Positions 1 to 64,000 of a stretch of DNA of 64,000 nt are shown here, piece by piece (within the stretch, counting starts at the first letter, position 1; the number at the start of each line of letters is the position of its first letter). Location: assembly GCF_000020125.1 (NCBI RefSeq), contig NC_010681.1, positions 3,162,001 through 3,226,000 of the forward strand, given 5' to 3'. The DNA comes from Paraburkholderia phytofirmans PsJN. Lineage in GTDB: Bacteria; Pseudomonadota; Gammaproteobacteria; Burkholderiales; Burkholderiaceae. The notes beneath the pieces are model-generated. The model ran no database searches and had not been told where the DNA came from. It worked only from the letters and a program-made list of their open reading frames with translations. The position numbers and the translations under genes are program-made.

Positions 1-258
1 ACCGTTCCGGCGAGCGCGCAGCGCGACGCGGGCGGCATGACTGCCTTGTCACGAACGCGGAATGCGCGAGGGCACAGATTCCAGATGCGCCACTGCCTCC
101 TCCAGTCCGGGGGACCCGCTTACAAGCTGGCGGTGTAAAGCCGCTTTCTTTGCTTCCTTTCTTTGCGGCGGCAAAGAAAGGGAGTGCCGCCCCGCACAGG
201 GGCAACGCCAATAAACCACAAAGATTTCAAGGAAAGGCCAAAGCAGCAAGCCAACCCC
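1..258 (+). repeat. Dispersed intergenic repeat, copy A
   Basis: Nearly identical to 6387-6643 and similar, in inverted orientation, to 4632-4705 plus 5946-6110. It holds a perfect hairpin with arms CCTTTCTTTGC (156-166) and GCAAAGAAAGG (171-181) around a 4-nt loop, followed by a GC-rich block and a conserved tail ending near 258. The left end may lie outside the window. It is open in the valS frame from 150, which makes a false N-terminal extension of valS. I believe it belongs to a repeat family common between genes in Paraburkholderia, but that is from memory. No protein-coding role is suggested. Confidence 0.85.
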
Positions 259-295
259 AAACCACCCAAAACCCGCCCGCCGCCAAGGCGCCGCT

Positions 296-301
296 TATAA
301 T
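296..301 (+). promoter_or_regulatory. Candidate -10 element of valS promoter
   Basis: A consensus TATAAT hexamer lies 38 bp upstream of the valS start and just downstream of repeat copy A. No good -35 hexamer is visible at 16-18 bp spacing (the sequence there is C-rich), so this may be a weak promoter or one that relies on other contacts. Promoter assignment is inference. Confidence 0.4.
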
Positions 302-338
302 CAACCATTCCCAGCATTCACCAGCCGAACCGACACAA

Positions 339-3218
339 ATGAGCGAGACCCCGAGCGACACCACCTCCACGCTTGCCAAAAGCTTCGAGCCCCACACCAT
401 CGAAGCCCACTGGGGCCCCGAATGGGAAAAGCGCGCCTACGCGACGCCCGTCATCGACGAAAACCGGAAAGATTTCTCGATCCAGCTGCCGCCGCCGAAC
501 GTCACGGGCACCCTCCACATGGGCCATGCGTTCAACCAGACCATCATGGACGGCCTCGCCCGCTATCACCGCATGCTCGGCGAAAACACCCTGTGGGTGC
601 CGGGCACGGACCACGCGGGCATCGCCACGCAGATCGTCGTCGAGCGGCAACTGGACGCGCAAGGCGTCTCGCGCCACGACCTCGGCCGTGAAAAATTCGT
701 TGAACGCGTCTGGGAGTGGAAACAGGAATCCGGCTCGACCATCACAAACCAGGTGCGCCGCCTCGGCGCCTCGATCGACTGGTCGCGCGAATACTTCACG
801 ATGGACGACAAGATGTCGGCCGCCGTGCGCGACGTCTTCGTGCGTCTGTATGAACAGGGCCTGATCTATCGCGGCAAGCGCCTCGTGAACTGGGACCCGG
901 TGCTGCTCACCGCCGTCTCCGATCTTGAAGTGGTCAGCGAAGAAGAAAACGGCTCGCTGTGGCACATCCAGTACCCGCTCACCGACGGCTCGGGCCATCT
1001 GACGGTCGCCACCACGCGCCCGGAAACCATGCTCGGCGACACCGCCGTGATGGTCCACCCGGAAGACGAGCGCTACGCGCACCTGATCGGCAAGACGGTC
1101 ACACTGCCGCTATCGGGCCGCGAAGTGCCGATCATCGCAGATGATTATGTCGACCGCGAGTTCGGCACCGGCGTCGTCAAGGTTACGCCCGCGCACGATT
1201 TCAACGACTACCAGGTCGGTCTGCGCCACAAGCTGCCGATGATCGAAATCCTCACGCTCGACGCGAAGATCAACGACAACGCGCCGGAAAAATACCGCGG
1301 CCTAGACCGTTTCGACGCCCGCAAGCAGGTGGTGGCCGACCTCGAAGCGCTCGGCGTGCTCGAATCGGTCAAGCCGCATAAGCTGATGGTGCCGCGCGGC
1401 GACCGTACGGGCGTCGTGATCGAGCCGATGCTGACGGACCAATGGTTCGTCGCCATGAGCAAGCCGGCGCCGGAAGGCACCTTCAATCCGGGCAAATCGA
1501 TCGCCGAAACCGCGCTAGACGTGGTGCGCAGCGGCGAAATCAAGTTCGTGCCGGAAAACTGGACCACCACTTACTATCAGTGGCTCGAAAACATTCAGGA
1601 CTGGTGCATCTCGCGCCAACTCTGGTGGGGCCACCAGATCCCGGCGTGGTACGGCGAAAACGGCGAAATCTTCGTCGCGAAGACCGAGGAAGACGCGCGC
1701 GCCAAGGCCGCGGCGGCCGGCTATACGGGCGCGCTCAGGCGCGACGAAGATGTGCTCGACACCTGGTTCTCGTCTGCTCTGGTGCCGTTCTCGTCGCTCG
1801 GTTGGCCGAATGAAACCCAGGAGTTGAAGCACTTCCTGCCGTCGTCGGTGCTGGTCACCGGCTTCGACATCATCTTCTTCTGGGTCGCGCGCATGGTCAT
1901 GATGACCACGCACTTCACCGGCAAGGTGCCGTTCGATACGGTGTACGTGCACGGTCTCGTGCGCGACGCCGAAGGCCAGAAGATGTCGAAGAGCAAGGGC
2001 AACACGCTCGACCCGATCGATATCGTCGACGGCATCGGCCTCGACGCGCTGGTCGCCAAGCGCACCACCGGCCTGATGAACCCGAAGCAGGCCGCGTCGA
2101 TCGAAAAGAAAACCCGTAAGGAATTCCCCGACGGCATCCCCGCGTTCGGCACCGACGCGCTGCGCTTCACGATGGCCTCGATGGCCACGCTCGGGCGCAA
2201 CGTCAACTTCGACCTGGCGCGCTGCGAAGGCTATCGCAACTTCTGCAACAAGCTGTGGAATGCCACCCGTTTCGTGCTGATGAACTGCGAAGGCCACGAT
2301 TGCGGTTTCGGCAAACCGGAACAATGCGGCGAATGCGGTCCGGACGGACACTTGCATTTCTCGCAGGCCGACTTCTGGATCGTCTCGCGTCTGCAGCGCG
2401 TGGAAGCGGAAATCGCCAAGGGTTTCGCCGACTATCGTTTTGACAATGTGGCCAACGCCCTATACAAGTTCGTATGGGACGAATACTGTGACTGGTATCT
2501 GGAGCTCGCGAAGGTTCAGATCCAGACGGGTCAGCCGAACCAGCAGCGCGCAACTCGCCGTACTCTGCTGCGCGTGCTCGAGACGGTGCTGCGGTTGGCG
2601 CACCCGGTGATTCCGTTCATTACCGAGGCGCTGTGGCAAAAAGTGGCGCCGTTGGCCGGGCGTTACCCCGAAGGCAAGGCCGAGGGCGAAGCGTCCATCA
2701 TGGTGCAGCCTTACCCCGTCGCCGAACCGTCGAAGATCGATGAAAACGCGGAACAGTGGGCGGCCGATCTGAAAGCAGTGATCGATGCGTGCCGGAATCT
2801 GCGCGGCGAAATGAATCTGTCGCCGGCGGTCAAGGTGCCGTTGCTCGCTACCGGCAACGCGGAGCGCCTGCGCACCTTTGCTCCGTACGCGCAGGCATTG
2901 GCCCGTTTGTCCGAAGTGCAGATCATTGCCGACGAGGCAACGCTGGATGCGCAGGCAGATGGCGCGCCAATTGCTATCGTGGGGAATGACAAGCTCGTGC
3001 TGAAGGTGGAAATCGATGTGGCAGTGGAGCGCGAGCGGTTGTCGAAGGAGATTGCGCGGTTGAGTACGGAAATCGTCAAGTGCAGCGGAAAACTGCAGAA
3101 TGAGAGTTTCGTTGCAAAGGCACCGCCGGCAGTCGTTGAGCAGGAGCAGAAAAGACTGGCGGAATTCGAAGCGACGGTGGGCAAGCTGAAAGCCCAACTG
3201 GCGCGCTTGCCGGCTTGA
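339..3218 (+). CDS. valS: Valine--tRNA ligase
   Basis: Cytoplasmic class I aminoacyl-tRNA synthetase that charges tRNA-Val and edits mischarged threonine. The 959-residue product is close to the E. coli length of 951. The ATP-binding signature HMGH is at residues 60-63, after PPPNVTGTL, and KMSKS is at 548-552. The CP1 editing insertion lies between them, followed by an anticodon-binding domain and a C-terminal coiled coil (about 885-957) rich in Glu, Lys and Leu, typical of ValRS. I chose the ATG at 339 because the frame upstream, open from 150, runs through repeat copy A and is not ValRS-like. galU follows after 70 bp on the same strand. Confidence 0.97.
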
Positions 3219-3288
3219 TCACGCTCCGTGCCCGCCCGAAGAGGCAGGCAAGGACCGATAGCTAAACCAGAGGATTCAGGGTAATCAC

Positions 3289-4170
3289 ATGCTAAAAGTT
3301 ACAAAGGCGGTTTTTCCGGTAGCAGGTCTTGGCACCCGGTTCCTCCCGGCCACGAAGGCGAGCCCGAAAGAGATGCTCCCGATTGTCGACAAGCCGCTGA
3401 TCCAGTACGCGGTGGAAGAGGCAATGGCGGCCGGCATCACCGAAATGATCTTCGTCACGGGCCGCAGCAAGCGCGCGATCGAGGACCACTTCGATAAGTC
3501 GTATGAAATCGAGGCGGAACTCGAGGCACGCGGCAAGGACAAGCTGCTGGAACTCGTGCGCAGCATCAAGCCGAGCCATGTGGACTGCTTCTACGTGCGT
3601 CAGCCGGAAGCGCTGGGCCTGGGCCACGCGGTGATGTGCGCCGAAAAGCTGGTGGGCGACAACCCGTTCGCCGTCATTCTCGCGGACGACTTGCTGTACG
3701 GCACGCCGCCCGTCATGACGCAGATGATCGAGGTGTTCGACCACTATCACAGCTCGGTGATCGGCGTCGAAGAGATTCCCGCTCAGGAAACCAAGTCGTA
3801 CGGTATCGTCGACGGCAAGGAGTGGGAAGACTCGATCATCAAGATGTCGGGCATCGTCGAGAAGCCGGAGCCGAGCGTGGCGCCGTCGAATCTCGGCGTG
3901 GTGGGCCGCTATGTGCTGAAGCCGCGCATCTTCGAACATCTGCGTGCGTTGAAGCCGGGCGCGGGCGGCGAATTGCAGCTGACGGACGCAATCCAATCGC
4001 TGCTCGCCGACGAACAGGTGCTGGCGTACAAGTATCACGGCACGCGTTTCGACTGCGGCAGCAAGCTGGGTTATCTGAAGGCGACCGTCGAGTTCGCCTT
4101 GCGTCACCCGGAAGTGGCTGCCGATTTCGAAGAATATCTGCGCACGCGTTCGCCGGTGCTGGAGGGTTGA
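3289..4170 (+). CDS. galU: UTP--glucose-1-phosphate uridylyltransferase
   Basis: Makes UDP-glucose from glucose-1-phosphate and UTP, feeding exopolysaccharide, LPS core and trehalose pathways in the cytoplasm. The 293-residue product has the family length. The nucleotide-binding loop is at the N-terminus (AGLGTRFLPATKASPKEML, about residues 11-29), followed by VDKPLIQYAVEEA. The sugar-binding region VEKPEPSVAPSNLGVVGRY lies near residues 190-208. It sits 70 bp downstream of valS and ends 45 bp before a strong terminator. Confidence 0.96.
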   Translation: MLKVTKAVFPVAGLGTRFLPATKASPKEMLPIVDKPLIQYAVEEAMAAGITEMIFVTGRSKRAIEDHFDKSYEIEAELEARGKDKLLELVRSIKPSHVDCFYVRQPEALGLGHAVMCAEKLVGDNPFAVILADDLLYGTPPVMTQMIEVFDHYHSSVIGVEEIPAQETKSYGIVDGKEWEDSIIKMSGIVEKPEPSVAPSNLGVVGRYVLKPRIFEHLRALKPGAGGELQLTDAIQSLLADEQVLAYKYHGTRFDCGSKLGYLKATVEFALRHPEVAADFEEYLRTRSPVLEG

Positions 4171-4214
4171 GCGGCTTTGAGCCGGTAGCCTCTCGGTAGC
4201 GTTGAACCGAAGTC

Positions 4215-4261
4215 AAAAGGCGCTGTGCCCGCATTCGCGGGGACAGCGCCTTTTGTTTTTT
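4215..4261 (+). terminator. Rho-independent terminator after galU
   Basis: A 12-bp perfect stem, AAAAGGCGCTGT (4215-4226) pairing with ACAGCGCCTTTT (4243-4254), is followed by a T-rich run to 4260. The A/T-flanked stem could also stop leftward transcripts of tusA, which converges on it. Confidence 0.9.
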
Positions 4262-4299
4262 GCGACCCTCTCACGAGTGAGCGCGTTGCTGCGTCGGCT

Positions 4300-4533
4300 T
4301 TAGCGGCGCTTCATCAGGAAGGTGAAAACCTTGTCGTGCGCGGAGCTTTCGACGATTTCATTGCCGGTTTGCCGGGCAAACGCGGCGAAATCGCGCTGCG
4401 AGCCCGGGTCGGTGGCGAGCACCTTGAGAATCTGGCCGCTTTCCATATCGGCGAGCGCCTTCTTGGCGCGCAAGATGGGCAGCGGGCACATGAGGCCGCG
4501 TGCATCGACTTCCTTGTGAATCTGAATTTGCAT
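4300..4533 (-). CDS. tusA: TusA/SirA-family sulfurtransferase
   Basis: Small sulfur-carrier protein of 77 residues. The family motif MCPLPIL places the sulfur-carrying cysteine at position 16 (Cys19 in E. coli TusA). Known members relay persulfide sulfur from IscS-type desulfurases towards tRNA 2-thiolation or other sulfur transfer. Other relays (TusBCDE) are not in the window, so the partner is unknown and a YedF-like role is possible. It converges with galU and faces repeat copy B upstream. Confidence 0.88.
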   Translation of the reverse strand: MQIQIHKEVDARGLMCPLPILRAKKALADMESGQILKVLATDPGSQRDFAAFARQTGNEIVESSAHDKVFTFLMKRR

Positions 4534-4631
4534 CGATGATGACCTTCGGACTGGGGCGTGTTTTTTTGACGCTGGAGGCTTAAATTCTACAGCAGGGTTG
4601 GTGGGGTTGCCGGCGGGGCGGTTTTTTTTGG

Positions 4632-4705
4632 CTGTTTGCTTGGTGCTTTGGCCTTTCCTTGAAATCTTTGTGGTTTATTAGCGTTGCCCCTGTGCGGGGC
4701 GGCAC
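4632..4705 (-). repeat. Dispersed repeat, copy B, left part
   Basis: Inverted relative to copies A and C. It matches the 3' portion of the repeat (the tail read on the minus strand) and stops at the IS3 element. The last three bases, CAC at 4703-4705, recur at 5946-5948 as the target-site duplication. Joining 4705 to 5949 restores the continuous repeat sequence. Confidence 0.85.
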
Positions 4706-4746
4706 TGTAGTGGTCAAGCCTCTTTGGACACCCACAAAGGGTTTTT

Positions 4747-5583
4747 TCAATAAATCGAAGTTTCGTACCGCACTGGCGGCAGATTGTTTGCCGCCGAATG
4801 AATGCGCCGGTAGTTGTAGAAGTCTGCGATGTAGCCCGCGATATCGCGGCGGGCGAGTTCGTGGTTGCCGTATTCCTGTTCGCCAATCCATTCACTCTTC
4901 AGGCTTCTGAAGAAGCGCTCGACCACCGCGTTGTCCCAACAATTCCCCTTTCTGCTCATGCTCTGGACGATCCCGTTCGCCTTCAGATCGCCCACGAAGC
5001 GCTCGCTGGTGTACTGGCAGCCCTGATCGGAGTGGAACATCAGCCCGGCTGCCGGGCGCCGCTTCTGCCGGGCCTGCTGTAGGGCCTGGATGACCAGTTC
5101 CGTATCCGCCTGCAAGGCGAACGCCCAGCCTACGATGCGGCGCGAGTGCAGATCCATCACGATGGCCAGATAGGACCACCCCTGACGCGTTCTCACATAC
5201 GTGATATCGCCTGCCCATACCCGGTTGATCGCGCCCGGCTCGAATTGCCGCTCAAGCAGGTTAGGTGCAATCAGGGCTTCACCCTCGGCCTTGCGATACC
5301 GGTGCGTTCGCCGCCTGGCCACAGCCAGTTGCGCCTCGCGCATCAGTGAACGCGCCCGGTAGCGTCCGATTGCATAACCCTGCTGCTGCAGTGCCTGCGC
5401 CATCCGGCGACTGCCGTAACTGCTGCGGCTTTCGCTATGAATCTGACGCACGGCCTTCAGCAGTGGAGGCGATGCGCCCGGTTTGGGCGGCCGCGCAGCA
5501 AAGGCGTAATAGCTGCTTCGCGGCACCTTCAGCAAACGGCACATCAGACTCACCGGCCAGGCCTTCTTCAGCGAACGGATCAC
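4747..5583 (-). CDS. IS3-family transposase, OrfB (DDE integrase domain)
   Basis: 278 residues from a GTG at 5583 that overlaps the orfA stop (GTGA). An N-terminal HTH_21-like region precedes an rve integrase core. DDE residues are visible in DITYVRT, HSDQGCQYTS and SRKGNCWDNAVVERFF, the last giving the Glu. In vivo it is most likely made as an OrfAB fusion by a -1 slip in orfA, since the -1 frame from the slip site to 5583 has no stop codon. OrfAB would be the active transposase; OrfB alone is often poorly made in this family. Confidence 0.92.
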   Translation of the reverse strand: MIRSLKKAWPVSLMCRLLKVPRSSYYAFAARPPKPGASPPLLKAVRQIHSESRSSYGSRRMAQALQQQGYAIGRYRARSLMREAQLAVARRRTHRYRKAEGEALIAPNLLERQFEPGAINRVWAGDITYVRTRQGWSYLAIVMDLHSRRIVGWAFALQADTELVIQALQQARQKRRPAAGLMFHSDQGCQYTSERFVGDLKANGIVQSMSRKGNCWDNAVVERFFRSLKSEWIGEQEYGNHELARRDIAGYIADFYNYRRIHSAANNLPPVRYETSIY

Positions 5584-5882
5584 TTCGAGGAGCGATCCAT
5601 TTCCTTGACGAAGAAGGCCGTAGACTTTTTTAGTATCTCGCGCTCCCGCTCAAGCTCCATCACGCGCGCTTCCAGCTCACGGATGCGTCGCTGGTCGCGC
5701 TGGATCTGCACGTCGCTGCGTGGCGGCTCAGCCTGCTGCGCACGCCACTGCGCCACCCAGCGCCGCAAAGCCGAGTCGCCCACGCCCAACGCCTCGCAGG
5801 CCTTGGTGATTGGATAGCCCTGCGCAACCACCAGTTGCACTGCCTCAGCCTTGAACTCGTCTGTCAGGTTCCGTCTGCCCAT
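5580..5882 (-). CDS. IS3-family transposase, OrfA (HTH)
   Basis: 100 residues from the ATG at 5882, preceded by a GAGGTGAGAG purine run. It contains an HTH_Tnp_1 domain (TDEFKAEAVQLV, then ITKACEALGVGDSALRRW) and a C-terminal leucine-zipper-like coiled coil (about 65-92) used for dimerisation. Close to its end, codons L-K-K contain six A residues followed by G, the classic A6G slippery heptamer for -1 frameshifting into orfB. Confidence 0.92.
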   Translation of the reverse strand: MGRRNLTDEFKAEAVQLVVAQGYPITKACEALGVGDSALRRWVAQWRAQQAEPPRSDVQIQRDQRRIRELEARVMELEREREILKKSTAFFVKEMDRSSK

Positions 5883-5945
5883 GTCTCTCACCTCAGTTGG
5901 AGAATTATCCCCTTTAGAGATGTCCAGGACCATTGGACCACTACA

Positions 5946-6110
5946 CACTCCCTTTCTTTGCCGCCGCAAAGAAAGGAAGCAAAGAAAGCGGCTTCACACC
6001 GCCAGCTTTTAAGCGGGTCCCCCGCGCAGCGACGGTAGTGGCACATCTGGAAACCGTACCCTCGCGCATTCCGCGTTTGTGACAAGGCGCTCATTCTTCC
6101 GGCGGCGCTG
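5946..6110 (-). repeat. Dispersed repeat, copy B, right part
   Basis: Continuation of the IS-interrupted repeat. It starts with the duplicated CAC (5946-5948) and includes the same CCTTTCTTTGC/GCAAAGAAAGG hairpin in opposite orientation. Similarity to copies A and C fades near 6110. It is more diverged from A and C than they are from each other. Confidence 0.8.
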
Positions 6111-6386
6111 CGCGCGCCATCGCGGTCGTTCGGCAAGACCTCGGTCGGTTCGATGCCATGGGCCTTCAAAGAGCCGTGGACGGATTGCCCGCATTGCGGC
6201 TTGCCGGGTGCTCCGCCTCTTCGCGCGACTGTTCTCGTCCCGCCATTTTCCGCGTCCCACAGCGCCTCCCGTTGCGCCGGCTCCATCCCGCCCGCGCGAC
6301 TTCAGACCGCCGGCCGTTTCGCGGCATCGCCGGGGCGAAGCCGGCGACCCCAACCGCGCACGCGAATCGCGACGGGTTTGGGATGG
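6111..6386. other. Spacer between inverted repeat copies, no gene seen
   Basis: GC-rich sequence with open frames on both strands but no codon pattern, start signal or recognisable domain. Copies B and C flank it in inverted orientation, so this region is the loop of a large imperfect inverted repeat. Confidence 0.5.
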
Positions 6387-6643
6387 ACCGTTCCGGCGAG
6401 CGCGCAGCGCGACGCAGGCGGCATGACTGCCTTGTCACGAACGCGGAATGCGCGAGGGCACAGATTCCAGATGCGCCACTGCCTCCTCCGAGCCGGGGGA
6501 CCCGCTTATGAGCTGGCGGTGTAAAGCCGCTTTCTTTGCTTCCTTTCTTTGCGGCGGCAAAGAAAGGGAGTGCCGCCCCGCACAGGGGCAACGCTAATGG
6601 ACCACAAAGATTTCAAGGAAAGGCCAACACAGCAAGCCAACCC
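6387..6643 (+). repeat. Dispersed intergenic repeat, copy C
   Basis: Matches copy A (1-258) base for base over most of its length, with a few substitutions, including the 11-bp hairpin arms. It ends about 30 bp before the 3' end of the leftward dehydrogenase gene. High identity between A and C 6.4 kb apart suggests recent copying or gene-conversion-like homogenisation. Confidence 0.85.
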
Positions 6644-6670
6644 AGCCGCGCAGGCAAAAAGCAAAAAAAC

Positions 6671-7720
6671 CTACAACGTAACCGCCTCCCCCCTCAACAA
6701 AGACTCCCGCAACGCCACCCCAATCCGCGTAGCCTCCACCGCATCAGCGAGTGAAGCACCAGCACCAGCCTGCGCAGCCGAAGCCCCCACCCCACCCCGC
6801 ACCGCCGCAACAAACGCCCGAGCTTCAAACAAAAACGCATCCTCGAACCGATCAAAAAAATTCGGCGTGCACTCGTTCCGAATCCCCGTGGCGTCATAAA
6901 TCTCCACCCGATTCGCCCGCGGATTACGCCCAATAGCCAGCGCGCCGGCCGTGCCGATCACTTCGCTATGCGTATCATTCCCATGCGCCTGCGTCCGCGA
7001 CGCATAAAACATCGCCAGCTTGCCGCCCTCGAACTCGCAGATCGCGACACCGTTATCGACATCGCCGAACTCACGCAACCCTTCATGCATCACCGCGGCC
7101 CCCGCGGCAAACACGCGTTTCGCACGCGGCTTGCCAAGCAGCCAGCGCGCGACATCGATATCGTGCACCGTGCAATCGAGAAAGATCCCGCCAGAGGTCG
7201 CCGCAAAACGCACGAAAAAACCATCGCTGTCGTTCTGATCCGCAGTCTGTGAGCGCACCAGAAACGGCCGGCCGATCTTGCCGGCTTCGATCTTCTCGAA
7301 TGCGTCCCGATAGCTCGGATCGAAGCGCCGCATAAAACCAATCGTGGCCTGCAAATGCGGATAACGCGCGGACTCGGCCAGCACCCGCTCGCACTCGGCA
7401 AGATCCAGCGACAAAGGCTTCTCACAGAACACATGCTTGCCGGCTCGCAACGCATCGACAATCTGCTGCGCGTGCAACGACGACGGCGTGACGAGCCACA
7501 CCGCATCCACTTCGCGGTCACCCAGCAACTCCGCATAATCCTCGTACAGACGCGGCGCGGGCAACGCTTCTCGCGCCCATGCCCGCTCTTCTTCCACCGG
7601 ACTGCAGGCTGCCACGAGCGACGCGCCCGGCACGCGATACGCCAGATTCTCCGCGTGCCGCTTGCCGAGACGCCCGAGGCCGACCACGCCCACACGAACC
7701 CGCGGCGCGGCGGCCGTCAT
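6671..7720 (-). CDS. Gfo/Idh/MocA-family oxidoreductase (second inositol-locus dehydrogenase)
   Basis: 349 residues. The Rossmann motif GVVGLGRLGKRH near the N-terminus binds NAD(P), and the family EKP motif is present in HVFCEKPLSLDL. The substrate-binding C-terminal domain includes CTVHDIDVARWLLG with its conserved Asp-His region. The ATG at 7720 overlaps the stop of iolG (TGATG), implying translational coupling. Likely an NAD-dependent dehydrogenase for an inositol isomer or a related cyclitol or sugar, inferred from context; the exact substrate cannot be read from the sequence. Confidence 0.88.
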   Translation of the reverse strand: MTAAAPRVRVGVVGLGRLGKRHAENLAYRVPGASLVAACSPVEEERAWAREALPAPRLYEDYAELLGDREVDAVWLVTPSSLHAQQIVDALRAGKHVFCEKPLSLDLAECERVLAESARYPHLQATIGFMRRFDPSYRDAFEKIEAGKIGRPFLVRSQTADQNDSDGFFVRFAATSGGIFLDCTVHDIDVARWLLGKPRAKRVFAAGAAVMHEGLREFGDVDNGVAICEFEGGKLAMFYASRTQAHGNDTHSEVIGTAGALAIGRNPRANRVEIYDATGIRNECTPNFFDRFEDAFLFEARAFVAAVRGGVGASAAQAGAGASLADAVEATRIGVALRESLLRGEAVTL

Positions 7721-8736
7721 CACGAGGCCTCGCCGAGTTTGATCGCGCGGCCCTCGCGCCACGACCGGGTCGCGGCTTCAGCCAGTTCGAGCGCCTTCAA
7801 ACCGTCGGCTACAGTTGTACGCACCGGCTTGCCATGCGTCACCGCATCGAAGAAATGCGCGATTTCATGCGCGTAAGCGGCGCGGTAGCGTTCGAGGAAA
7901 AACGCTTCCGGCACGTCGCTCGACACCTCGGTTTTCGAATAGGCCGTGACTTCCGTGGGCCGCACATTGCCCGCTTGCAACATGCCGTGGCTGCCCAGTA
8001 CTTCGAAACGCTGGTCGTAGCCGTAGGCGGCACGGCGCGCGGTATTGATCTGGCACAGGCGGCCGCGCTTCGTGCGGATCGTCACCGCGGTCGAATCGAT
8101 ATCGCCCGCCTCTGCAATCGCCGGGTCGCTCAGACAACTGCCGGTGGCGTGCAGCGTCTCGGCCTCGTCGTCGAGAATCCAGCGGAAGATGTCGAAGTCG
8201 TGAATCAGCATGTCCTTGAAAATTCCGCCGGAATGCTTGATGTACTCGACCGGCGGCGCGCCCGGATCGCGGCTCGTCACCACCAGCATTTCCGGCGTGC
8301 CGATCTCACCCGCATCGAGCCGCGCCTTCAACGCCGAGAACGTCGGATCGAAGCGGCGCTGAAAACCGATCATGCACACCACGCCCGCGCGCTCCACCGC
8401 ATCCGCGCAAGCCCGCGCGCGCTCCAGCGTGAGATCGACCGGCTTCTCGCAGAACACATGCTTCTTCTGCGCGGCGGATTGCAAGATCAGATCGGCATGC
8501 GTGTCGGTGCTCGAACAGATCACGGTCGCGCCGATCGACGCATCGCCCATCGCGCCGTCAATATCGGCAACCTGCGCGCCATGCTCGGCGGCGAGCGCCG
8601 CGGCGGCTTCACGATTCACGTCGACCACATACTTCAGCCGCACGCCCGGCTGCCGCGCAAGATTCGCCGCATGAATCTTGCCGATGCGCCCTGCGCCGAA
8701 CACCGCCACGTCGATCGTCTTTGCCCCATCAGTCAT
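7720..8736 (-). CDS. iolG: Inositol 2-dehydrogenase
   Basis: 338 residues. Would oxidise myo-inositol to scyllo-inosose with NAD+, the first catabolic step. Visible motifs are AVFGAGRIGKIHAAN (Rossmann loop), HVFCEKPVDL with the conserved Lys, and DMLIHDFDIFRW with the Asp/His pair of the active site. Start chosen at 8736 because GGAGG lies 6 nt upstream; an upstream in-frame start at 8769 lacks this. Its first 8 bp overlap the end of the RpiR regulator gene, so regulator, iolG and the next dehydrogenase form one leftward operon. Confidence 0.9.
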   Translation of the reverse strand: MTDGAKTIDVAVFGAGRIGKIHAANLARQPGVRLKYVVDVNREAAAALAAEHGAQVADIDGAMGDASIGATVICSSTDTHADLILQSAAQKKHVFCEKPVDLTLERARACADAVERAGVVCMIGFQRRFDPTFSALKARLDAGEIGTPEMLVVTSRDPGAPPVEYIKHSGGIFKDMLIHDFDIFRWILDDEAETLHATGSCLSDPAIAEAGDIDSTAVTIRTKRGRLCQINTARRAAYGYDQRFEVLGSHGMLQAGNVRPTEVTAYSKTEVSSDVPEAFFLERYRAAYAHEIAHFFDAVTHGKPVRTTVADGLKALELAEAATRSWREGRAIKLGEAS

Positions 8737-9610
8737 CGTATCCTCCAGTATCTTTGGATTCTTCAACATTCAATTCGAGCTTGTACGCGAGCGCGATGAA
8801 CAACGCCTGGCACAAACAGATCGTGCTGGTCAGCGAGCGAAACGCAAACGCGCTGCCCTCTTTCACATACAGTTGCGTACTGGCATAACGCGCAAGCGGA
8901 GATAGTTGGCTATCCGTAATAACGAGCGTCTTCGCCTGATGATGATGCGCCACTCGCAAGCAATACTGCGTTTCCTTGCCATAGGGCGCGAAGCTGATTG
9001 CGATCACCACATCGCCCTTCTTCACACTGCGAATCTGTTCGCGGTACATGCCGCCGAAACCGGACACCAGATGCACGCGTTTGGGCGTGTGCTGCAGCGC
9101 GTAGACGATATAGCTCGCCACCGGAAACGAGCGCCGTACGCCGATCACGTAGATGTTGTCGGCCTGTTGCAGCATCTTCACCGCGGCGTCGAACTCCTTG
9201 TCGTCGAGGCCCGCTTCGAGTTCTTCCAGAGCGCCGCGCGAGGCCGCGATGAATTCGCGCGCCACCGAACCGCCGGACAGCGCGCCAGGCTTCTCGTCGA
9301 TCAGCTTGCGAATGCGCTGCTGATAACTCGGCGACGAACTGCCCTGCCCCGTGTAAGCCTGGCGAAACACCGCCTGCAGGTCGGAGAAACCGGAAAAGCC
9401 GAAGCGCTGCGCAAACCGCACCACGGCGGACGGATGCACGCCACAGCTCGCGGCAATGTCGCTGGTGCGGTCCACCATCACGCTCGATCGATGCTGCTCG
9501 ATATACGTCGCGACATTCTTCAACTGACGCGGCAACGCGTCGTAGTTTTCCGCGATGCGCTGCATCAATTCTTCGACGCTTGGCAATTCCTCGGTGCTCT
9601 CTTCCGCCAT
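8729..9610 (-). CDS. RpiR-family transcriptional regulator, probable inositol repressor (IolR-like)
   Basis: 293 residues. The N-terminal HTH_6 domain (about 15-90) includes TSDIAASCGVHPSAVVRFAQ, the recognition region. A C-terminal SIS sugar-phosphate-binding domain (about 140-270) contains IYVIGVRRSFPVASYIVYAL. Position between divergent catabolic and transport arms, with a GGAA-N6-TTCC palindrome 97 bp upstream of its start, matches RpiR-type IolR repressors of proteobacteria, which sense an inositol catabolic intermediate. Autoregulation is inferred from the operator overlapping its own promoter. Confidence 0.88.
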   Translation of the reverse strand: MAEESTEELPSVEELMQRIAENYDALPRQLKNVATYIEQHRSSVMVDRTSDIAASCGVHPSAVVRFAQRFGFSGFSDLQAVFRQAYTGQGSSSPSYQQRIRKLIDEKPGALSGGSVAREFIAASRGALEELEAGLDDKEFDAAVKMLQQADNIYVIGVRRSFPVASYIVYALQHTPKRVHLVSGFGGMYREQIRSVKKGDVVIAISFAPYGKETQYCLRVAHHHQAKTLVITDSQLSPLARYASTQLYVKEGSAFAFRSLTSTICLCQALFIALAYKLELNVEESKDTGGYDD

Positions 9611-9685
9611 GGTTTTCTCTCGGGTGCTTTATTGCAGTGCGGCAGCGGCCTCAAACCGGCGCCACACGGCCTCCTGACGCTGCCG

Positions 9686-9691
9686 ATTATA
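9686..9691 (-). promoter_or_regulatory. Candidate -10 of the rpiR-iolG promoter
   Basis: TATAAT on the minus strand, 76 bp upstream of the regulator start. At 17-bp spacing the -35 position falls inside the palindrome at 9707-9728, so a bound repressor would block it. The -35 itself is poor. Confidence 0.45.
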
Positions 9692-9706
9692 GGCAGCCGC
9701 CCCGTC

Positions 9707-9728
9707 AAATGGAACGTATTTTCCATTT
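9707..9728. promoter_or_regulatory. Probable IolR operator, palindrome AAATGGAA-N6-TTCCATTT
   Basis: Perfect 8-bp arms at 9707-9714 and 9721-9728 around a 6-bp spacer, containing GGAA-N6-TTCC. This core agrees with the motif I recall for the RpiR-family IolR of Sinorhizobium. It lies between the divergent regulator and transporter genes. Confidence 0.75.
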
Positions 9729-9736
9729 TTATTTGT

Positions 9737-9751
9737 AATGAAATTTTCATT
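9737..9751. promoter_or_regulatory. Second palindrome in the inositol control region
   Basis: AATGAAA-T-TTTCATT, a perfect 7-bp inverted repeat around one base. It sits 8 bp from the main operator and touches the presumed -35 of the transporter promoter. It may be a second regulator site or a different factor's site. Confidence 0.5.
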
Positions 9752-9778
9752 GCAACGTCTTGGAAGATCGCCTAATCT
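9750..9778 (+). promoter_or_regulatory. Candidate promoter of the inositol transport/catabolic operon
   Basis: TTGCAA (9750-9755) and TAATCT (9773-9778) are separated by 17 bp. Both hexamers are only partial matches. The palindrome at 9737-9751 overlaps the -35. Predicted leader is about 100 nt before the binding-protein start at 9888. Confidence 0.35.
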
Positions 9779-9887
9779 TGGTCGTGAGCGATGGCGCTTT
9801 GGTGGCAACACCCGGGTTTGTACGCAGATGCAAAGCCGCCCGCCAGACGCTCCCTTCAAAAACGACATACCGAGAAAGGTGGAGACA

Positions 9888-10934
9888 ATGAGACTTTGCA
9901 AGGGCAAGGCTACGCTCAGGATTCTGGTGACGGCATTGACGTTGGCGACGGGATTCGGCGCGGCCTCGGCCGCCCGCGCGGCTGACGCGCACTTCGTGCT
10001 GATCAGCCACGCGCCGGATTCGGATTCGTGGTGGAACACCATCAAGAACGCCATCAAACAGGCCGACGAGGACTTCAACGTCGAGACCGACTATCGCAAT
10101 CCGCCGAATGGCGACATCGCCGATATGGCGCGTCTGGTCGAGCAGGCCGCCGCGCGCAACTACGACGGTGTGATCGTCACCATCGCCGACTTCGACGTGC
10201 TGAAGAGCTCGATCAACAAAGTCACCGCGAAAAAGATTCCGCTCGTCACGATCAATTCCGGCACGGAGGAACAGAGCGCGCAACTCGGCGCGATCATGCA
10301 CGTGGGTCAGCCCGAATACGTGGCAGGCAAAGCCGCCGGTGAGAAAGCCAAGGCAGCAGGCGTGAAGTCGTTCCTGTGCGTGAATCACCTCGCCACCAAC
10401 ACCGTGTCGTTCGACCGTTGCCGCGGTTTTGCCGAGGCGATCGGCGTCGATTACAAGTCGTCGACCATCGACTCCGGCCAGGACCCGACCGAAATTCAAT
10501 CGAAGGTCAGCGCGTATCTGCGCAACCATCCGAACACCGGCGCGATCCTGACGCTCGGACCGACCCCGGCTTCGGCCACCTTGAAAGCGGTTCAGCAAAT
10601 GGGTCTGGCGGGCAAGATCTACTTCTGCACGTTCGACTTCTCCGACGACATCGCCAAGGCGATCCAGAACGGCACGATCCAGTTCGCGATCGACCAGCAG
10701 CCGTATTTGCAGGGCTATATCCCCGTGGCCGTGCTGGCGATCGTGAAGAAAGAGCACACCACCGATCCCGCGAAGATCCGCCAGATTCTCGAAGCCAATC
10801 CGAAGTTCAAGGAACGGCTCGCAACCTATGGCCTCGCACCTTCCTATGGGCCGAAGAACATTCGTTCGGGCCCGGGTTTCATCACCAAGGAAAACCTCGA
10901 CAAGGTCATCAAGTACGCAGGGCAGTATCGCTGA
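9888..10934 (+). CDS. Sugar/inositol ABC transporter substrate-binding protein
   Basis: 348 residues with a signal peptide ending near residues 30-33 (AASAARAADA), so periplasmic. The mature protein is a Peripl_BP_4 type binding protein: an opening beta strand HFVLISHAPDSDSWW, then NPPNGDIADMARLVEQAAA and a central GVIVTIADFDVL. Start chosen at the ATG with GGTGGAGAC just upstream; the frame is open for 50 more codons with no ribosome site. Being first in the inositol operon, it most likely binds myo-inositol or another cyclitol. Confidence 0.88.
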   Translation: MRLCKGKATLRILVTALTLATGFGAASAARAADAHFVLISHAPDSDSWWNTIKNAIKQADEDFNVETDYRNPPNGDIADMARLVEQAAARNYDGVIVTIADFDVLKSSINKVTAKKIPLVTINSGTEEQSAQLGAIMHVGQPEYVAGKAAGEKAKAAGVKSFLCVNHLATNTVSFDRCRGFAEAIGVDYKSSTIDSGQDPTEIQSKVSAYLRNHPNTGAILTLGPTPASATLKAVQQMGLAGKIYFCTFDFSDDIAKAIQNGTIQFAIDQQPYLQGYIPVAVLAIVKKEHTTDPAKIRQILEANPKFKERLATYGLAPSYGPKNIRSGPGFITKENLDKVIKYAGQYR

Positions 10935-10960
10935 TTCTTTTCTTTAGCTAGTCACGCGCA

Positions 10961-10999
10961 CGGCGGGCACCGCTTCGATTCGCAGCGGGCCGCCCGCCG
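10961..10999 (+). other. Strong stem-loop between binding-protein and permease genes
   Basis: Outer arms CGGCGGGC (10961-10968) and GCCCGCCG (10992-10999), with an inner pair CCGCT/AGCGG. There is no T-tract, so it is more likely a 3' mRNA stabiliser or processing site than a terminator. Such hairpins often raise binding-protein level relative to the membrane subunits. Confidence 0.6.
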
Positions 11000-11081
11000 C
11001 CACCGCGCATTTCACCGGCTGTCGTTCTCGCCTCGCATCCTCGCGTGCGAGCCGCACACGGCCGGGCTCCAAGGAGACATC

Positions 11082-12239
11082 ATGGGTGTAGCCGGCAAAC
11101 ACTTCCCACCGCACGTCAAGACGAATACCGGCGAAGCAGCGCCCTCGCTGCCCGATTCGGATGAACGGTTGCGCAAGGAATCCCGATTCGGCCATGTGCT
11201 GAATCGCCCCGAATTCGCCGCGATTTCCGGCGCGGTGCTGGTGTTTCTCGTTTTCGCGCTGACGGCCGGCAACTCCGGCATGTTCAATCTCGACGGCGTA
11301 ATGAACTGGTCGCAGGTCTCCGCGTATCTCGGCATTCTCGCCGTGGGCGCCTGTCTATTGATGATCGCCGGCGAGTTCGATCTCTCCATCGGCTCGATGA
11401 TCGGTTTCTCCGGCATGATGGTCGCGATTCCCTCGGTGTACTTTCACTGGCCGATTTCGCTGGCGATTCTCTTCGCGTTCGCCGGCTCCATGCTGCTCGG
11501 CGCGCTGAACGGCTATCTGGTGATGCGTACGCGCCTGCCGTCGTTCATCGTCACGCTCGCGTTTCTGTTCATCCTGCGCGGCCTCACCCTCGCGCTCTCG
11601 ATCATGTTCGCGGACCGCACCATCGTCTCCGGTGTCGGCGACCTCGCGCAGCAGGACTGGTTCGCGAATACGCTGTTTCACGGCGTCGCGCTGAACGGTC
11701 TGTTCACGATGCTCGCGCGCCATGGCATCGGCACCATGCTCGATAACGGCCACGCCCTCGTGCCGGGCATTCCCAAGGTGATTCTGTGGTGGCTCGGACT
11801 CGCGGCAGTGTGCGCGTTCGTGCTGGCAAAAACGCGCGCCGGCAACTGGATCCTCGCGGTAGGCGGCGACGCCAACGCGGCCAAGAATGTCGGCGTGCCG
11901 GTGCGTCGCGTGAAGATTTCGCTGTTCGTGTTGACCGCGTTCTGCTCATGCCTGTTCGCGGTGCTGCAAGTGTGCGACATCGGCTCGGCCGCGGCCGACC
12001 GCGGCTTGCAGAAGGAATTCGAAGCGATCATCGCCGCAGTGATCGGCGGCACCTTGCTCACGGGGGGTTATGGTTCGGTGGTCGGCGCGTGTTTCGGTGC
12101 GTTGATCTTCGGCGTGGTGCAGATCGGTATCACCTACACCAACGTCAGTTCCGACTGGTTCCGCGTGTTCCTCGGCGTGATGCTCCTGATCGCCGTGCTA
12201 TTCAATCACTATGTGCGCCGCCGCGTCTCGCAGGCGTAA
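11082..12239 (+). CDS. Sugar/inositol ABC transporter permease
   Basis: 385-residue inner-membrane permease of the BPD_transp_2 (RbsC-like) family, with about nine or ten hydrophobic segments. The family stretch [17 protein letters not shown] is near residues 90-106 and the conserved [12 protein letters not shown] loop lies near 262-273. Residues 1-45 form a cytoplasmic polar extension. AAGGAGAC upstream supports the ATG at 11082. The ATPase gene follows after 13 bp. Confidence 0.92.
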
Positions 12240-12252
12240 GGAGGAGACGAAC

Positions 12253-13119
12253 ATGTCCGATATGAATACCGCGGCGAACGCCTTGCCTGAATCGAACGCA
12301 AACGCGAACGCGAATGCCACCGCAGCCGCGCCGCAGGAAGACGTGATCCTCGCGCTGGAGAACGTCAACAAATACTTCGGCAAGGTCATCGCGCTAAGCG
12401 GCGTGACCTTGCGCCTGAAACGCGGCGAAGTGCACTGCCTGCTCGGCGACAACGGCGCGGGCAAGTCGACGCTGATCAAAACGCTTGCCGGCGTGCATCA
12501 ACCCTCTTCCGGACAATATCTGGTGGACGGCAAACCGGTGCTGTTCGAGTCGCCCAAAGATGCGCTCGATCTCGGCATCGCCACCGTGTATCAGGATCTC
12601 GCGCTGGTGCCGCTACTCTCCGTGGCGCGCAACTTTTTCATGGGACGCGAGCCGCAAAAGAAGTTGTTCGGTTTCCTGAGCGTAATGGACCTCGAAACGA
12701 GCGCCACCACCGCGCGCGACAAGCTCGCCGAAATGGGCATCAACGTGCGCGACGCGCATCAGCCGATCGGCACCATGTCCGGCGGCGAGAAGCAATGTCT
12801 CGCGATTGCGCGGGCGATTCACTTCGGCGCACGTGTGCTGATTCTCGACGAGCCGACCGCCGCGCTCGGCGTGAAGCAGAGCTTCAACGTGCTCAAGCTG
12901 ATTCACAAAGCGCGCGCCAAGGGCATCTCGGTGATCTTCATTACGCACAACGTGCACCACGCGTATCCGATCGGCGATTCGTTCACGGTGCTCAATCGCG
13001 GCAAATCGCTCGGCACGTTCACCAAGGAAACCATCAGCAAGGACGAAGTGCTCGACATGATGGCCGGCGGCGCCGAGATGCAGAAGATGATCGGCGAACT
13101 CGAAGGCGCGACGATCTGA
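12253..13119 (+). CDS. Sugar/inositol ABC transporter ATP-binding protein
   Basis: 288 residues. Walker [10 protein letters not shown], signature SGGEKQ and Walker B VLILDEP are all intact. It is a single nucleotide-binding domain, so a homodimer would power the transporter, unlike the double-domain RbsA/XylG type. The N-terminus carries an Ala/Asn run (ANANANAT) coded by repeated six-base units at about 12295-12318, which could vary in length by slippage. GGAGGAGAC upstream fixes the start at 12253. Confidence 0.92.
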
Positions 13120-13183
13120 TTCATTAGCGCGGCGGCCCGGCACAGTCGCGCCGGCCGCCGCGCCTAGCTATTCAGGAAACTTC

Positions 13184-15229
13184 ATGGATCAATCCATCAC
13201 ATCCAGCGGCGTCACATCCGCTTCGGCGCCGGCCACCGGCAGCCGCTTCGCGCCGGGCCGCAGCCGCGATATCGTCTGCCTCGGCCGCCTCGCTGTCGAT
13301 CTGTACGCGCAGCAAGTCGGTGCGCGACTCGAAGACGTGTCGAGCTTCGCGAAGTATCTCGGTGGCTCGTCGGCGAATATCGCGTTCGGCTGCGCGCGGC
13401 TCGGCCTCGCCTCGTCGATGCTGGCGCGCGTCGGCAACGATCACATGGGCCGTTTTCTCACCGAGACGCTCACCAAGGAAGGCTGCGACGTCAGCCATGT
13501 GCGCATCGATCAGGAGCGCCTGACCGCCCTCGTGCTGCTCGGCTTAAAAGACCGCGATACTTTCCCGCTGATCTTCTATCGCGAGAATTGCGCGGACATG
13601 GCAGTCGACGAAGCGGATTTCGACGAGGCCTACATTGCGTCATCGAAGGCGTTGTTGATCACCGGCACGCACTTTTCCACCGAACAGGTGAACCGCACGA
13701 GCCGCCGCGCGCTGGACTACGCGCGCCGCAACCAGGTGCGCACCGTGCTCGACATCGACTATCGCCCGGTGTTGTGGGGTCTCACCGGTAAAGCGGACGG
13801 TGAGACGCGCTTCGTCGCGAGCGAAGGCGTCACTGCGCATTTGCAGCGCATTCTGCCGCTGTTCGATCTGGTGATCGGCACCGAGGAGGAATTCCGCATT
13901 GCAGGCGGCAAAACCGAACTGGTCGACGCACTCGCGATGGTGCGAGCCGTCACGCCGGCCACACTGGTACTGAAACGCGGACCGATGGGCTGCCAGATCA
14001 TCGACGGCGCGGTGCCCGCCTCGCTCGACGACCTGCCGATTCACGGCGGCGTGGAAGTCGAAGTGCTGAACGTGCTCGGCGCGGGCGATGCGTTCGCCTC
14101 GGGCTTTCTCTCTGGATGGCTGCGCGATCAACCGCTCGAAGCCTGCGCGCGCATTGCAAACGCGAGCGGCGCGCTGGTCGTCTCGCGCCACGGCTGCGCG
14201 CCGGCCATGCCGACGCCCGCTGAACTCGACTACTTCCTGCGCGAAGCGAAAGCGGATCCGCAGCGCATGCGCCGCCCGGATCGCGACGCAACGCTCGCAC
14301 GGCTGCATCGCGTCTCGCCGGCCCGCAAACAATGGGACGAAGTGCTCGGCTTTGCCTTCGACCATCGCAACCAGTTCTTCGAACTCGCGCAGCAAACCGG
14401 CGCTGACGATGCGCGTATTGCGCGCCTGAAGGGTCTGTTCGTCGAAGCCGTCGCGCAAACCGAAAGCGCGTTGGGTTTGCAGAACCGCATCGGTGTGCTG
14501 ATCGACGACCGCTATGGCCAGGACGCGCTGAACGCAGCGACTGGGCGCGGCTGGTGGATCGGGCGGCCGGTGGAACTGCCGGGCTCGGTGCCGCTCGTGT
14601 TCGATCATGGCCGTTCGATCGGCACCACGCTGATCCCGTGGCCGCAGGAACATATCGTGAAGTGCCTCGTGCAATTCCATCCGGACGAACCCATCGAGCA
14701 GCGGCTCGAACAGGAAGCGCAACTGCGCGCGCTCTACGACGCGACGCAAGCAAGCGGCCATGAATTGCTGCTCGAAGTGATTCCGCCGAAACACGCGCAT
14801 CTGCCGCAAGCGCCGGACACCGTGTATCGCGCGTTAAAGCGGCTGTACAACATCGGCATCTATCCCGAGTGGTGGAAGCTCGAACCGATGGACGCCGCGC
14901 AGTGGCGCAACGTCGATGCGCTGATTGCCGAGCGCGATCCGTATTGCCGGGGCGTGGTGCTGCTCGGTTTGTCGGCGGCCGTCGAGCAGCTGGACGAAGG
15001 CTTCCGCGCGGCGGCGCAATCGGCGACGTGCCGCGGCTTCACGGTCGGACGCACGATCTTCCATGAGCCGAGCCATGCGTGGCTCGCCGGAGAAATCGGC
15101 GACGACGAGTTGATCGGGCGCGTGCGCCGCACCTTCGAAACACTGATCGCTTCGTGGCGTGCAACGCGTGGCGCAAGCGCCGCGCAGTCCAGCGCACCGA
15201 AGCCTGTCCATCAGGAGCAAGCCGCATGA
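13184..15229 (+). CDS. iolC: Bifunctional 5-dehydro-2-deoxygluconokinase / DUF2090 aldolase-like protein
   Basis: 681 residues. The N-terminal PfkB carbohydrate kinase domain (about 28-350) has GGSSANIAFGCARLG and the signature VLGAGDAFASGF with the catalytic Asp. The C-terminal DUF2090 domain (about 370-660) corresponds to the 5-dehydro-2-deoxyphosphogluconate aldolase step (IolJ role). The fusion would phosphorylate 5-dehydro-2-deoxygluconate and split it to malonate semialdehyde and dihydroxyacetone phosphate. The fused form is known in proteobacteria. The stop overlaps the iolD start (ATGA). Confidence 0.93.
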   Translation: MDQSITSSGVTSASAPATGSRFAPGRSRDIVCLGRLAVDLYAQQVGARLEDVSSFAKYLGGSSANIAFGCARLGLASSMLARVGNDHMGRFLTETLTKEGCDVSHVRIDQERLTALVLLGLKDRDTFPLIFYRENCADMAVDEADFDEAYIASSKALLITGTHFSTEQVNRTSRRALDYARRNQVRTVLDIDYRPVLWGLTGKADGETRFVASEGVTAHLQRILPLFDLVIGTEEEFRIAGGKTELVDALAMVRAVTPATLVLKRGPMGCQIIDGAVPASLDDLPIHGGVEVEVLNVLGAGDAFASGFLSGWLRDQPLEACARIANASGALVVSRHGCAPAMPTPAELDYFLREAKADPQRMRRPDRDATLARLHRVSPARKQWDEVLGFAFDHRNQFFELAQQTGADDARIARLKGLFVEAVAQTESALGLQNRIGVLIDDRYGQDALNAATGRGWWIGRPVELPGSVPLVFDHGRSIGTTLIPWPQEHIVKCLVQFHPDEPIEQRLEQEAQLRALYDATQASGHELLLEVIPPKHAHLPQAPDTVYRALKRLYNIGIYPEWWKLEPMDAAQWRNVDALIAERDPYCRGVVLLGLSAAVEQLDEGFRAAAQSATCRGFTVGRTIFHEPSHAWLAGEIGDDELIGRVRRTFETLIASWRATRGASAAQSSAPKPVHQEQAA

Positions 15230-17199
15230 ATCAGCGCGTAGTGCATCACGAAGCGGCGTCCGCCAATGACGCCAGCCATGCCAGCACGCGCACGGACGGC
15301 ACGGTGCGCCTGACGACCGCGCAGGCACTGGTCCGCTATCTCGCCGCGCAACGCGTCGCGACGGAAGACGGCGAAGGCACCGAGCCGCTGTTCGGCGGCG
15401 TGTTCGCCATTTTCGGCCACGGCAACGTGGCGGGGATCGGCGAGGCGCTGTATCAGCACCGCGAAGAGTTGCCCACTCTACGGGCTCACAACGAGCAGGC
15501 GATGGCGCATAGCGCGATCGCCTATGCGAAGGCGCATTTCCGCCGCCGCATGATGGCCGTCACGACGTCGATCGGACCGGGCGCCACCAACCTCGTGACC
15601 GCGGCGGCGCTCGCCCATGTGAACCGTTTGCCGGTGCTGCTGCTGCCCGGCGACATCTTCGTTTCGCGCGCGCCCGATCCCGTATTGCAGCAAGTCGAAG
15701 ACTTCCACGACGGCGGCGTCTCCGCCAACGACGCGCTCAAGCCCGTGTCGCGCTACTTCGACCGCATCGTGCATCCGGCGCAATTGCTGAATGCGTTGCC
15801 GCGCGCGGTGCGCGTGCTGACCGATGCCGCCTTGTGCGGGCCTGTCACGCTCGCGTTGCCGCAAGACGTGCAGGCGCAGGCATGGGATTTCCCAGTCGAC
15901 TTCTTCAAGCCGCGCGTCGTCACGTTTTATTCGCCCGCGCCGCGCGCCGATGAAATCGAAGCCGCGATCGCGCGTCTGCGTCATGCGAAGCGGCCGTTGA
16001 TCGTTGCGGGCGGCGGCTTGCTCTATGGCCGCGCAACCGACGCGCTGCACCGTTTCGCCACCACGCATGGCATTCCAGTGGCGGAAACCCAGGCCGGCAA
16101 AGGCGCGCTCGCGTGGAACGATCCGCTGAACGCGGGCGCGTTGGGCGTGACCGGCTCGCCCGCGGCGAATGCGCTCGCGCACGACGCCGATTGCGTTCTC
16201 GCCATCGGCACGCGCTTGCAAGACTTCACGACCGGCTCGAACACCTTGTTCACGCAAGCCGACGTGATCGCCGTCAACGCCAATGCGTTCGACGGCCTCA
16301 AGCAACGCGCGCAAGTGGTCGAAGCCGATGCGCGTCTCGCGCTCGAAGCGCTCGCCGAACCGCTGCAAGGCTGGCACGCTGACCGCGCGTGGACCGCGCG
16401 CGCGCACAAACTCGCGGCAAGCTGGCGCGATACGGTCAGCACGCTCACGCATGCGCCGCAGCGCGATACCGTGCTGCCTTACGAGGGCGACGTGATCGGC
16501 GCCGTGCAGCGTTCGAGCGCCAGTTCACCCACGAACGATATCGTCGTCTGCGCGGCCGGCACGCTGCCCGCCGAGTTGCACAAGCTGTGGCGCGCGGGCA
16601 AACCGGGCGCGTATCACGTCGAGTACGGCTACTCGTGCATGGGCTACGAGATTGCCGGCGGCCTCGGCGTGAAGCTCGCGCGGCCCGCGCGTGAAGTGAT
16701 CGTGATGGTCGGCGACGGCAGCTATCTGATGATGAACAGCGAGATCGCCACCTCGGTGATGATCGGCGCGAAGCTGATCGTCGTGGTGCTCGACAATCGC
16801 GGCTATGGCTGCATCAACCGCTTGCAGCAGGCGTGCGGCGGCGCGCCGTTCAACAATCTGCTCGAGAACTGCATGCAAGGCCCGCTCGGCGCGCCGAAGA
16901 TCGATTTCGCCGCGCATGCGCGAGCGCTCGGCGCGCAGGCCGAACACGCGGCGAATGTCGCCGAACTCGCAGCCGCATTGCAACGCGCCCGCGCGGCGGA
17001 TCGCACTTACGTGATCAGCATCGATACCGATCCCGCCCACACCACCGACGAAGGCGGCTGGTGGTGGGAAGTGGCGGTGCCGGAAGTCTCGACGCGCCCC
17101 GCCGTGCGCGACGCGCGCGCGAAATACGAAACGCAACTCGCCGCCCGCGCCGAACCGGCCGGCTCCGCGCAGAACACCGGCTCCACCGACAACGAATGA
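15226..17199 (+). CDS. iolD: 3D-(3,5/4)-trihydroxycyclohexane-1,2-dione acylhydrolase
   Basis: 657 residues, ThDP-dependent enzyme that opens the ring of the diketone made by IolE to give 5-deoxy-glucuronate. The N-terminal pyrimidine-binding domain includes the Glu-containing stretch LRAHNEQAMAHSAIAYAKA. The C-terminal ThDP motif begins GDGSYLMMNSEIATS and ends with the Asn of VVLDNRGYG. The ATG at 15226 overlaps the iolC stop by four bases, indicating coupled translation. An upstream in-frame start at 15079 lies inside iolC and is rejected. Confidence 0.94.
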   Translation: MNQRVVHHEAASANDASHASTRTDGTVRLTTAQALVRYLAAQRVATEDGEGTEPLFGGVFAIFGHGNVAGIGEALYQHREELPTLRAHNEQAMAHSAIAYAKAHFRRRMMAVTTSIGPGATNLVTAAALAHVNRLPVLLLPGDIFVSRAPDPVLQQVEDFHDGGVSANDALKPVSRYFDRIVHPAQLLNALPRAVRVLTDAALCGPVTLALPQDVQAQAWDFPVDFFKPRVVTFYSPAPRADEIEAAIARLRHAKRPLIVAGGGLLYGRATDALHRFATTHGIPVAETQAGKGALAWNDPLNAGALGVTGSPAANALAHDADCVLAIGTRLQDFTTGSNTLFTQADVIAVNANAFDGLKQRAQVVEADARLALEALAEPLQGWHADRAWTARAHKLAASWRDTVSTLTHAPQRDTVLPYEGDVIGAVQRSSASSPTNDIVVCAAGTLPAELHKLWRAGKPGAYHVEYGYSCMGYEIAGGLGVKLARPAREVIVMVGDGSYLMMNSEIATSVMIGAKLIVVVLDNRGYGCINRLQQACGGAPFNNLLENCMQGPLGAPKIDFAAHARALGAQAEHAANVAELAAALQRARAADRTYVISIDTDPAHTTDEGGWWWEVAVPEVSTRPAVRDARAKYETQLAARAEPAGSAQNTGSTDNE

Positions 17200-17209
17200 G
17201 GACGTCCGC

Positions 17210-18127
17210 ATGACTGCTTTCGACGTACGTATCGGCATCAATCCGCTCTCGTGGATGAATGACGATCTGCCTTCGCTCGGCGGCGAGACGCCGCTCGAAG
17301 TGGCGCTGACGGAAGGCCGCGAGATCGGCTATCAAGGCTTCGAACTCGGCAACAAGTTTCCACGTGAACCGCAGGCGTTGAAGTCGCTGCTCGCGCAATA
17401 CGATCTCGCGCTCGTCTCCGGCTGGTATTCCGGACGCCTCGCGCGACGCAGCGTCGAAGAAGAAATCGCGGAGGTCGGCCCGCATCTCGAACTACTCGCG
17501 CAAAACGGCGCGACGGCGATGGTGTACGGTGAGGTTGCCGATTCGATTCAGGGCGCAGCGCAACCCCTTTACCAGCGCCCGCGCTTTTTCAGCGAGAAGC
17601 AATGGGCCGACTATGCGGCCCGTGTCGACGAATTCGCACGTTATACGCTGAGCCGCGGCGTGCGGCTCGCCTATCATCACCACATGGGCGCCTATGTCGA
17701 AACGCCTGCCGATGTAGACCAACTGATGGCGCGCACCAGCGACGCCGTTGGCCTGCTGTTCGACGCGGGACACATCACGTTTGCCGGTGGCGATCCGCTC
17801 GCCGTGCTCGACAAACATATCGGGCGCGTTTGCCACGTGCATTGCAAGGACGTGCGCCCCGCCGTCATGAAGCTCGCGCGCAATCGCAACTGGAGTTTTT
17901 TGGACGCGGTCATCGCCGGCGCCTTCACGGTGCCGGGCGACGGCGCGGTGAATTTCCCCGCGATCATCGAGCGCCTGAAGCGGCACGGTTATTGCGGCTG
18001 GCTGGTGGTGGAAGCCGAACAGGATCCGGTCGTGGCGCCGTCGTTCGAGTACGCGCAGAAAGGCTACAAGACGTTGCGCGCGCTGGTCGATGCGCCGCTC
18101 GACGGCACAGAGCAGGAGGCAGCATGA
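17210..18127 (+). CDS. iolE: Myo-inosose-2 dehydratase
   Basis: 305 residues, xylose-isomerase-like TIM barrel. It would dehydrate scyllo-inosose (2-keto-myo-inositol). Metal-binding residues are suggested by the conserved RLAYHHHMGAYVETP, LLFDAGHITFAGGDP and VCHVHCKDVRP segments and by the late Glu in GWLVVEAEQDP. It lies 10 bp after iolD; its stop overlaps the iolB start (ATGA). Confidence 0.94.
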   Translation: MTAFDVRIGINPLSWMNDDLPSLGGETPLEVALTEGREIGYQGFELGNKFPREPQALKSLLAQYDLALVSGWYSGRLARRSVEEEIAEVGPHLELLAQNGATAMVYGEVADSIQGAAQPLYQRPRFFSEKQWADYAARVDEFARYTLSRGVRLAYHHHMGAYVETPADVDQLMARTSDAVGLLFDAGHITFAGGDPLAVLDKHIGRVCHVHCKDVRPAVMKLARNRNWSFLDAVIAGAFTVPGDGAVNFPAIIERLKRHGYCGWLVVEAEQDPVVAPSFEYAQKGYKTLRALVDAPLDGTEQEAA

Positions 18128-18924
18128 GTTTATTGGTGAAGGCGCAGCGCGAAGGCCAGACAATCGCGCGAGTGACACCGGAGTCGGCGTGCTGGCGGTA
18201 TGTCGGTTTTGCCGCTTACCGGCTGGGTGAGAACGAGGTCGTGCACGTATTCGAGCCGTCGCGTGAAACGTGCATCGTCGTGCTGACGGGCGCCGTGGAT
18301 ATCGAAACCGCGGACACCAAATGGAGTTCGCTGGGTTCACGCGACAGCGTGTTCGAAGACGCCGCGCCGTATGCGGTCTATCTGCCGCCGAATGTGCGGA
18401 TCACGGTACGCGCCTGCCGCGATGCCGAGATCGGCGTGGCGAGCGCACCGGCCAAAGGCGAACTACCGGCGCGGTTGATCGAGCCGGGTTCGATGAAACG
18501 CTCGACACGCGGCAAAGGGCTGAATACGCGATATGTATGCGACATTCTTCCGCAGACCGAGCCGGCGGAGTCGTTGTTGGTGGTGGAAGTCAGGACGCCT
18601 GGCGGACACGCTTCGAGCTACCCGCCGCATAAACACGATACCGACAATGTCCCGCACGAGAGCTCACTCGAAGAGACTTACTATCACCGGCTCGATCCGC
18701 CGCAAGGGTTCGCGTTCCAACGCGTGTACACCGACATGCGCGACATCGACGAGTCGATGGCCGTCGAGAATCACGACGTCGTGATGGTGCCGCGCGGCTA
18801 TCATCCGGTGATCGTGCCGTATGGGTACGACTCGTATTATCTGAACGTGATGGCGGGCGGACAGCGGGTCTGGCATTTCCGCAACGACCCGGCACACGAA
18901 TGGATTATCAATAAGGATGCCTGA
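18124..18924 (+). CDS. iolB: 5-deoxy-glucuronate isomerase
   Basis: 266 residues, cupin-fold isomerase converting 5-deoxy-glucuronate to 5-dehydro-2-deoxygluconate, the IolC substrate. Characteristic segments are SSYPPHKHDTDN (metal-binding His residues), EETYYHRLDPPQGFAFQRVY and PRGYHPV. Start at 18124 overlaps the iolE stop; the longer open frame from 17602 lies inside iolE. Last gene of the rightward inositol operon. iolA (methylmalonate-semialdehyde dehydrogenase) is not nearby and must be encoded elsewhere. Confidence 0.94.
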   Translation: MSLLVKAQREGQTIARVTPESACWRYVGFAAYRLGENEVVHVFEPSRETCIVVLTGAVDIETADTKWSSLGSRDSVFEDAAPYAVYLPPNVRITVRACRDAEIGVASAPAKGELPARLIEPGSMKRSTRGKGLNTRYVCDILPQTEPAESLLVVEVRTPGGHASSYPPHKHDTDNVPHESSLEETYYHRLDPPQGFAFQRVYTDMRDIDESMAVENHDVVMVPRGYHPVIVPYGYDSYYLNVMAGGQRVWHFRNDPAHEWIINKDA

Positions 18925-18965
18925 TGTCGCAGCCTGCGCGGCGCTCTTGGGAAGCACCGCACAGG

Positions 18966-21323
18966 CTATTTTCTAACGGCCAGATCGACATCCAGGCCGC
19001 CGTCTTCACCCATCTTCACCGTGCCCTTCGACACGTCCTTGCGATAACCGTACAGATCGAACTTCATCACGCCGGGGTTCGAACTGTCCTTAATGAAGGT
19101 GCGCGTATTCGTCACCAGCGAGTTGAACATCTTCACGTCGCCGGACTCGATCCAGACGAAGCTCTTGCCCGCGCCCGCGGGCGGCCTCGCGGCGGCGACG
19201 TTGCCGTCGCGCTTGAACTTCAGCACGAGGCCTTCGTCGGTGACCGTCGCGCTGGCGAGACGCCCTTGCAAAACCGGCGGCGGAAACACGGTGTACTGAT
19301 CGAACACCAGCTCATTGCCCTTGAGCGCCACACCCTTGCGCGTGAACGGCGTGAGCGACGCGAGCGGAATATCCAACGCGCGCAGCAAGCCGGCCTGCGG
19401 CACGCCGAGCACCTTCACCGACGTCGGTTGATACACGAGATGCCGCTCGTCTTTCGCGACGATCGAACCGCTCATCGTGGTCGGCAGCCACACACCAGGA
19501 AAGTGATTCCATAACTTGATGCCGCTGCTCACTTCCAGTTTGCCGTCCACCGGCTTCAACTGCAAATCGTTGAGCGAGCGCGGCTCGTAGTCGAGCAGGT
19601 AGTCGTTGAAAAGCGCGGCCATCGCGGGCCACGGCTCCACGACCTCGCCGCTGATGATGCGGATATCGTACTGATCGGGATCGTCCAAGTCGACTGGTTG
19701 TCCCGGTTTTTTCGGCACCATCTGCGCGTCCAGCGTGCGCACGTGAAAACCGATGCGCCCCGACACATAGAAGTCGACATTCTCGACGTGAATCAACGGT
19801 GCGGGTCCCGACGAATGACGCTCGTTGCTCAACGCGGAACCCGGCGTCGCCATACTTTGCCCCGAGAATGCCGCGCGCGTGCCGACTGGAATCGCGCGCG
19901 CCACCGCGGCGGTCCGCATCGTCTGCGGCACGTGTTGCCAAACGAGGCGCGCCTGCGCGAGCGCGGCCTGCTGCGCGCGGATGAAGCTGTCGTTAAAGCG
20001 CGCGCTCGCGCTGCCGGTTTGCAGAGCGGTGTCTTTGTCCGCGCTGGCTAGCGTCGTATACGACGGCAGATGCACGTCCAGCGCGCCCGCTTCGTCGAAG
20101 GTGAAATAGCCCGCCGCCATCTGCTCGCGATAGTGGTACAGATCCAGCACGAACGGCGCTTTGCCGTCGACCGGCGTGAGCGCCATGTCGATGTTCATCG
20201 GCATCGAACGCATGAATTTAACGTCGCCGCCTTGCACCAGCATGCCGCGGGCGGGCATCGTCGCGGGCCAGACGATGTTCGGCACGCTCCGGTCGTCGAG
20301 CGTGAAGCGCACGCCCGCAGCGCTAGTTTCAATCTGCGTGATGGTCATATGCAACGCGGGCGGCGGCGTCAATTTGGCCACTTGCATCACGACGTCGTCG
20401 CCCTCAAGGCGCGCGATCGGCGTGTCCACTTTCAGCAGGTCGGCCATCTTCACGTGCGCGGCCTGCATCAGCTTGTCCGCGCCGACGCCGGCCACTTCGA
20501 CGTGATCGGCGTGAAAGACGAGTTCGTCGGGGTTGCGCATCGACAGCGATCCGCTCAGCACGATCGGCACCCAGGTATCACGATGCATTTCGCCGGTAAT
20601 GCGCAGATTGCCGCCGTCCTGCGGCATGACACGCATGTTGCGCAAAGGCGAGCCCTGATACTGGAACAGATAACGGTTGAAGATCGCCGTGAGCTTCGCG
20701 GTGTCGAGCGTCACATGGCCGCGGTGGACGTTGATCGTCACGCTGGTCGGATCGTCGAATACGATCGGCTGGCCGGGACGCGCCGGGCTCAGCGTCGCCG
20801 CCATGTCGTGAATCATGAAGCCGATGTCGCCGGTCACGCGAAAGTCGACATCGCGCGCGAACATCAGCGAGCCGTCGATGCCGGAATCGCGCAGCGTCAG
20901 CGGACGGCTGCGTTTTTCAGTCATTCCGCTCGCCGATGGCACGCGCGCAGCGATGCTTTGCTCCACGGCGAGTTGTTTCGCCTTGGCGAGTTCGAGGGCG
21001 GGTCGCGTCGACGAAGCGGGTCGAGCGGCGAGCGCAGTGTCCGGCGATGTCGTGACATTCGCGCGGACGCCGGTGGTGCTGGCTTCGTTGCTTGATGCAC
21101 TGGTTGTCGCGTTCGCGGAATTTGACGGCGCAGACGCCGTATCGCTGGTTGTCGAGCTCGCGTCGGCGCAGGCGGACATCAGCAGCGCGGCTGTCATCAA
21201 CGTGGCGCCCGCGCAGATCGGCGTGTACCACCAGGCGTAGTTCGACCTCAGACCTTGCAGCGAGTGCGTCGATGTCCGCGGATCATTCGCCGACGCCACA
21301 TGCAATGCGCGTCTCTGTCTCAT
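18966..21323 (-). CDS. Large two-lobed lipoprotein of unknown function
   Basis: 785 residues from the ATG at 21323, preceded by AGGAGGAG. A hydrophobic segment (about 35-51) ends in LLMSAC, a plausible lipobox with Cys52, so probably a lipoprotein. A Ser/Thr/Ala-rich linker (53-135) precedes two related beta-rich lobes, about 158-420 and 516-785. Each starts with VDF-x-V-x-G-x-IGF, has a PGQP-x4-DDP segment and a PLRN/SLND-like turn, and ends with DLY-x-YR and GALDV/GGLDV. I recognise no family. It faces iolB tail to tail 41 bp away and is probably not part of that operon. Confidence 0.8.
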   Translation of the reverse strand: MRQRRALHVASANDPRTSTHSLQGLRSNYAWWYTPICAGATLMTAALLMSACADASSTTSDTASAPSNSANATTSASSNEASTTGVRANVTTSPDTALAARPASSTRPALELAKAKQLAVEQSIAARVPSASGMTEKRSRPLTLRDSGIDGSLMFARDVDFRVTGDIGFMIHDMAATLSPARPGQPIVFDDPTSVTINVHRGHVTLDTAKLTAIFNRYLFQYQGSPLRNMRVMPQDGGNLRITGEMHRDTWVPIVLSGSLSMRNPDELVFHADHVEVAGVGADKLMQAAHVKMADLLKVDTPIARLEGDDVVMQVAKLTPPPALHMTITQIETSAAGVRFTLDDRSVPNIVWPATMPARGMLVQGGDVKFMRSMPMNIDMALTPVDGKAPFVLDLYHYREQMAAGYFTFDEAGALDVHLPSYTTLASADKDTALQTGSASARFNDSFIRAQQAALAQARLVWQHVPQTMRTAAVARAIPVGTRAAFSGQSMATPGSALSNERHSSGPAPLIHVENVDFYVSGRIGFHVRTLDAQMVPKKPGQPVDLDDPDQYDIRIISGEVVEPWPAMAALFNDYLLDYEPRSLNDLQLKPVDGKLEVSSGIKLWNHFPGVWLPTTMSGSIVAKDERHLVYQPTSVKVLGVPQAGLLRALDIPLASLTPFTRKGVALKGNELVFDQYTVFPPPVLQGRLASATVTDEGLVLKFKRDGNVAAARPPAGAGKSFVWIESGDVKMFNSLVTNTRTFIKDSSNPGVMKFDLYGYRKDVSKGTVKMGEDGGLDVDLAVRK

Positions 21324-21714
21324 GATGTCTCCTCCTGAAGCCGTGACGCGTTCTTCGCGCGCCGGGCACGACATGGTTCGTCGCGCATACCGCGGCTTTA
21401 AACAGCAAGCCGCCGTCACGCGTCTTTACCCGATTGTCTTTATTTGTCAGCGCGCTGCCGACAAGATTTCTGGAGGACGCTCACCAAACGATCAAGCGTT
21501 TGAATCGCAGCGGCGGGCGAGCGGAGAGCCGCGTGCACGGGGCGTGAGCGACGCGTGGACAAATCGGATTCAAACGGCACGAATGGCGCGATTCGAGCGG
21601 TCTGCGCGGACCCGGCGACTCATTCGACGCAAGAAGCATTCGGCAAGGACAGCACAACGGCCACCCATCACCGCGCGGCGCCGCAATAAAACGCCGCTAG
21701 CGGACGTCGATCGA
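21324..21714. other. Intergenic stretch with a small palindrome
   Basis: 391 bp between two leftward genes. It must hold the promoter of the two-lobed lipoprotein. CAAACG-ATCAAG-CGTTTG (21485-21502) is a 6-bp inverted repeat that could be an operator. No convincing ORF or RNA gene. Confidence 0.4.
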
Positions 21715-22428
21715 TCAACCGACGCCGAGCCATTCCCGCATCACGTCCGCCCGCTGCACGAACGACGCGAGCGCGCCGTCGAACACGATTTCGCCGTGCC
21801 CCATCACCGCGACGCGGCTGGCGATGTCCTGCGCAATCACGAGACGCTGCTCGATCAGCAGCATCGCCACGCCGCGATCGCGCAAAGTCCGCAAGCACTG
21901 CGCGACCTGCTCCATCACGAGACTCGCGAGACCCTCACCGGGTTCGTCGATAACGAGCAGATCGGGATCGCCAAGGAGCGCGCGAGCGAGTGTCAGCATC
22001 TGCTGCTCGCCGCCCGAGAGCGCGCCCGCGCGCGTGCGCTTTCGTTCGCGCAGTATGGGGAAAAGCGCGTAGGCATCGTCGAAGGTGAAGCGCGGCGCGC
22101 AGCCGCGATCCCGTGGCGCGACGCCGAGTTGCAGATTCTCGTGCACGCTCAGCGCCGGAAATACGTCGCGATGTTCGGGCACATAGCCGAGTCCGAGACG
22201 CGCGATCTCGAAGGTGCGCAGACCGCCGAGCGGTCGGCCCGCGAAACGCAACTCGCCTTCGCTGCGCACGAGGCCCATGATCGCGCGCGCGAGCGTCGAG
22301 CGGCCCGAGCCGTTACGGCCGACCAGCGCCAGCACTTCGCCCGCTTCGATGCTGAGCGTGACGCCGTGCAGCGCCTGGCTCGCGCCGTACCACGCGTTCA
22401 GCGCGCGAATCTCCAGCAAGGCGCTCAT
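21715..22428 (-). CDS. livF: Branched-chain amino acid-type ABC transporter ATP-binding protein LivF
   Basis: 237 residues. Signature LSGGEQQ and Walker B LLVIDEP are canonical. Walker A reads GRNGSGRST, with Arg43 where the invariant Lys is expected (codon at 22300-22302). This is the clearest anomaly of the operon and could slow or abolish ATP hydrolysis in this subunit. ATG at 22428 overlaps the livG stop by four bases. It is last in the leftward thioesterase-livHMGF operon. Confidence 0.9.
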   Translation of the reverse strand: MSALLEIRALNAWYGASQALHGVTLSIEAGEVLALVGRNGSGRSTLARAIMGLVRSEGELRFAGRPLGGLRTFEIARLGLGYVPEHRDVFPALSVHENLQLGVAPRDRGCAPRFTFDDAYALFPILRERKRTRAGALSGGEQQMLTLARALLGDPDLLVIDEPGEGLASLVMEQVAQCLRTLRDRGVAMLLIEQRLVIAQDIASRVAVMGHGEIVFDGALASFVQRADVMREWLGVG

Positions 22429-23177
22429 GTGCCGAATCCTTCGCCGAGATAGGCGGCGCGCACTGTCTCGTCCGCGCGGATCGCCGCCGGCGTGCCGCTC
22501 GCGATGATGCGTCCTTGCACGAGCACCGAAATGCGATCGGCGATCGCGAAGACCGCGTCCATGTCGTGCTCGACCATCAACAGCGTGCGGCCCGCCGTGG
22601 TCTCGCGAATCAGTTCGATGGTGCGCGCCGCTTCCGCGCGATTCATGCCGGCCGTCGGCTCGTCGAGCAGCAAGGTATGCGCGCCGCCCGCGAGCGCGAT
22701 GCCGAGATCGAGCGCGCGCTGCTCGGCATAGCTGAGCGTGCCGGCCTGAACGTGGCGGCGCTCGGTCAGGCCCACCGCGTCGAGCACTTGTGCGGCGCGC
22801 GCGTCGACCGTTGGCGAGCCGCTGAAACGCTGCCACCAGCGCGTGCGGTCACGCTCAGCCAGCATCGCCGCGCAGCGCAGGTTGTCGAACACGCTGAGGC
22901 GCGTGAACACGCTGGTGCTCTGGAAGCTGCGCGCAAGTCCGCGACGCGTGATCGCGGCCGGCGCGAGCCGCGTGATCTCGGCGCCGAACAGATCGATGCG
23001 CCCCGCGTTCGGCCGCGCGCCGCCGGCGATCAGATTGAAGAGCGTCGACTTGCCCGCGCCGTTCGGACCGATCAGCGCGTGACGCTCGCCCGGTTGGATC
23101 GCGAGATCGACGCCGCGCAGAATCCGCGTCGAGCCGAAGCGTTTTTCGATGCCGTAGAGCGCGAGCGCGGGGATCAT
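22425..23177 (-). CDS. livG: Branched-chain amino acid-type ABC transporter ATP-binding protein LivG
   Basis: 250 residues. Walker A GPNGAGKST, signature-like LSYAEQR and Walker B TLLLDEP are present. The pair LivG/LivF would energise LivHM at the inner membrane. Start taken at the ATG at 23177 with CCGGAG upstream; the frame stays open further upstream only through the tandem repeat. That ATG overlaps the stop of a 55-codon ORF sitting between livM and livG. Confidence 0.9.
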   Translation of the reverse strand: MIPALALYGIEKRFGSTRILRGVDLAIQPGERHALIGPNGAGKSTLFNLIAGGARPNAGRIDLFGAEITRLAPAAITRRGLARSFQSTSVFTRLSVFDNLRCAAMLAERDRTRWWQRFSGSPTVDARAAQVLDAVGLTERRHVQAGTLSYAEQRALDLGIALAGGAHTLLLDEPTAGMNRAEAARTIELIRETTAGRTLLMVEHDMDAVFAIADRISVLVQGRIIASGTPAAIRADETVRAAYLGEGFGT

Positions 23178-23341
23178 CGCGAGGCTCCGGTGGTGGGGGT
23201 GACGCTTGAATGCGTAGTTGCGAGATGCGCTCGCGCGCGAATTGCCGGCAGCGGGATCGTCAAGGCACCGGCGGTGCGCGTGGCGCTTGAGCGCGTGGTG
23301 GCGAGATGCGCTTGCCTGAGAATTGCGAGCGCGGAGATCAT
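23174..23341 (-). CDS. Small coupled ORF created by duplication between livM and livG
   Basis: 55 codons. Its ATG overlaps the livM stop (ATGA at 23338-23341), its own stop overlaps the livG ATG (ATGA at 23174-23177), and CCGGAG lies upstream. Its C-terminus (SSVTPTTGASR) copies the LivM C-terminus (SNVTPTAGASR). So the ORF is made of duplicated livM-tail/livG-head sequence. Probably not a functional protein, but it keeps the ribosome chain from livM to livG unbroken. Confidence 0.35.
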   Translation of the reverse strand: MISALAILRQAHLATTRSSATRTAGALTIPLPAIRARAHLATTHSSVTPTTGASR

Positions 23342-23366
23342 CGCGAAGCTCCGGCGGTGGGGGTGA
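23177..23366 (-). repeat. Degenerate tandem repeat of about 82 bp at the livM-livG junction
   Basis: Read on the minus strand, units begin near GCGTCACCCCCACC and run through GGAGC-TTCGCGATGATC, CGCTCGCAATTC and GCGCATCTCGC. ATGATC occurs at 23341 and 23177; the middle unit has ACGATC near 23260. Spacing is about 81 and 83 bp. The outer units match best; the middle one has decayed. Confidence 0.75.
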
Positions 23367-24630
23367 CGTTTGAGCGTAATGCTGCGAACAACGCTTGCGC
23401 GCGCCTCGCGTAATGAGCGGCCAGTCCTCCCAACGCGGCCAGCACAAAGACCGTGGCGCCGAAGTAAACCGGCGACGCGATGATCCACGACGGCACGCCA
23501 GGCACACTGAATACCGCGCCGTCGCCCGCATCGAATTGCGCGGCGTAGGCCCATTGCACGGCGAGCACGGCGGCCACGCTCCACAGCAATGCGGCAACCG
23601 CGCCCCACCCATACGCAGCCCCGCACCGGCTCCAACCGTGCGCGGCCACCCGCGCCATAAAACGCCGCGCGAAGCCCGCCAATCCATCCGGCGACATCAT
23701 CACGATCACGATAAAGAACAGCCCCAGATAAAACAGCCAGGCGCGCGTGACGCTCGCCACCGCGACGCTGAAAAACGTCAGAACGACCGCACCCGCGACC
23801 GGCCCGAAAAACGCCGCCGTGCCGCCGATCACCGTGGCGATCAACACCGCGCCCGAGCGCATCATGCCGACGCTTTCCGTCGACACCAACTCCACATTGA
23901 TCAGCGCCAACGTCCCCGCGATACCCGCGAAAAACGCCGACATCACCACGACGCCGTAGCGAACGCGGCGCGGGCAGCAGCCGATCGCCGCAGCCCGCAC
24001 GGGGTTGTCGCGCACCGCATTGGCAAGCCGCATGAAAGGCGTGCGCGAAAGCGCGAACATCATCGCGCACGCGAGCAGGCACCACACCGCGATGAGCGCA
24101 TAAGCCTCGCGCGCCGGGCCGAAGCTCCAGCTTCCCAGCGGCACGCCGCTCGCGCGATCGATCGCCACGCCCGCCTCACCGCCGAACCAGTCGGGCAGCG
24201 TCCACGCCGCAGCCGCGACGAGTTCGCCGAGACCGAGCGTGATCATCGCGAAGGCCGTGCCGGCGCGCCGCGTCGATATGAAGCCGAACAGCACGCCGCA
24301 CAGCGCACCGCCAATTCCGCCGACCAGCGGCAGCAGCGCGAGCGGCACGCCGATCCGGTTGAACACCTGCGCGGCCATCAGCGCGCCCAGGCCCGAGTAA
24401 GCGGCATGACCGAACGACAGCAGCCCCGTCTCGCCGAGCAGCAGGTTGTATGAAAGCGCGAACACGATCATCGTCGCGGTCTGCGCGAGATAGGCGAGCA
24501 GCCAGCTTTGCGGCCAAACAAAGGGAGGCACCGCAAGGAACAGAATCAGCGCAAGCCACGGCGCGAGCACGCGCCAACGCGCATGCGGCTCGGCCTTGGA
24601 TTTCGCTGACGATCCGCCGGCTTCACGCAT
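23338..24630 (-). CDS. livM: Branched-chain amino acid-type ABC transporter permease LivM
   Basis: 430 residues, multi-pass inner-membrane permease with the family core SYNLLLGETGLLSFGHAAYSG split across about residues 60-80 and the EAA-like region RTPFMRLANAVRDNPVRAAA. After the core it has about 70 extra residues with two more hydrophobic segments (about 355-420), longer than most LivM proteins. The first 8 bp overlap livH. The C-terminal codons lie at the edge of a tandem duplication. Confidence 0.9.
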   Translation of the reverse strand: MREAGGSSAKSKAEPHARWRVLAPWLALILFLAVPPFVWPQSWLLAYLAQTATMIVFALSYNLLLGETGLLSFGHAAYSGLGALMAAQVFNRIGVPLALLPLVGGIGGALCGVLFGFISTRRAGTAFAMITLGLGELVAAAAWTLPDWFGGEAGVAIDRASGVPLGSWSFGPAREAYALIAVWCLLACAMMFALSRTPFMRLANAVRDNPVRAAAIGCCPRRVRYGVVVMSAFFAGIAGTLALINVELVSTESVGMMRSGAVLIATVIGGTAAFFGPVAGAVVLTFFSVAVASVTRAWLFYLGLFFIVIVMMSPDGLAGFARRFMARVAAHGWSRCGAAYGWGAVAALLWSVAAVLAVQWAYAAQFDAGDGAVFSVPGVPSWIIASPVYFGATVFVLAALGGLAAHYARRAQALFAALRSNVTPTAGASR

Positions 24631-25561
24631 GATCGTCGCGCCGTCCGAACAGGCCGCGCGGGCGCAGCGCCAGCATCGCCACCAGCAGCAGATACGGAAT
24701 CAGCGGCGCGAGTTGCGCGAGCGTCAACGCGTCCCATTCGACGGGGAGCGTGGCATCGAAGATCGACAGCACGTCGCCCAGCGACACATTGCTCGCCACG
24801 GCCAGCGTCTGCACGCAACCGACCAGCAGCGACGCCGCCAGCGCTCCACCCAGCGAACCCAGCCCGCCGATCACGACCACCACGAACACGATCGAGCCGA
24901 GCGACTCCGCCATTCCCGGCTCGATCACGAAGAGCGGCGCGCCGATCACGCCGGCCAGCGCGGCGAGCGCCGTGCCGGCCGCGAACACGCCGGTGAACAC
25001 GCGCGGCACGTTGTGGCCGAGCGCTTCGACGGCGCTCGCGTGCGTGAGCGCGGCGCGCACGATCAGCCCCGCCTTCGACACGCGCAACACCGCGAACAGT
25101 ACGGCGAGCATGGCGAGCGACACCGCCATCATGAACGCGCGGTAGCGGGCGAACGCCGCGCCGTAGACGGTGAAGAGCGGCCCGTCGAGCACCGCGGGCA
25201 CGGTCGCGGACAACGGGCTCAGGCCCCAGCCGAGCTTGACCAGTTCGCCGAGCAGATACGCGGCGCCGAACGTCAGCAGCAACTCGGCAAGATGGCCCTG
25301 CACGCGCACCCGCCGTAACAGCCAACGCTCGAGCGCTGCGCCGATCAGCCCGACGACGAGCGGCGCGACGACCAATGCGCTCCAGAACCCCTCGCGCGCC
25401 GCCACCGAAAACCCGACATACGCGCCGAGCATGTAAAAACTCGCATGCGCGAAGTTCAGCACGCCGAGCATGCTGAAAATCAGCGTCAGGCCCGCCGACA
25501 GCATGAACAGCAGCAAGCCGTAACTGACGCCGTTGAGCAGATTGATGACGAACGACTGCAC
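24623..25561 (-). CDS. livH: Branched-chain amino acid-type ABC transporter permease LivH
   Basis: 312 residues from GTG at 25561, giving the usual LivH beginning QSFVINLLNGVSYGLL. The GTG lies 5 bp after the thioesterase stop. A TTG at 25585 would add eight residues and overlap that gene. Neither has a clear ribosome site, so coupling to the upstream gene is likely. About eight transmembrane segments. No binding-protein gene (livJ/K) is in this cluster, so substrate is not deducible. Confidence 0.9.
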   Translation of the reverse strand: MQSFVINLLNGVSYGLLLFMLSAGLTLIFSMLGVLNFAHASFYMLGAYVGFSVAAREGFWSALVVAPLVVGLIGAALERWLLRRVRVQGHLAELLLTFGAAYLLGELVKLGWGLSPLSATVPAVLDGPLFTVYGAAFARYRAFMMAVSLAMLAVLFAVLRVSKAGLIVRAALTHASAVEALGHNVPRVFTGVFAAGTALAALAGVIGAPLFVIEPGMAESLGSIVFVVVVIGGLGSLGGALAASLLVGCVQTLAVASNVSLGDVLSIFDATLPVEWDALTLAQLAPLIPYLLLVAMLALRPRGLFGRRDDHA

Positions 25562-25565
25562 GCGC

Positions 25566-26015
25566 CTAGTCCGGCTGTTCTGCAACGCTCAACGGTTCGA
25601 GCGCCGCGCGCAATTCGGCGGGCAGATTGACCGGGCGCCGTGTGACACGATTCACATACACATGCACGAAGTGTCCTTGCGCGGCGGGTTGATCTTCGCC
25701 TTCCTTGAAGAGACCCACCTGATAGCGCACGCTCGAGGTGCCGAGCCGTATCACGCGCAGACCCGCGTCGATCCGCTCGGGAAACACCACCGGCGCGAAG
25801 TAGTTGCACTGCGTCTCCACCACGAGGCCGATCGTCTCGCCCCGCTCGAAATCGAGCACGCCGGTGCGAAGCAGATACTCGTTCACCACGGTGTCGAAGT
25901 AACTGTAGTAGACGACGTTGTTCACGTGACCGTAGACGTCGTTATCCATCCAGCGGGTAGGGATCGTTAGGAAATGCGGGTAGGCGCCGCGCGGGGCGGA
26001 TGCGGGTTTGTTCAT
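25566..26015 (-). CDS. Hotdog-fold acyl-CoA thioesterase (4HBT family)
   Basis: 149 residues. RWMDNDVYGHVNNVVYYSYF contains the Asp of the YbgC-like active site and the family N-terminal helix. Would hydrolyse a short- or medium-chain acyl-CoA in the cytoplasm. It is the first gene of the leftward unit with livHMGF, 4 bp or less from livH, hinting that the imported substrate is degraded through a CoA ester. Confidence 0.88.
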   Translation of the reverse strand: MNKPASAPRGAYPHFLTIPTRWMDNDVYGHVNNVVYYSYFDTVVNEYLLRTGVLDFERGETIGLVVETQCNYFAPVVFPERIDAGLRVIRLGTSSVRYQVGLFKEGEDQPAAQGHFVHVYVNRVTRRPVNLPAELRAALEPLSVAEQPD

Positions 26016-26169
26016 GCTGGCGTGGTCGTCTCGGACGTTATCGTGAACGTTGTGCGGCTAGTTGTTTTCGTCAATGCGAGTCGGGCAGTACGCGCTGCGA
26101 GCGCTTTCGCTAACGGTGCATGATCAGGCAGGAAATATTAACCATGCCGCGGCGAATTTGTCACTCGGC

Positions 26170-26700
26170 TCACTGCCCCGGTCTTTCGACGAACTCGAAC
26201 GGCAGGCCGCGCCGCCGCATCCATTCGCCGAGCGCCTGGCCGGTGCCCGCGCGCCACGGCCGCAATTTGGCCGGCTCGACCAGCCGGTACTCCAGCAATT
26301 CCGGCGACAACGCAATCGTGCCGTACGCCTTCACGTGATACGCGATGATCAGTTCGTTCTTGCGAATGAATTCGTACACGCCGATCAGTTCGACCGTCTC
26401 CGCACGCAACGAGGTTTCCTCGAGCACTTCGCGGGCAATGCCCTCTTCCGGCGTCTCGCCGTTTTCGAGGAAGCCCGTGATCAGCGCGAACATGCCCTCC
26501 GCCCAGGCGGCATTGCGCGCCAGCAGAATCTTGCCTTCGTATTCGACGATCGCCGCCACCACCGGCAGCGGGTTGTTCCAGTGGACGTAGCCACACGTCG
26601 GATCAGGGCAGCTCTGGCGGATGCGGCCGCCTTCGTGTTCGGCGTCGGCGCGCTGGGTCAAAGGCGTGGCGCAGCGTGGGCAAAATCGGTATTCGGTCAT
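26170..26700 (-). CDS. Nudix hydrolase with N-terminal zinc ribbon
   Basis: 176 residues. An N-terminal zinc ribbon is formed by CPRC and CPDPTC (about 7-36), as in NudC-like proteins, but the protein is shorter than NudC. The Nudix box runs GFLENGETPEEGIAREVLEE then TSL, with Ser where the last Gly is usual. It has Glu residues needed for Mg2+ binding, so it may still be active. Substrate unknown, possibly NADH/ADP-ribose or a nucleotide. Confidence 0.85.
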   Translation of the reverse strand: MTEYRFCPRCATPLTQRADAEHEGGRIRQSCPDPTCGYVHWNNPLPVVAAIVEYEGKILLARNAAWAEGMFALITGFLENGETPEEGIAREVLEETSLRAETVELIGVYEFIRKNELIIAYHVKAYGTIALSPELLEYRLVEPAKLRPWRAGTGQALGEWMRRRGLPFEFVERPGQ

Positions 26701-27016
26701 GGCGAAGAGGACGTCTCGTTTGTCTTGTGTGATGGCTTGTAGCTTCTGGGTGTGACGCTCGGTTTGCGCTTGCCGCTTGTTGACGCGGCACTACGCCGGA
26801 CTAGATGCGTGCAAGAGCGGATTATTGTGGCTTCTGCTGCGAGGAATCCGGTATTCGCATTCCGCCCTGCTCGGCGCGCGCGATCGTGTTGAAGATCGCC
26901 TTCCAGCCAGCGCGAGGATCGGTGCTTCGCGGGTCGGTGGACGATACGACGCGATCCCGAGTTGCCGTTTCCGCGGGTTCGGTCGCGTGCTCATCCCGCA
27001 AACTCCCTCCGAGCAC
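26701..27016. other. Intergenic stretch, no feature recognised
   Basis: 316 bp between two leftward genes. Open frames exist on both strands but with no ribosome site or recognisable motif. Presumably holds the Nudix gene promoter. Confidence 0.4.
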
Positions 27017-28048
27017 TCACGCCGCGCACAACTCGCGCACCTCGGCGGCGAACCGCTCGACCGTTTCCGGCTGCGTATCCCACGCGCACATCAGCCGGCA
27101 GCCGCCCGCGCCGATGAATTCGTAGAACTTCCAGCCTCGCGCGCGCATGGCCTTGGCGGCTTGCGCGGGCAATTGCGCAAAGACTGCGTTCGATTCTCCG
27201 GGGAACATAATGCTCACGCCCGGAATTTCCTGCAACCGCGTTTGCAGCAGTTGCGCCATCGCGTTCGCGTGACGCGCGTTGCGCAGCCACACGTCGTTGT
27301 CCAGCAGACCGAGCCAGGGCGCGGAAATGAAGCGCATCTTCGAGGCCAGTTGGCCGGCCTGCTTCAGGCGGTAAGCGAAATCGTCGGCCAGCGCGCGATC
27401 GAAGAACACCACCGCTTCACCCACCGGCAAGCCGTTCTTGGTGCCGCCGAAACACAGCACGTCGACGCCCGCGCGCCAAGTGATCTCCGACGGATGCACG
27501 TCCAGCGCGGCGACCGCGTTGGCGAAACGCGCGCCGTCCATGTGCACTTTCAGATGACGCCGTTTGGCGATCGCCGCGATCGCCCGCACTTCCTCGACGC
27601 TGTAGACCGTGCCGACTTCCGTCGACTGGGTCAGCGTGACGACTTTCGGCTTCGGGTAATGGATGTCGGCGCGGCGGGTGACCACGGCTTCGATCGCATC
27701 CGGCGTGAGCTTGCCGCCGATGCCCGGCGCGGTCAGCAGCTTCGAGCCGTTCGAGAAGAACTCCGGGCCGCCGCATTCGTCGGTCTCGATGTGCGCGAGC
27801 TCGTGGCAGATTACCGAGTGATACGACTGGCACAGCGACGCGAGCGCCAGCGAATTGGCCGCCGTGCCGTTGAATACGAAGAACACTTCGCAGTCGGTCT
27901 GGAACAGTTCGCGCAGACGGTCGCACACCTGGTTGGTCCAGGAATCGTCGCCGTAGGCCGGCTCGTGGCCGCTGTTGTTGGCGGCGATCAGCGCGTCGAG
28001 CGCTTCGGGACAGATACCGGCGTAGTTGTCGGACGCGAAATGTTGCAT
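27017..28048 (-). CDS. ltaE: Low-specificity threonine aldolase
   Basis: 343 residues, PLP fold-type I enzyme that splits L-threonine/allo-threonine to glycine and acetaldehyde. The Schiff-base Lys is in LCFGGTKNGLPVG, the PLP-binding Asp/His/Arg region in KVHMDGARFANA, and the N-terminus FASDNYAGICPEAL is family-typical. Could equally be a beta-hydroxy-aspartate or phenylserine aldolase; the family is promiscuous. Confidence 0.88.
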   Translation of the reverse strand: MQHFASDNYAGICPEALDALIAANNSGHEPAYGDDSWTNQVCDRLRELFQTDCEVFFVFNGTAANSLALASLCQSYHSVICHELAHIETDECGGPEFFSNGSKLLTAPGIGGKLTPDAIEAVVTRRADIHYPKPKVVTLTQSTEVGTVYSVEEVRAIAAIAKRRHLKVHMDGARFANAVAALDVHPSEITWRAGVDVLCFGGTKNGLPVGEAVVFFDRALADDFAYRLKQAGQLASKMRFISAPWLGLLDNDVWLRNARHANAMAQLLQTRLQEIPGVSIMFPGESNAVFAQLPAQAAKAMRARGWKFYEFIGAGGCRLMCAWDTQPETVERFAAEVRELCAA

Positions 28049-28173
28049 GGCGGGCGGCGCGTCCGGCGATGGGCGCGCTGGGATGACGGGAAAGCGGTCA
28101 TTTTAGTGCGCGCTGCGGTTATTTGTTTTCCGGCGGATGCAGCGTGGGCAGCGACGCCTTTATCGATGTGCGC

Positions 28174-29439
28174 TCAGTTGCAGCCGCAATTGGGCATGCG
28201 GCCCCGGCCGCGCGGGATGCGCGCGACGGCGATCAACCCGGCCGCGCCCACCAGCAACGCGCCCGCCGCCAGCCACAAGGCTGGCGAAAACGAGCCGGTC
28301 TGCTCGGCGATCGGCGCGGCAACCAGCGGGCCGACAATCTGGCCGACGCCGTAGGCCGCCGTCGCGTAGCCCATCAGACCGGCAGCGTCGTCGCCACGCA
28401 GACGCCGCGCCTCACGCATCGCGAACAGCGTGATCGCGGTGAACGGCAGGCCGATCAAGATGCTGCCGAACGAGAAGCCGCCTGCCGTCGGCCAGACAAT
28501 GCCGAGGGCGATGCCGCACGCTTGCAGCACATAGCAGCCGGCGAGCAGCGAGCGGTTGTCCCAATGCACCGGCAAACGCGCCGCCAGCAGCGCGCCGACG
28601 ATCAGCGCCGCGCCGAACATCGGCCAGAACAGGTCGGGCCATGATGAGCCGGGCAAGGCGTGACGCGCGATGACAGGCAGGAACGTCGCGGTGATGATGT
28701 AGCCGAAACCGGGGATGCCGTAGAGGAGGATGAGCCAGAGGGCGTCGGCGCGGTGGGGCGTGGGGTGGTGGGTGGCGCGGGTGGCGGGTTGGGTTGCGGT
28801 GGGTTGCGCGGCGGTGGGTTGCGCGGCGGCACCTGACGCCGCGCCAAACACCGGCCAAACCAAAATCGACAGAACCGCCGCAATCAGCCCGAACCCGAGC
28901 CATCCCGTCGTGGCCCCATACCCACCCGCCACGCTGACCAGCAGCCCCGTGCCGACGATGCCCACGCCCGGTCCCGTGTAGATCACCCCGCCCCACCCGT
29001 GCGCACCGAGTTCGGCGAGCCGCCGCAAGCCCCACTGCGACGCGAATACGAACGTCCAGGCGCTAACCGCGCCCGCGATGAACCGTACCGCCGCCCAGAT
29101 CCAGAACTGGCTCGTCACGCCCATCATCAACGTCAGCAACACGGTCGCGGCAAGCCCCGCGCGCACCATGCGCGCCGGCGCGATCCGCAGCGCCGCGCAC
29201 GTGAGCGCGCCGACGAAATACCCCGCGTAATTGAACGACGCCAGCCAGCCGCCATGCTGAATATCGAGCTGCGGCTGACCGAACCCGCTGCCGTGAAGCA
29301 TCAGCGGCAAAAGCGGCGTGAATGCGAATCGCCCGATACCGAGCGCGACGGCCAGCGTGACCATGCAGGCGAGCGCTGCGCGGCGGGCGGCGTGGCGTTC
29401 GGCGAAGCCGCCGTGCGCGGTGGAGGCGAGGTCGTTCAT
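28174..29439 (-). CDS. YbfB/YjiJ-family MFS transporter
   Basis: 421 residues from the ATG at 29439 (a TTG at 29451 is the alternative). Twelve hydrophobic segments with the family opening LGIGRFAFTPLLPLM. The central cytoplasmic loop is a low-complexity AAQPTAAQPTATQPAT stretch coded by short direct DNA repeats (28795-28835) and may vary between strains. Divergent from a LysR gene whose start is 114 bp away, so probably regulated by it. Substrate unknown. Confidence 0.88.
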   Translation of the reverse strand: MNDLASTAHGGFAERHAARRAALACMVTLAVALGIGRFAFTPLLPLMLHGSGFGQPQLDIQHGGWLASFNYAGYFVGALTCAALRIAPARMVRAGLAATVLLTLMMGVTSQFWIWAAVRFIAGAVSAWTFVFASQWGLRRLAELGAHGWGGVIYTGPGVGIVGTGLLVSVAGGYGATTGWLGFGLIAAVLSILVWPVFGAASGAAAQPTAAQPTATQPATRATHHPTPHRADALWLILLYGIPGFGYIITATFLPVIARHALPGSSWPDLFWPMFGAALIVGALLAARLPVHWDNRSLLAGCYVLQACGIALGIVWPTAGGFSFGSILIGLPFTAITLFAMREARRLRGDDAAGLMGYATAAYGVGQIVGPLVAAPIAEQTGSFSPALWLAAGALLVGAAGLIAVARIPRGRGRMPNCGCN

Positions 29440-29553
29440 GGGCAAGGGCAATAAATGCAGTCAACGGGTCAGATGGCGTACGTCCATACTAGCTTGACCT
29501 TTCAATCACGAAAAATGAATAATTCGGATATCACCCATCGCCGAGAGAGAATC

Positions 29554-30471
29554 ATGGATCTGGCCGCTTTGACCATTTTTCGCGCCGTCGTGCGGGAAAA
29601 CGGCGTGACGCGCGCTGCCGCCAAGCTCAATCGCGTGCAATCGAACGTGACCACGCGCATCAAGCAGCTCGAGGAGCAATTGGGCACCGACCTGTTCATC
29701 CGCGACGGGCGTCGTCTCGTACTGACGCCAGCAGGCGAGACGCTGCTGCCGTATGCCGAGCGCCTGCTCGCGCTCGCGGATGAAGCGCGCCACGCGGTGC
29801 GTGAGGATCGCCCAAGTGGACGGCTGCGTCTGGGCACGATGGAGAGTGTCGCCGCGACGCGACTTCCCGCACTGCTCGCGCGCTATCACCAGCAGTGGCC
29901 CGCCGTCGCGCTGGAACTCGAGATCGGCACGACTGGCAAGCTGATCGAGCGGGTGCGTGAATTCGAAGTGGATGCGGCTTTGGTGGCGACGCCGTTGGAC
30001 CGCGCCACGCTCGGCGATTTATTCGAATCGGTGCCGGTGTTTCGGGAAGAACTGGTGATGCTGACGCCGCGCGGGCATCGGCCGATTCGCGACGTACGGG
30101 ACATTGCGTTGTCGACGCTGATCGCGTTCGAGCGCGGCTGTGCTTACCGGTCTTATATCGAGAAGTGGTATCTGGAGCACGGCGTGAGGCCGGCGCGCGT
30201 GCTGGAACTGGGCTCGTATCACGCAATCGTGGCTTGCGTGGCCGCAGGCGCGGGGGTTGCGGTCGCGCCCCGGTCGGTGCTGAATTTGCAGACCGACGCC
30301 AGCAATATCGCGGTGCATGAATTGCCCGATATCGGCGTGATCGAGACACTGCTGGTGTGGCGACGCGGACATTTTTCGTCCGCGCTGAACGCGCTGAAGC
30401 AGGCGCTTGTGATGCGGCAGGATGCCGTGAATTCGACCGGGATTGCGACCGTTGCGGAGGGTGCAGTCTGA
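29554..30471 (+). CDS. LysR-family transcriptional regulator
   Basis: 305 residues. N-terminal winged HTH (about 1-60: ALTIFRAVVRENGVTRAAAK, then LNRVQSNVTTRIKQLEEQLG) and a LysR substrate-binding domain (about 88-295). Start at 29554 fits the typical MDLxAL-type LysR beginning; a longer frame from 29455 would overlap the presumed promoter. Likely controls the divergent MFS transporter gene and itself. Confidence 0.9.
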   Translation: MDLAALTIFRAVVRENGVTRAAAKLNRVQSNVTTRIKQLEEQLGTDLFIRDGRRLVLTPAGETLLPYAERLLALADEARHAVREDRPSGRLRLGTMESVAATRLPALLARYHQQWPAVALELEIGTTGKLIERVREFEVDAALVATPLDRATLGDLFESVPVFREELVMLTPRGHRPIRDVRDIALSTLIAFERGCAYRSYIEKWYLEHGVRPARVLELGSYHAIVACVAAGAGVAVAPRSVLNLQTDASNIAVHELPDIGVIETLLVWRRGHFSSALNALKQALVMRQDAVNSTGIATVAEGAV

Positions 30472-30568
30472 TTTTTGGCTGCGTCGCCGGCATCCGTCAA
30501 AACGAACACTGCGAGCAAAATCAAGGCTCGGAGCGCGGCCAATCCAAAACCCGGCGCACCTGACTCTG

Positions 30569-30592
30569 AAAAAAAACTTAGGCCACGCTAAA
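30569..30592 (-). terminator. Possible terminator after alaS
   Basis: On the minus strand a short stem TTAG-N6-CTAA is followed by a run of eight T. The stem is weak (4-5 bp), so confidence is low, but the place, 50 bp beyond the alaS stop, fits. Confidence 0.35.
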
Positions 30593-30642
30593 CGCCCGAA
30601 TTTCCGGCGCCCCGCGTGGCCCACCCAATCACATCAGCAGAA

Positions 30643-33267
30643 TTAAAGCTGGCCTTCGACCCAACCCTTGACGCCAGCCAGCGCCGCCGGAAGATTCGCC
30701 GGCTCGGTGCCACCAGCCTGAGCCATGTCCGGACGGCCGCCGCCCTTGCCGCCGACTTGCTGCGCCACGAAGTTGACCAGTTCGCCCGCCTTGACCTTCT
30801 TGCTCGCGTCCGCCGTGACGCCGGCGATCAGACTCACCTTGCCGCCTTCGACCGACGCCAGCACGATCGCCGCGCTCTTCAGCTTGTCCTTCAGCTTGTC
30901 GACGGTTTCGCGCAGCGTCTTGACGTCCGCGCCTTCGAGCGTGGCCGCCAGCACGTGTACGCCGCCTACTTCGATCGCCTGACCCGCCAGCTCGTCGCCC
31001 TGGCTCGACGCCATCTTCGATTTCAGCGCGCTCAGTTCCTTCTCCAGCGACTTCACCTGATCCTGGACCTGCGTGATCCGCTGCGTCAGTTCCGACGGTT
31101 GCGCCTTCAACACAGCCGCGGCCGCATTGATGCGCGCGTCGAGGTCTTGCACGAAGCGCACGGCATTGTCGCCCGTGATCGCTTCCACGCGACGGATGCC
31201 CGCCGCCACGCCGCCTTCCATCACGATTTTGAAGAGACCGATGTCGCCCGTGCGATGCACGTGCGTACCACCGCACAATTCACGCGAGAAGCCCAGGTCG
31301 AGCACGCGCACTTCGTCGCCGTATTTCTCGCCGAAGAGCGCCATCGCGCCGCCCTTCACCGCTTCGTCGAACGGCATGACGCGCACGATGCCCGGCGCAT
31401 TCGCCAGCACTTCGGCGTTGACGATTTCCTCGACGCGGCGGATCTGCTCGTCCGTCATCGGCGCATTGTGCGCGAAGTCGAAACGGGTCTTGTCCGCGTC
31501 GACGAGCGAGCCCTTCTGCTGCACGTGCGAACCGAGCACTTCACGCAGCGCCTTGTGCATCAAGTGCGTGGCCGAGTGGTTGCGAGCCGTGCGAGCGCGA
31601 CGCACCGCGTCGATCTCCGCCTTGACGACGTCGCCCACCTTTAGCGTGCCCTGTTCGAGCGTGCCGTGATGACCGACCACGTCGGCCTGCACCTTCAGCG
31701 TATCGCTTACCGCGAAGCGCACGCTCGCGTTGGCCAGCACGCCCTGGTCGCCGACCTGGCCGCCCGACTCCGCGTAGAACGGCGTGTGGTCCAGCACGAC
31801 GACAGCCTGCCGGCCGTCACGCACTTCCTTCACCGAGGCGCCGTCCACATACAGCGCGATTACCTTTGCGTCGTCGAAGACGATTTCTTCGTAACCGTGG
31901 AATGTGGTCTTCGCGCCCGAATATTCGAGGCCTTGCGCCATCTTGAACTTGCCCGCCGCGCGAGCCTGTTCGCGCTGACGCGCCATGGCTTCGTCGAAGG
32001 CGGCTTCGTCGACCGTCACTTCGCGCTCGCGGCACACGTCTGCCGTCAGATCCAGCGGGAAGCCGTATGTGTCGTGCAGCTTGAATGCGAGTTCGCCGTC
32101 GAGCGTCTTGCCGCCCTTGGCTTCGAGGTCGGCCAACGCGCTCTCGAGAATCGACATGCCGTGTTCGATGGTCTCGAAGAAGCGCTCTTCTTCCTGACGC
32201 AGCACGTCGGTCACGCGTTGTTCGGCTTCCTTCAGTTCCGGGTACGCGTCGCCCATTTGCGCAACAAGGTCGGCCACCATGCGATGGAAGAACGAACCCT
32301 TCTTGCCCAGCTTGTAGCCATGGCGGATCGCGCGGCGCACGATGCGGCGCAGCACGTAGCCGCGGCCTTCGTTGCCCGGAATCACACCGTCGACAATCAG
32401 GAACGAGCACGCGCGGATGTGATCGGCGATCACCTTCAGCGAGTTGTTGGTCAGATCGCTCACGCCGGTTTCGCGGCCGGCCGCTTTGATCAGCGCCTGG
32501 AACAGGTCGATCTCGTAGTTGCTGTGCACGTGCTGCAGCACGGCGGCGATACGCTCCAGACCCATGCCGGTGTCGACGCACTGCTTGGGCAGCGGCGTCA
32601 TGTTGCCTTGCGCGTCGCGGCTGAACTGCATGAACACGAGATTCCAGATCTCGATGTAGCGGTCGCCGTCTTCCTCGGGCGATCCCGGCGGGCCACCCCA
32701 AACGTCCGGACCGTGGTCGTAGAAGATTTCCGAGCACGGGCCGCACGGACCGACATCGGCCATCTGCCAGAAGTTGTCCGACGCGTAGCGCGCGCCCTTG
32801 TTGTCGCCGATGCGGATGATGCGCTCGACCGGCACGCCCACTTCTTTCGCCCAGATGTCGTGCGCTTCGTCGTCTTCGTGATAGACGGTGACCCACAGCT
32901 TGTCTTTCGGCAGCTGATACACGCCCGTGAGCAGCTCCCACGCGTAGTGGATCGCGTCGCGCTTGAAGTAGTCGCCGAACGAGAAGTTGCCCAGCATTTC
33001 GAAGAACGTGTGGTGACGCGCGGTGTAGCCGACGTTTTCCAGATCGTTATGCTTGCCGCCGGCGCGCACGCTGCGCTGCGCGGTCGTGGCTCGCGAATAC
33101 GGGCGCGATTCCGCGCCGAGGAACACATCTTTGAACTGCACCATTCCCGAATTGGTAAAGAGCAGCGTCGGATCGTTGCCGGGCACAAGGCTCGACGAGC
33201 GAACGATCGTATGGCCCTTCGATTCGAAGAACTTGAGGAATTTCTCGCGGATTTCGGCGGCTTTCAT
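30643..33267 (-). CDS. alaS: Alanine--tRNA ligase
   Basis: 874 residues, class II synthetase with full domain set. The aminoacylation domain has [17 protein letters not shown] and the class II region [19 protein letters not shown]. The editing domain has zinc-binding HSATHLMH and CGGTH. The C-terminal oligomerisation/DHHA1 domain has the Gly-rich [15 protein letters not shown]. Length equals the bacterial standard (about 875). Converges with the LysR gene. Confidence 0.97.
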
Positions 33268-33353
33268 AGCGGGCGGGGGACGGGTTTGCCAGTTCCCTGG
33301 CTGTTACCGGCGGCATCGTGAGATGCGCCAACTGTTTGTTTCTTAAACGACTG

Positions 33354-33359
33354 ATTATA
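33354..33359 (-). promoter_or_regulatory. Candidate -10 of alaS promoter
   Basis: Consensus TATAAT on the minus strand, 87 bp upstream of the alaS ATG. No strong -35 was found at 16-18 bp. Confidence 0.4.
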
Positions 33360-33597
33360 CGGGATCGGCGCCCGTGCGCGGCGGGGCGGGCTGCATGGTT
33401 GGCCGTTCGGCCAGGTTTGAACGGGCGGCGCGGGACATAACGGCGCTTTGCGGGACCCGTCATTCGTCCTATGCCCTTCGGCCGACTGCGCCTGCGCACG
33501 GGAATCGCTTAAGATTGCCTCCATCCCGCAGCGCCTCGCGCGCCGCCTGGCTACTCGCAACTACGTGCATGGGACCCGCCTTGCATGGGACCAACTA

Positions 33598-33611
33598 AGC
33601 GCTAAAGCGCT
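33598..33611. repeat. Tandem AGCGCT palindromes upstream of the CoA-transferase gene
   Basis: AGCGCT at 33598-33603 and 33606-33611, each self-complementary and spaced 8 bp start to start, 33 bp before the ATG at 33644. Possibly an operator; nothing else in the 376-bp divergent alaS gap was recognised except the alaS -10. Confidence 0.35.
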
Positions 33612-33643
33612 AACTCTGGTCGACACAGGAGACATCGAACAAT

Positions 33644-34864
33644 ATGGGCGCTCTCAGTCATATCCGCGTGCTGGATCTCACACGCGTACTCGCCGGCCCC
33701 TGGTGCGCGCAGACTCTCGCCGATTTCGGCGCCGACGTGATCAAGATCGAACGCCCCGAGGTGGGCGACGACACCCGCCACTGGGGCCCGCCGTACCTCA
33801 AGACGCCGGAAGGCGAGGACACGCGCGAGGCCGCGTACTACCTTGCAGCGAACCGCAACAAGCGCTCGGTCACCGTGGACATCGCCTCGCCAGAAGGTCA
33901 GCGGATCATTCGCGAACTGGCCGCGCAGAGCGACGTGGTGCTGGAAAACTACAAGGTCGGTCAGTTGAAAAAGTACGGTCTCGACTACGCGTCGCTCAAG
34001 GAAGTGAAGCCCGACATCGTCTATTGCTCGGTGACCGGCTTCGGGCAAACCGGCCCGTATGCGCAGCGCGCCGGGTACGACTTCATCGTGCAAGGCATCG
34101 GCGGCTTCATGAGCATTACCGGCGAGCGTGACGGCCAGCCGGGCGGCGGCCCGCAGAAGGCCGGCGTCGCGATCGCCGACCTCATGACCGGCATGTATTC
34201 GACCATCGCCGTGCTCACCGCCCTGACCCACCGTGACCGGACGGGCGAAGGCCAGTACATCGACATGGCGCTGCTCGACGTGCAGGTCGCGATGCTTGCC
34301 AACATGAACTCGAACTACCTGGCGAGCGGCCAGCCGCCGGTGCGCTGGGGCAATGCGCATCCGAACATCGTGCCGTACCAGACCTTCCAGACGAGCGACG
34401 GCTGGATCATCGTCGCGGTCGGCAACGACGGGCAGTTCCGCAAGTTCATCGAGGCGGGCGGCCGCCCGGAATTAGCGGACGACGAACGCTTTGCCACCAA
34501 CCCGGCGCGGGTGCGCAACCGCGACGTCCTCGTGCCGATTCTCGCGGAGATGGTCCGCCTGCAGGGCAAGCAGCAATGGATCGCCGCGCTCGAGGCGGCG
34601 GGTGTGCCGTGCGGACCGATCAACGATCTCGGCGAAGTCTTCGAGAACGAGCAGGTCGTGGCACGCGGGCTGCAGGTGGATCTGCCGCATCCGTCGGGCG
34701 GAACGGTCAAGCTGGTGCGCAATCCGATCAATATGACCGGCACGCCGCCTGAAGCGCTTGCCCATCCGCCCACCCTCGGGGAACACACGGAGAGCATCTT
34801 GCGCGACGTGCTGGGCTATGACGAAGCGACGATTGCCGCGTTGCGGAGCCAGTCCGTGATTTGA
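33644..34864 (+). CDS. CaiB/BaiF-family CoA-transferase
   Basis: 406 residues, class III CoA-transferase moving CoA between carboxylic acids. Conserved opening LDLTRVLAGPWCAQTLADFGADVIKIE, here split at residues 10-36, and the nucleophilic Asp predicted at residue 179 in AGVAIADLMTGMY. GGAG 15 nt upstream of the ATG. Substrates cannot be told from sequence; glutarate or another dicarboxylate is common in this family. Monocistronic between divergent alaS and a convergent hydrolase gene. Confidence 0.9.
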   Translation: MGALSHIRVLDLTRVLAGPWCAQTLADFGADVIKIERPEVGDDTRHWGPPYLKTPEGEDTREAAYYLAANRNKRSVTVDIASPEGQRIIRELAAQSDVVLENYKVGQLKKYGLDYASLKEVKPDIVYCSVTGFGQTGPYAQRAGYDFIVQGIGGFMSITGERDGQPGGGPQKAGVAIADLMTGMYSTIAVLTALTHRDRTGEGQYIDMALLDVQVAMLANMNSNYLASGQPPVRWGNAHPNIVPYQTFQTSDGWIIVAVGNDGQFRKFIEAGGRPELADDERFATNPARVRNRDVLVPILAEMVRLQGKQQWIAALEAAGVPCGPINDLGEVFENEQVVARGLQVDLPHPSGGTVKLVRNPINMTGTPPEALAHPPTLGEHTESILRDVLGYDEATIAALRSQSVI

Positions 34865-34973
34865 GTGTGCAGCCTGGCCGCCGCGAAGTCCGAAGATGCG
34901 AGGTGTGCAGAGCGGTGCCGCGCCGCGATGGACACAGCGCAGCAGCGGGCTTCCAGATCGACGGCGCGGGCGG

Positions 34974-35534
34974 CTAGCGCGGCCCGAACGAGTCCAGCCA
35001 CTCACGCCCTTCGTCCCAATCGCCGAGCCCGCTGTCCGCGTTGATATGGCCGCGCGCGCCGAGGTCGATCCAGCGGCTGCCCCACGCGCTCGCACAGGCC
35101 TGAGAAAACGGCACGCCGCCGTAGGGATCATCGCTGCTGGCAACGACAATGGTCGGAAACGGCAATTGCTTTAGCGGCACAGGTGCGAAGCCACGCGCGT
35201 CCCGCGGAAAATGCGCCCCGCCCGGATCGGGCAGCGCGACCAGCAACGCGCCCGCCACCTTCGCAAGCTGCGCGGCGCTCGCATATTGCGCCGCCCAGAA
35301 AGCCGTCGTCAGGCAGCCGAGGCTGTGCGCGGCGAAGACCACGGGCGCATCGGCGGCGGCCACGGCGGCGTCCAGCGCGCGGCACCAGGCGTCGCGCTCA
35401 GGGTGATCCCAGTCCGGCATGCGCACCCGCACGAATGCCGGATTCAGTTCTTCCCAACGCGTCTGCCAGTGGCCGGCGCCGGAGTTCTGGTAGCCCGGCA
35501 GAACCAGCGTGGTGGACTGTTTTCGTATGCTCAT
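34974..35534 (-). CDS. RBBP9/YdeN-family alpha/beta hydrolase
   Basis: 186 residues. Nucleophile Ser in AAHSLGCL, acidic residue in ASSDDPYGG and the catalytic His in GARGHINADSGLGDW form the expected triad. Start at 35534 is preceded by GGGGAA; the longer frame to 35615 lacks a site. Serine hydrolase of unknown substrate; many relatives were annotated only as conserved hydrolases. Confidence 0.87.
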   Translation of the reverse strand: MSIRKQSTTLVLPGYQNSGAGHWQTRWEELNPAFVRVRMPDWDHPERDAWCRALDAAVAAADAPVVFAAHSLGCLTTAFWAAQYASAAQLAKVAGALLVALPDPGGAHFPRDARGFAPVPLKQLPFPTIVVASSDDPYGGVPFSQACASAWGSRWIDLGARGHINADSGLGDWDEGREWLDSFGPR

Positions 35535-35622
35535 CCGCGTTCCCCGTTGAAGGTTGTTAATCGCAGTTATTGTTTTTGGCTTGCGGTCTTTGCTCGCGCG
35601 GGCGCAAGCCCGCATCGCCGCG

Positions 35623-37377
35623 TCAATGCATCACGCGCCCCACGCCCACGCCTCGCGGATCCGCCGCAGGCACGGGCGTCGTGCCGTCGATACGGATCAT
35701 CTGCACGTCGCCGTTGAACGACTGCCCTTCGAGCGTGTAGCCCTTGGCCTGCAACTGTTCGGCCAGTTCCCCCGTGATCGGACGATACGGCTCGAAATAG
35801 ATCGTCTTCTGCGGCAGCAACTGGTGGTGAAAACGCATCGCGGCGAGCGCGTCGGCGGGCGACATGTTGAAGTCGTACAGGTCGGTCATCACCTGGAAGA
35901 TCGACGTCAGGATACGCGAGCCGCCGGGTGTGCCGATCACGAGCGACACCTTGTTGTCCTTCAGCACAATGGTCGGCGTCATCGACGACAGCGGACGGCG
36001 TCCCGGCGCCACCGTGTTCACTTCGGCGCTGCTTGCGCCGGACGCGTTCGCGCCGGCGGGTTTGGTGACGAAGTCGTCCATGGCGTCGTTCAGCAGAAAG
36101 CCGGCGCCGTCCACCACCACGCCCGAACCGAAGTCGCCGTTCAGCGTGTAAGTGTTCGACACGGCGTTGCCCCACTTGTCGACCACGGAGAAGTGCGTGG
36201 TTTGGACCTTCTCCGGCGCCGCGTCGCCGAGGCCAGGCTTGACCGGCGTCGCGCCCGGCACTTCGTCGGGTTTGACTTCGTCGGCGCGCTGCGCGAGGTA
36301 GGCGTCGTCGATCAGTTTACCGGTCGGCACCTTGTACGCATCCGGATCGGCCAGGTATTGCTGGCGATCGGCGAACACGCGGTCCTCGATCTGCGCGATC
36401 AGATGGATGTACGGCACGGAATTCAGCTCAAGGCCATCGAACGCCTGCTTCAGGTCGGCCTTCATCTTCAGCATCTGGATCAGACCCACGCCGCCCGAAC
36501 TCGGCGGCGGCGCGGTGACGACCTGATAGCCGTTCCAGTCGGCGGTAAGCGGCTGGCGCCACACGGCCTTGTATTGAATCAGATCCTGTTTCGTGACGAG
36601 ACCGTGGCCGTACATCTGCTGGGCGATCAGGTCGGCGGTGCGGCCTTCATAGAATTCACGCCCGCCGTCGCTTGCAATGCGCGACAGGGTCTGCGCCAGT
36701 TCGGGCTGGCGATACGTCACGCCCGCCTTGAGATTGGAGAAGTAGGCGTCGAAGTTGGTCTTGCCAGCGAAACTCTTCGCCGCCGCGTCGTGGCGTTGCT
36801 GCAACCACGGTTCGACCTGGAAACCGTCGGTGGCGTAGCGGACCGCGGGCGCGAGCACCTGCTTCCACTTCAGTTTGCCGAAACGCTGCTGCGCTTCCCA
36901 CATGCCCTCGACGGTGCCCGGCACGCCCACCGCGCGATGCCCGACGGCGCTCATACCCGGCAGCAGATTGCCCTTGTCGTCGAGATACATGTCGCGGGTC
37001 GCCTGTTGCGGCGCGCTCTCGCGATAGTCGAGAAAGTACGGCTTGCCGTCCATGAACACGGTCATGAACCCACCGCCGCCGAGGTTGCCCGCATCCGGCG
37101 CGGTCACGGCCAGGGTGAAGGCGACGGCGACGGCGGCATCCACCGCGTTGCCGCCGGCGGCGAAGATCTGCTGCGCCGCGTCAGCGCTGTAGCGGTCCGG
37201 CACGGCCACCGCCGAGGCGTCGAACACGGCCCTGGGCGGCGGCGTTTTCGCCAGCGCGACCGCGGGCGCGGCCACGCCGCCCGCAAAACCGGCGAGTACA
37301 GCCGACACCGTCAGGATCCGGGTCAGGGAGAGAAAAGTGAAAGGCGCGCGAGGCGCGCCGTGCGTCGGGACAGACAT
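35623..37377 (-). CDS. ggt: Gamma-glutamyltransferase precursor
   Basis: 584 residues. Signal peptide ends near residue 43 (AVALA-K), so periplasmic. The proenzyme cleaves itself before the nucleophile Thr393 in VQTTHFSVVD (Thr391 in E. coli), giving large and small subunits. GNAVDAAVAVAFTLAV and the glycine-rich TAPPPSSGG are family-typical. Would hydrolyse or transpeptidate glutathione gamma-glutamyl groups. Start at 37377 has GGAG upstream; the frame runs further up without a site. Confidence 0.93.
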   Translation of the reverse strand: MSVPTHGAPRAPFTFLSLTRILTVSAVLAGFAGGVAAPAVALAKTPPPRAVFDASAVAVPDRYSADAAQQIFAAGGNAVDAAVAVAFTLAVTAPDAGNLGGGGFMTVFMDGKPYFLDYRESAPQQATRDMYLDDKGNLLPGMSAVGHRAVGVPGTVEGMWEAQQRFGKLKWKQVLAPAVRYATDGFQVEPWLQQRHDAAAKSFAGKTNFDAYFSNLKAGVTYRQPELAQTLSRIASDGGREFYEGRTADLIAQQMYGHGLVTKQDLIQYKAVWRQPLTADWNGYQVVTAPPPSSGGVGLIQMLKMKADLKQAFDGLELNSVPYIHLIAQIEDRVFADRQQYLADPDAYKVPTGKLIDDAYLAQRADEVKPDEVPGATPVKPGLGDAAPEKVQTTHFSVVDKWGNAVSNTYTLNGDFGSGVVVDGAGFLLNDAMDDFVTKPAGANASGASSAEVNTVAPGRRPLSSMTPTIVLKDNKVSLVIGTPGGSRILTSIFQVMTDLYDFNMSPADALAAMRFHHQLLPQKTIYFEPYRPITGELAEQLQAKGYTLEGQSFNGDVQMIRIDGTTPVPAADPRGVGVGRVMH

Positions 37378-37940
37378 CCGAGAAACTCCGGCAACTGAGG
37401 GCGCCGTGATGCACGAACGACAGGAATCGTGCGGGGCGACAAAGGGCGGTGCGGCCTGCGTGGACGGCTGCGACGAGTGCACGCGCTGCGCGTTCTGGCG
37501 CAGGCTGCACTACCCCGAGGAAAAATCGGGCGGCGGGCATGTAACGCGAGGCGGCTCATGGGCCGCTCAATGCGCGATGCTTGCCCGCCCATGGACTGAC
37601 ACCGCACGAAACGCGGCGTGACTGCCTGCTCGATGCGGCACACCGAAAGCGGCCGCATACAGCCCATTGCTGTGCCAAAACACGCCAAGGACACTCGACG
37701 CGGACACCCCGCGCAGCCCTCGCGGGCGAACCCGCGCCGCTCGCATCCTAAGTCGGCCGCGCTCGCGCGAACAAAACGTTTTACCTCCTGTTACAGCACC
37801 GGCCCGCCCGTTGAATGACCGTCAAAATGGCTCAAACGTTGGCGGCACGCCGCACTCGCCTGCCGCGACGGGACGCGTCAGGTAGAATTGTCGGATAAGA
37901 GGGCGCATTGCGCGCCCCCGACAGACTCTCACCATCTCGC
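37378..37940. other. Divergent ggt-glnS intergenic region
   Basis: 563 bp without a gene I can support. It should hold both promoters. TAGAAT at 37883-37888 is a candidate -10 for glnS, 53 bp before the start, but its -35 is poor. Cys-rich open frames at 37400-37550 look like chance translation. Confidence 0.45.
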
Positions 37941-39650
37941 ATGAATACCGAACGCAACGACGCGCCAGCGGCATCCAATTTCATCCGCAACATCATTGAC
38001 GACGACAACCGCACCGGCAAGTGGGGTCAGCGCGTCGAAACGCGCTTTCCGCCCGAGCCGAACGGCTATCTGCATATCGGTCACGCCAAGAGCATTTGCC
38101 TGAATTTCGGCGTGGCGCGCAGCTACGGCGGCGTGTGCCATCTGCGCTTCGACGATACCAATCCGGAAAAGGAAAGCGTCGAATACGTCGACTCGATCAT
38201 CGACGCCGTGCGCTGGCTCGGCTTCGAGTGGGAAAAAGACGGCAAGGCCGAGCTTTACTACGCGAGCGACTACTACGACAAGCTATACGAATTCGCCGAA
38301 CTGCTGATCGAACGCGGCAAAGCCTACGTTGACAGCCAGTCGGCCGAAGAAATGCGCGCGAACCGCGGCTCGGCCACGGAAGTCGGCACGCCGTCGCGCT
38401 TCCGCGAGCGTTCGGTGCAGGAGAACCTCGACCTGTTCCGCCGCATGAAGGCCGGCGAGTTCCAGGAAGGCGAGCACGTGCTGCGCGCGAAGATCGACAT
38501 GTCGTCGCCGAATTTCAACATGCGCGATCCGGTGATCTACCGTATCCGCTTCGCGCATCACTACCGTACCGGCGACAAGTGGTGCATCTACCCGATGTAC
38601 GACTACACGCACTGCATCTCGGACGCGCTGGAAAACATCACGCATTCGCTGTGCACGCTGGAGTTCGAAGACCATCGTCCGCTGTACGACTGGATTCTGA
38701 ACGAGCTCGCCGAGGCCGGCGTTTTTACGCGCCCGCTGCCGCAGCAAATCGAATTTTCGCGCCTGAATCTGACCTACGCGATCACCAGCAAGCGCAAGCT
38801 GCTGCAACTCGTGACCGAAGGCCATGTGGACGGCTGGGACGATCCGCGCATGCCGACCATTGTTGGCGTGCGCCGGCGCGGCTTCACGCCGGAATCGATC
38901 CAGTTGTTCTGCGAGCGCATCGGCGTGACCAAGGTCGATTCGTGGATCGACATGAGCGTGTTCGAAGGCGCGCTGCGCGACGATCTGGACGAAAAAGCGC
39001 CGCGCACCGCTGCCGTGCTCGATCCGGTCAAGCTGATCATCGACAACTTTCCGGAAGGCGTCACCGAGCCGTGCAATGCGCCGGTCCACCCGCATCATCC
39101 GGAAATGGGCGTGCGCGAGTTTCCGATTTCGCGCGAACTGTGGATCGAACGCGACGATTACAACGAAACGCCGCCGAAGGGCTACTTCCGCCTGTTCCCG
39201 GGCAACAAGGTGCGCCTGCGTTACGGCTACGTGATCGAATGCATCGGCGCGGACAAGGACGAGAAGGGCAACATCGTCGCGGTCCATTGCAACTATTTCC
39301 CGGACAGCAAATCGGGCACCGAAGGCGCGAACAACTACAAGGTCAAGGGCAACATTCACTGGGTCAGCGCAGCAGCCGCGTGCCCGGCCGAAGTGCGCAT
39401 CTACGACCGCCTGTTCAAGGAACCGCAACCGGACGCCGGCGGCCGCGATTTCCTCGAAGCGCTGAATCCGGATTCGAAGCGCGTGGTCAACGCCTACCTC
39501 GAGCCGGGCGCGCGCGAAGCGCTGCCGGAACAGCGCTATCAGTTCGAGCGTCACGGCTATTTCGTCGCCGACCGCGTCGATTCGAAGCCGGGTAAGCCCG
39601 TATTCAATCGCATCGTCAGTCTGCGCGACAGTTGGGGCAAGCCGGCGTAA
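37941..39650 (+). CDS. glnS: Glutamine--tRNA ligase
   Basis: 569 residues, class I synthetase. HIGH motif in [15 protein letters not shown], then FDDTNPEKE, and the KMSKS counterpart in the form ITSKRKLLQ. The C-terminal anticodon-binding beta-barrels end near VSLRDSW. Start set at the ATG at 37941; an upstream TTG at 37908 is less likely. Followed by a good terminator. Confidence 0.96.
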
Positions 39651-39692
39651 GCCGGGGCGCACCCCTTGTGCCGCGCATCTGGGGTTGGATTC

Positions 39693-39730
39693 GGCGTGCG
39701 TCTGGATCGAAAGATGCACGCCGTTTTGTT
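39693..39730 (+). terminator. Terminator after glnS
   Basis: GGCGTGC (39693-39699) pairs with GCACGCC (39716-39722), with two more pairs inside, followed by GTTTTGTT. Confidence 0.7.
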
Positions 39731-39790
39731 GCACCATGTTCCATCGACAGTGACGGCGCGGCATCCGCAAACGCCAGTCCGGGAGGTCCG

Positions 39791-40765
39791 ATGAAAGTTG
39801 CAGGCCGCCGCAGGGCCAGTACCCGGCACGCGACGGGGCACACGGCATACGCCGCGCGTTTCGTCCACCGCACACGTTGCGCGCTCGTGGCGCTGACCAC
39901 CTTCGGCGCGGCGTCGCTCGCCTGCTCCGCTCAGACGGACGAACTTACCGGCACGCTGAGAAAAATCCACGACGACGGCGTAGTCGTGCTCGGCGTGCGT
40001 GAAGCGTCGATTCCTTTTTCCTACTTCGACGGCAAGGGCACGGTCGGCTACTCGCAGACCATCGCGCTGCAGATCGTCGAAGAGATCAAGAAAACGCTCG
40101 GCATGCCGCAACTGAAGGTGCACGAGATCACGGTGACCTCGTCGAACCGTACGCCGATGCTGCTGAACAACCAGATCGATCTTGAATGCGGCTCGACCAC
40201 CCACACGGTGGAACGCGAAAACCTGGCCGCGTTCTCGAACAGTTTTTTCCAGTATGCGGTGCGCATGATCGCGCGCAAGAACGCCGGCATCACGGATTTT
40301 CAGGATCTGGCCGGCAAAGCGGTCGTGACGACCGCGGGCACCTCGGATGAGCGTCTGCTGCGCCGCCTGAACACCGACAAGCTCCTGAACATGCGCATTA
40401 CCAGCGCGCGCGACCACTCCGAGGCATTCAACACGCTCAAGGACGGACGCGCGGTGGCCTTCGTGATGGATGAGCCAATCGTGTACGGATTCAAATCGAC
40501 CGATCCGCGTCCCGACGATTTCGTGGTGACCGGCACGCCGCTGGGCTACGAAGTCTACGCGTGCATGTTCCGTAAAGGCGACGAGCCGTTCCGCACGCTC
40601 GTCAATGGCGTGATCGCGCGCGGCCAGACTTCCGGCGAAGCGGAGCGTCTGTACAGGCAGTGGTTCACGCAACCCATTCCGCCGCACGGCATCAATCTGA
40701 ATTTTCCGCTGTCGGAGCAGAACCGCGCCCTGTTCGCGCATCCGAACGACCGCGCGCTCGACTGA
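39791..40765 (+). CDS. Orphan amino-acid ABC transporter substrate-binding protein
   Basis: 324 residues, SBP_bac_3 type (GltI-like glutamate/aspartate binder). The N-terminal 48 residues form an unusually long, Arg/His-rich leader before the hydrophobic core ALVALTTFGAASLACS, so secretion to the periplasm is likely; the Cys at the end may make it a lipoprotein. The ligand-binding core starts GVVVLGVREASIPFSYFDG. GGGAGG upstream sets the start. No permease or ATPase gene is adjacent. Confidence 0.87.
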   Translation: MKVAGRRRASTRHATGHTAYAARFVHRTRCALVALTTFGAASLACSAQTDELTGTLRKIHDDGVVVLGVREASIPFSYFDGKGTVGYSQTIALQIVEEIKKTLGMPQLKVHEITVTSSNRTPMLLNNQIDLECGSTTHTVERENLAAFSNSFFQYAVRMIARKNAGITDFQDLAGKAVVTTAGTSDERLLRRLNTDKLLNMRITSARDHSEAFNTLKDGRAVAFVMDEPIVYGFKSTDPRPDDFVVTGTPLGYEVYACMFRKGDEPFRTLVNGVIARGQTSGEAERLYRQWFTQPIPPHGINLNFPLSEQNRALFAHPNDRALD

Positions 40766-40791
40766 AGCGTCGCGCGGTCACGGCCTCGCCG

Positions 40792-41241
40792 CTACAGCGA
40801 CCGATGCAGTTCCGCGAGCGACAGTGTGGTCTGAAAGAGCCGCGTGAGACTGCGGCTCGCATACTTGTCCACCTCGTCTGGCGCAGCCCAGCGGTAGGCG
40901 TCCATTTCGGGTATCAGCGTGCCGTCCGAGCGGCGCGGAAAGAGCGACGTGCAGGTGCACACGCTCAGATCGAGTTCATCGACGGTGGCACGCGCGCCGA
41001 ACAGATGCAGATCCTTGTCGCGCCGATAGACGAACAGGCCGAGGTCTTTCAGACGCTCGGGCTCGATGGCGATACCGGTCTCCTCGACCATCTCGCGCAG
41101 CGCCGTGACGTGCGGCGCCTCGCCTTCTTCGCCGTGTCCTTTCGGGATGTCCCAGTGCGACGTTTCGGTGGCGTGAGCAAGCAGCACACGGCCGTCCGGG
41201 TCGAGCAAGACGATGCCGCACGAAATAATCCGAGGGCTCAT
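40792..41241 (-). CDS. Nudix hydrolase
   Basis: 149 residues with a full Nudix box: G at GHGEEGE, seven residues, then REMVEETGI (about 35-57). Lacks a zinc ribbon. Cytoplasmic pyrophosphohydrolase of a nucleoside-diphosphate compound; substrate not deducible. Converges with the binding-protein gene 26 bp away. Confidence 0.88.
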   Translation of the reverse strand: MSPRIISCGIVLLDPDGRVLLAHATETSHWDIPKGHGEEGEAPHVTALREMVEETGIAIEPERLKDLGLFVYRRDKDLHLFGARATVDELDLSVCTCTSLFPRRSDGTLIPEMDAYRWAAPDEVDKYASRSLTRLFQTTLSLAELHRSL

Positions 41242-41347
41242 CGCGGCACCATGTCAAGCAAACGCACAGATCCGCCGACACGCACGCGCACGGCTTCGGG
41301 CCGCGTCGGGGGCCAACCGGCGCGCGCCGCCATCAAGGCCTGCATGC

Positions 41348-41737
41348 TCAGTGTTTTTTCTGCAATTGCCAGGTGCCGCTGCCCTGCTTGCAGAACTGCG
41401 GGCGCAGGTTCATCGATTGCCCCTTGGCGCTCAGCACGACGCCGACGTCGCGGCAGGTGCGATCGCCGTCTTTGGCCGTGCTGGCCATCGTGATCGCGGC
41501 GTCGATCTTCACGCTATTGCCCGTGCCTTCGTTGACCCAGGTCGCGGTTTCGCCGTCATGCTTGTCGTTCAGCGCGGCAAAGACCGCCTTTTTGACGGAG
41601 TCGATGTCGCGTTGCTTCATGTAGCTGATCGGCGTGTCGTTCAGAAAGCCAAGATTCGCAGCGTGCGCGCCGATCGCGGCACCCAGCAACAGGCTACCGG
41701 CGGTCAGTTGAGACAGGACACGGGTTCGCATCGACAT
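41348..41737 (-). CDS. Small exported protein, RT0821/Lpp0805-like
   Basis: 129 residues with a signal peptide ending near residue 26 (AIGAHAA). The rest (VWNEGTGNSVKI-like strand ETATWVNEGTGNSVKID, TCRDVGVVLSAKG, FCKQGSGTWQLQ) matches the short beta-domain seen in 17-kDa-antigen/RT0821-type proteins: a Cys pair and a C-terminal W-x-L. Function unknown. AGGAGA lies 8 nt before the ATG at 41737. Confidence 0.7.
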   Translation of the reverse strand: MSMRTRVLSQLTAGSLLLGAAIGAHAANLGFLNDTPISYMKQRDIDSVKKAVFAALNDKHDGETATWVNEGTGNSVKIDAAITMASTAKDGDRTCRDVGVVLSAKGQSMNLRPQFCKQGSGTWQLQKKH

Positions 41738-42023
41738 GAAGGGTTCTCCTCGAAAGTGTTCGGCGGTCTTGAGCGCGCATGGCGTCTCGTGATCTGGACC
41801 CCAAAAGCATAGCATGTCGCCCTCGAAGGACCCGCGAGAAACGGCCGCGCGCCAAAGCGAACGCTAGCCCTGCACACGACGCGCCTCATTCCCGGCATCG
41901 CGCGCCAGTGCGCATAGTGAGCGCCTTTAATTTTAGGACAGCTCCCATTCCTGGCACCAGGACGTCTTCTTAACATTGATCGGTTGCGCCCCCGCGCCAA
42001 TCAGAATCTCAAGACGCCCCGCC

Positions 42024-42263
42024 ATGTACACCCTCTCCGCCCTCGAAGTCATTGCCATCGCGCTTGCGCTGCTGTGCGTCGCGCTCGTGCCGGTTGCCAT
42101 CGGCCGCGATCCCGGACTCGCGCGGCGCGTCGTGCGGATGGACGCGTTGCCCCGCGCTCGCTGGCCCAATCTGCTGACGCGCGTCGGCGTCGCCTGCCTG
42201 TTGCTGTCCTTCGCGCTGCTGCTCGCCGCTTGCTATTACATGTTGGCGAGCGCCGGCCACTAA
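42024..42263 (+). CDS. Small two-span membrane protein, unknown
   Basis: 79 residues. Two hydrophobic helices (about 6-25 and 54-74) flank a short basic loop rich in Arg. No recognised family. Start set at the ATG before YTLSALEV. Lies alone, converging with the peroxidase gene 48 bp away. Confidence 0.6.
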   Translation: MYTLSALEVIAIALALLCVALVPVAIGRDPGLARRVVRMDALPRARWPNLLTRVGVACLLLSFALLLAACYYMLASAGH

Positions 42264-42311
42264 TCTTTGCCCGAGCGATCGACTACTCCAGCGGCAATCG
42301 CATCGCTCACG

Positions 42312-43694
42312 TCACTTTGCGGCCACCGAATCGGCCGCCCCGCTTCCCGCCTTGTATCCGTCCGTCAGCGTATTCAAAAACGCGACCACGTCCTTGATTT
42401 CAGCCTCGTCGAGCGCCGGCTTGTCGCCCGGCTTGCGGTCGAACGGCGGATCGGTATTCAGATTGGCCCAGTACTGCTGAGGCAGATCGTCGAACTTCCG
42501 CACTTTGCCTTTCGCCACCGGATAGAACTTCTCCGGGTTCGTGTCGCGCTCGGCATAGAAGCGCACCACCTGATCGAGCGAATGGTAGACGCCGTTGTGG
42601 AAGAAGCTTTTCTTTAGCGCCACATTGCGTAGCGTCGGCGTGCGGAAGATCCCGCAAAATTCGGCGCGTCCCTTCAGATCGGTGCGCTCCGGGCCACAGG
42701 CGCCGAGATCGTAGAAATGCGGATCGCGATTCACGGACAGCGAGCGATTGCGCGGCACGCCGATCGCGATCAGACCGAAATCGCTGAACTGCGGTGGCGC
42801 GCCGTCCATGCTGCGCTGGCTGATGTGACAGCTCGCGCAATTGCCTTTTTTCTCATCGTTGAAGAGTTGCAGGCCGCGCAGTTCAGCTTGCGTCAACTGC
42901 GCCTTGCCCGCCAGATAGGCGTCGTATTTGCTGGTGTACGGATAGAAAGTTTCCGGCGTCTGCTCGAAGGTTTCGAGCGCTTGCAGCACCGCTTTGAAGG
43001 TGGCGTCGTCGCTGTCGAAAATGTGTGCGCCGAAGGCCGCGCGGAAAGCGTCGGCGTACGGCGCGGCCTTGACCGCCGCAGTGACCTTGGCCGGCGTGCT
43101 GCCCATTTCGAACGACGACAGCAGCGGAATGCGCGCCTGGTCGCCGCCCCGGTCGACGCGGCCATCCCAGGTCAGGCCGCCGGTGGGTCCGGCATCCACG
43201 CTTTCGTCGCCTTCGTCGTCCGACTCGTGATAGTGCTCGGCGAACGCCGGCACCGATTGCAGATACTTCAGCGTCGGCGCGGCGCGCATGCCGGTGCGGT
43301 GCATGTCGTTGCCGCCCAGTTGCACCGACAACGCATTGGCCGGCGAGAACCCATGCTCCGGACTGTGACACGACGCGCAAGCAAGCTTGCCCGAACCTGA
43401 GAGCGATGCGTCGAAAAATAGTTGTTTGCCGAGCGCCGTCATCTGCCGCACGGATTCGTAGACCTGCGCGCGAGACTGGCCTGCTTCATGAGCGGCAACT
43501 TGCACAACCGGCGCCGCCAATGGCACGGACGAAGGCGATACGCCCGCGCCCGTGCTCGCGACGGCGCCCGTGCCCGGCGCGCCCGCATCGCACGCGGCAA
43601 GCGTCAAGGTCATGGCCGTCAACGCGAACGCCGTCGCTTGCCGCAGGCGCTTCGTCCCGAGCCCGGCGTCATGATTTGCGCCGACCCGAGCCAT
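42312..43694 (-). CDS. Di-heme cytochrome c peroxidase family lipoprotein (MauG/CcpA-like)
   Basis: 460 residues. Lipobox LTLAAC gives Cys35, so it is probably anchored in the envelope. Two CXXCH haem sites are at Cys106-His110 and Cys286-His290 (both CASCH). Family members reduce H2O2 with electrons from cytochrome c or modify partner proteins. An insertion of acidic residues (HESDDEGDESVDAG, about 156-169) follows the first haem site. Start at 43694 has GGA 9 nt upstream; 43727 is an alternative. Confidence 0.9.
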   Translation of the reverse strand: MARVGANHDAGLGTKRLRQATAFALTAMTLTLAACDAGAPGTGAVASTGAGVSPSSVPLAAPVVQVAAHEAGQSRAQVYESVRQMTALGKQLFFDASLSGSGKLACASCHSPEHGFSPANALSVQLGGNDMHRTGMRAAPTLKYLQSVPAFAEHYHESDDEGDESVDAGPTGGLTWDGRVDRGGDQARIPLLSSFEMGSTPAKVTAAVKAAPYADAFRAAFGAHIFDSDDATFKAVLQALETFEQTPETFYPYTSKYDAYLAGKAQLTQAELRGLQLFNDEKKGNCASCHISQRSMDGAPPQFSDFGLIAIGVPRNRSLSVNRDPHFYDLGACGPERTDLKGRAEFCGIFRTPTLRNVALKKSFFHNGVYHSLDQVVRFYAERDTNPEKFYPVAKGKVRKFDDLPQQYWANLNTDPPFDRKPGDKPALDEAEIKDVVAFLNTLTDGYKAGSGAADSVAAK

Positions 43695-43775
43695 TATTTT
43701 CCGAATCCCCGTCAGACCTGGCCGCATATGAAAGATGTGTGTTGGCGATTAGTGAAGTCCGCGAGCGTATTTCAT

Positions 43776-43801
43776 CTGCATGTCGTTTAAATGACATGCA
43801 G
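43776..43801. promoter_or_regulatory. Long palindrome between peroxidase and acid phosphatase genes
   Basis: Perfect 9-bp arms CTGCATGTC (43776-43784) and GACATGCAG (43793-43801), with TTTAAA at the centre. It lies 82 bp upstream of the leftward peroxidase start and 143 bp from the rightward phosphatase start. Probably an operator for a dimeric regulator; which one is unknown. Confidence 0.6.
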
Positions 43802-43838
43802 CCGACGTTATTTTTCAATCAGAAGCAATTCGTAATTA

Positions 43839-43856
43839 ATTACATCTTTCTGTCAA
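43839..43856 (+). promoter_or_regulatory. Weak Pho-box-like direct repeat upstream of the acid phosphatase gene
   Basis: ATTACAT-CTTT-CTGTCAA: two heptamers 11 bp apart. The second matches CTGTCAT at 6 of 7, the first at 4 of 7. Located 88 bp before the start. Weak evidence; interesting because of the stronger sites near 56786 and 59570. Confidence 0.25.
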
Positions 43857-43943
43857 ATTGCCTTGCCAAACTTTCGCCCGCGGCCATCCGTGTAAGGAGT
43901 TCGGATGGCCCGTCCCCAACGCGAGAGAGAGAAACCACATCAA

Positions 43944-45521
43944 ATGAACAAGAAACTGATCTGCGCGACGCCCATCGCGATCGCAGCAGCGTTGAGCCTG
44001 TATGCGTGCGGCGGTGACAAGGTCAACGAACCGGACATCACGTCGATCAAGAACGTCGTGGTGATCTACGCGGAAAACCGCAGCTTCGACAATCTGTACG
44101 GCAACTTTCCGGGCGCCAACGGTCTACAGAACGTGACGGCGGCGAGCGCCACGCAGGTGGATCGCAACGGCACCGTGCTCGCGACGCTGCCGCAGGTGTG
44201 GAACGGTCTGACGCAAATCGGCGTGACGCCGGTGGTCACGCAGGCCATGACGGCGAATCTGCCGAACAGCCCGTTCGCCATCGACGACCCGAAGGGTTTC
44301 AACACGCCGATCACGGCAACGACGCGCGACCTGTACCACCGCTTCTACGAAAACCAGATGCAGATCAACGGCGGCAAGAACGACAAGTTCGCCGCGTGGG
44401 CGGATTCGGGCGGCCTCGTGATGGGCCACTACACGCTCAACGCCGACAAACTGCCGCTGTGGAAGATCGCCCAGCAATACACGCTCGCCGACAACTTCTT
44501 CATGGGCGCGTTCGGCGGCTCGTTCCTGAACCACCAGTGGCTGATCTGCGCGTGCACGCCGACTTATCCGAACGCGGACAAGAGCGTAGCGGCCGGCTCG
44601 ATCTCGTCGGTGGAAAGCGACGGTGTCACGCTCAAGGTCGCGTCCAACTCGCCGGCTTCGGCACTGAGCGGCCCGCCCAAATACGTGAATTCGGGCAACC
44701 TCACGCCTGACTTCTACGCGATCAACACGATGCAGCCGCCGTATCAGCCGAGCGGCAACAAGCCGGCGAGCGGCGGCGACGCGAACTTCGCCGATCCGAC
44801 CCAGGCCACCACCCTGCCGGCGCAGTCGCAGCAGCACATCGGCGATCTGCTGAACAACGCGAAGGTGTCGTGGGCATGGTACAGCGGCGCGTGGGGCGCG
44901 GCGGTGTCGGCAGCGCAGAACGGCACGTCGAACGTGATTTACGGCGCGAATCTGACGGCGCCGAATTTCCAGCCGCATCATCAGCCGTTCAACTATTTCG
45001 CCGACCTCGCACCGGGCACCGCGAACCGGTCGCAGCATCTGCTCGACGGCGGTCTGGCCGGCTCGGAGTTCATTAAGGCGATCGATAGCGGCACGCTGCC
45101 GCAAGTGTCGTTCTACAAGCCACAGGGCAACCTGAACGAACACCCGGGCTACACCGACGTGGCGTCGGGCGACCAGCACATCGCGGACGTCATCTCGCAT
45201 CTGCAGAAGAGCCCGCAGTGGAACAACATGGTGGTGGTCGTGACGTACGACGAAAACGGCGGCTTCTGGGATCACGTCTCGCCGCCGAAGGCCGACCGCT
45301 GGGGTCCGGGCACGCGTATTCCCGCGCTGATCATTTCGCCGTACGCGAAGAAGGGTTACGTCGATCACACGCAGTACGACACCACGTCGATCCTGCGCTT
45401 CATCACGCACCGCTTCTCGCTGCCGACACTGCCGGGTATCGCGGCGCGCGACGCGGCGCTGGTCAGCAACGGCAGCAAGCCGATGGGCGACCTCACGGCT
45501 GCGTTGAACATCAAGCAGTGA
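43944..45521 (+). CDS. acpA: AcpA-type acid phosphatase / phosphoesterase lipoprotein
   Basis: 525 residues, phosphoesterase superfamily shared by bacterial phospholipase C and Francisella/Burkholderia AcpA acid phosphatase. Metal-site regions are VVVIYAENRSFDNLYG near the N-terminus and VVVTYDENGGFWDHVSPP near the C-terminus. A leader ending LSLYAC suggests lipid attachment at Cys22 and a periplasmic or envelope location. Would release phosphate from organic phosphoesters. The size favours AcpA over the longer PlcN type. Start chosen at the ATG before NKKLICATP. Confidence 0.87.
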   Translation: MNKKLICATPIAIAAALSLYACGGDKVNEPDITSIKNVVVIYAENRSFDNLYGNFPGANGLQNVTAASATQVDRNGTVLATLPQVWNGLTQIGVTPVVTQAMTANLPNSPFAIDDPKGFNTPITATTRDLYHRFYENQMQINGGKNDKFAAWADSGGLVMGHYTLNADKLPLWKIAQQYTLADNFFMGAFGGSFLNHQWLICACTPTYPNADKSVAAGSISSVESDGVTLKVASNSPASALSGPPKYVNSGNLTPDFYAINTMQPPYQPSGNKPASGGDANFADPTQATTLPAQSQQHIGDLLNNAKVSWAWYSGAWGAAVSAAQNGTSNVIYGANLTAPNFQPHHQPFNYFADLAPGTANRSQHLLDGGLAGSEFIKAIDSGTLPQVSFYKPQGNLNEHPGYTDVASGDQHIADVISHLQKSPQWNNMVVVVTYDENGGFWDHVSPPKADRWGPGTRIPALIISPYAKKGYVDHTQYDTTSILRFITHRFSLPTLPGIAARDAALVSNGSKPMGDLTAALNIKQ

Positions 45522-45602
45522 GCGAAAGGCGCAATTCGTTCAAGATCGGACGGAAGAGGTTAAGCGTTAAGCAACAGTCCGCCTGAGGGCGAGACTTTGA
45601 CA

Positions 45603-45626
45603 GGGCAGCTTCGGCTGCCCTTTTAT
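45603..45626 (+). terminator. Terminator after the acid phosphatase gene
   Basis: GGGCAGC-TTCG-GCTGCCC, a 7-bp stem with a stable tetraloop, followed by TTTTAT. Confidence 0.85.
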
Positions 45627-45768
45627 ATGGCCGCCTCGTGACCGCCGGGTCCGACGCGTTTTCATGAGCGGCGTATGCTTCGAACCAGAACGCGCTCGTC
45701 TCGTCGAACGCGGCTCGATATTTTCCGCGACCCGTTGCAGACTTGCCTACATTCAGGAGTTCGACAGC

Positions 45769-46152
45769 ATGACTGAAAAAACCATCAAGGTGCCCGGCCC
45801 CGACCATCCGATCACGGTCGAACCGTCCAACGCGCGCGTCGTCGTGAGCGTCGGCGGCAAGGTGATCGCGGATACCCTCAAGGCACTCGTTCTGCGCGAA
45901 GCGTCGTATCCGCCGGTGTATTACATTCCGCGCAACGATGTCGAAATGACGCTGCTGGAGCGCACCGATCACGCGACCTACTGTCCGTACAAGGGCGATT
46001 GCGCCTACTACAGCATTCCGTCGGGCGGCGAAAAGACAGTCAACGCAGTGTGGACTTATGAGTCGCCGTATGCGGCCGTGAAGGAGATCGCGCAACATCT
46101 GGCGTTCTATCCGAACCGCGTCGACTCGATCGATGTGAAACCGGCGCAGTGA
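45769..46152 (+). CDS. DUF427 domain protein
   Basis: 127 residues, cytoplasmic. The family is recognised from VVVSVGGKVIADT, PPVYYIPRNDVEM and TYCPYKGDCAYYSI, where the CPYKG turn is characteristic. Function not established. CAGGAG 10 nt upstream supports the ATG at 45769. Converges with the UspA gene. Confidence 0.85.
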   Translation: MTEKTIKVPGPDHPITVEPSNARVVVSVGGKVIADTLKALVLREASYPPVYYIPRNDVEMTLLERTDHATYCPYKGDCAYYSIPSGGEKTVNAVWTYESPYAAVKEIAQHLAFYPNRVDSIDVKPAQ

Positions 46153-46340
46153 CAGTTGCGCGTGGCGCGGCGCGGTGTTCGGCGCTTCGCGCGCTGCCGC
46201 CGTGGCTGCCGACGGGCTCCTTAAAGGTGCAACGACCACGCCGATGGATTCACTCCTCGGTGGCCCACAACATCCAGCGTCATTCTCACTTGCTGGAGCT
46301 GCCACGGGAAACGGACTACCGCCTGTCCCACGTCATTAAG

Positions 46341-46799
46341 TCAGCTCTCGTCCCGGGTTTCGATCAGTACCGCACAGGGCGACCGGTCGATGACTTCTCC
46401 GCTGGTCGAAGGGTTGGCCCAGCGGCGCAGCCGTGACAGATGGTGATGTCCCATCACGATGACCTCCGCGGCCAGCAGTCGGGCTTGTTCGATGACGACG
46501 TCGGCCGGACTATTTCCCGTGCACAGGTGCTGTTCCACCGTGAAATTCCGGTCGGCAAGCTGTGCGCCTGCGGCAGTCAAGGCGGATTGCGCGAAAGATG
46601 TCTGCGCATATGCGGACGGATAGTTCTGGCCATCGGGCGCGATATCGCTTTCGCTACCGGGAGGCAACAAATAGGACGGGTCGACCACGCACAGAAGGTG
46701 CACAGTTGCGGTACCCGGCGCCGCGACGCGGCTGACGAGGTCGACGACGTGGATACTCTGGGGCGAGCCGTCCAGCGGAACGAGGAGGATATTGAACAT
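46341..46799 (-). CDS. Universal stress protein, UspA family
   Basis: 152 residues with the UspA opening FNILLVPLDGS and a late GHHH-x9-STSGEV region in place of the ATP-binding G-x2-G-x9-G(S/T) motif. The second Gly is replaced (GHHHLSRL), so ATP binding is uncertain. Usually induced by starvation or stress. Confidence 0.85.
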   Translation of the reverse strand: MFNILLVPLDGSPQSIHVVDLVSRVAAPGTATVHLLCVVDPSYLLPPGSESDIAPDGQNYPSAYAQTSFAQSALTAAGAQLADRNFTVEQHLCTGNSPADVVIEQARLLAAEVIVMGHHHLSRLRRWANPSTSGEVIDRSPCAVLIETRDES

Positions 46800-46961
46800 G
46801 GCTGGCGAAAAAGTCTGAAATCGGGATGCGACACGTGTCGCCTTCCGCCGCGCGTATAGCCTAATAACAGTAGGCGAAAAGCCTCAAACTTTAAATTGAT
46901 AAGACACAAAGTTGGCAGTTCGACAGGGCGCGCACTGCCCCGCGAACAGATTTGATCTGAT

Positions 46962-47038
46962 TGGTACGGCAGGAGGGACTCGAACCCCCCACCCTCGGCT
47001 TAGAAGGCCGATGCTCTATCCAGCTGAGCTACTGCCGT
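46962..47038 (-). tRNA. tRNA-Arg (anticodon TCT)
   Basis: 77 nt including encoded CCA. Acceptor stem ACGGCAG/CTGCCGT, D-arm with GGATAGAGC, anticodon stem CGGC-CTTCTAA-GCCG giving anticodon TCT, and T-loop TTCGAGT. Reads AGA codons, rare in this high-GC genome. No integrase or attachment-site duplication is seen next to it. Confidence 0.95.
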
Positions 47039-47235
47039 ATTGAAGTGGGACGATGCAACCCTGCACAACGTGCATCGCCCGCAATGAGAACCTGCTTTCT
47101 GGCATTGGAACCTGTGCCTCTGGAAGCCACAGGTTCGCGGGATACCGAAATTCTAACTGACCGTGCCGTAGACGGGGAATCTGCCCGGGCGCCCGGCAAA
47201 CAATCCGCGCGTCACACCGGCTGTTGCACGTCACG

Positions 47236-47269
47236 AAACAAACGGGCCCGGCAAGTTGAGCCGGGCCCG
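47236..47269 (-). terminator. Terminator after uppP
   Basis: Ten-base perfect stem CGGGCCCGGC / GCCGGGCCCG (47243-47269) with a 7-nt loop. On the minus strand it is followed by TTTGTTT. Confidence 0.85.
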
Positions 47270-47327
47270 GATTATAACCGATCGTCCCCTGCCCGCCGGC
47301 GCACGCTAACGGACAGGGTGAACGCCA

Positions 47328-48158
47328 TCAAGCCGGTTGCGGATGCAGCATGAACCAGCCGAGGAACACGATGCCGGCGATCACGCAATACACGCCGAAC
47401 GACGCCAGACGTCCGCGGCCCTCGAAATAGCGCATCAGGAAACGCACGCTGAGATACGCGGCGATCGCGGTGAGCACGCCACCGAGCAACGCATCGGCGA
47501 GTTGGCCCGGCGCGTGGAACAGTTTGGGCAACTCGAGCACGCCGGCCGCGAAGATAATCGGCGTGCCGAGCAGGAACGAGAATTCCGCCGACTTCTCCGC
47601 CGTCAGACCGGCGGCATTGCCGGCGATCATCGTCAGACCACTGCGGGAGAAACCCGGAATCAACGCGCCGATCTGCGCGAGACCGACAAAAAACGCCTGA
47701 CCGAAACTCAGCTTCTCCGGTGCCTGATGCGCGCGCGAACGCTGCAGACGATCGCCGAACCACAGCAGCACGCCGTTCACGATCAACGCGATCGCCACGA
47801 TCCGCAAGTCGTGAAAAAGCCGCTCAAGCCGTTTTTCCAGCAGCAGTCCAACCAGACCGGCCGGAATCGTGCCGATGATGAGCGCCCACATCATGTGCGC
47901 GTCGTCGTTGCGGCGGCCGCCAAACGATGCGAAGAAGCCGCGCACCAGCGCGCACCAGCGTTTGCGGAAGTACCACAGCAGCGCGAGCGCCGTACCGAGA
48001 TGCAAAGCGACGAGGAACGGCAGCAATTGCGGCGCGTGTTTGTCGATGTGCATGCCGAACAGTGCGGGTACCAGCAACGTATGGCCGAGGCTGCTCACCG
48101 GAAACAGCTCGGTGACGCCTTGCAGCACGCTCAGGAAGATGAGAAACGACAGGTTCAC
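47328..48158 (-). CDS. uppP: Undecaprenyl-diphosphatase
   Basis: 276-residue inner-membrane phosphatase recycling undecaprenyl diphosphate to the monophosphate lipid carrier for peptidoglycan; confers bacitracin tolerance. Motifs [15 protein letters not shown] (BacA first consensus) and [15 protein letters not shown] (second, with catalytic Ser/Arg). Start taken at GTG 48158, preceded by AAGGAC; further open sequence to 48215 adds non-family residues. Confidence 0.94.
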
Positions 48159-48331
48159 GCGGGGCGTCCTTGTAAGGAAAATGTCGGGGAAAGGCGCGCC
48201 GGATAAGGAATCCACGGGCGCCTCAAAAGCGCACCGATTATGCCTGGCTGCAATGTCAGCGCCAAGCGTTTGAACCGCATTCGGGGAAATATTGTGCGTC
48301 GCGTCACAACTCGAAACCGTTGTTACGGCGC

Positions 48332-48365
48332 AGAAAAAGAAACGGGCCGCCGTGAATGGCCGCCC
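48332..48365 (-). terminator. Terminator after the 28-residue membrane peptide gene
   Basis: On the minus strand GGGC-g-GCC-N6-GGC-g-GCCC (one mismatch) precedes GTTTCTTTTTCTG. It ends the leftward transcript of 48411-48497. Confidence 0.65.
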
Positions 48366-48410
48366 TTATGGGATCAGCAGAATGACGTGAAGCGATGCAG
48401 GACGCCCGGA

Positions 48411-48497
48411 TCAGCGTTCGAGCTTGTAAAAGAAGTAGACCGTGCTTGCCGCGAACATGCCGAACAAAGTGACAGCCATTGCCATTGCGAGATCCAT
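48411..48497 (-). CDS. 28-residue single-span membrane peptide
   Basis: ATG at 48497 with a perfect GGAGG 5 nt upstream. The peptide is MDLAMAMAVTLFGMFAAS followed by TVYFFYKLER: one hydrophobic helix and a basic tail. A terminator follows its stop. Resembles in form the small subunits of oxidases or transporters (CydX/KdpF size class), but no partner gene is adjacent. Function unknown. Confidence 0.6.
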   Translation of the reverse strand: MDLAMAMAVTLFGMFAASTVYFFYKLER

Positions 48498-48745
48498 GCA
48501 GCCTCCTGAGGCAGTCTCGCCCGGTCGTCGAAGTTACCGGGCAGTCGGACGAATTATCAGCAAGAATGGCCTTGCGGCGACACCCGCAATTTCCCCAGAA
48601 GGGTTTCCCCGTAGCGGAAAGCAGCGCAAAATCATTCTCTCGCGCGGCGCCGCGCGGCAAATTCCGACGCTCGTACGCTTGGATGGCGCCGCCTGCGGGC
48701 GCCCTTGGGTCTGCCTTCAACCTCTTACTCACCAATCCATCGACC

Positions 48746-49654
48746 ATGCCCCTCTCCCCGCAACAGGACATTCTCGAGATCGCTCAGGACGCCTCCGTGC
48801 TCCGCTTCGCGCCGCAAGCCGGCGGCCGCCTGATGTCGTGGACGATCGACGGCGAAGAAGTCATCCATTGGCCGGAGCATGCCGACTGGAGCCAGCCCGC
48901 GCGGATTCGCGGCGGCAATCCGTTGCTGTTTCCGTTTCTAGGCCGGCATCGTGTCGACGGCAAGATCGGTTACTGGCGCGATGCTCATGGCACGGTGCGC
49001 GAACTGCCGATGCACGGCTTCGCCCGCGACCTGCCGTTCGAAGCCCACGCCGACGTGCACGGCGCCGGCTTGCGCATGATCCTGACCGACAGCGAGGCAA
49101 CCCGTGGCGGTTATCCATTCGGCTTCCGTTTCGAGGCCGCCTACGACCTCGTGGATGCGCACACGCTCGACGTCACGTTCACCACCACCAACACCGGCCA
49201 CACGCGTCTGCCCTACTACGCCGGCCATCATTTCTACTTCACGCTGCCGCACACGCAGCGTGGCGAGACCTCGCTGGAACTGCCACGCACACAGCGCTGC
49301 TATCAGCAGGAGGACGGTTCGATCAGCGCCGCCGAGCCGGGCGAAGCGCGCTATACGCTCGACGAGGCGCGCATCCATGACCGCTTCCATTGCCTCGTCG
49401 GCACGCCGGATCAACCGGTGCGGCTCGTGGCGCCGGGTCTCGACCGGCTTATTACTATCGACCTGCAACGGCCGGGCTCGGTGCCCTGGTACGCGGTGAC
49501 GACGTGGACCGAAGCCGCGGAGTCGGACTTCTACTGTGTCGAACCCTGGCTCGGATTGCCCGACGCGATTCACAACGGCAGGGGTTTGCGTTGGCTCGAA
49601 GCCGGGCAGACCGAGGTCGCCGCGCTGCGCATTAGCGTGGCCAGGTTGGGTTGA
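48746..49654 (+). CDS. Aldose 1-epimerase family protein
   Basis: 302 residues, galactose mutarotase-like beta-sandwich. Active-site candidates are the His in GFARDLPF (preceded by MH), the His pair in YYAGHHFYF and the late Glu in FYCVEPWLG. Could be a mutarotase for glucose/galactose or a YeaD-like hexose-6-phosphate epimerase. A longer open frame from 48479 is rejected, as it overlaps the divergent peptide gene and its promoter. Confidence 0.88.
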   Translation: MPLSPQQDILEIAQDASVLRFAPQAGGRLMSWTIDGEEVIHWPEHADWSQPARIRGGNPLLFPFLGRHRVDGKIGYWRDAHGTVRELPMHGFARDLPFEAHADVHGAGLRMILTDSEATRGGYPFGFRFEAAYDLVDAHTLDVTFTTTNTGHTRLPYYAGHHFYFTLPHTQRGETSLELPRTQRCYQQEDGSISAAEPGEARYTLDEARIHDRFHCLVGTPDQPVRLVAPGLDRLITIDLQRPGSVPWYAVTTWTEAAESDFYCVEPWLGLPDAIHNGRGLRWLEAGQTEVAALRISVARLG

Positions 49655-49850
49655 TTGCTGGGAGTCCAGACAGGGCGGCGCGGTTGGCTATCGGGCGAAT
49701 TTCGCTGCATTTCGCCGCATCTCGCGCCGCGCGCGCCTGCCGCGCTGTCCGCTTTTCGCGTACTGCAGCGCAAAACCGTTAGAATCGAGCGCTTTGTATC
49801 CACCTGCCGCGTGATCGGGATCGGCGCGCGGCAGCGCTTTGCGAGGTCCA

Positions 49851-50561
49851 ATGGTAAGCACGACAAGAATGATGAAACGGCTCGCCTGCGCGTCGTTGGT
49901 GGCACTGCTCGCCGCGTGCGGGTCGGCGCCGGTGGGGCCGGGCTTTTATCGGGTGGAACGGGGCGATACGCTGTCGAAGATCGCGCGCAGTAACCGGCAG
50001 TCGGTGCAAAGCATCGTACGCTGGAACAATCTGACCAATCCGGACAGCATCGAGGTCGGCCAGGTGCTGCGCGTCGCGCCCCCGGGCGGCACGGCATCGA
50101 CCAGCGGCGCGGTGCGCAGCAGCGGAAGCGGCAGCGCGTCGGCCACGCCGCGTCCGGCGCCCGCGGACAGCGCGCCGTCCGCGGCGCCGGCTTCGAGCAT
50201 CTCGCTGGTGTGGCCGGCCGACGGCACGGTCATCCGGCGTTTCGACGGCGGCAATTCGAAGGGCATCGATATCTCGGCGGCGGCGGGTACGCCTGTCGTC
50301 GCCGCGGCGCCCGGCACGGTCGTGTACGCCGGCAACGGCTTGCGCGGCTACGGCAATCTGCTGATTCTCAAGCACAACGCCGAGTATCTGACCGCCTACG
50401 CGCACAACCGCACGCTGCTGGTGAAAGAAGGCCAATCGGTCACACGCGGCGAGAAAATTGCCGAGATGGGCGACACCGATACCGATCGCGTGATGCTGCA
50501 CTTCGAACTGCGCTATCAGGGCCGCTCAATCGATCCGTCGCGGGCGCTGCCGCCCCGCTAG
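49851..50561 (+). CDS. NlpD-like LysM/LytM lipoprotein, degenerate active site
   Basis: 236 residues. Lipobox LLAAC (Cys about 23), a LysM domain (YRVERGDTLSKIARSN to EVGQVLRVAP, about 33-76), a Ser/Pro/Ala linker, then a LytM/M23 domain. The first zinc ligand is replaced: SKGIDISAAAG where active enzymes have H-x-G-x-D. It is therefore likely an activator of amidases in cell separation, like NlpD or the paralogue ActS/YgeR, not a peptidase. No surE/pcm/rpoS neighbours, so probably a second NlpD-type gene. Confidence 0.88.
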   Translation: MVSTTRMMKRLACASLVALLAACGSAPVGPGFYRVERGDTLSKIARSNRQSVQSIVRWNNLTNPDSIEVGQVLRVAPPGGTASTSGAVRSSGSGSASATPRPAPADSAPSAAPASSISLVWPADGTVIRRFDGGNSKGIDISAAAGTPVVAAAPGTVVYAGNGLRGYGNLLILKHNAEYLTAYAHNRTLLVKEGQSVTRGEKIAEMGDTDTDRVMLHFELRYQGRSIDPSRALPPR

Positions 50562-50773
50562 CGGCTGGCTGAGGCATGAGCACTGGCTCGCGCCAGCGGG
50601 CGCGCCTGGCCCGGCCTGCGCGGTCCGCGTGCTGCCCCGCCGCCCGCGCCGCCCATTGCGGGCAGGCAGCCTGCAACTCCGGTCGAGGGAACCCGGCGTG
50701 TTATAAAACGCTCAATCAGGACACGGCGTGGCTTCGCGTCACGTCTTTCTCCGTCTATCTGTAAGGAATCTGT

Positions 50774-51100
50774 ATGAAGAGCGCATTTGCGTCCGTCGCG
50801 ACGGCCGCGGCGATCGGTCTCGGCCTGCTGACGCTGGGCAGCCTCGGCGGCTGCTCCAGCACCACCACCATGACCTACCTGCCGAGCGGTGACACTGGTT
50901 TTGCGATCAACTGCAGCGGCAGCGACGCCAGTTCGAGCTGGGCAGAGTGCTACAAGCGCGCGGGCGAAGTCTGCGGCAACTACGGCTACGACGTGGTATC
51001 GAAAGACGTCGACAACGGCGCGACCTCGGGTGGAACGGTCGGCGGTATTTTCGGTGCGAACGTGAAGAACCGGTCGATGGTGGTTCGCTGCAAGCAATAA
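50774..51100 (+). CDS. Small lipoprotein, unknown
   Basis: 108 residues. Signal peptide with lipobox LGGC (Cys27). The mature part holds three further cysteine-containing segments (NCSGSD, WAECYKRAGEVCGNYG, VVRCKQ), consistent with disulfides, and a GG-rich turn GATSGGTVGGIFG. AAGGA upstream of the ATG. Similar small secreted proteins are common in Burkholderia; role unknown. Confidence 0.75.
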   Translation: MKSAFASVATAAAIGLGLLTLGSLGGCSSTTTMTYLPSGDTGFAINCSGSDASSSWAECYKRAGEVCGNYGYDVVSKDVDNGATSGGTVGGIFGANVKNRSMVVRCKQ

Positions 51101-51129
51101 CGACGACGCCGCGCGCGCCGCCGTGCGGA

Positions 51130-51237
51130 CTAGCGGCGGCGCCAGCGTCCTGAGCGCGGATCGATGCGCGCGGCGAAGGCGACCAGCACGCCGAGCGCGA
51201 CCGGGCAGACGCCGAGAAAAATGATTAGCGCGGTCAT
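51130..51237 (-). CDS. 35-residue membrane peptide, tentative
   Basis: MTALIIFLGVCPVALGVLVA and a basic tail ending GRWRRR: one transmembrane helix. No clear ribosome site, so this may be a chance ORF. Confidence 0.35.
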   Translation of the reverse strand: MTALIIFLGVCPVALGVLVAFAARIDPRSGRWRRR

Positions 51238-51312
51238 GCTCGAGGAAGGAAAGGTAAGTTTTCATGATCCACTGCACATGTGAATCGGCGGTGACTCGGA
51301 CGTGGCGCGGCG

Positions 51313-51340
51313 AAAAAAAAGCCCGGCACGAGGCCGGGCT
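51313..51340 (-). terminator. Orphan leftward terminator
   Basis: GCCCGGC-ACGAG-GCCGGGC plus an A/T pair, with eight consecutive T on the minus strand. No leftward protein gene ends within 580 bp to its right, so it may end a long 3' UTR of the pentapeptide gene or a small RNA in 51341-51880. Confidence 0.8.
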
Positions 51341-51879
51341 AACGGGGGTTCGGCGCATATCGGCAAAGGACCGGTTCACCATGCGCCAGAACGAAATCTA
51401 ACAATCCGCTTTTACAAGCGCAATATATTAATTTCGCAGTCAATGTGATGCGGCGTACTGATTCCGCCTTACGTGAAGCGGAAAAGTCGGAAACAAACAG
51501 GTCGAATTCGCCCGCCGTTTCAACATGAAACGCTTTAAATGGCGCGACTCGAAACCCAATACTGCCCGCCGGGCCGCGCGAAGCAAGGGACGCGCCTGAA
51601 ACGGCCGGAAAAGCCTGAAGAATGGCGCTGGCGGATTTCTGCTAACTCATCCAGCCTGATTCGGACGCTTTGCGTACTGCGTAGCTTTAGTGCGCCACCG
51701 CACCTTCTCGCATTAATATCCGATATTGACCGACTTAATCAAGGAAACCGGCTTCTTCACAACAATTCGCAAACGGCGGAAATATTATAGAGATTAAATC
51801 AGCCGACAATTGCGGCACTTAAAATCCGGCGACTTAATTGATTCGACCAATTGAATCATAAGCACCGGCATGGGATCGT
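51341..51879. other. AT-richer intergenic region without a recognised gene
   Basis: About 540 bp, visibly lower in GC than its neighbours, with repeated TTAAT/ATTAA tracts (for example 51426-51432 and 51715-51740). No ORF with a ribosome site. Framed by a hairpin on the right and a leftward terminator on the left, so an untranslated RNA is possible. Confidence 0.45.
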
Positions 51880-51915
51880 TCAAGCTGGCCGAATGGCTAA
51901 AATCGGCCAGCTTGA
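51880..51915. other. Perfect 13-bp stem-loop downstream of the pentapeptide gene
   Basis: TCAAGCTGGCCGA (51880-51892) and TCGGCCAGCTTGA (51903-51915) around a 10-nt loop, 8 bp after the stop of the leftward gene. No T-tract on either strand, so it is more likely a 3'-end stabiliser or protein site than a terminator. Confidence 0.65.
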
Positions 51916-51923
51916 GCGCACGC

Positions 51924-52652
51924 TCACATGACCCGCAACCCCAGCTCGGTGACGAGCACGGCCGCTTGGGCATGCGAGATCGTCGCGCCCTTGAAGAGCG
52001 CCGCATCCACCAGCCGCACGCCGCTGAGGTCGGCTTCGCGCAGGTCCGCGCCGTCGAAGCGCGCGCCCTTCAGGTGCGCATCCTTCAGGCTGCCGCCGTC
52101 GAAGATCGCTTCACGGAAGTCCACGCCGGCCAGGTCGGCATCCGAAAAATCCAGTTGTTGCAGCGTGGCCTTGCGAAACGACAGGCCGCGCAGGTGCGCG
52201 CCAACCAGCAGGGTTTCGACGAAGCTCAAACCCAGCGCCGTGCATGCTTCGAAATTGGCGCCGGTCAGCTTGCAGCTATGAAACGACGCCGAAGCCAGCT
52301 TGGCGCGCCGCCAACTGGTGTTGTTCAGGTCGCTCGACTGAAACGCCGCGTCGACCAGATCGGCCGACGCGAAGTCCGCCTCGCGGCCACGGCAACGGAC
52401 CCAGCGGGTATGCGAGAGCGCCGCGCCGAAAAACGACGTCTCGACGATCGTGCAGCGCTGAAACTCGGCGCCGCGCAGATCGAGTCGCGAGAGGTCGACG
52501 CCTTCGAAATCGCAGTCGGTGAAATGAAGCGGCGCCTTATTGCCGGCGAGGCTGGCCGCGACAAGTCGCTCCACTTCCGCGCGCGTGAGCGCGGCGTCGG
52601 TCACGACATGAGCTTGCGCGCCTGAAGCCGGCGCCGTTGAATCCAGTGACAT
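51924..52652 (-). CDS. Pentapeptide-repeat protein
   Basis: 242 residues. From about 42 to 235 it consists of A(D/N)LXX-type five-residue repeats (LDLRGAEFQRC, ADFASADLVDAAFQSSDL, LAGVDFREAIFDG, ADLREADLSGVRL), which fold as a right-handed quadrilateral beta-helix. Qnr/MfpA relatives mimic DNA and protect gyrase, others are effectors; no feature here decides between them. Some coils carry Trp or Arg inserts (TRWVRCRGRE). Confidence 0.87.
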   Translation of the reverse strand: MSLDSTAPASGAQAHVVTDAALTRAEVERLVAASLAGNKAPLHFTDCDFEGVDLSRLDLRGAEFQRCTIVETSFFGAALSHTRWVRCRGREADFASADLVDAAFQSSDLNNTSWRRAKLASASFHSCKLTGANFEACTALGLSFVETLLVGAHLRGLSFRKATLQQLDFSDADLAGVDFREAIFDGGSLKDAHLKGARFDGADLREADLSGVRLVDAALFKGATISHAQAAVLVTELGLRVM

Positions 52653-52760
52653 GAAGGTTCAGAATGAATTTCGCAGGACCCATAGCCTACCGGAACGCGC
52701 ACCGCGCTGACGGTTCGCACCGATGGTTTATAGTAACGGCCCCGCCGGAACCCGCTTACG

Positions 52761-53069
52761 ATGACTTCCAACGACGCCACCCATAGCCCGCTGTACGCCA
52801 AGCTGCTCGCCGAAACCGCCAAGATCGGCTGGATCGAGCTCGAACGTTTCTTCGCACGCGGCATCCTGCTGCGCGTCGCGCGCGACCTCGATCTGGTGAG
52901 CGTTGCCGAGGCCATCGCCAGCGACGACACCAAGCAGGTCACGCAGTGGCTGTCCGCCGGGCTCGTCGAGCGCGTGCAGGCGGAAACCGCCGCCGACTTC
53001 GCCGAGCGCGACCCGGATCTGTGGGCGGTCGTCGTCTCGCCCTGGGTATGCGTGCAGGAACGCAGTTGA
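52761..53069 (+). CDS. DUF2288 domain protein
   Basis: 102 residues. Family recognised from KIGWIELERFFARG and DPDLWAVVVSPWVCVQER. Cytoplasmic, function unknown. Its stop overlaps the MATE gene (TTGA), so both are probably cotranslated. Confidence 0.82.
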   Translation: MTSNDATHSPLYAKLLAETAKIGWIELERFFARGILLRVARDLDLVSVAEAIASDDTKQVTQWLSAGLVERVQAETAADFAERDPDLWAVVVSPWVCVQERS

Positions 53070-54433
53070 GCGAAGCCACGCGCGACGCTAACACGTCGGC
53101 AGCGGCACCCGCCGTTCCCGTGCGCTGGCACCGCAGGGTGCTCGCGCTGGCGTTTCCCATCGTTCTCGCCAATCTGACGCAGCCGATTCTCGGCGCGGTC
53201 GATACCGCCGTCGCGGGCCATCTGGATGGCGCTTCGTATCTCGGCGGCGTGGCGCTCGGCGGTCTGTTCTTCAACTTCGTGTTCTGGGGCTTCGGCTTTC
53301 TGCGCATGGGCACGACCGGACTGGTCGCGCAATCGCACGGTGCGCGCGACCACGCGGAGTTGCGCAACACCGTCGTACGCGCGCTGTTGCTGGCGGCCGC
53401 GATCGGCGCCGTGGTGCTGGCACTGCAAATGCCGCTGATCGATTACGCAGTGCGCGTGATCGGCGGCAGCGACGCGGTGCAACGCAACGCGCGGCTCTAT
53501 TGTCACGCGCGCATCTGGGCCGCCCCGCTCGCCCTCGGCAACTATGTCGTGCTCGGCTGGCTGCTCGGCACGCAGCAGGTGCGGCTCGCGCTTCTCTCGC
53601 AGGTGTTCATCAACAGCGTGAACATCGTGGCCGTACTCCTGTATGTGTATCGGTTCGACTGGGGTGTAGCCGGCATCGGCGCGGCCACGGCCACCGCCGA
53701 CGCGCTCGGTTTCGTGCTCGGCGCCGCCCTGCTATGGCGCGGCAGGCCACGCGGCTTGCCTGGCCTCAACCGCGCCGCGCTGTTCGACGCAGCGGCGCTC
53801 AAGCGGCTCGTGGTGCTCAATCGCGACATCTTCGTGCGCACCTTGTGCCTGCTCTCCTCGTTCGGCTGGTTTGCACACCTGGGCGCGAAGCAAGGCGACG
53901 CCACGCTCGCCGCCAACGCGCTGCTGCTCAATTTTCAGACGTTCATGGCCTACGGACTCGACGGTTTCGCGCACGCCGCCGAAGCGCTCGTCGGTGCGGC
54001 GATCGGCGCGCGCGACCGGCACGCTTTCGCGCAGGCGATCAAGGTGACGGCGTTGTGGTCCACGCTCGGCGCGCTGGCATTTTCGCTGGCGTATTGGGGC
54101 GCGGGCTCGTGGATCGTCGAACGTCTGACGGATCAGGCCGCCGTACGCGCCACCGCCGAAATGTATCTGCCTTGGGCCGCGCTCTCGCCGGTGGTGTCCG
54201 TGTTGGGCTTTCTGCTCGACGGCGTGTTCATCGGCGCGACTCGCACGCGCGAACTCATGATGTCGATGGTGGTGTCGTTCGCGTTGTTCGTCGTGGCGTC
54301 GTGGGCCTTGCTGGCGCTGTACGGCAATCACGGCTTGTGGGCCGCGATGCTGCTCTTCATGGCGCTGCGTGGTCTCACGCTTGCGCGTTACGTGCCGGGC
54401 GTCGTGCGCGGCATGGCGAGCGCGGCGGCTTGA
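53066..54433 (+). CDS. MATE-family efflux transporter (DinF-like)
   Basis: 455 residues, about twelve membrane segments in two related halves. The N-half opens FPIVLANLTQPILGAVDTAV followed by AGHLDG, typical of DinF-type MATE exporters with a conserved Asp. Start is uncertain: TTG 53066 overlaps the DUF2288 stop and has AGGA 7 nt upstream; ATG 53048 adds six residues but has no site. Would export cationic drugs or metabolites using H+ or Na+. Confidence 0.9.
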   Translation: MSEATRDANTSAAAPAVPVRWHRRVLALAFPIVLANLTQPILGAVDTAVAGHLDGASYLGGVALGGLFFNFVFWGFGFLRMGTTGLVAQSHGARDHAELRNTVVRALLLAAAIGAVVLALQMPLIDYAVRVIGGSDAVQRNARLYCHARIWAAPLALGNYVVLGWLLGTQQVRLALLSQVFINSVNIVAVLLYVYRFDWGVAGIGAATATADALGFVLGAALLWRGRPRGLPGLNRAALFDAAALKRLVVLNRDIFVRTLCLLSSFGWFAHLGAKQGDATLAANALLLNFQTFMAYGLDGFAHAAEALVGAAIGARDRHAFAQAIKVTALWSTLGALAFSLAYWGAGSWIVERLTDQAAVRATAEMYLPWAALSPVVSVLGFLLDGVFIGATRTRELMMSMVVSFALFVVASWALLALYGNHGLWAAMLLFMALRGLTLARYVPGVVRGMASAAA

Positions 54434-54642
54434 GCCAGCGGGCTCGCCCATTTCGCATCGCGGCACTCGGTTACGGCTTGAAACAAGCGCATACATGTCA
54501 CGCGCGACGCTCGCCCTAGAATGACTTCAGCCCGCGCTCTCCGCGCGAACAGTCTGCGCGGGTCAGAAGCGCCGGCGTGCCCGCGCCGGTGCTTCGCTTC
54601 CGCTATTCATCACCGTTGCCGCGCCCGTCATCAGCCGAAACC

Positions 54643-54813
54643 TCAGGGCGCGACCGGTGCAGGCACCATCGTGGGCGGACGGCTGTCGGTCGGCACGCCG
54701 TGGTAGTCGGCCGGATCTTGCGGCGGTGGCCCGCCGTGATGGCCGGACGGACCATTCGCACAACCTGCAAGGCCGGCAACCAGCAGCAACGCAATCATTG
54801 AAACGCGGATCAT
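54643..54813 (-). CDS. Small lipoprotein, Pro/His-rich
   Basis: 56 residues. Lipobox LAGC (Cys18) after MIRVSMIALLLVAG. The mature 38 residues are Pro/Gly/His rich (GHHGGPPPQDPADYHG) with no predicted fold. Function unknown. Confidence 0.6.
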   Translation of the reverse strand: MIRVSMIALLLVAGLAGCANGPSGHHGGPPPQDPADYHGVPTDSRPPTMVPAPVAP

Positions 54814-54994
54814 AAACTGAGTCTCTCGAAGCGGAATGAAAGAGCGGCTGCCCGCCGGTGAGCGGGCAAGCGCGAGCGCCGAGAGTCTAACCGCAAAGCA
54901 CATTCCACGACGCCGCGCCGCGCTGCGTGCGCCCTCCCATTTCGTTGCGCGTGACCTACTATAAAGTCACGGTCGCATCTCACAGGAGGCTGCC

Positions 54995-55168
54995 ATGGAC
55001 GCTGAAACGATCGCGGGTCTGGTTGGACTTGCAATAGGTCTGCTCGTGCTGCTCGTGTTGTCGATCTACGAATCGAGAACCTATCGGCATGAACACGATG
55101 GCGAAGGCATGGTGCACCACTGGCTGACTCATCAGCACATGCCGCACTGGATGCGCCGCCGGCACTGA
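54995..55168 (+). CDS. 57-residue single-span membrane protein
   Basis: ATG at 54995 with AGGAGG 6 nt upstream. Begins MDAETIAGLVGLAIGLLVLL; after the helix comes a His-rich tail (YRHEHDGEGMVHHWLTHQHMPHW) that could bind metal. No known family; conserved ribosome site makes it a credible gene. Confidence 0.65.
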   Translation: MDAETIAGLVGLAIGLLVLLVLSIYESRTYRHEHDGEGMVHHWLTHQHMPHWMRRRH

Positions 55169-55532
55169 ACGAACAACCGGGAGTGCCAACTGCGCCTGCG
55201 CACATTCCGTTCGAATAATTGAACGGTTGAAGCGTTGCATTGCACGTGCGAGTCCGCGCTCGCACGTCGGCCGTTTGCGCGGTGACGCCAATGGCATGTC
55301 CACCGTAACTCGCGCAAGTCTTTCCGGCCTGCCCTTTCCCTGATCAGGCGCCTCGTCACGGCTGGAGCATCCAGCAGCCCGCCATTTCCCCTCCGGACTC
55401 ATTTCCTCTTTGGGCACATGCCTTGCTGATGGTAAGCGTGCAAGGAGCGCGTAGCTTGCGCGTCGAGCGTCCCGGCGTGAATGCGCCGAACCAACCAGAC
55501 TAACTGGCTCAGGCCAGACAGGGAGAACTCGA
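55169..55532. other. Intergenic region with two inverted repeats
   Basis: 364 bp. ACGTGCGAG-N6-CTCGCACGT (55244-55267) is a perfect 9-bp stem, perhaps the 3' end of the preceding transcript. CCGTTC-N8-GAACGG (55207-55226) is a second palindrome. No ORF supported. Confidence 0.5.
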
Positions 55533-55691
55533 ATGACCATCGGAACCATACTGCTTATCGTGCTCATTCTTCTGCTGATCGGCGCGTTACCGAGCTGGCC
55601 GTACAGCAGTGGCTGGGGCTATCGGCCGACCGGCGTGCTGGGCGTCGTGCTGATCATCGTGATCGTGTTGCTGCTGATGGGCCGCATATAA
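55533..55691 (+). CDS. DUF3309 family membrane protein
   Basis: 52 residues. Family recognised from TIGTILLIVLILLLIGALP, SWPYSSGWGYRPTG and a second helix ending LLLMGRI. GGGAGAA precedes the ATG. Two membrane spans; function unknown, widespread in proteobacteria. Confidence 0.85.
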   Translation: MTIGTILLIVLILLLIGALPSWPYSSGWGYRPTGVLGVVLIIVIVLLLMGRI

Positions 55692-55784
55692 CGCAGCCGA
55701 CTGGCGCTTTCGAGCCTGCGTTTCTCTCCGATGCAATTCGTGATTGACTCTGGCACCCAATGCCACGTAGAATCTCGGATTCGT

Positions 55785-55861
55785 CGGAGCGTAGCGCAGC
55801 CTGGTAGCGCATCTGATTTGGGATCAGAGGGTCGAAGGTTCGAATCCTTTCGCTCCGACCA
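55785..55861 (+). tRNA. tRNA-Pro (anticodon TGG)
   Basis: 77 nt with encoded CCA. Acceptor CGGAGCG/CGCTCCG, anticodon stem TCTGA-TTTGGGA-TCAGA (anticodon TGG), T-loop TTCGAAT. Followed by a terminator. Confidence 0.96.
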
Positions 55862-55875
55862 CGAAAAGCAACACG

Positions 55876-55908
55876 AAACCCGCGTAGCCTCCGGCTTCGC
55901 GGGTTTTT
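55876..55908 (+). terminator. Terminator after tRNA-Pro
   Basis: AAACCCGCG (55876-55884) pairs with CGCGGGTTT (55898-55906), then TT and a further T run at 55911-55915. Confidence 0.85.
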
Positions 55909-56097
55909 GCTTTTTGGGCTTTGTTCGGTCTGGCTTTGTTCGGGCTTTCAGACTCTCGCCTGCGATACACCCGCGCGCTGATACGGTCGGCCCGAGCCCT
56001 TGCCTTGCGGCATGACGGGCCCGCGTGCGACAGTGACTAAAACCTGGCGCAGGCCTCATCAGGCTCAAGCGCCGCAAGCAGAGTCAAGGAGACACGC

Positions 56098-56556
56098 ATG
56101 GATCTGATTCTCTGGCGTCACGCCGAAGCCGAAGACATCGCCAGCACCGACCTCGCGCGCGCGCTCACCACCCGCGGCCGCAAGCAGGCGCAAAACGTCG
56201 CCAAATGGCTGCGCACCCGCCTGCCCGACGACGCCGTCGTGCTCGCGAGCCCCGCTGTGCGCGCCATCCAGACTGCCGAGACGCTGAGCGATCAATATCG
56301 CGTAGTGCGTGAACTCGCGCCCAACGCGAGCGCCGACGACGTGCTCGACGCCGCGGGCTGGTCTAAAGGCATTGCGCAGACGGTGGTGATCGTCGGCCAT
56401 CAGCCGACGCTCGGCCACGTCGCCGCGCGGCTGCTCGGCAATAGCGACGCGAGCTGGCCCCTGAAGAAAGCGGGCCTGTGGTGGATTGCGAGCCGCGAGC
56501 GGGATGGCGACGATCAGGCCGTGCTGCGCGCCGCGATGACGCCCGATCTGGTCTGA
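56098..56556 (+). CDS. sixA: Phosphohistidine phosphatase SixA
   Basis: 152 residues, histidine phosphatase superfamily. Catalytic His8 in LILWRHAEAED and second His in VVIVGHQPTLG. Known SixA removes phosphate from His-containing phosphotransfer proteins (ArcB, or PTSNtr NPr in E. coli). AAGGAGAC upstream sets the start. It opens the phosphate-related block at the right end of the window. Confidence 0.92.
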   Translation: MDLILWRHAEAEDIASTDLARALTTRGRKQAQNVAKWLRTRLPDDAVVLASPAVRAIQTAETLSDQYRVVRELAPNASADDVLDAAGWSKGIAQTVVIVGHQPTLGHVAARLLGNSDASWPLKKAGLWWIASRERDGDDQAVLRAAMTPDLV

Positions 56557-56785
56557 GCCGCTTTCGCTCCGACGAGGCGAGGCGCGCCCATAAAAACCCA
56601 CGCGCCACGCGAGACGGCGCCGAACTATCAAACCAATCACCCGCTTGACCCACATCGCCGGGGCTTCACCGTCCCGGCGCGTGAACTACTCCCACCCGTT
56701 TCCTCGATTCCCCACGTTTCGCGCGGAAACAACACTCGTCGTCCCGACTCGCAACATTACAAGCCGCGGGCACGCAGCTTACGGG

Positions 56786-56803
56786 CAGTCATCCAATCGT
56801 CAT
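56786..56803 (+). promoter_or_regulatory. Pho-box-like direct repeat upstream of the OlsB-like gene
   Basis: CAGTCAT-CCAA-TCGTCAT: heptamers 11 bp apart matching CTGTCAT at 6 and 5 of 7. Located 81 bp before the start. No good -10 at the E. coli spacing is seen, so it remains a prediction. The remaining 327-bp gap after sixA holds nothing else recognised. Confidence 0.45.
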
Positions 56804-56883
56804 GGGTTTGCCATGCGAGCGTCACCAGGCGTTACTACATTGGCGAAAAAAGAAATCTCCTTTTTTTCGACCAGGACCCCCCA

Positions 56884-57696
56884 ATGCGAGAACTGCCGAC
56901 GCCTACCCTGCCCCTCGCTTCGATCTTCGAGTCGCGCCGTCTGCCGCGCGCCGAAGAAACGGTCACCGCCCAGCATCGCCTGCAAGTCACGTGGGCTCGC
57001 ACCGACGAAGAACTGCGCGAAGCGCAGCGTCTGCGCTACCGCGTGTTCGCCGACGAAATGGGCGCGCGTCTGACGGGCCCCGCGGGTCTCGACGTCGATT
57101 CGTTCGACTCCTACTGCGATCACCTGCTGGTGCGCGATCTCGACACATTGAAAGTGGTCGGCACGTATCGCGCGTTGCCGCCGCATCAGGCCGCGCGTAT
57201 CGGCCGCCTGTATGCGGAAAGCGAATTCGACGTGTCGCGTCTCACACACCTGCGCGCCAAGATGGTCGAAGTGGGCCGTTCTTGCGTGCATCCAGACTAT
57301 CGCAGCGGCTCGGTGATCATGTCGCTGTGGGCGGGCCTGGCCGCCTACATGAAGCACAACGGCTACGAGACGATGCTCGGCTGCGCGAGCGTGGCGATGG
57401 TCGACGGCGGCCACTACGCGGCGAATCTGTATTGCTCGCTGCGCGACAGCGCGCTGACCGCGCCGGAATATCGCGCGTTCGCGCATACCCCGCTGCCGGT
57501 CGATGAGCTGCAAACGGGCGCCGAGGTCGCACCGCCGCCGTTGGTGAAGGGTTATCTGCGGCTCGGCGCGAAGATTTGCGGCGCACCGGCATGGGATCCC
57601 GACTTCAATACCGCGGACTTTCTGACGCTGTTCCGCTTGTCCGATATCAATGCACGTTACGCCCGCCACTTCCTCGGCGATGCGCTGCCGCGCTGA
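56884..57696 (+). CDS. olsB: GNAT-fold N-acyltransferase, OlsB-like (ornithine lipid synthesis)
   Basis: 270 residues. Matches the hemolysin/OlsB-type acyltransferase group: LREAQRLRYRVFADEMGA, LVRDLDTLKVVGTYRALPP, VEVGRSCVHPDYRSG, then LLGCASV-like ETMLGCASVAMVDGGHYAA. OlsB moves a 3-hydroxyacyl group from acyl-ACP to ornithine, the first step to phosphorus-free ornithine lipid. The partner OlsA gene is not adjacent. Ends at a bidirectional terminator facing ppx. Confidence 0.82.
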   Translation: MRELPTPTLPLASIFESRRLPRAEETVTAQHRLQVTWARTDEELREAQRLRYRVFADEMGARLTGPAGLDVDSFDSYCDHLLVRDLDTLKVVGTYRALPPHQAARIGRLYAESEFDVSRLTHLRAKMVEVGRSCVHPDYRSGSVIMSLWAGLAAYMKHNGYETMLGCASVAMVDGGHYAANLYCSLRDSALTAPEYRAFAHTPLPVDELQTGAEVAPPPLVKGYLRLGAKICGAPAWDPDFNTADFLTLFRLSDINARYARHFLGDALPR

Positions 57697-57758
57697 GCGG
57701 ATTCGCACGCAAGACGCGCTGTGACGCGCGTCGGCGAAACAGAACACGCGGCCACAAA

Positions 57759-57783
57759 AAAGCCCGGCAACATGCCGGGCTTT
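57759..57783. terminator. Bidirectional terminator between olsB and ppx
   Basis: AAAGCCCGGC / GCCGGGCTTT, 10-bp stem with a 5-nt loop, A-run before and T-run after, so usable from both sides. Confidence 0.9.
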
Positions 57784-57815
57784 CTCGTTCATCCGCAATG
57801 CGCCACGCGCAAGCT

Positions 57816-59327
57816 TCAATCGTCCGTATAGACCACACGATACGGAATGCCGACTTTCTCCCACTCAGCGGCTTCCTGAATCAGGCTGTAGTCGGTGAGC
57901 GGATTGTTAGCCACCCACTCGTTCGGCAAACGCACCTCGTAACCGCCGTTGACCTGCGCCACCGCAATACCCGGCAAGCCAACGTCCGCACGCCGGCGGC
58001 AGAGCAAAGCCGCGAGCCGCAGACAGAACAGCAGCGGCCACTCCACTTCGCGTGTTTGCGACAGCTTGCCGAGCTTGCCCGCGTGACCGAGCACGAGCGC
58101 GGCAAGCCGCGCCTGATCGGTGCGCGAAAAGCCCGGCATGTCCGCGTTGCTCGCGATATAGGCCGAATGCTTGTGATAGGCGCTATGCGAGATCGACAGA
58201 CCGATTTCATGCAGCGCCGCGGCCCAGCCGAGAAACATGCGGTTCTCCGCGCGGCGTTCTTCGTCGGGTTCCGCGAACTGTTCGTAGAAGCGCACCGCGA
58301 GTTCGCCGATGCGCCCCGCCTGCGCGCGATCCACGCCATAGCGGCGCATGAAACCTTCCACCGTGACCGTACGCATATCTTCGTGCTGCGAACGGCCTAG
58401 CAGGTCGTATAGCACGCCGAGGCGCAAGGCGCCGTCCGTGGTATCGACGTAATCGACACCAAGTTCGTCGAACACCGCGATCATGATCGACAGACCGCCG
58501 GCCAGCACCGGAATACGATCGCCCTTCAACGCGACTAGCTTCAGCCGGTTGACGTTCTCCGCCTTGATCAGCGCGCGCTTGAGCCGTTCGAGGCCGCCGC
58601 GCGAGATGCCGTGCGTGATACCCGGATCGTTGAAGTTATTTGCCTCCACCAATTCGGCCAACGCGCGCGCGGTGCCCGACGAGCCGATTGCCTGCTCCCA
58701 GCCGGTTTTCTTGTACTCGGCGGAAATGATCTGGATTTCGCGGCCCGCGGCGAGTTCGGCCTGACGCATCGTGTATTCGTCCACGTTGCCTGCCGGGAAA
58801 AACGCCCGGCTATGACTCACGCAGCCGATATACAGGCTCTCCATCTTGATGGGCGTGTAATGCGAGCCAATGATGAATTCCGTCGAGCCGCCGCCGATGT
58901 CGACCACGAGACGCTTACCCGGGCTCGCGGGCACGGAGTGTGCTGCGCCCGCATAGATCAGGCGCGCTTCTTCACGCCCGGCGATCACTTCGATCGGGAA
59001 CCCGAGCGCGGCCTGCGCCTCGCCGAGGAATTCGCCGGCATTCTTGGCGATGCGCAATGTATTGGTTGCGACCGCGCGAACGTGATCGGGATGAAAGTCG
59101 CGCAGACGCTCGCCAAAACGCTTGAGCGCGTCCCAGCCGCGCACCTGCGAGGCACGGTCGAGCATCTTGTCGCGCGACAGACCGGCGGCCAGACGCACCG
59201 GTTCACGCAAGGCGTCGACCTGATAGATCTGGCTGCCCGCGTCGGTTTCCTCGACCCGGCCCACGATCAGCCGGAAGCTGTTCGAGCCGAGATCCACGGC
59301 AGCGAGGAGTTGTGGAGTATTGACCAT
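57816..59327 (-). CDS. ppx: Exopolyphosphatase (Ppx/GppA family)
   Basis: 503 residues from the ATG at 59327 (GGAG about 12 nt upstream); ATGs at 59345 and 59450 are alternatives. ASKHA phosphatase fold: AAVDLGSNSFRLIVGR (phosphate loop 1), VVDIGGGSTEFI (loop 2), and an HD-like C-terminal region with AAALHEIGLSISHSAYHKHS. Releases phosphate from polyphosphate ends and/or hydrolyses pppGpp. Divergent from ppk with the shared gap holding Pho-box-like sites. Confidence 0.92.
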   Translation of the reverse strand: MVNTPQLLAAVDLGSNSFRLIVGRVEETDAGSQIYQVDALREPVRLAAGLSRDKMLDRASQVRGWDALKRFGERLRDFHPDHVRAVATNTLRIAKNAGEFLGEAQAALGFPIEVIAGREEARLIYAGAAHSVPASPGKRLVVDIGGGSTEFIIGSHYTPIKMESLYIGCVSHSRAFFPAGNVDEYTMRQAELAAGREIQIISAEYKKTGWEQAIGSSGTARALAELVEANNFNDPGITHGISRGGLERLKRALIKAENVNRLKLVALKGDRIPVLAGGLSIMIAVFDELGVDYVDTTDGALRLGVLYDLLGRSQHEDMRTVTVEGFMRRYGVDRAQAGRIGELAVRFYEQFAEPDEERRAENRMFLGWAAALHEIGLSISHSAYHKHSAYIASNADMPGFSRTDQARLAALVLGHAGKLGKLSQTREVEWPLLFCLRLAALLCRRRADVGLPGIAVAQVNGGYEVRLPNEWVANNPLTDYSLIQEAAEWEKVGIPYRVVYTDD

Positions 59328-59569
59328 CGGGTAAGCGGACTCCATGCGCGCGAGCGCGGCGGCGTTGGATGCGGGAAACGCTCCGTGTCCATCGGGTGCC
59401 CTGGGCGCCTCATGCACCTTCCGGCCGGCCGCGCTGTTCAAAGACGCCATTCTAAGCGTACCGCGCCTCACGATGTCACCTCGCAGCAATGGGGGTGCCC
59501 AATGGTCCCATACGGACTGCGTCATATTGACGACATGCGGCGATTACGGCGTAGAATAAAAAATCGAGA

Positions 59570-59587
59570 ATGTCATAACAACGTCAT
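59570..59587 (+). promoter_or_regulatory. Pho-box-like direct repeat upstream of ppk
   Basis: ATGTCAT-AACA-ACGTCAT: heptamers 11 bp apart, 6/7 and 5/7 to CTGTCAT. GAGAAT at 59596-59601 is a possible -10. A weaker related pair, GCGTCAT-ATTG-ACGACAT, lies at 59519-59536. The box is 64 bp before the ppk start used here. PhoB is encoded 3.6 kb downstream. Confidence 0.6.
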
Positions 59588-59650
59588 CATACTGTGAGAA
59601 TTTCCGAGCGTCTTTCCGCATCTCTTCCTGACATTCCATTCTCGCTGCCG

Positions 59651-61714
59651 ATGTCCATCCGCTACCCCTTATTGAATCGCGAGCTGGGCATTCTGGGTTT
59701 CAACGAGCGTGTGTTGGCACAAGCTGCCGACCCAGCCGTCCCTTTGCTCGAACGCCTGCGCTTCATCTGCATCACCAGTAGCAATCTCGACGAATTCTTC
59801 GAAGTCCGCATGGCCGGACTGCAGGAACAGATGCGCGACAACCCCGGCGCGCTATCGCCGGACGGCATGTCGCTGCAGCACGTGTACGACCTCGTGGTCG
59901 AACGCGCGCAGAAGCTCGTGCATCGCCAGTACACCATGCTGCACGACACGGTGCTCACCGCGCTCGAAGCAGAAGGCATCTATTTTCACGGCACGGAAGC
60001 GTGGAACGAAGCGCAGACCGAGTGGGCCCGCAACTACTTCTTCGACGAACTGTTGCCCGTGCTCACGCCAATCGGCCTCGATCCGGCGCACCCGTTTCCA
60101 CGCGTGCTCAACAAGAGCCTGAACTTCGTCGTCGAACTCGAAGGCAAGGACGCGTTCGGCCGCCAGGCGATGATGGGCATCGTGCAGGCGCCGCGCGCGC
60201 TGCCGCGGCTCGTGCGCATGCCGCAGGAACTGTCGGGTTATCCGCACGGTTTCGTGCTGCTGAGCTCGCTGTTGCAACGCTTTGTCGGCGAGCTGTTTCC
60301 GAACCTAGTGGTGCGCAGTTGCAATCAGTTTCGCATCACGCGCAATAGCGAACTGTTCGTCGACGAAGATGAAATCACCAATCTGCGCGTCGCGTTGCAG
60401 GGCGAATTGCCGGCACGGCATCTGGGCAATGCGGTGCGGCTCGAAGTGTCGGCGGAAACGCCCACGCATGTCGTGCGCCGCCTGCTCGATGAAAGCGGCC
60501 TGTCCGACAAGGACTGCTATTACGCCGACGGCCCCGTCAATCTGGTGCGGCTGATGCAATTGCCGGAGATGGTGGACCGCCCCGATCTCAAGTTCGTGCC
60601 GCACATCCCCGCGATTCCGGCGCAGGTGGCCAACAGCGTCAGCATGTTCGACGTGATCGATCAGGGCGACGTGCTGCTGCATCATCCGTACGAGAGCTTT
60701 CAGCCGGTGCTCGAACTGCTGCTGCAGGCGGCTAAAGATCCGAACGTCGTCGCGATCAAGCAGACCATCTATCGCACCGGCACCGATTCGCCGTTGATGG
60801 ACGCGCTCATGCAGGCCGCGCGCAACGGCAAGGAAGTCACGGTAGTGGTCGAACTGCTCGCGCGTTTCGACGAAGAAACCAACATCAACTGGGCCTCGCA
60901 GCTCGAGGCGGTCGGCGCGCACGTGGTGTACGGCGTGGTCGGCCACAAGTGCCACGCGAAGATGATGCTGATCGTGCGGCGCGTGTCGGTGGGCGGCAAG
61001 ACCACGCTCAAGCGCTACGTGCACCTCGGCACCGGCAACTATCATCCGCGTACGGCGCGTCTTTACACCGACTTCGGTTTGATGACCGCCGATCAGAAAA
61101 TCTGCGAAGACGTTCATCACGTATTCCAGCAACTGACCGGCATCGGCGGCGAGTTGAAGCTGCACGAGTTGTGGCAATCGCCGTTCACGCTGCATCCAAA
61201 ACTGGTCGAAGCGATTCGCGCCGAAGCCGAGCATGCGCGCGCCGGCAAGAAGGCACGCATCGTCGCGAAGATGAACGCACTGCTCGAACCCACGGTGATC
61301 GCCGAGTTGTACGAAGCCGCGCAAGCGGGCGTGAAAATCGATCTGATCGTGCGTGGCGTGTGCTCGTTGCAGCCGGGCGTGGCGGGGCTTTCGGAGAACA
61401 TCACGGTGCGCTCGATCGTCGGGCGCTTTCTGGAACACCATCGCATCTTCTACTTTTACGACGGCGGCAAGGAACAGGTCTATCTGTCCAGCGCCGACTG
61501 GATGGACCGCAATTTCTTCCGGCGCGTTGAAGTGGCGTTCCCGATCAACAACCGCCGTTTGAAGCGGCGCGTGATCGCCGAAGGCCTGTCGGCATTCCTC
61601 GGCGACAATCAATCCGCGTGGCTGATGCAAAGCGACGGGCACTATCGGCGCCGCCGGCCGGGCAAGTCCTCGCGCAATGCGCAGATGAGTCTGCTGGGGA
61701 AATTCTGTTCGTAG
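59651..61714 (+). CDS. ppk: Polyphosphate kinase 1
   Basis: 687 residues (E. coli 688). Makes polyphosphate from ATP. N-terminal segment NRELGILGFNERVL and ITSSNLDEFFEVRMAG; the phosphorylated His falls at residue 435 in GHKCHAKMML, exactly the E. coli number, which supports the ATG at 59651 over the GTG at 59594. Basic substrate-tunnel residues are in RVEVAFPINNRRLKRRV. Peripheral to the inner membrane in known cases. Confidence 0.95.
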   Translation: MSIRYPLLNRELGILGFNERVLAQAADPAVPLLERLRFICITSSNLDEFFEVRMAGLQEQMRDNPGALSPDGMSLQHVYDLVVERAQKLVHRQYTMLHDTVLTALEAEGIYFHGTEAWNEAQTEWARNYFFDELLPVLTPIGLDPAHPFPRVLNKSLNFVVELEGKDAFGRQAMMGIVQAPRALPRLVRMPQELSGYPHGFVLLSSLLQRFVGELFPNLVVRSCNQFRITRNSELFVDEDEITNLRVALQGELPARHLGNAVRLEVSAETPTHVVRRLLDESGLSDKDCYYADGPVNLVRLMQLPEMVDRPDLKFVPHIPAIPAQVANSVSMFDVIDQGDVLLHHPYESFQPVLELLLQAAKDPNVVAIKQTIYRTGTDSPLMDALMQAARNGKEVTVVVELLARFDEETNINWASQLEAVGAHVVYGVVGHKCHAKMMLIVRRVSVGGKTTLKRYVHLGTGNYHPRTARLYTDFGLMTADQKICEDVHHVFQQLTGIGGELKLHELWQSPFTLHPKLVEAIRAEAEHARAGKKARIVAKMNALLEPTVIAELYEAAQAGVKIDLIVRGVCSLQPGVAGLSENITVRSIVGRFLEHHRIFYFYDGGKEQVYLSSADWMDRNFFRRVEVAFPINNRRLKRRVIAEGLSAFLGDNQSAWLMQSDGHYRRRRPGKSSRNAQMSLLGKFCS

Positions 61715-61765
61715 CGTTAGTGACTGCGCTCGCTTCGGCGAGCCACCAACACACGTGAGACGCGT

Positions 61766-61795
61766 AAAAAAGCCCGCTACGTGCGGGCTTTCTTT
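61766..61795. terminator. Bidirectional terminator between ppk and phoR
   Basis: AAAGCCCGC (61769-61777) and GCGGGCTTT (61783-61791) around TACGT, with A-run and T-rich flanks on both sides. Confidence 0.88.
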
Positions 61796-61813
61796 ATTCC
61801 GATGCGGCCACCT

Positions 61814-63127
61814 TCAAACCGGCACCGGTTGCCGGCGCGCCGTGCGATACACCGGGAAGCGCACGGTGAATGTGCTGCCACGCCCCTCTTCGCTCTTCAC
61901 GTCGAGTTGCGCATCGTGACGCTGCAGCACATGCTTGACGATCGCGAGCCCGAGTCCCGTTCCGCCGGTGTCGCGCGAACGGCTGCGATCGACGCGATAG
62001 AAACGCTCCGTCAACCGTGGAATGTCCGCAGCCGGAATGCCGAGTCCGCTGTCCGTCACGGAAAATATCGCACTGCCGCCCTGCGCATGCCAGGCCACTT
62101 TGATCGCGCCGCCGTCCGGCGTGTAGCGGATCGCGTTCGTGACGAGATTGCCCAACGCACTGAGAATTTCCGTTTCGACGCCGGTGACCGTGAGCCCTTC
62201 GTCGGTATCGAACACGATCTTGTGATGATCGCTCGACAGATTTTCTGCGTCGTCGCGCAGATGCCGCAACACCGCGCGCATATCGATCATCTGATCGCTC
62301 GGCGGCTTGTTGTCGCCTTCGAGTTTGGCGAGCACCAGCAGATCGTTGACGATATGGCGCATGCGCGACGCCTGCTGCTCCATCAGTTCGAGATAGCGCG
62401 AACGTTCGGCTTCGCTCAGCGGCAACTCGCGCATGGTTTCCAGAAAACCCGAGAGCACCGTGAGCGGCGTTTTAAGTTCATGCGAAACATTGGCGACGAA
62501 GTCGCGCCGCATCGCATCGGTGCGTTCGAGTTCGGTGATGTCTTGCGAGAGCACCAGCTTGCGATTCTCGCCGTACGGAAACACCTGTACCGACAGCACG
62601 TTCTGGCGCTTGTCGCCCATGCCGCGCATGATCAGCATTTCTTCGTAGCGATGCGAATTCAGATAGCGAACGAAGTCCGGCTGGCGCACCAGATGTGTGA
62701 TGTGCTGACGCAGATCGCGCTTCGCATCCAGACCGAAATGAAGCTCGGAGATCGCGTTGCACCACTCGATCTGGTCGTGATCGTCGAGCATCGCCACGCC
62801 GTTCGGCGAGGCCTGGATAGCCTGAATGAAGCGCGAATGCTGCTGCTCGACCGAGCGCACCTGGGCGTGCCAGCGCTTCGCAAGCTTGTGCAGACGGTAG
62901 TAGATTTCGCCCCAGATGCCAGGGGCGCTCGGCACTTCGCCGTAAACCGGTGCGTCGAGCAAACGCCACAGACGCTGTTTATGGAAGGTGCTGAAAAGGC
63001 TCTGCGCGAGCAGCATGACGATCGCGAGGACAAGCCCTGCCTTGACGTTCACCAGTGCGCCGACCACCACGCACAGAACAGCCAGCAGCACGACCGACAC
63101 GATGGAGCGCGCCCAGATGATGTTCAT
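61814..63127 (-). CDS. phoR: Phosphate-regulon sensor histidine kinase PhoR
   Basis: 437 residues. Two N-terminal membrane helices (about 8-45) with almost no periplasmic loop, a linker, a PAS domain (about 95-200), a HisKA domain with His216 in VSHELKTPL (E. coli His213), and an HATPase domain with NLVTNAIRYTP and GGTGLGLAIVKHV. It phosphorylates PhoB under low phosphate and is held off by PstSCAB-PhoU. 113 bp after phoB. Confidence 0.94.
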   Translation of the reverse strand: MNIIWARSIVSVVLLAVLCVVVGALVNVKAGLVLAIVMLLAQSLFSTFHKQRLWRLLDAPVYGEVPSAPGIWGEIYYRLHKLAKRWHAQVRSVEQQHSRFIQAIQASPNGVAMLDDHDQIEWCNAISELHFGLDAKRDLRQHITHLVRQPDFVRYLNSHRYEEMLIMRGMGDKRQNVLSVQVFPYGENRKLVLSQDITELERTDAMRRDFVANVSHELKTPLTVLSGFLETMRELPLSEAERSRYLELMEQQASRMRHIVNDLLVLAKLEGDNKPPSDQMIDMRAVLRHLRDDAENLSSDHHKIVFDTDEGLTVTGVETEILSALGNLVTNAIRYTPDGGAIKVAWHAQGGSAIFSVTDSGLGIPAADIPRLTERFYRVDRSRSRDTGGTGLGLAIVKHVLQRHDAQLDVKSEEGRGSTFTVRFPVYRTARRQPVPV

Positions 63128-63240
63128 GGTCTAGCGATCGAAGAGGAAAACTTAAGCGCCGGGATGGCAATCGCGGCGCCTGTCATTGCGAAAAAAACGT
63201 AGCCGACGCGGGCGGCTCGACCACCGCTACCGCAGAAGCC

Positions 63241-63942
63241 TCAGGCGCTCTTCGCAAGCCGGTAGCCGCTGCCGCGTACCGTCTCAATCATAGCATCGCA
63301 CCCGGCCGGCTTGAGGGCCGCGCGCAAACGCTTGATATGCACGTCTACCGTGCGCTCTTCGACGAACACGTGGTCGCCCCACACCTGATCGAGCAGTTGC
63401 GTGCGGCTGTGCACGCGCTCGGGATGCGTCATGAAAAAGTGCAGCAGGCGGAATTCCGTCGGGCCGAGATCGAGCTTGATCTCGCTGCCTTCCGCATGGG
63501 CGGCCACGCGGTGCGTCGCCGGGTCGAGCTTGAGACCGTTGATCGCGACCACGTCTTCGGTCAGCTGCGGCGCACGGCGGCGCAATACCGCCTTGATGCG
63601 CGCCATCAGTTCTTTCGGCGAGAACGGCTTGGTGACGTAGTCGTCGGCGCCGATTTCGAGGCCGAGCACCTTGTCCTGCTCGTCGCCACGCGCGGTCAGC
63701 ATGATGATCGGGATATGTTTCGTGCGCTCGTTGTTGCGCAGATCGCGAGCGAACGCGATGCCCGATTTACCCGGCAACATCCAGTCGAGCAGGACGAGGT
63801 CGGGCAATACGTCGCTGATCAGGTTCTGCGCCTGCTCCGCGTTGTACGCGCGAATCGGGCAGTGTCCGGCGTGTTGAAGATTGACCGAAATCAGTTCGGA
63901 AATGGCGGGCTCATCTTCAATGACGAGAATGCTGCTGGGCAT
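63241..63942 (-). CDS. phoB: Phosphate-regulon response regulator PhoB
   Basis: 233 residues. Receiver domain with phospho-acceptor Asp53 in LLDWMLPGKSG (E. coli Asp54) and Lys in YVTKPFSP. C-terminal OmpR-type winged helix with HSRTQLLDQVWG and the recognition region VDVHIKRLRAAL. Start at ATG 63942, AGG 5 nt upstream; GTG 63948 is in frame. The boxes near 56786 and 59570 are its likely targets. Confidence 0.95.
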   Translation of the reverse strand: MPSSILVIEDEPAISELISVNLQHAGHCPIRAYNAEQAQNLISDVLPDLVLLDWMLPGKSGIAFARDLRNNERTKHIPIIMLTARGDEQDKVLGLEIGADDYVTKPFSPKELMARIKAVLRRRAPQLTEDVVAINGLKLDPATHRVAAHAEGSEIKLDLGPTEFRLLHFFMTHPERVHSRTQLLDQVWGDHVFVEERTVDVHIKRLRAALKPAGCDAMIETVRGSGYRLAKSA

Positions 63943-63968
63943 CGGCACCTCTGGTCCTTATGTCTGGA

Positions 63969-64000
63969 TTAACTGAGTGCTTCGCGTTCGAGCGCGTCAC
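63969..64000 (-). CDS. phoU: 3' end of probable phoU (partial)
   Basis: Ten codons ending DALEREALS and TAA, cut by the window edge. phoU is inferred from the conserved pst-phoU-phoB-phoR order; too short to prove alone. PhoU couples the Pst transporter to PhoR. Confidence 0.5.
   Translation of the reverse strand, partial: DALEREALS

Follow-up and report, generated by a model that had tools for sequence, protein, structure and literature searches.

The protein P0001 is encoded by an intact open reading frame of 785 residues at positions 18966-21323 on the minus strand of the window, by which we mean the whole stretch of 64,000 nucleotides of Paraburkholderia phytofirmans PsJN DNA that was analyzed; on the plus strand, reading of the same interval is interrupted by stops. 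All features of the gene given below lie on the minus strand. An AGGAGG at 21331-21336, upstream of the start ATG at 21323, is a strong Shine-Dalgarno sequence. Inside the gene there is no promoter-like site and one terminator-like site, fewer than shuffled sequences hold on average. The gene sits between an inositol cluster, which the Pfam hits would identify as iol, and a branched-chain amino-acid-type ABC transporter, whose genes lie upstream on the same strand (21715-25585). The neighboring cluster's sugar kinase (13184-15229, plus strand) has a PfkB domain fused to DUF2090.

The protein begins with a signal sequence ending in the lipobox ALLMSAC (21168-21323), so the lipobox of the original prediction was found as described, with Cys52 as the predicted lipidation site and Ala at position +2. 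The combination of signal sequence, lipobox, and cysteine that defines a bacterial lipoprotein is found at Cys52 by pattern match alone. A lipobox is also carried by 50 of the 55 fused proteins of the genome scan described below (a strict pattern recognizes 30 and a relaxed one another 20, while the remaining 5 gave none), and the +2 residue is Ala in 47 of these 50 as well as in the window protein. Under the Lol rule of E. coli, Ala at +2 means the outer membrane, which would place the fused protein there. We infer that Cys52 is lipidated and that the protein is located at the outer membrane.

An A/S/T-rich linker follows Cys52 (residues 53-105, 21009-21167; its length varies among relatives), succeeded by the N-terminal segment of lobe A, which contains AKAKQL and a conserved TLRDSG (residues 106-150, 20874-21008). 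The 86 residues from 53 to 138 include 20 A, 16 S, and 12 T, and among the 33 fused relatives (of 55) in which the distance was measured, RDSG lies 45-113 residues from the cysteine. In Paraburkholderia sp. DHOC27 (L087), the part of the fused gene that precedes lobe A has expanded into a long NAT tripeptide repeat.

The two lobes

Lobe A covers about residues 151-428 (20040-20873) and lobe B residues 509-785 (18969-19799). Each lobe has a C-terminal module, of the form GGDVKF...DLYHYR...GALDV in lobe A (residues 361-418, 20070-20243) and SGDVKMF...DLYGYR...GGLDVDL in lobe B (residues 722-781, 18981-19160). When residues 146-440 are compared with residues 501-785, 80 of 277 aligned columns are identical (29%, BLASTP E 2e-35), and the local alignment score of 298 stands against 34.7 +/- 5.2, with a maximum of 58, for 1000 shuffles. 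The proposed kinship of the lobes thus goes far beyond chance. The common opening, PGQP-x4-DDP block, and DLY-x-YR ending attributed to the lobes are present and largely conserved across eight lobes from four proteins, and polar residues occur among the conserved blocks DDP, PPP, GGD, and DLYxYR. A single insertion sets the lobes apart, which reads KLWNHFPGVWLP in lobe B and a shorter R-xxWVP in lobe A. When the host genome was searched with lobe B, both lobes of the gene itself came up, besides one match at chance level (E 0.5).

Adjacent A and B genes in other bacteria

A protein search with residues 150-785 found 146 relatives, and those named among the 120 listed come from Paraburkholderia, Burkholderia, and Trinickia. 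Searching with a lobe profile gave 56 proteins at E <=1, part of which are fragments of two-lobe proteins; the single-lobe proteins among them come from Ralstonia, a Cycloclasticus symbiont, and Salinisphaera. When species genomes were scanned, 104 loci could be confirmed, of which the best 80 were examined; many of these 80 are close kin, and they represent about 8 independent lineages. Both lobes adjoin on the same strand in all of the best 80, and neither a lone A nor a lone B occurs among them. In 55 of the 80 loci, all in Burkholderia, Paraburkholderia, and Trinickia, the lobes are fused as one open frame. The other 25 are split into two adjacent genes on one strand, always in the order A then B and never reversed: 10 belong to Ralstonia and two Burkholderiaceae that group with Ralstonia, 9 to Cycloclasticus and other Piscirickettsiaceae, and the rest to Rhodoferax (2), one member of the Rhodocyclales, two gammaproteobacterial MAGs, and Salinisphaera. 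By match counts only, lobes occur in 74 of 299 genomes sampled from the window's family, 3 of 300 from its order, and 4 of 369 from its class, with at least two matches in each positive genome.

Some copies depart from this picture. Three genomes hold far more divergent A-B pairs (L131, 4715-7188; L132, 4579-7052; L130, 4015-6176), in genomes G790 and G576 a divergent pair exists alongside another copy, and in genome G898 one copy (L133) is broken across reading frames, with intact copies elsewhere. No plasmid copies of the lobes were found.

Phylogenetic analysis of 74 of the 162 lobes, taken from all 25 split pairs, 11 of the 55 fused proteins, and the window protein, grouped the first genes with lobe A and the second genes with lobe B. 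A single branch (100/99) separates the 25 first genes and 12 fused A lobes from the 25 second genes and 12 fused B lobes, in a tree that was rooted at the midpoint and whose long branches, the Salinisphaera rows above all, are possibly misplaced. By sequence comparison, the duplication that produced A and B predates the fusion, and each of the window's lobes has its ortholog in a separate gene of other bacteria, where these two genes lie side by side.

The stretch between the lobes carries a mark of this fusion. Split B proteins have an apparent signal peptide (judged by eye) followed by a segment like SLIERQQTELHQQQLQW, and we built profiles of the N-terminal segments from 24 of the 25 split B genes and 23 of the 25 split A genes. 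The B profile matched the inter-lobe stretch in all 52 fused proteins tested (52 of 55; best E 4e-7, median 1.3e-5). With the A profile nothing fell below E 0.01 (best 1.0), and shuffled stretches reached at best E 0.089. This pattern of matches shows that the inter-lobe linker includes the N-terminal segment of protein B, minus its signal peptide. In the window protein this relic lies at about residues 440-472 (SFIRAQQAALAQARLVW, 19908-20006), and the whole inter-lobe stretch is at least 73 residues long in the 52 fused proteins measured. In correction of the original prediction, inter-lobe residues 429-508 are not a featureless linker but keep the B segment.

Anchors differ among the split A proteins. 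The Ralstonia A genes carry a lipobox (LLLQSC or alike), 8 by pattern and two (L064 and L077) by eye, the pattern missing these two despite a readable LLLQSC, and the Salinisphaera A protein has a hydrophobic, anchor-like N-terminal stretch. Since 14 of the 25 split A genes, in the Rhodoferax, Rhodocyclales, Methylococcaceae, and Cycloclasticus groups, show neither a lipobox nor an anchor-like stretch, anchoring is not shared by all members of the family. By the strict and relaxed patterns none of the 25 split B genes has a lipobox; one of them (L050) was picked up by another, different filter.

The surroundings of the pair are conserved within a genus. Among the 14 loci listed of 35 compared, and leaving aside frames that overlap the pair, no neighbor is common to three or more of nine groups and a few are common to two. 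Because neighbors differ between groups and are conserved only inside a genus, the pair appears to form a unit of its own. The gene neighbors indicated no pathway.

Comparison with LmeA and other TULIP proteins

Searched alone, the window protein gave no usable match in Pfam, NCBIfam, or the PDB, including none to PF11209 (LmeA). Its relatives were more informative. We scanned 45 of 121 proteins (P0001-P0121) against Pfam, and PF11209 was matched by 14 of these 45 natural two-lobe relatives (best E 3.2e-5) and missed by 31, the next-best family being matched by 3. Four of ten relatives scanned singly matched LmeA, all inside lobe A and over positions 60-195 or 83-216 of the 217 in the model; natural lobe B gave no match among these ten. 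Of ten domain consensuses, 7 had no match and 3 did: lobe A of the fused proteins (E 4.9e-6, 27.2 bits), the Salinisphaera-type A (E 0.0043), and B from Rhodoferax and gammaproteobacteria (E 0.069). These three fall at LmeA positions 60-216, 84-215, and 60-168 with a common offset of 37, and in another set of consensuses 1 of 6 matched (0.035). The reported bit scores reach 21.8 for natural proteins and 27.2 for consensuses, below the Pfam cut-off of 27.3 for PF11209.

Ten consensuses that had been reversed or shuffled gave no LmeA match. One shuffled control did match an unrelated family at 0.0088, so single weak matches mean little and the weight lies with many consistent ones. Among mainly single-lobe members 1 of 42 matched LmeA (0.018), and an unrelated family reached 0.012 in the same scan. 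NCBIfam searches with ten single-lobe relatives and one consensus, and PDB profile searches with two family alignments, gave nothing convincing.

Collinearity with the later portion of the LmeA model, where the TULIP domain lies, is thus seen in lobe A of the relatives, not in the window protein alone. When its position is transferred from the relatives, the LmeA-like stretch covers about residues 167-342 of lobe A (20298-20825), and the C-terminal module lies outside it. We conclude from these profile comparisons that the lobes are distantly related to LmeA/DUF2993 (PF11209), a phospholipid-binding domain of the TULIP type. For lobe B the link to LmeA runs mainly by way of lobe A, to which it is clearly related. 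The earlier view that the lobes are divergent copies of one domain on a lipobox-bearing chain, with no Pfam name at Pfam's own cut-off, stands. The PF11209 matches of the relatives speak against the further statement that no known family is recognized. So does the public name of a single-lobe relative from Ralstonia (P0134), "LmeA family phospholipid-binding protein"; three others (P0135, P0138, and P0143) are named "DUF2993." These four belong to the same family as separate, unfused B proteins and share 51-53% identity with lobe B; their public name gives no hint of an adjoining A partner. Kinship with LmeA/DUF2993 would also narrow the suggested binding role to lipid binding.

LmeA binds phospholipids and is required to maintain the mannosyltransferase MptA under stress, according to PMC7643837. 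In PMC6791001, LmeA is said to carry a TULIP domain and DUF2993 to consist of Chorein-N plus a TULIP domain. The likeness of the present family to LmeA extends over at most about 175 residues of lobe A, collinear with LmeA positions 60-216, and both are exported envelope proteins, LmeA being a mycobacterial periplasmic phospholipid-binding protein. They differ in that two paralogous lobes or two genes stand here in place of one, and in the extra C-terminal GGD...DLYxYR module beyond the LmeA match. LmeA also has a transmembrane anchor (PMC6791001), in contrast to the lipobox found here. The Pfam model of LmeA matched none of 249 sampled genomes of Pseudomonadota at E 1e-3, and LmeA itself was found in none of three actinobacterial plasmid records.

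Two other TULIP families invite comparison. DUF4403 (PF14356) is described in PMC6791001 as a pseudo-dimeric bacterial TULIP, and it resembles the present protein in having two related domains per chain that are often lipid-anchored with an outer-membrane-type +2 residue. However, we found no convincing sequence kinship: the match of the lobes to the DUF4403 profile is weak, equaled by 1 of 60 shuffles, and no further DUF4403 members came from a wider search. Separate A and B genes are not mentioned for DUF4403 in the text consulted. YceB (DUF1439, PF07273), a lipid-anchored TULIP protein of Gram-negative envelopes (PMC6791001), differs in having a single domain without a profile match to the lobes. 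The hhalign probabilities were at most 4.6% and were exceeded by reversed controls, with the best alignments lying over the region of the signal peptide; YceB and DUF4403 recognized each other in the same comparison (53%).

Proposed function and alternatives

We estimate at roughly 60% the probability that two LmeA-like (TULIP-type) lipid-binding domains form a heterodimer here, joined covalently in one chain that the lipid on Cys52 tethers to the envelope. Each lobe would form a greasy tube for the uptake of phospholipid or some other amphipathic lipid, and A and B would dock, perhaps end to end like BPI-type pseudo-dimers, into a longer lipid-binding body. Most bacterial TULIPs are able to dimerize like BPI (PMC6791001). 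The lipid on the A side would hold the protein at a membrane, probably the outer membrane on its inner face. With its long A/S/T-rich linker the protein might extend into the periplasm and carry or buffer lipids there. The pairing of A and B in every locus examined, together with their fusion, suggests that they act together, the simplest form being a heterodimer that would have been made permanent in Burkholderia and its kin. The C-terminal GGD...DLYxYR module, present in both lobes, might speculatively form the contact between A and B, and the insertion in lobe B is possibly a difference at the mouth of the tube.

A fused heterodimer has to be weighed against a two-domain lipid-binding lipoprotein whose lobes work in series or independently and do not dock, fusion merely saving a signal peptide and equalizing the dose of A and B. 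The length of the inter-lobe stretch would suit this arrangement, adjacency is not proof of contact between A and B, and co-expression alone can explain it. We nevertheless regard independent lobes as unlikely, since the absence of any lone A or B among 80 loci is a strong partnership for mere promoter-sharing, and the A-B order is reversed in none of the 25 split pairs.

Still less favored is an LmeA-like fold with a non-lipid ligand, for instance a glycan of the envelope or a partner protein, acting as a scaffold or chaperone for envelope biogenesis. The dependence of MptA on LmeA under stress (PMC7643837) and the polar residues of the conserved blocks would fit such a role, but LmeA itself binds phospholipids according to the same text, and no pointer to a glycan emerged from our analysis. 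The least probable of the alternatives is a new beta-rich domain unrelated to TULIP, with the LmeA matches reflecting convergent beta-strand patterns. All reported LmeA scores are indeed below threshold, the comparisons with DUF4403 and YceB are weak or no better than reversed controls, and other families were weakly matched by one to three members, with the shuffled control at 0.0088 as a warning. Convergence would, however, have to explain why no family but LmeA finds matches in many members, and why its matches keep one register across separate subfamilies, with no match among the ten controls.

Extending the fused heterodimer of LmeA-like domains to the whole family gives a broader proposal, which we hold more tentatively and put at slightly short of even odds. 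The pair would be an undescribed, obligately heterodimeric LmeA/TULIP device for lipid transfer or buffering in Pseudomonadota, with an A protein that is lipid-anchored in Ralstonia, apparently membrane-anchored in Salinisphaera, and secreted in other lineages, partnered by a periplasmic B; the two would stem from an old duplication. They would stay together as a self-contained two-gene unit while the neighborhoods change, and would have been welded into a pseudo-dimeric outer-membrane lipoprotein in Burkholderia and its kin. The family itself is a new remote variant of the LmeA-like TULIP proteins with an A-B organization that we did not find reported: searches on LmeA, DUF2993, and TULIP, with most subscription papers outside their scope, returned no published description of the two-lobe protein or of an A-B pair.

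The movement of phospholipids between the two Gram-negative membranes is a partly open question, and the TULIP-type proteins there are few and little studied. If the proposal is right, a self-contained A-B pair that occurs naturally both split and fused would offer a ready test of whether such domains function as heterodimers, and LmeA-like proteins would be extended to the Pseudomonadota. The two-lobe gene is not the host's sole TULIP-type candidate, since the genome also encodes a YceB/DUF1439 protein outside the window (G000:C3:3512921-3513319, E 8.4e-14).
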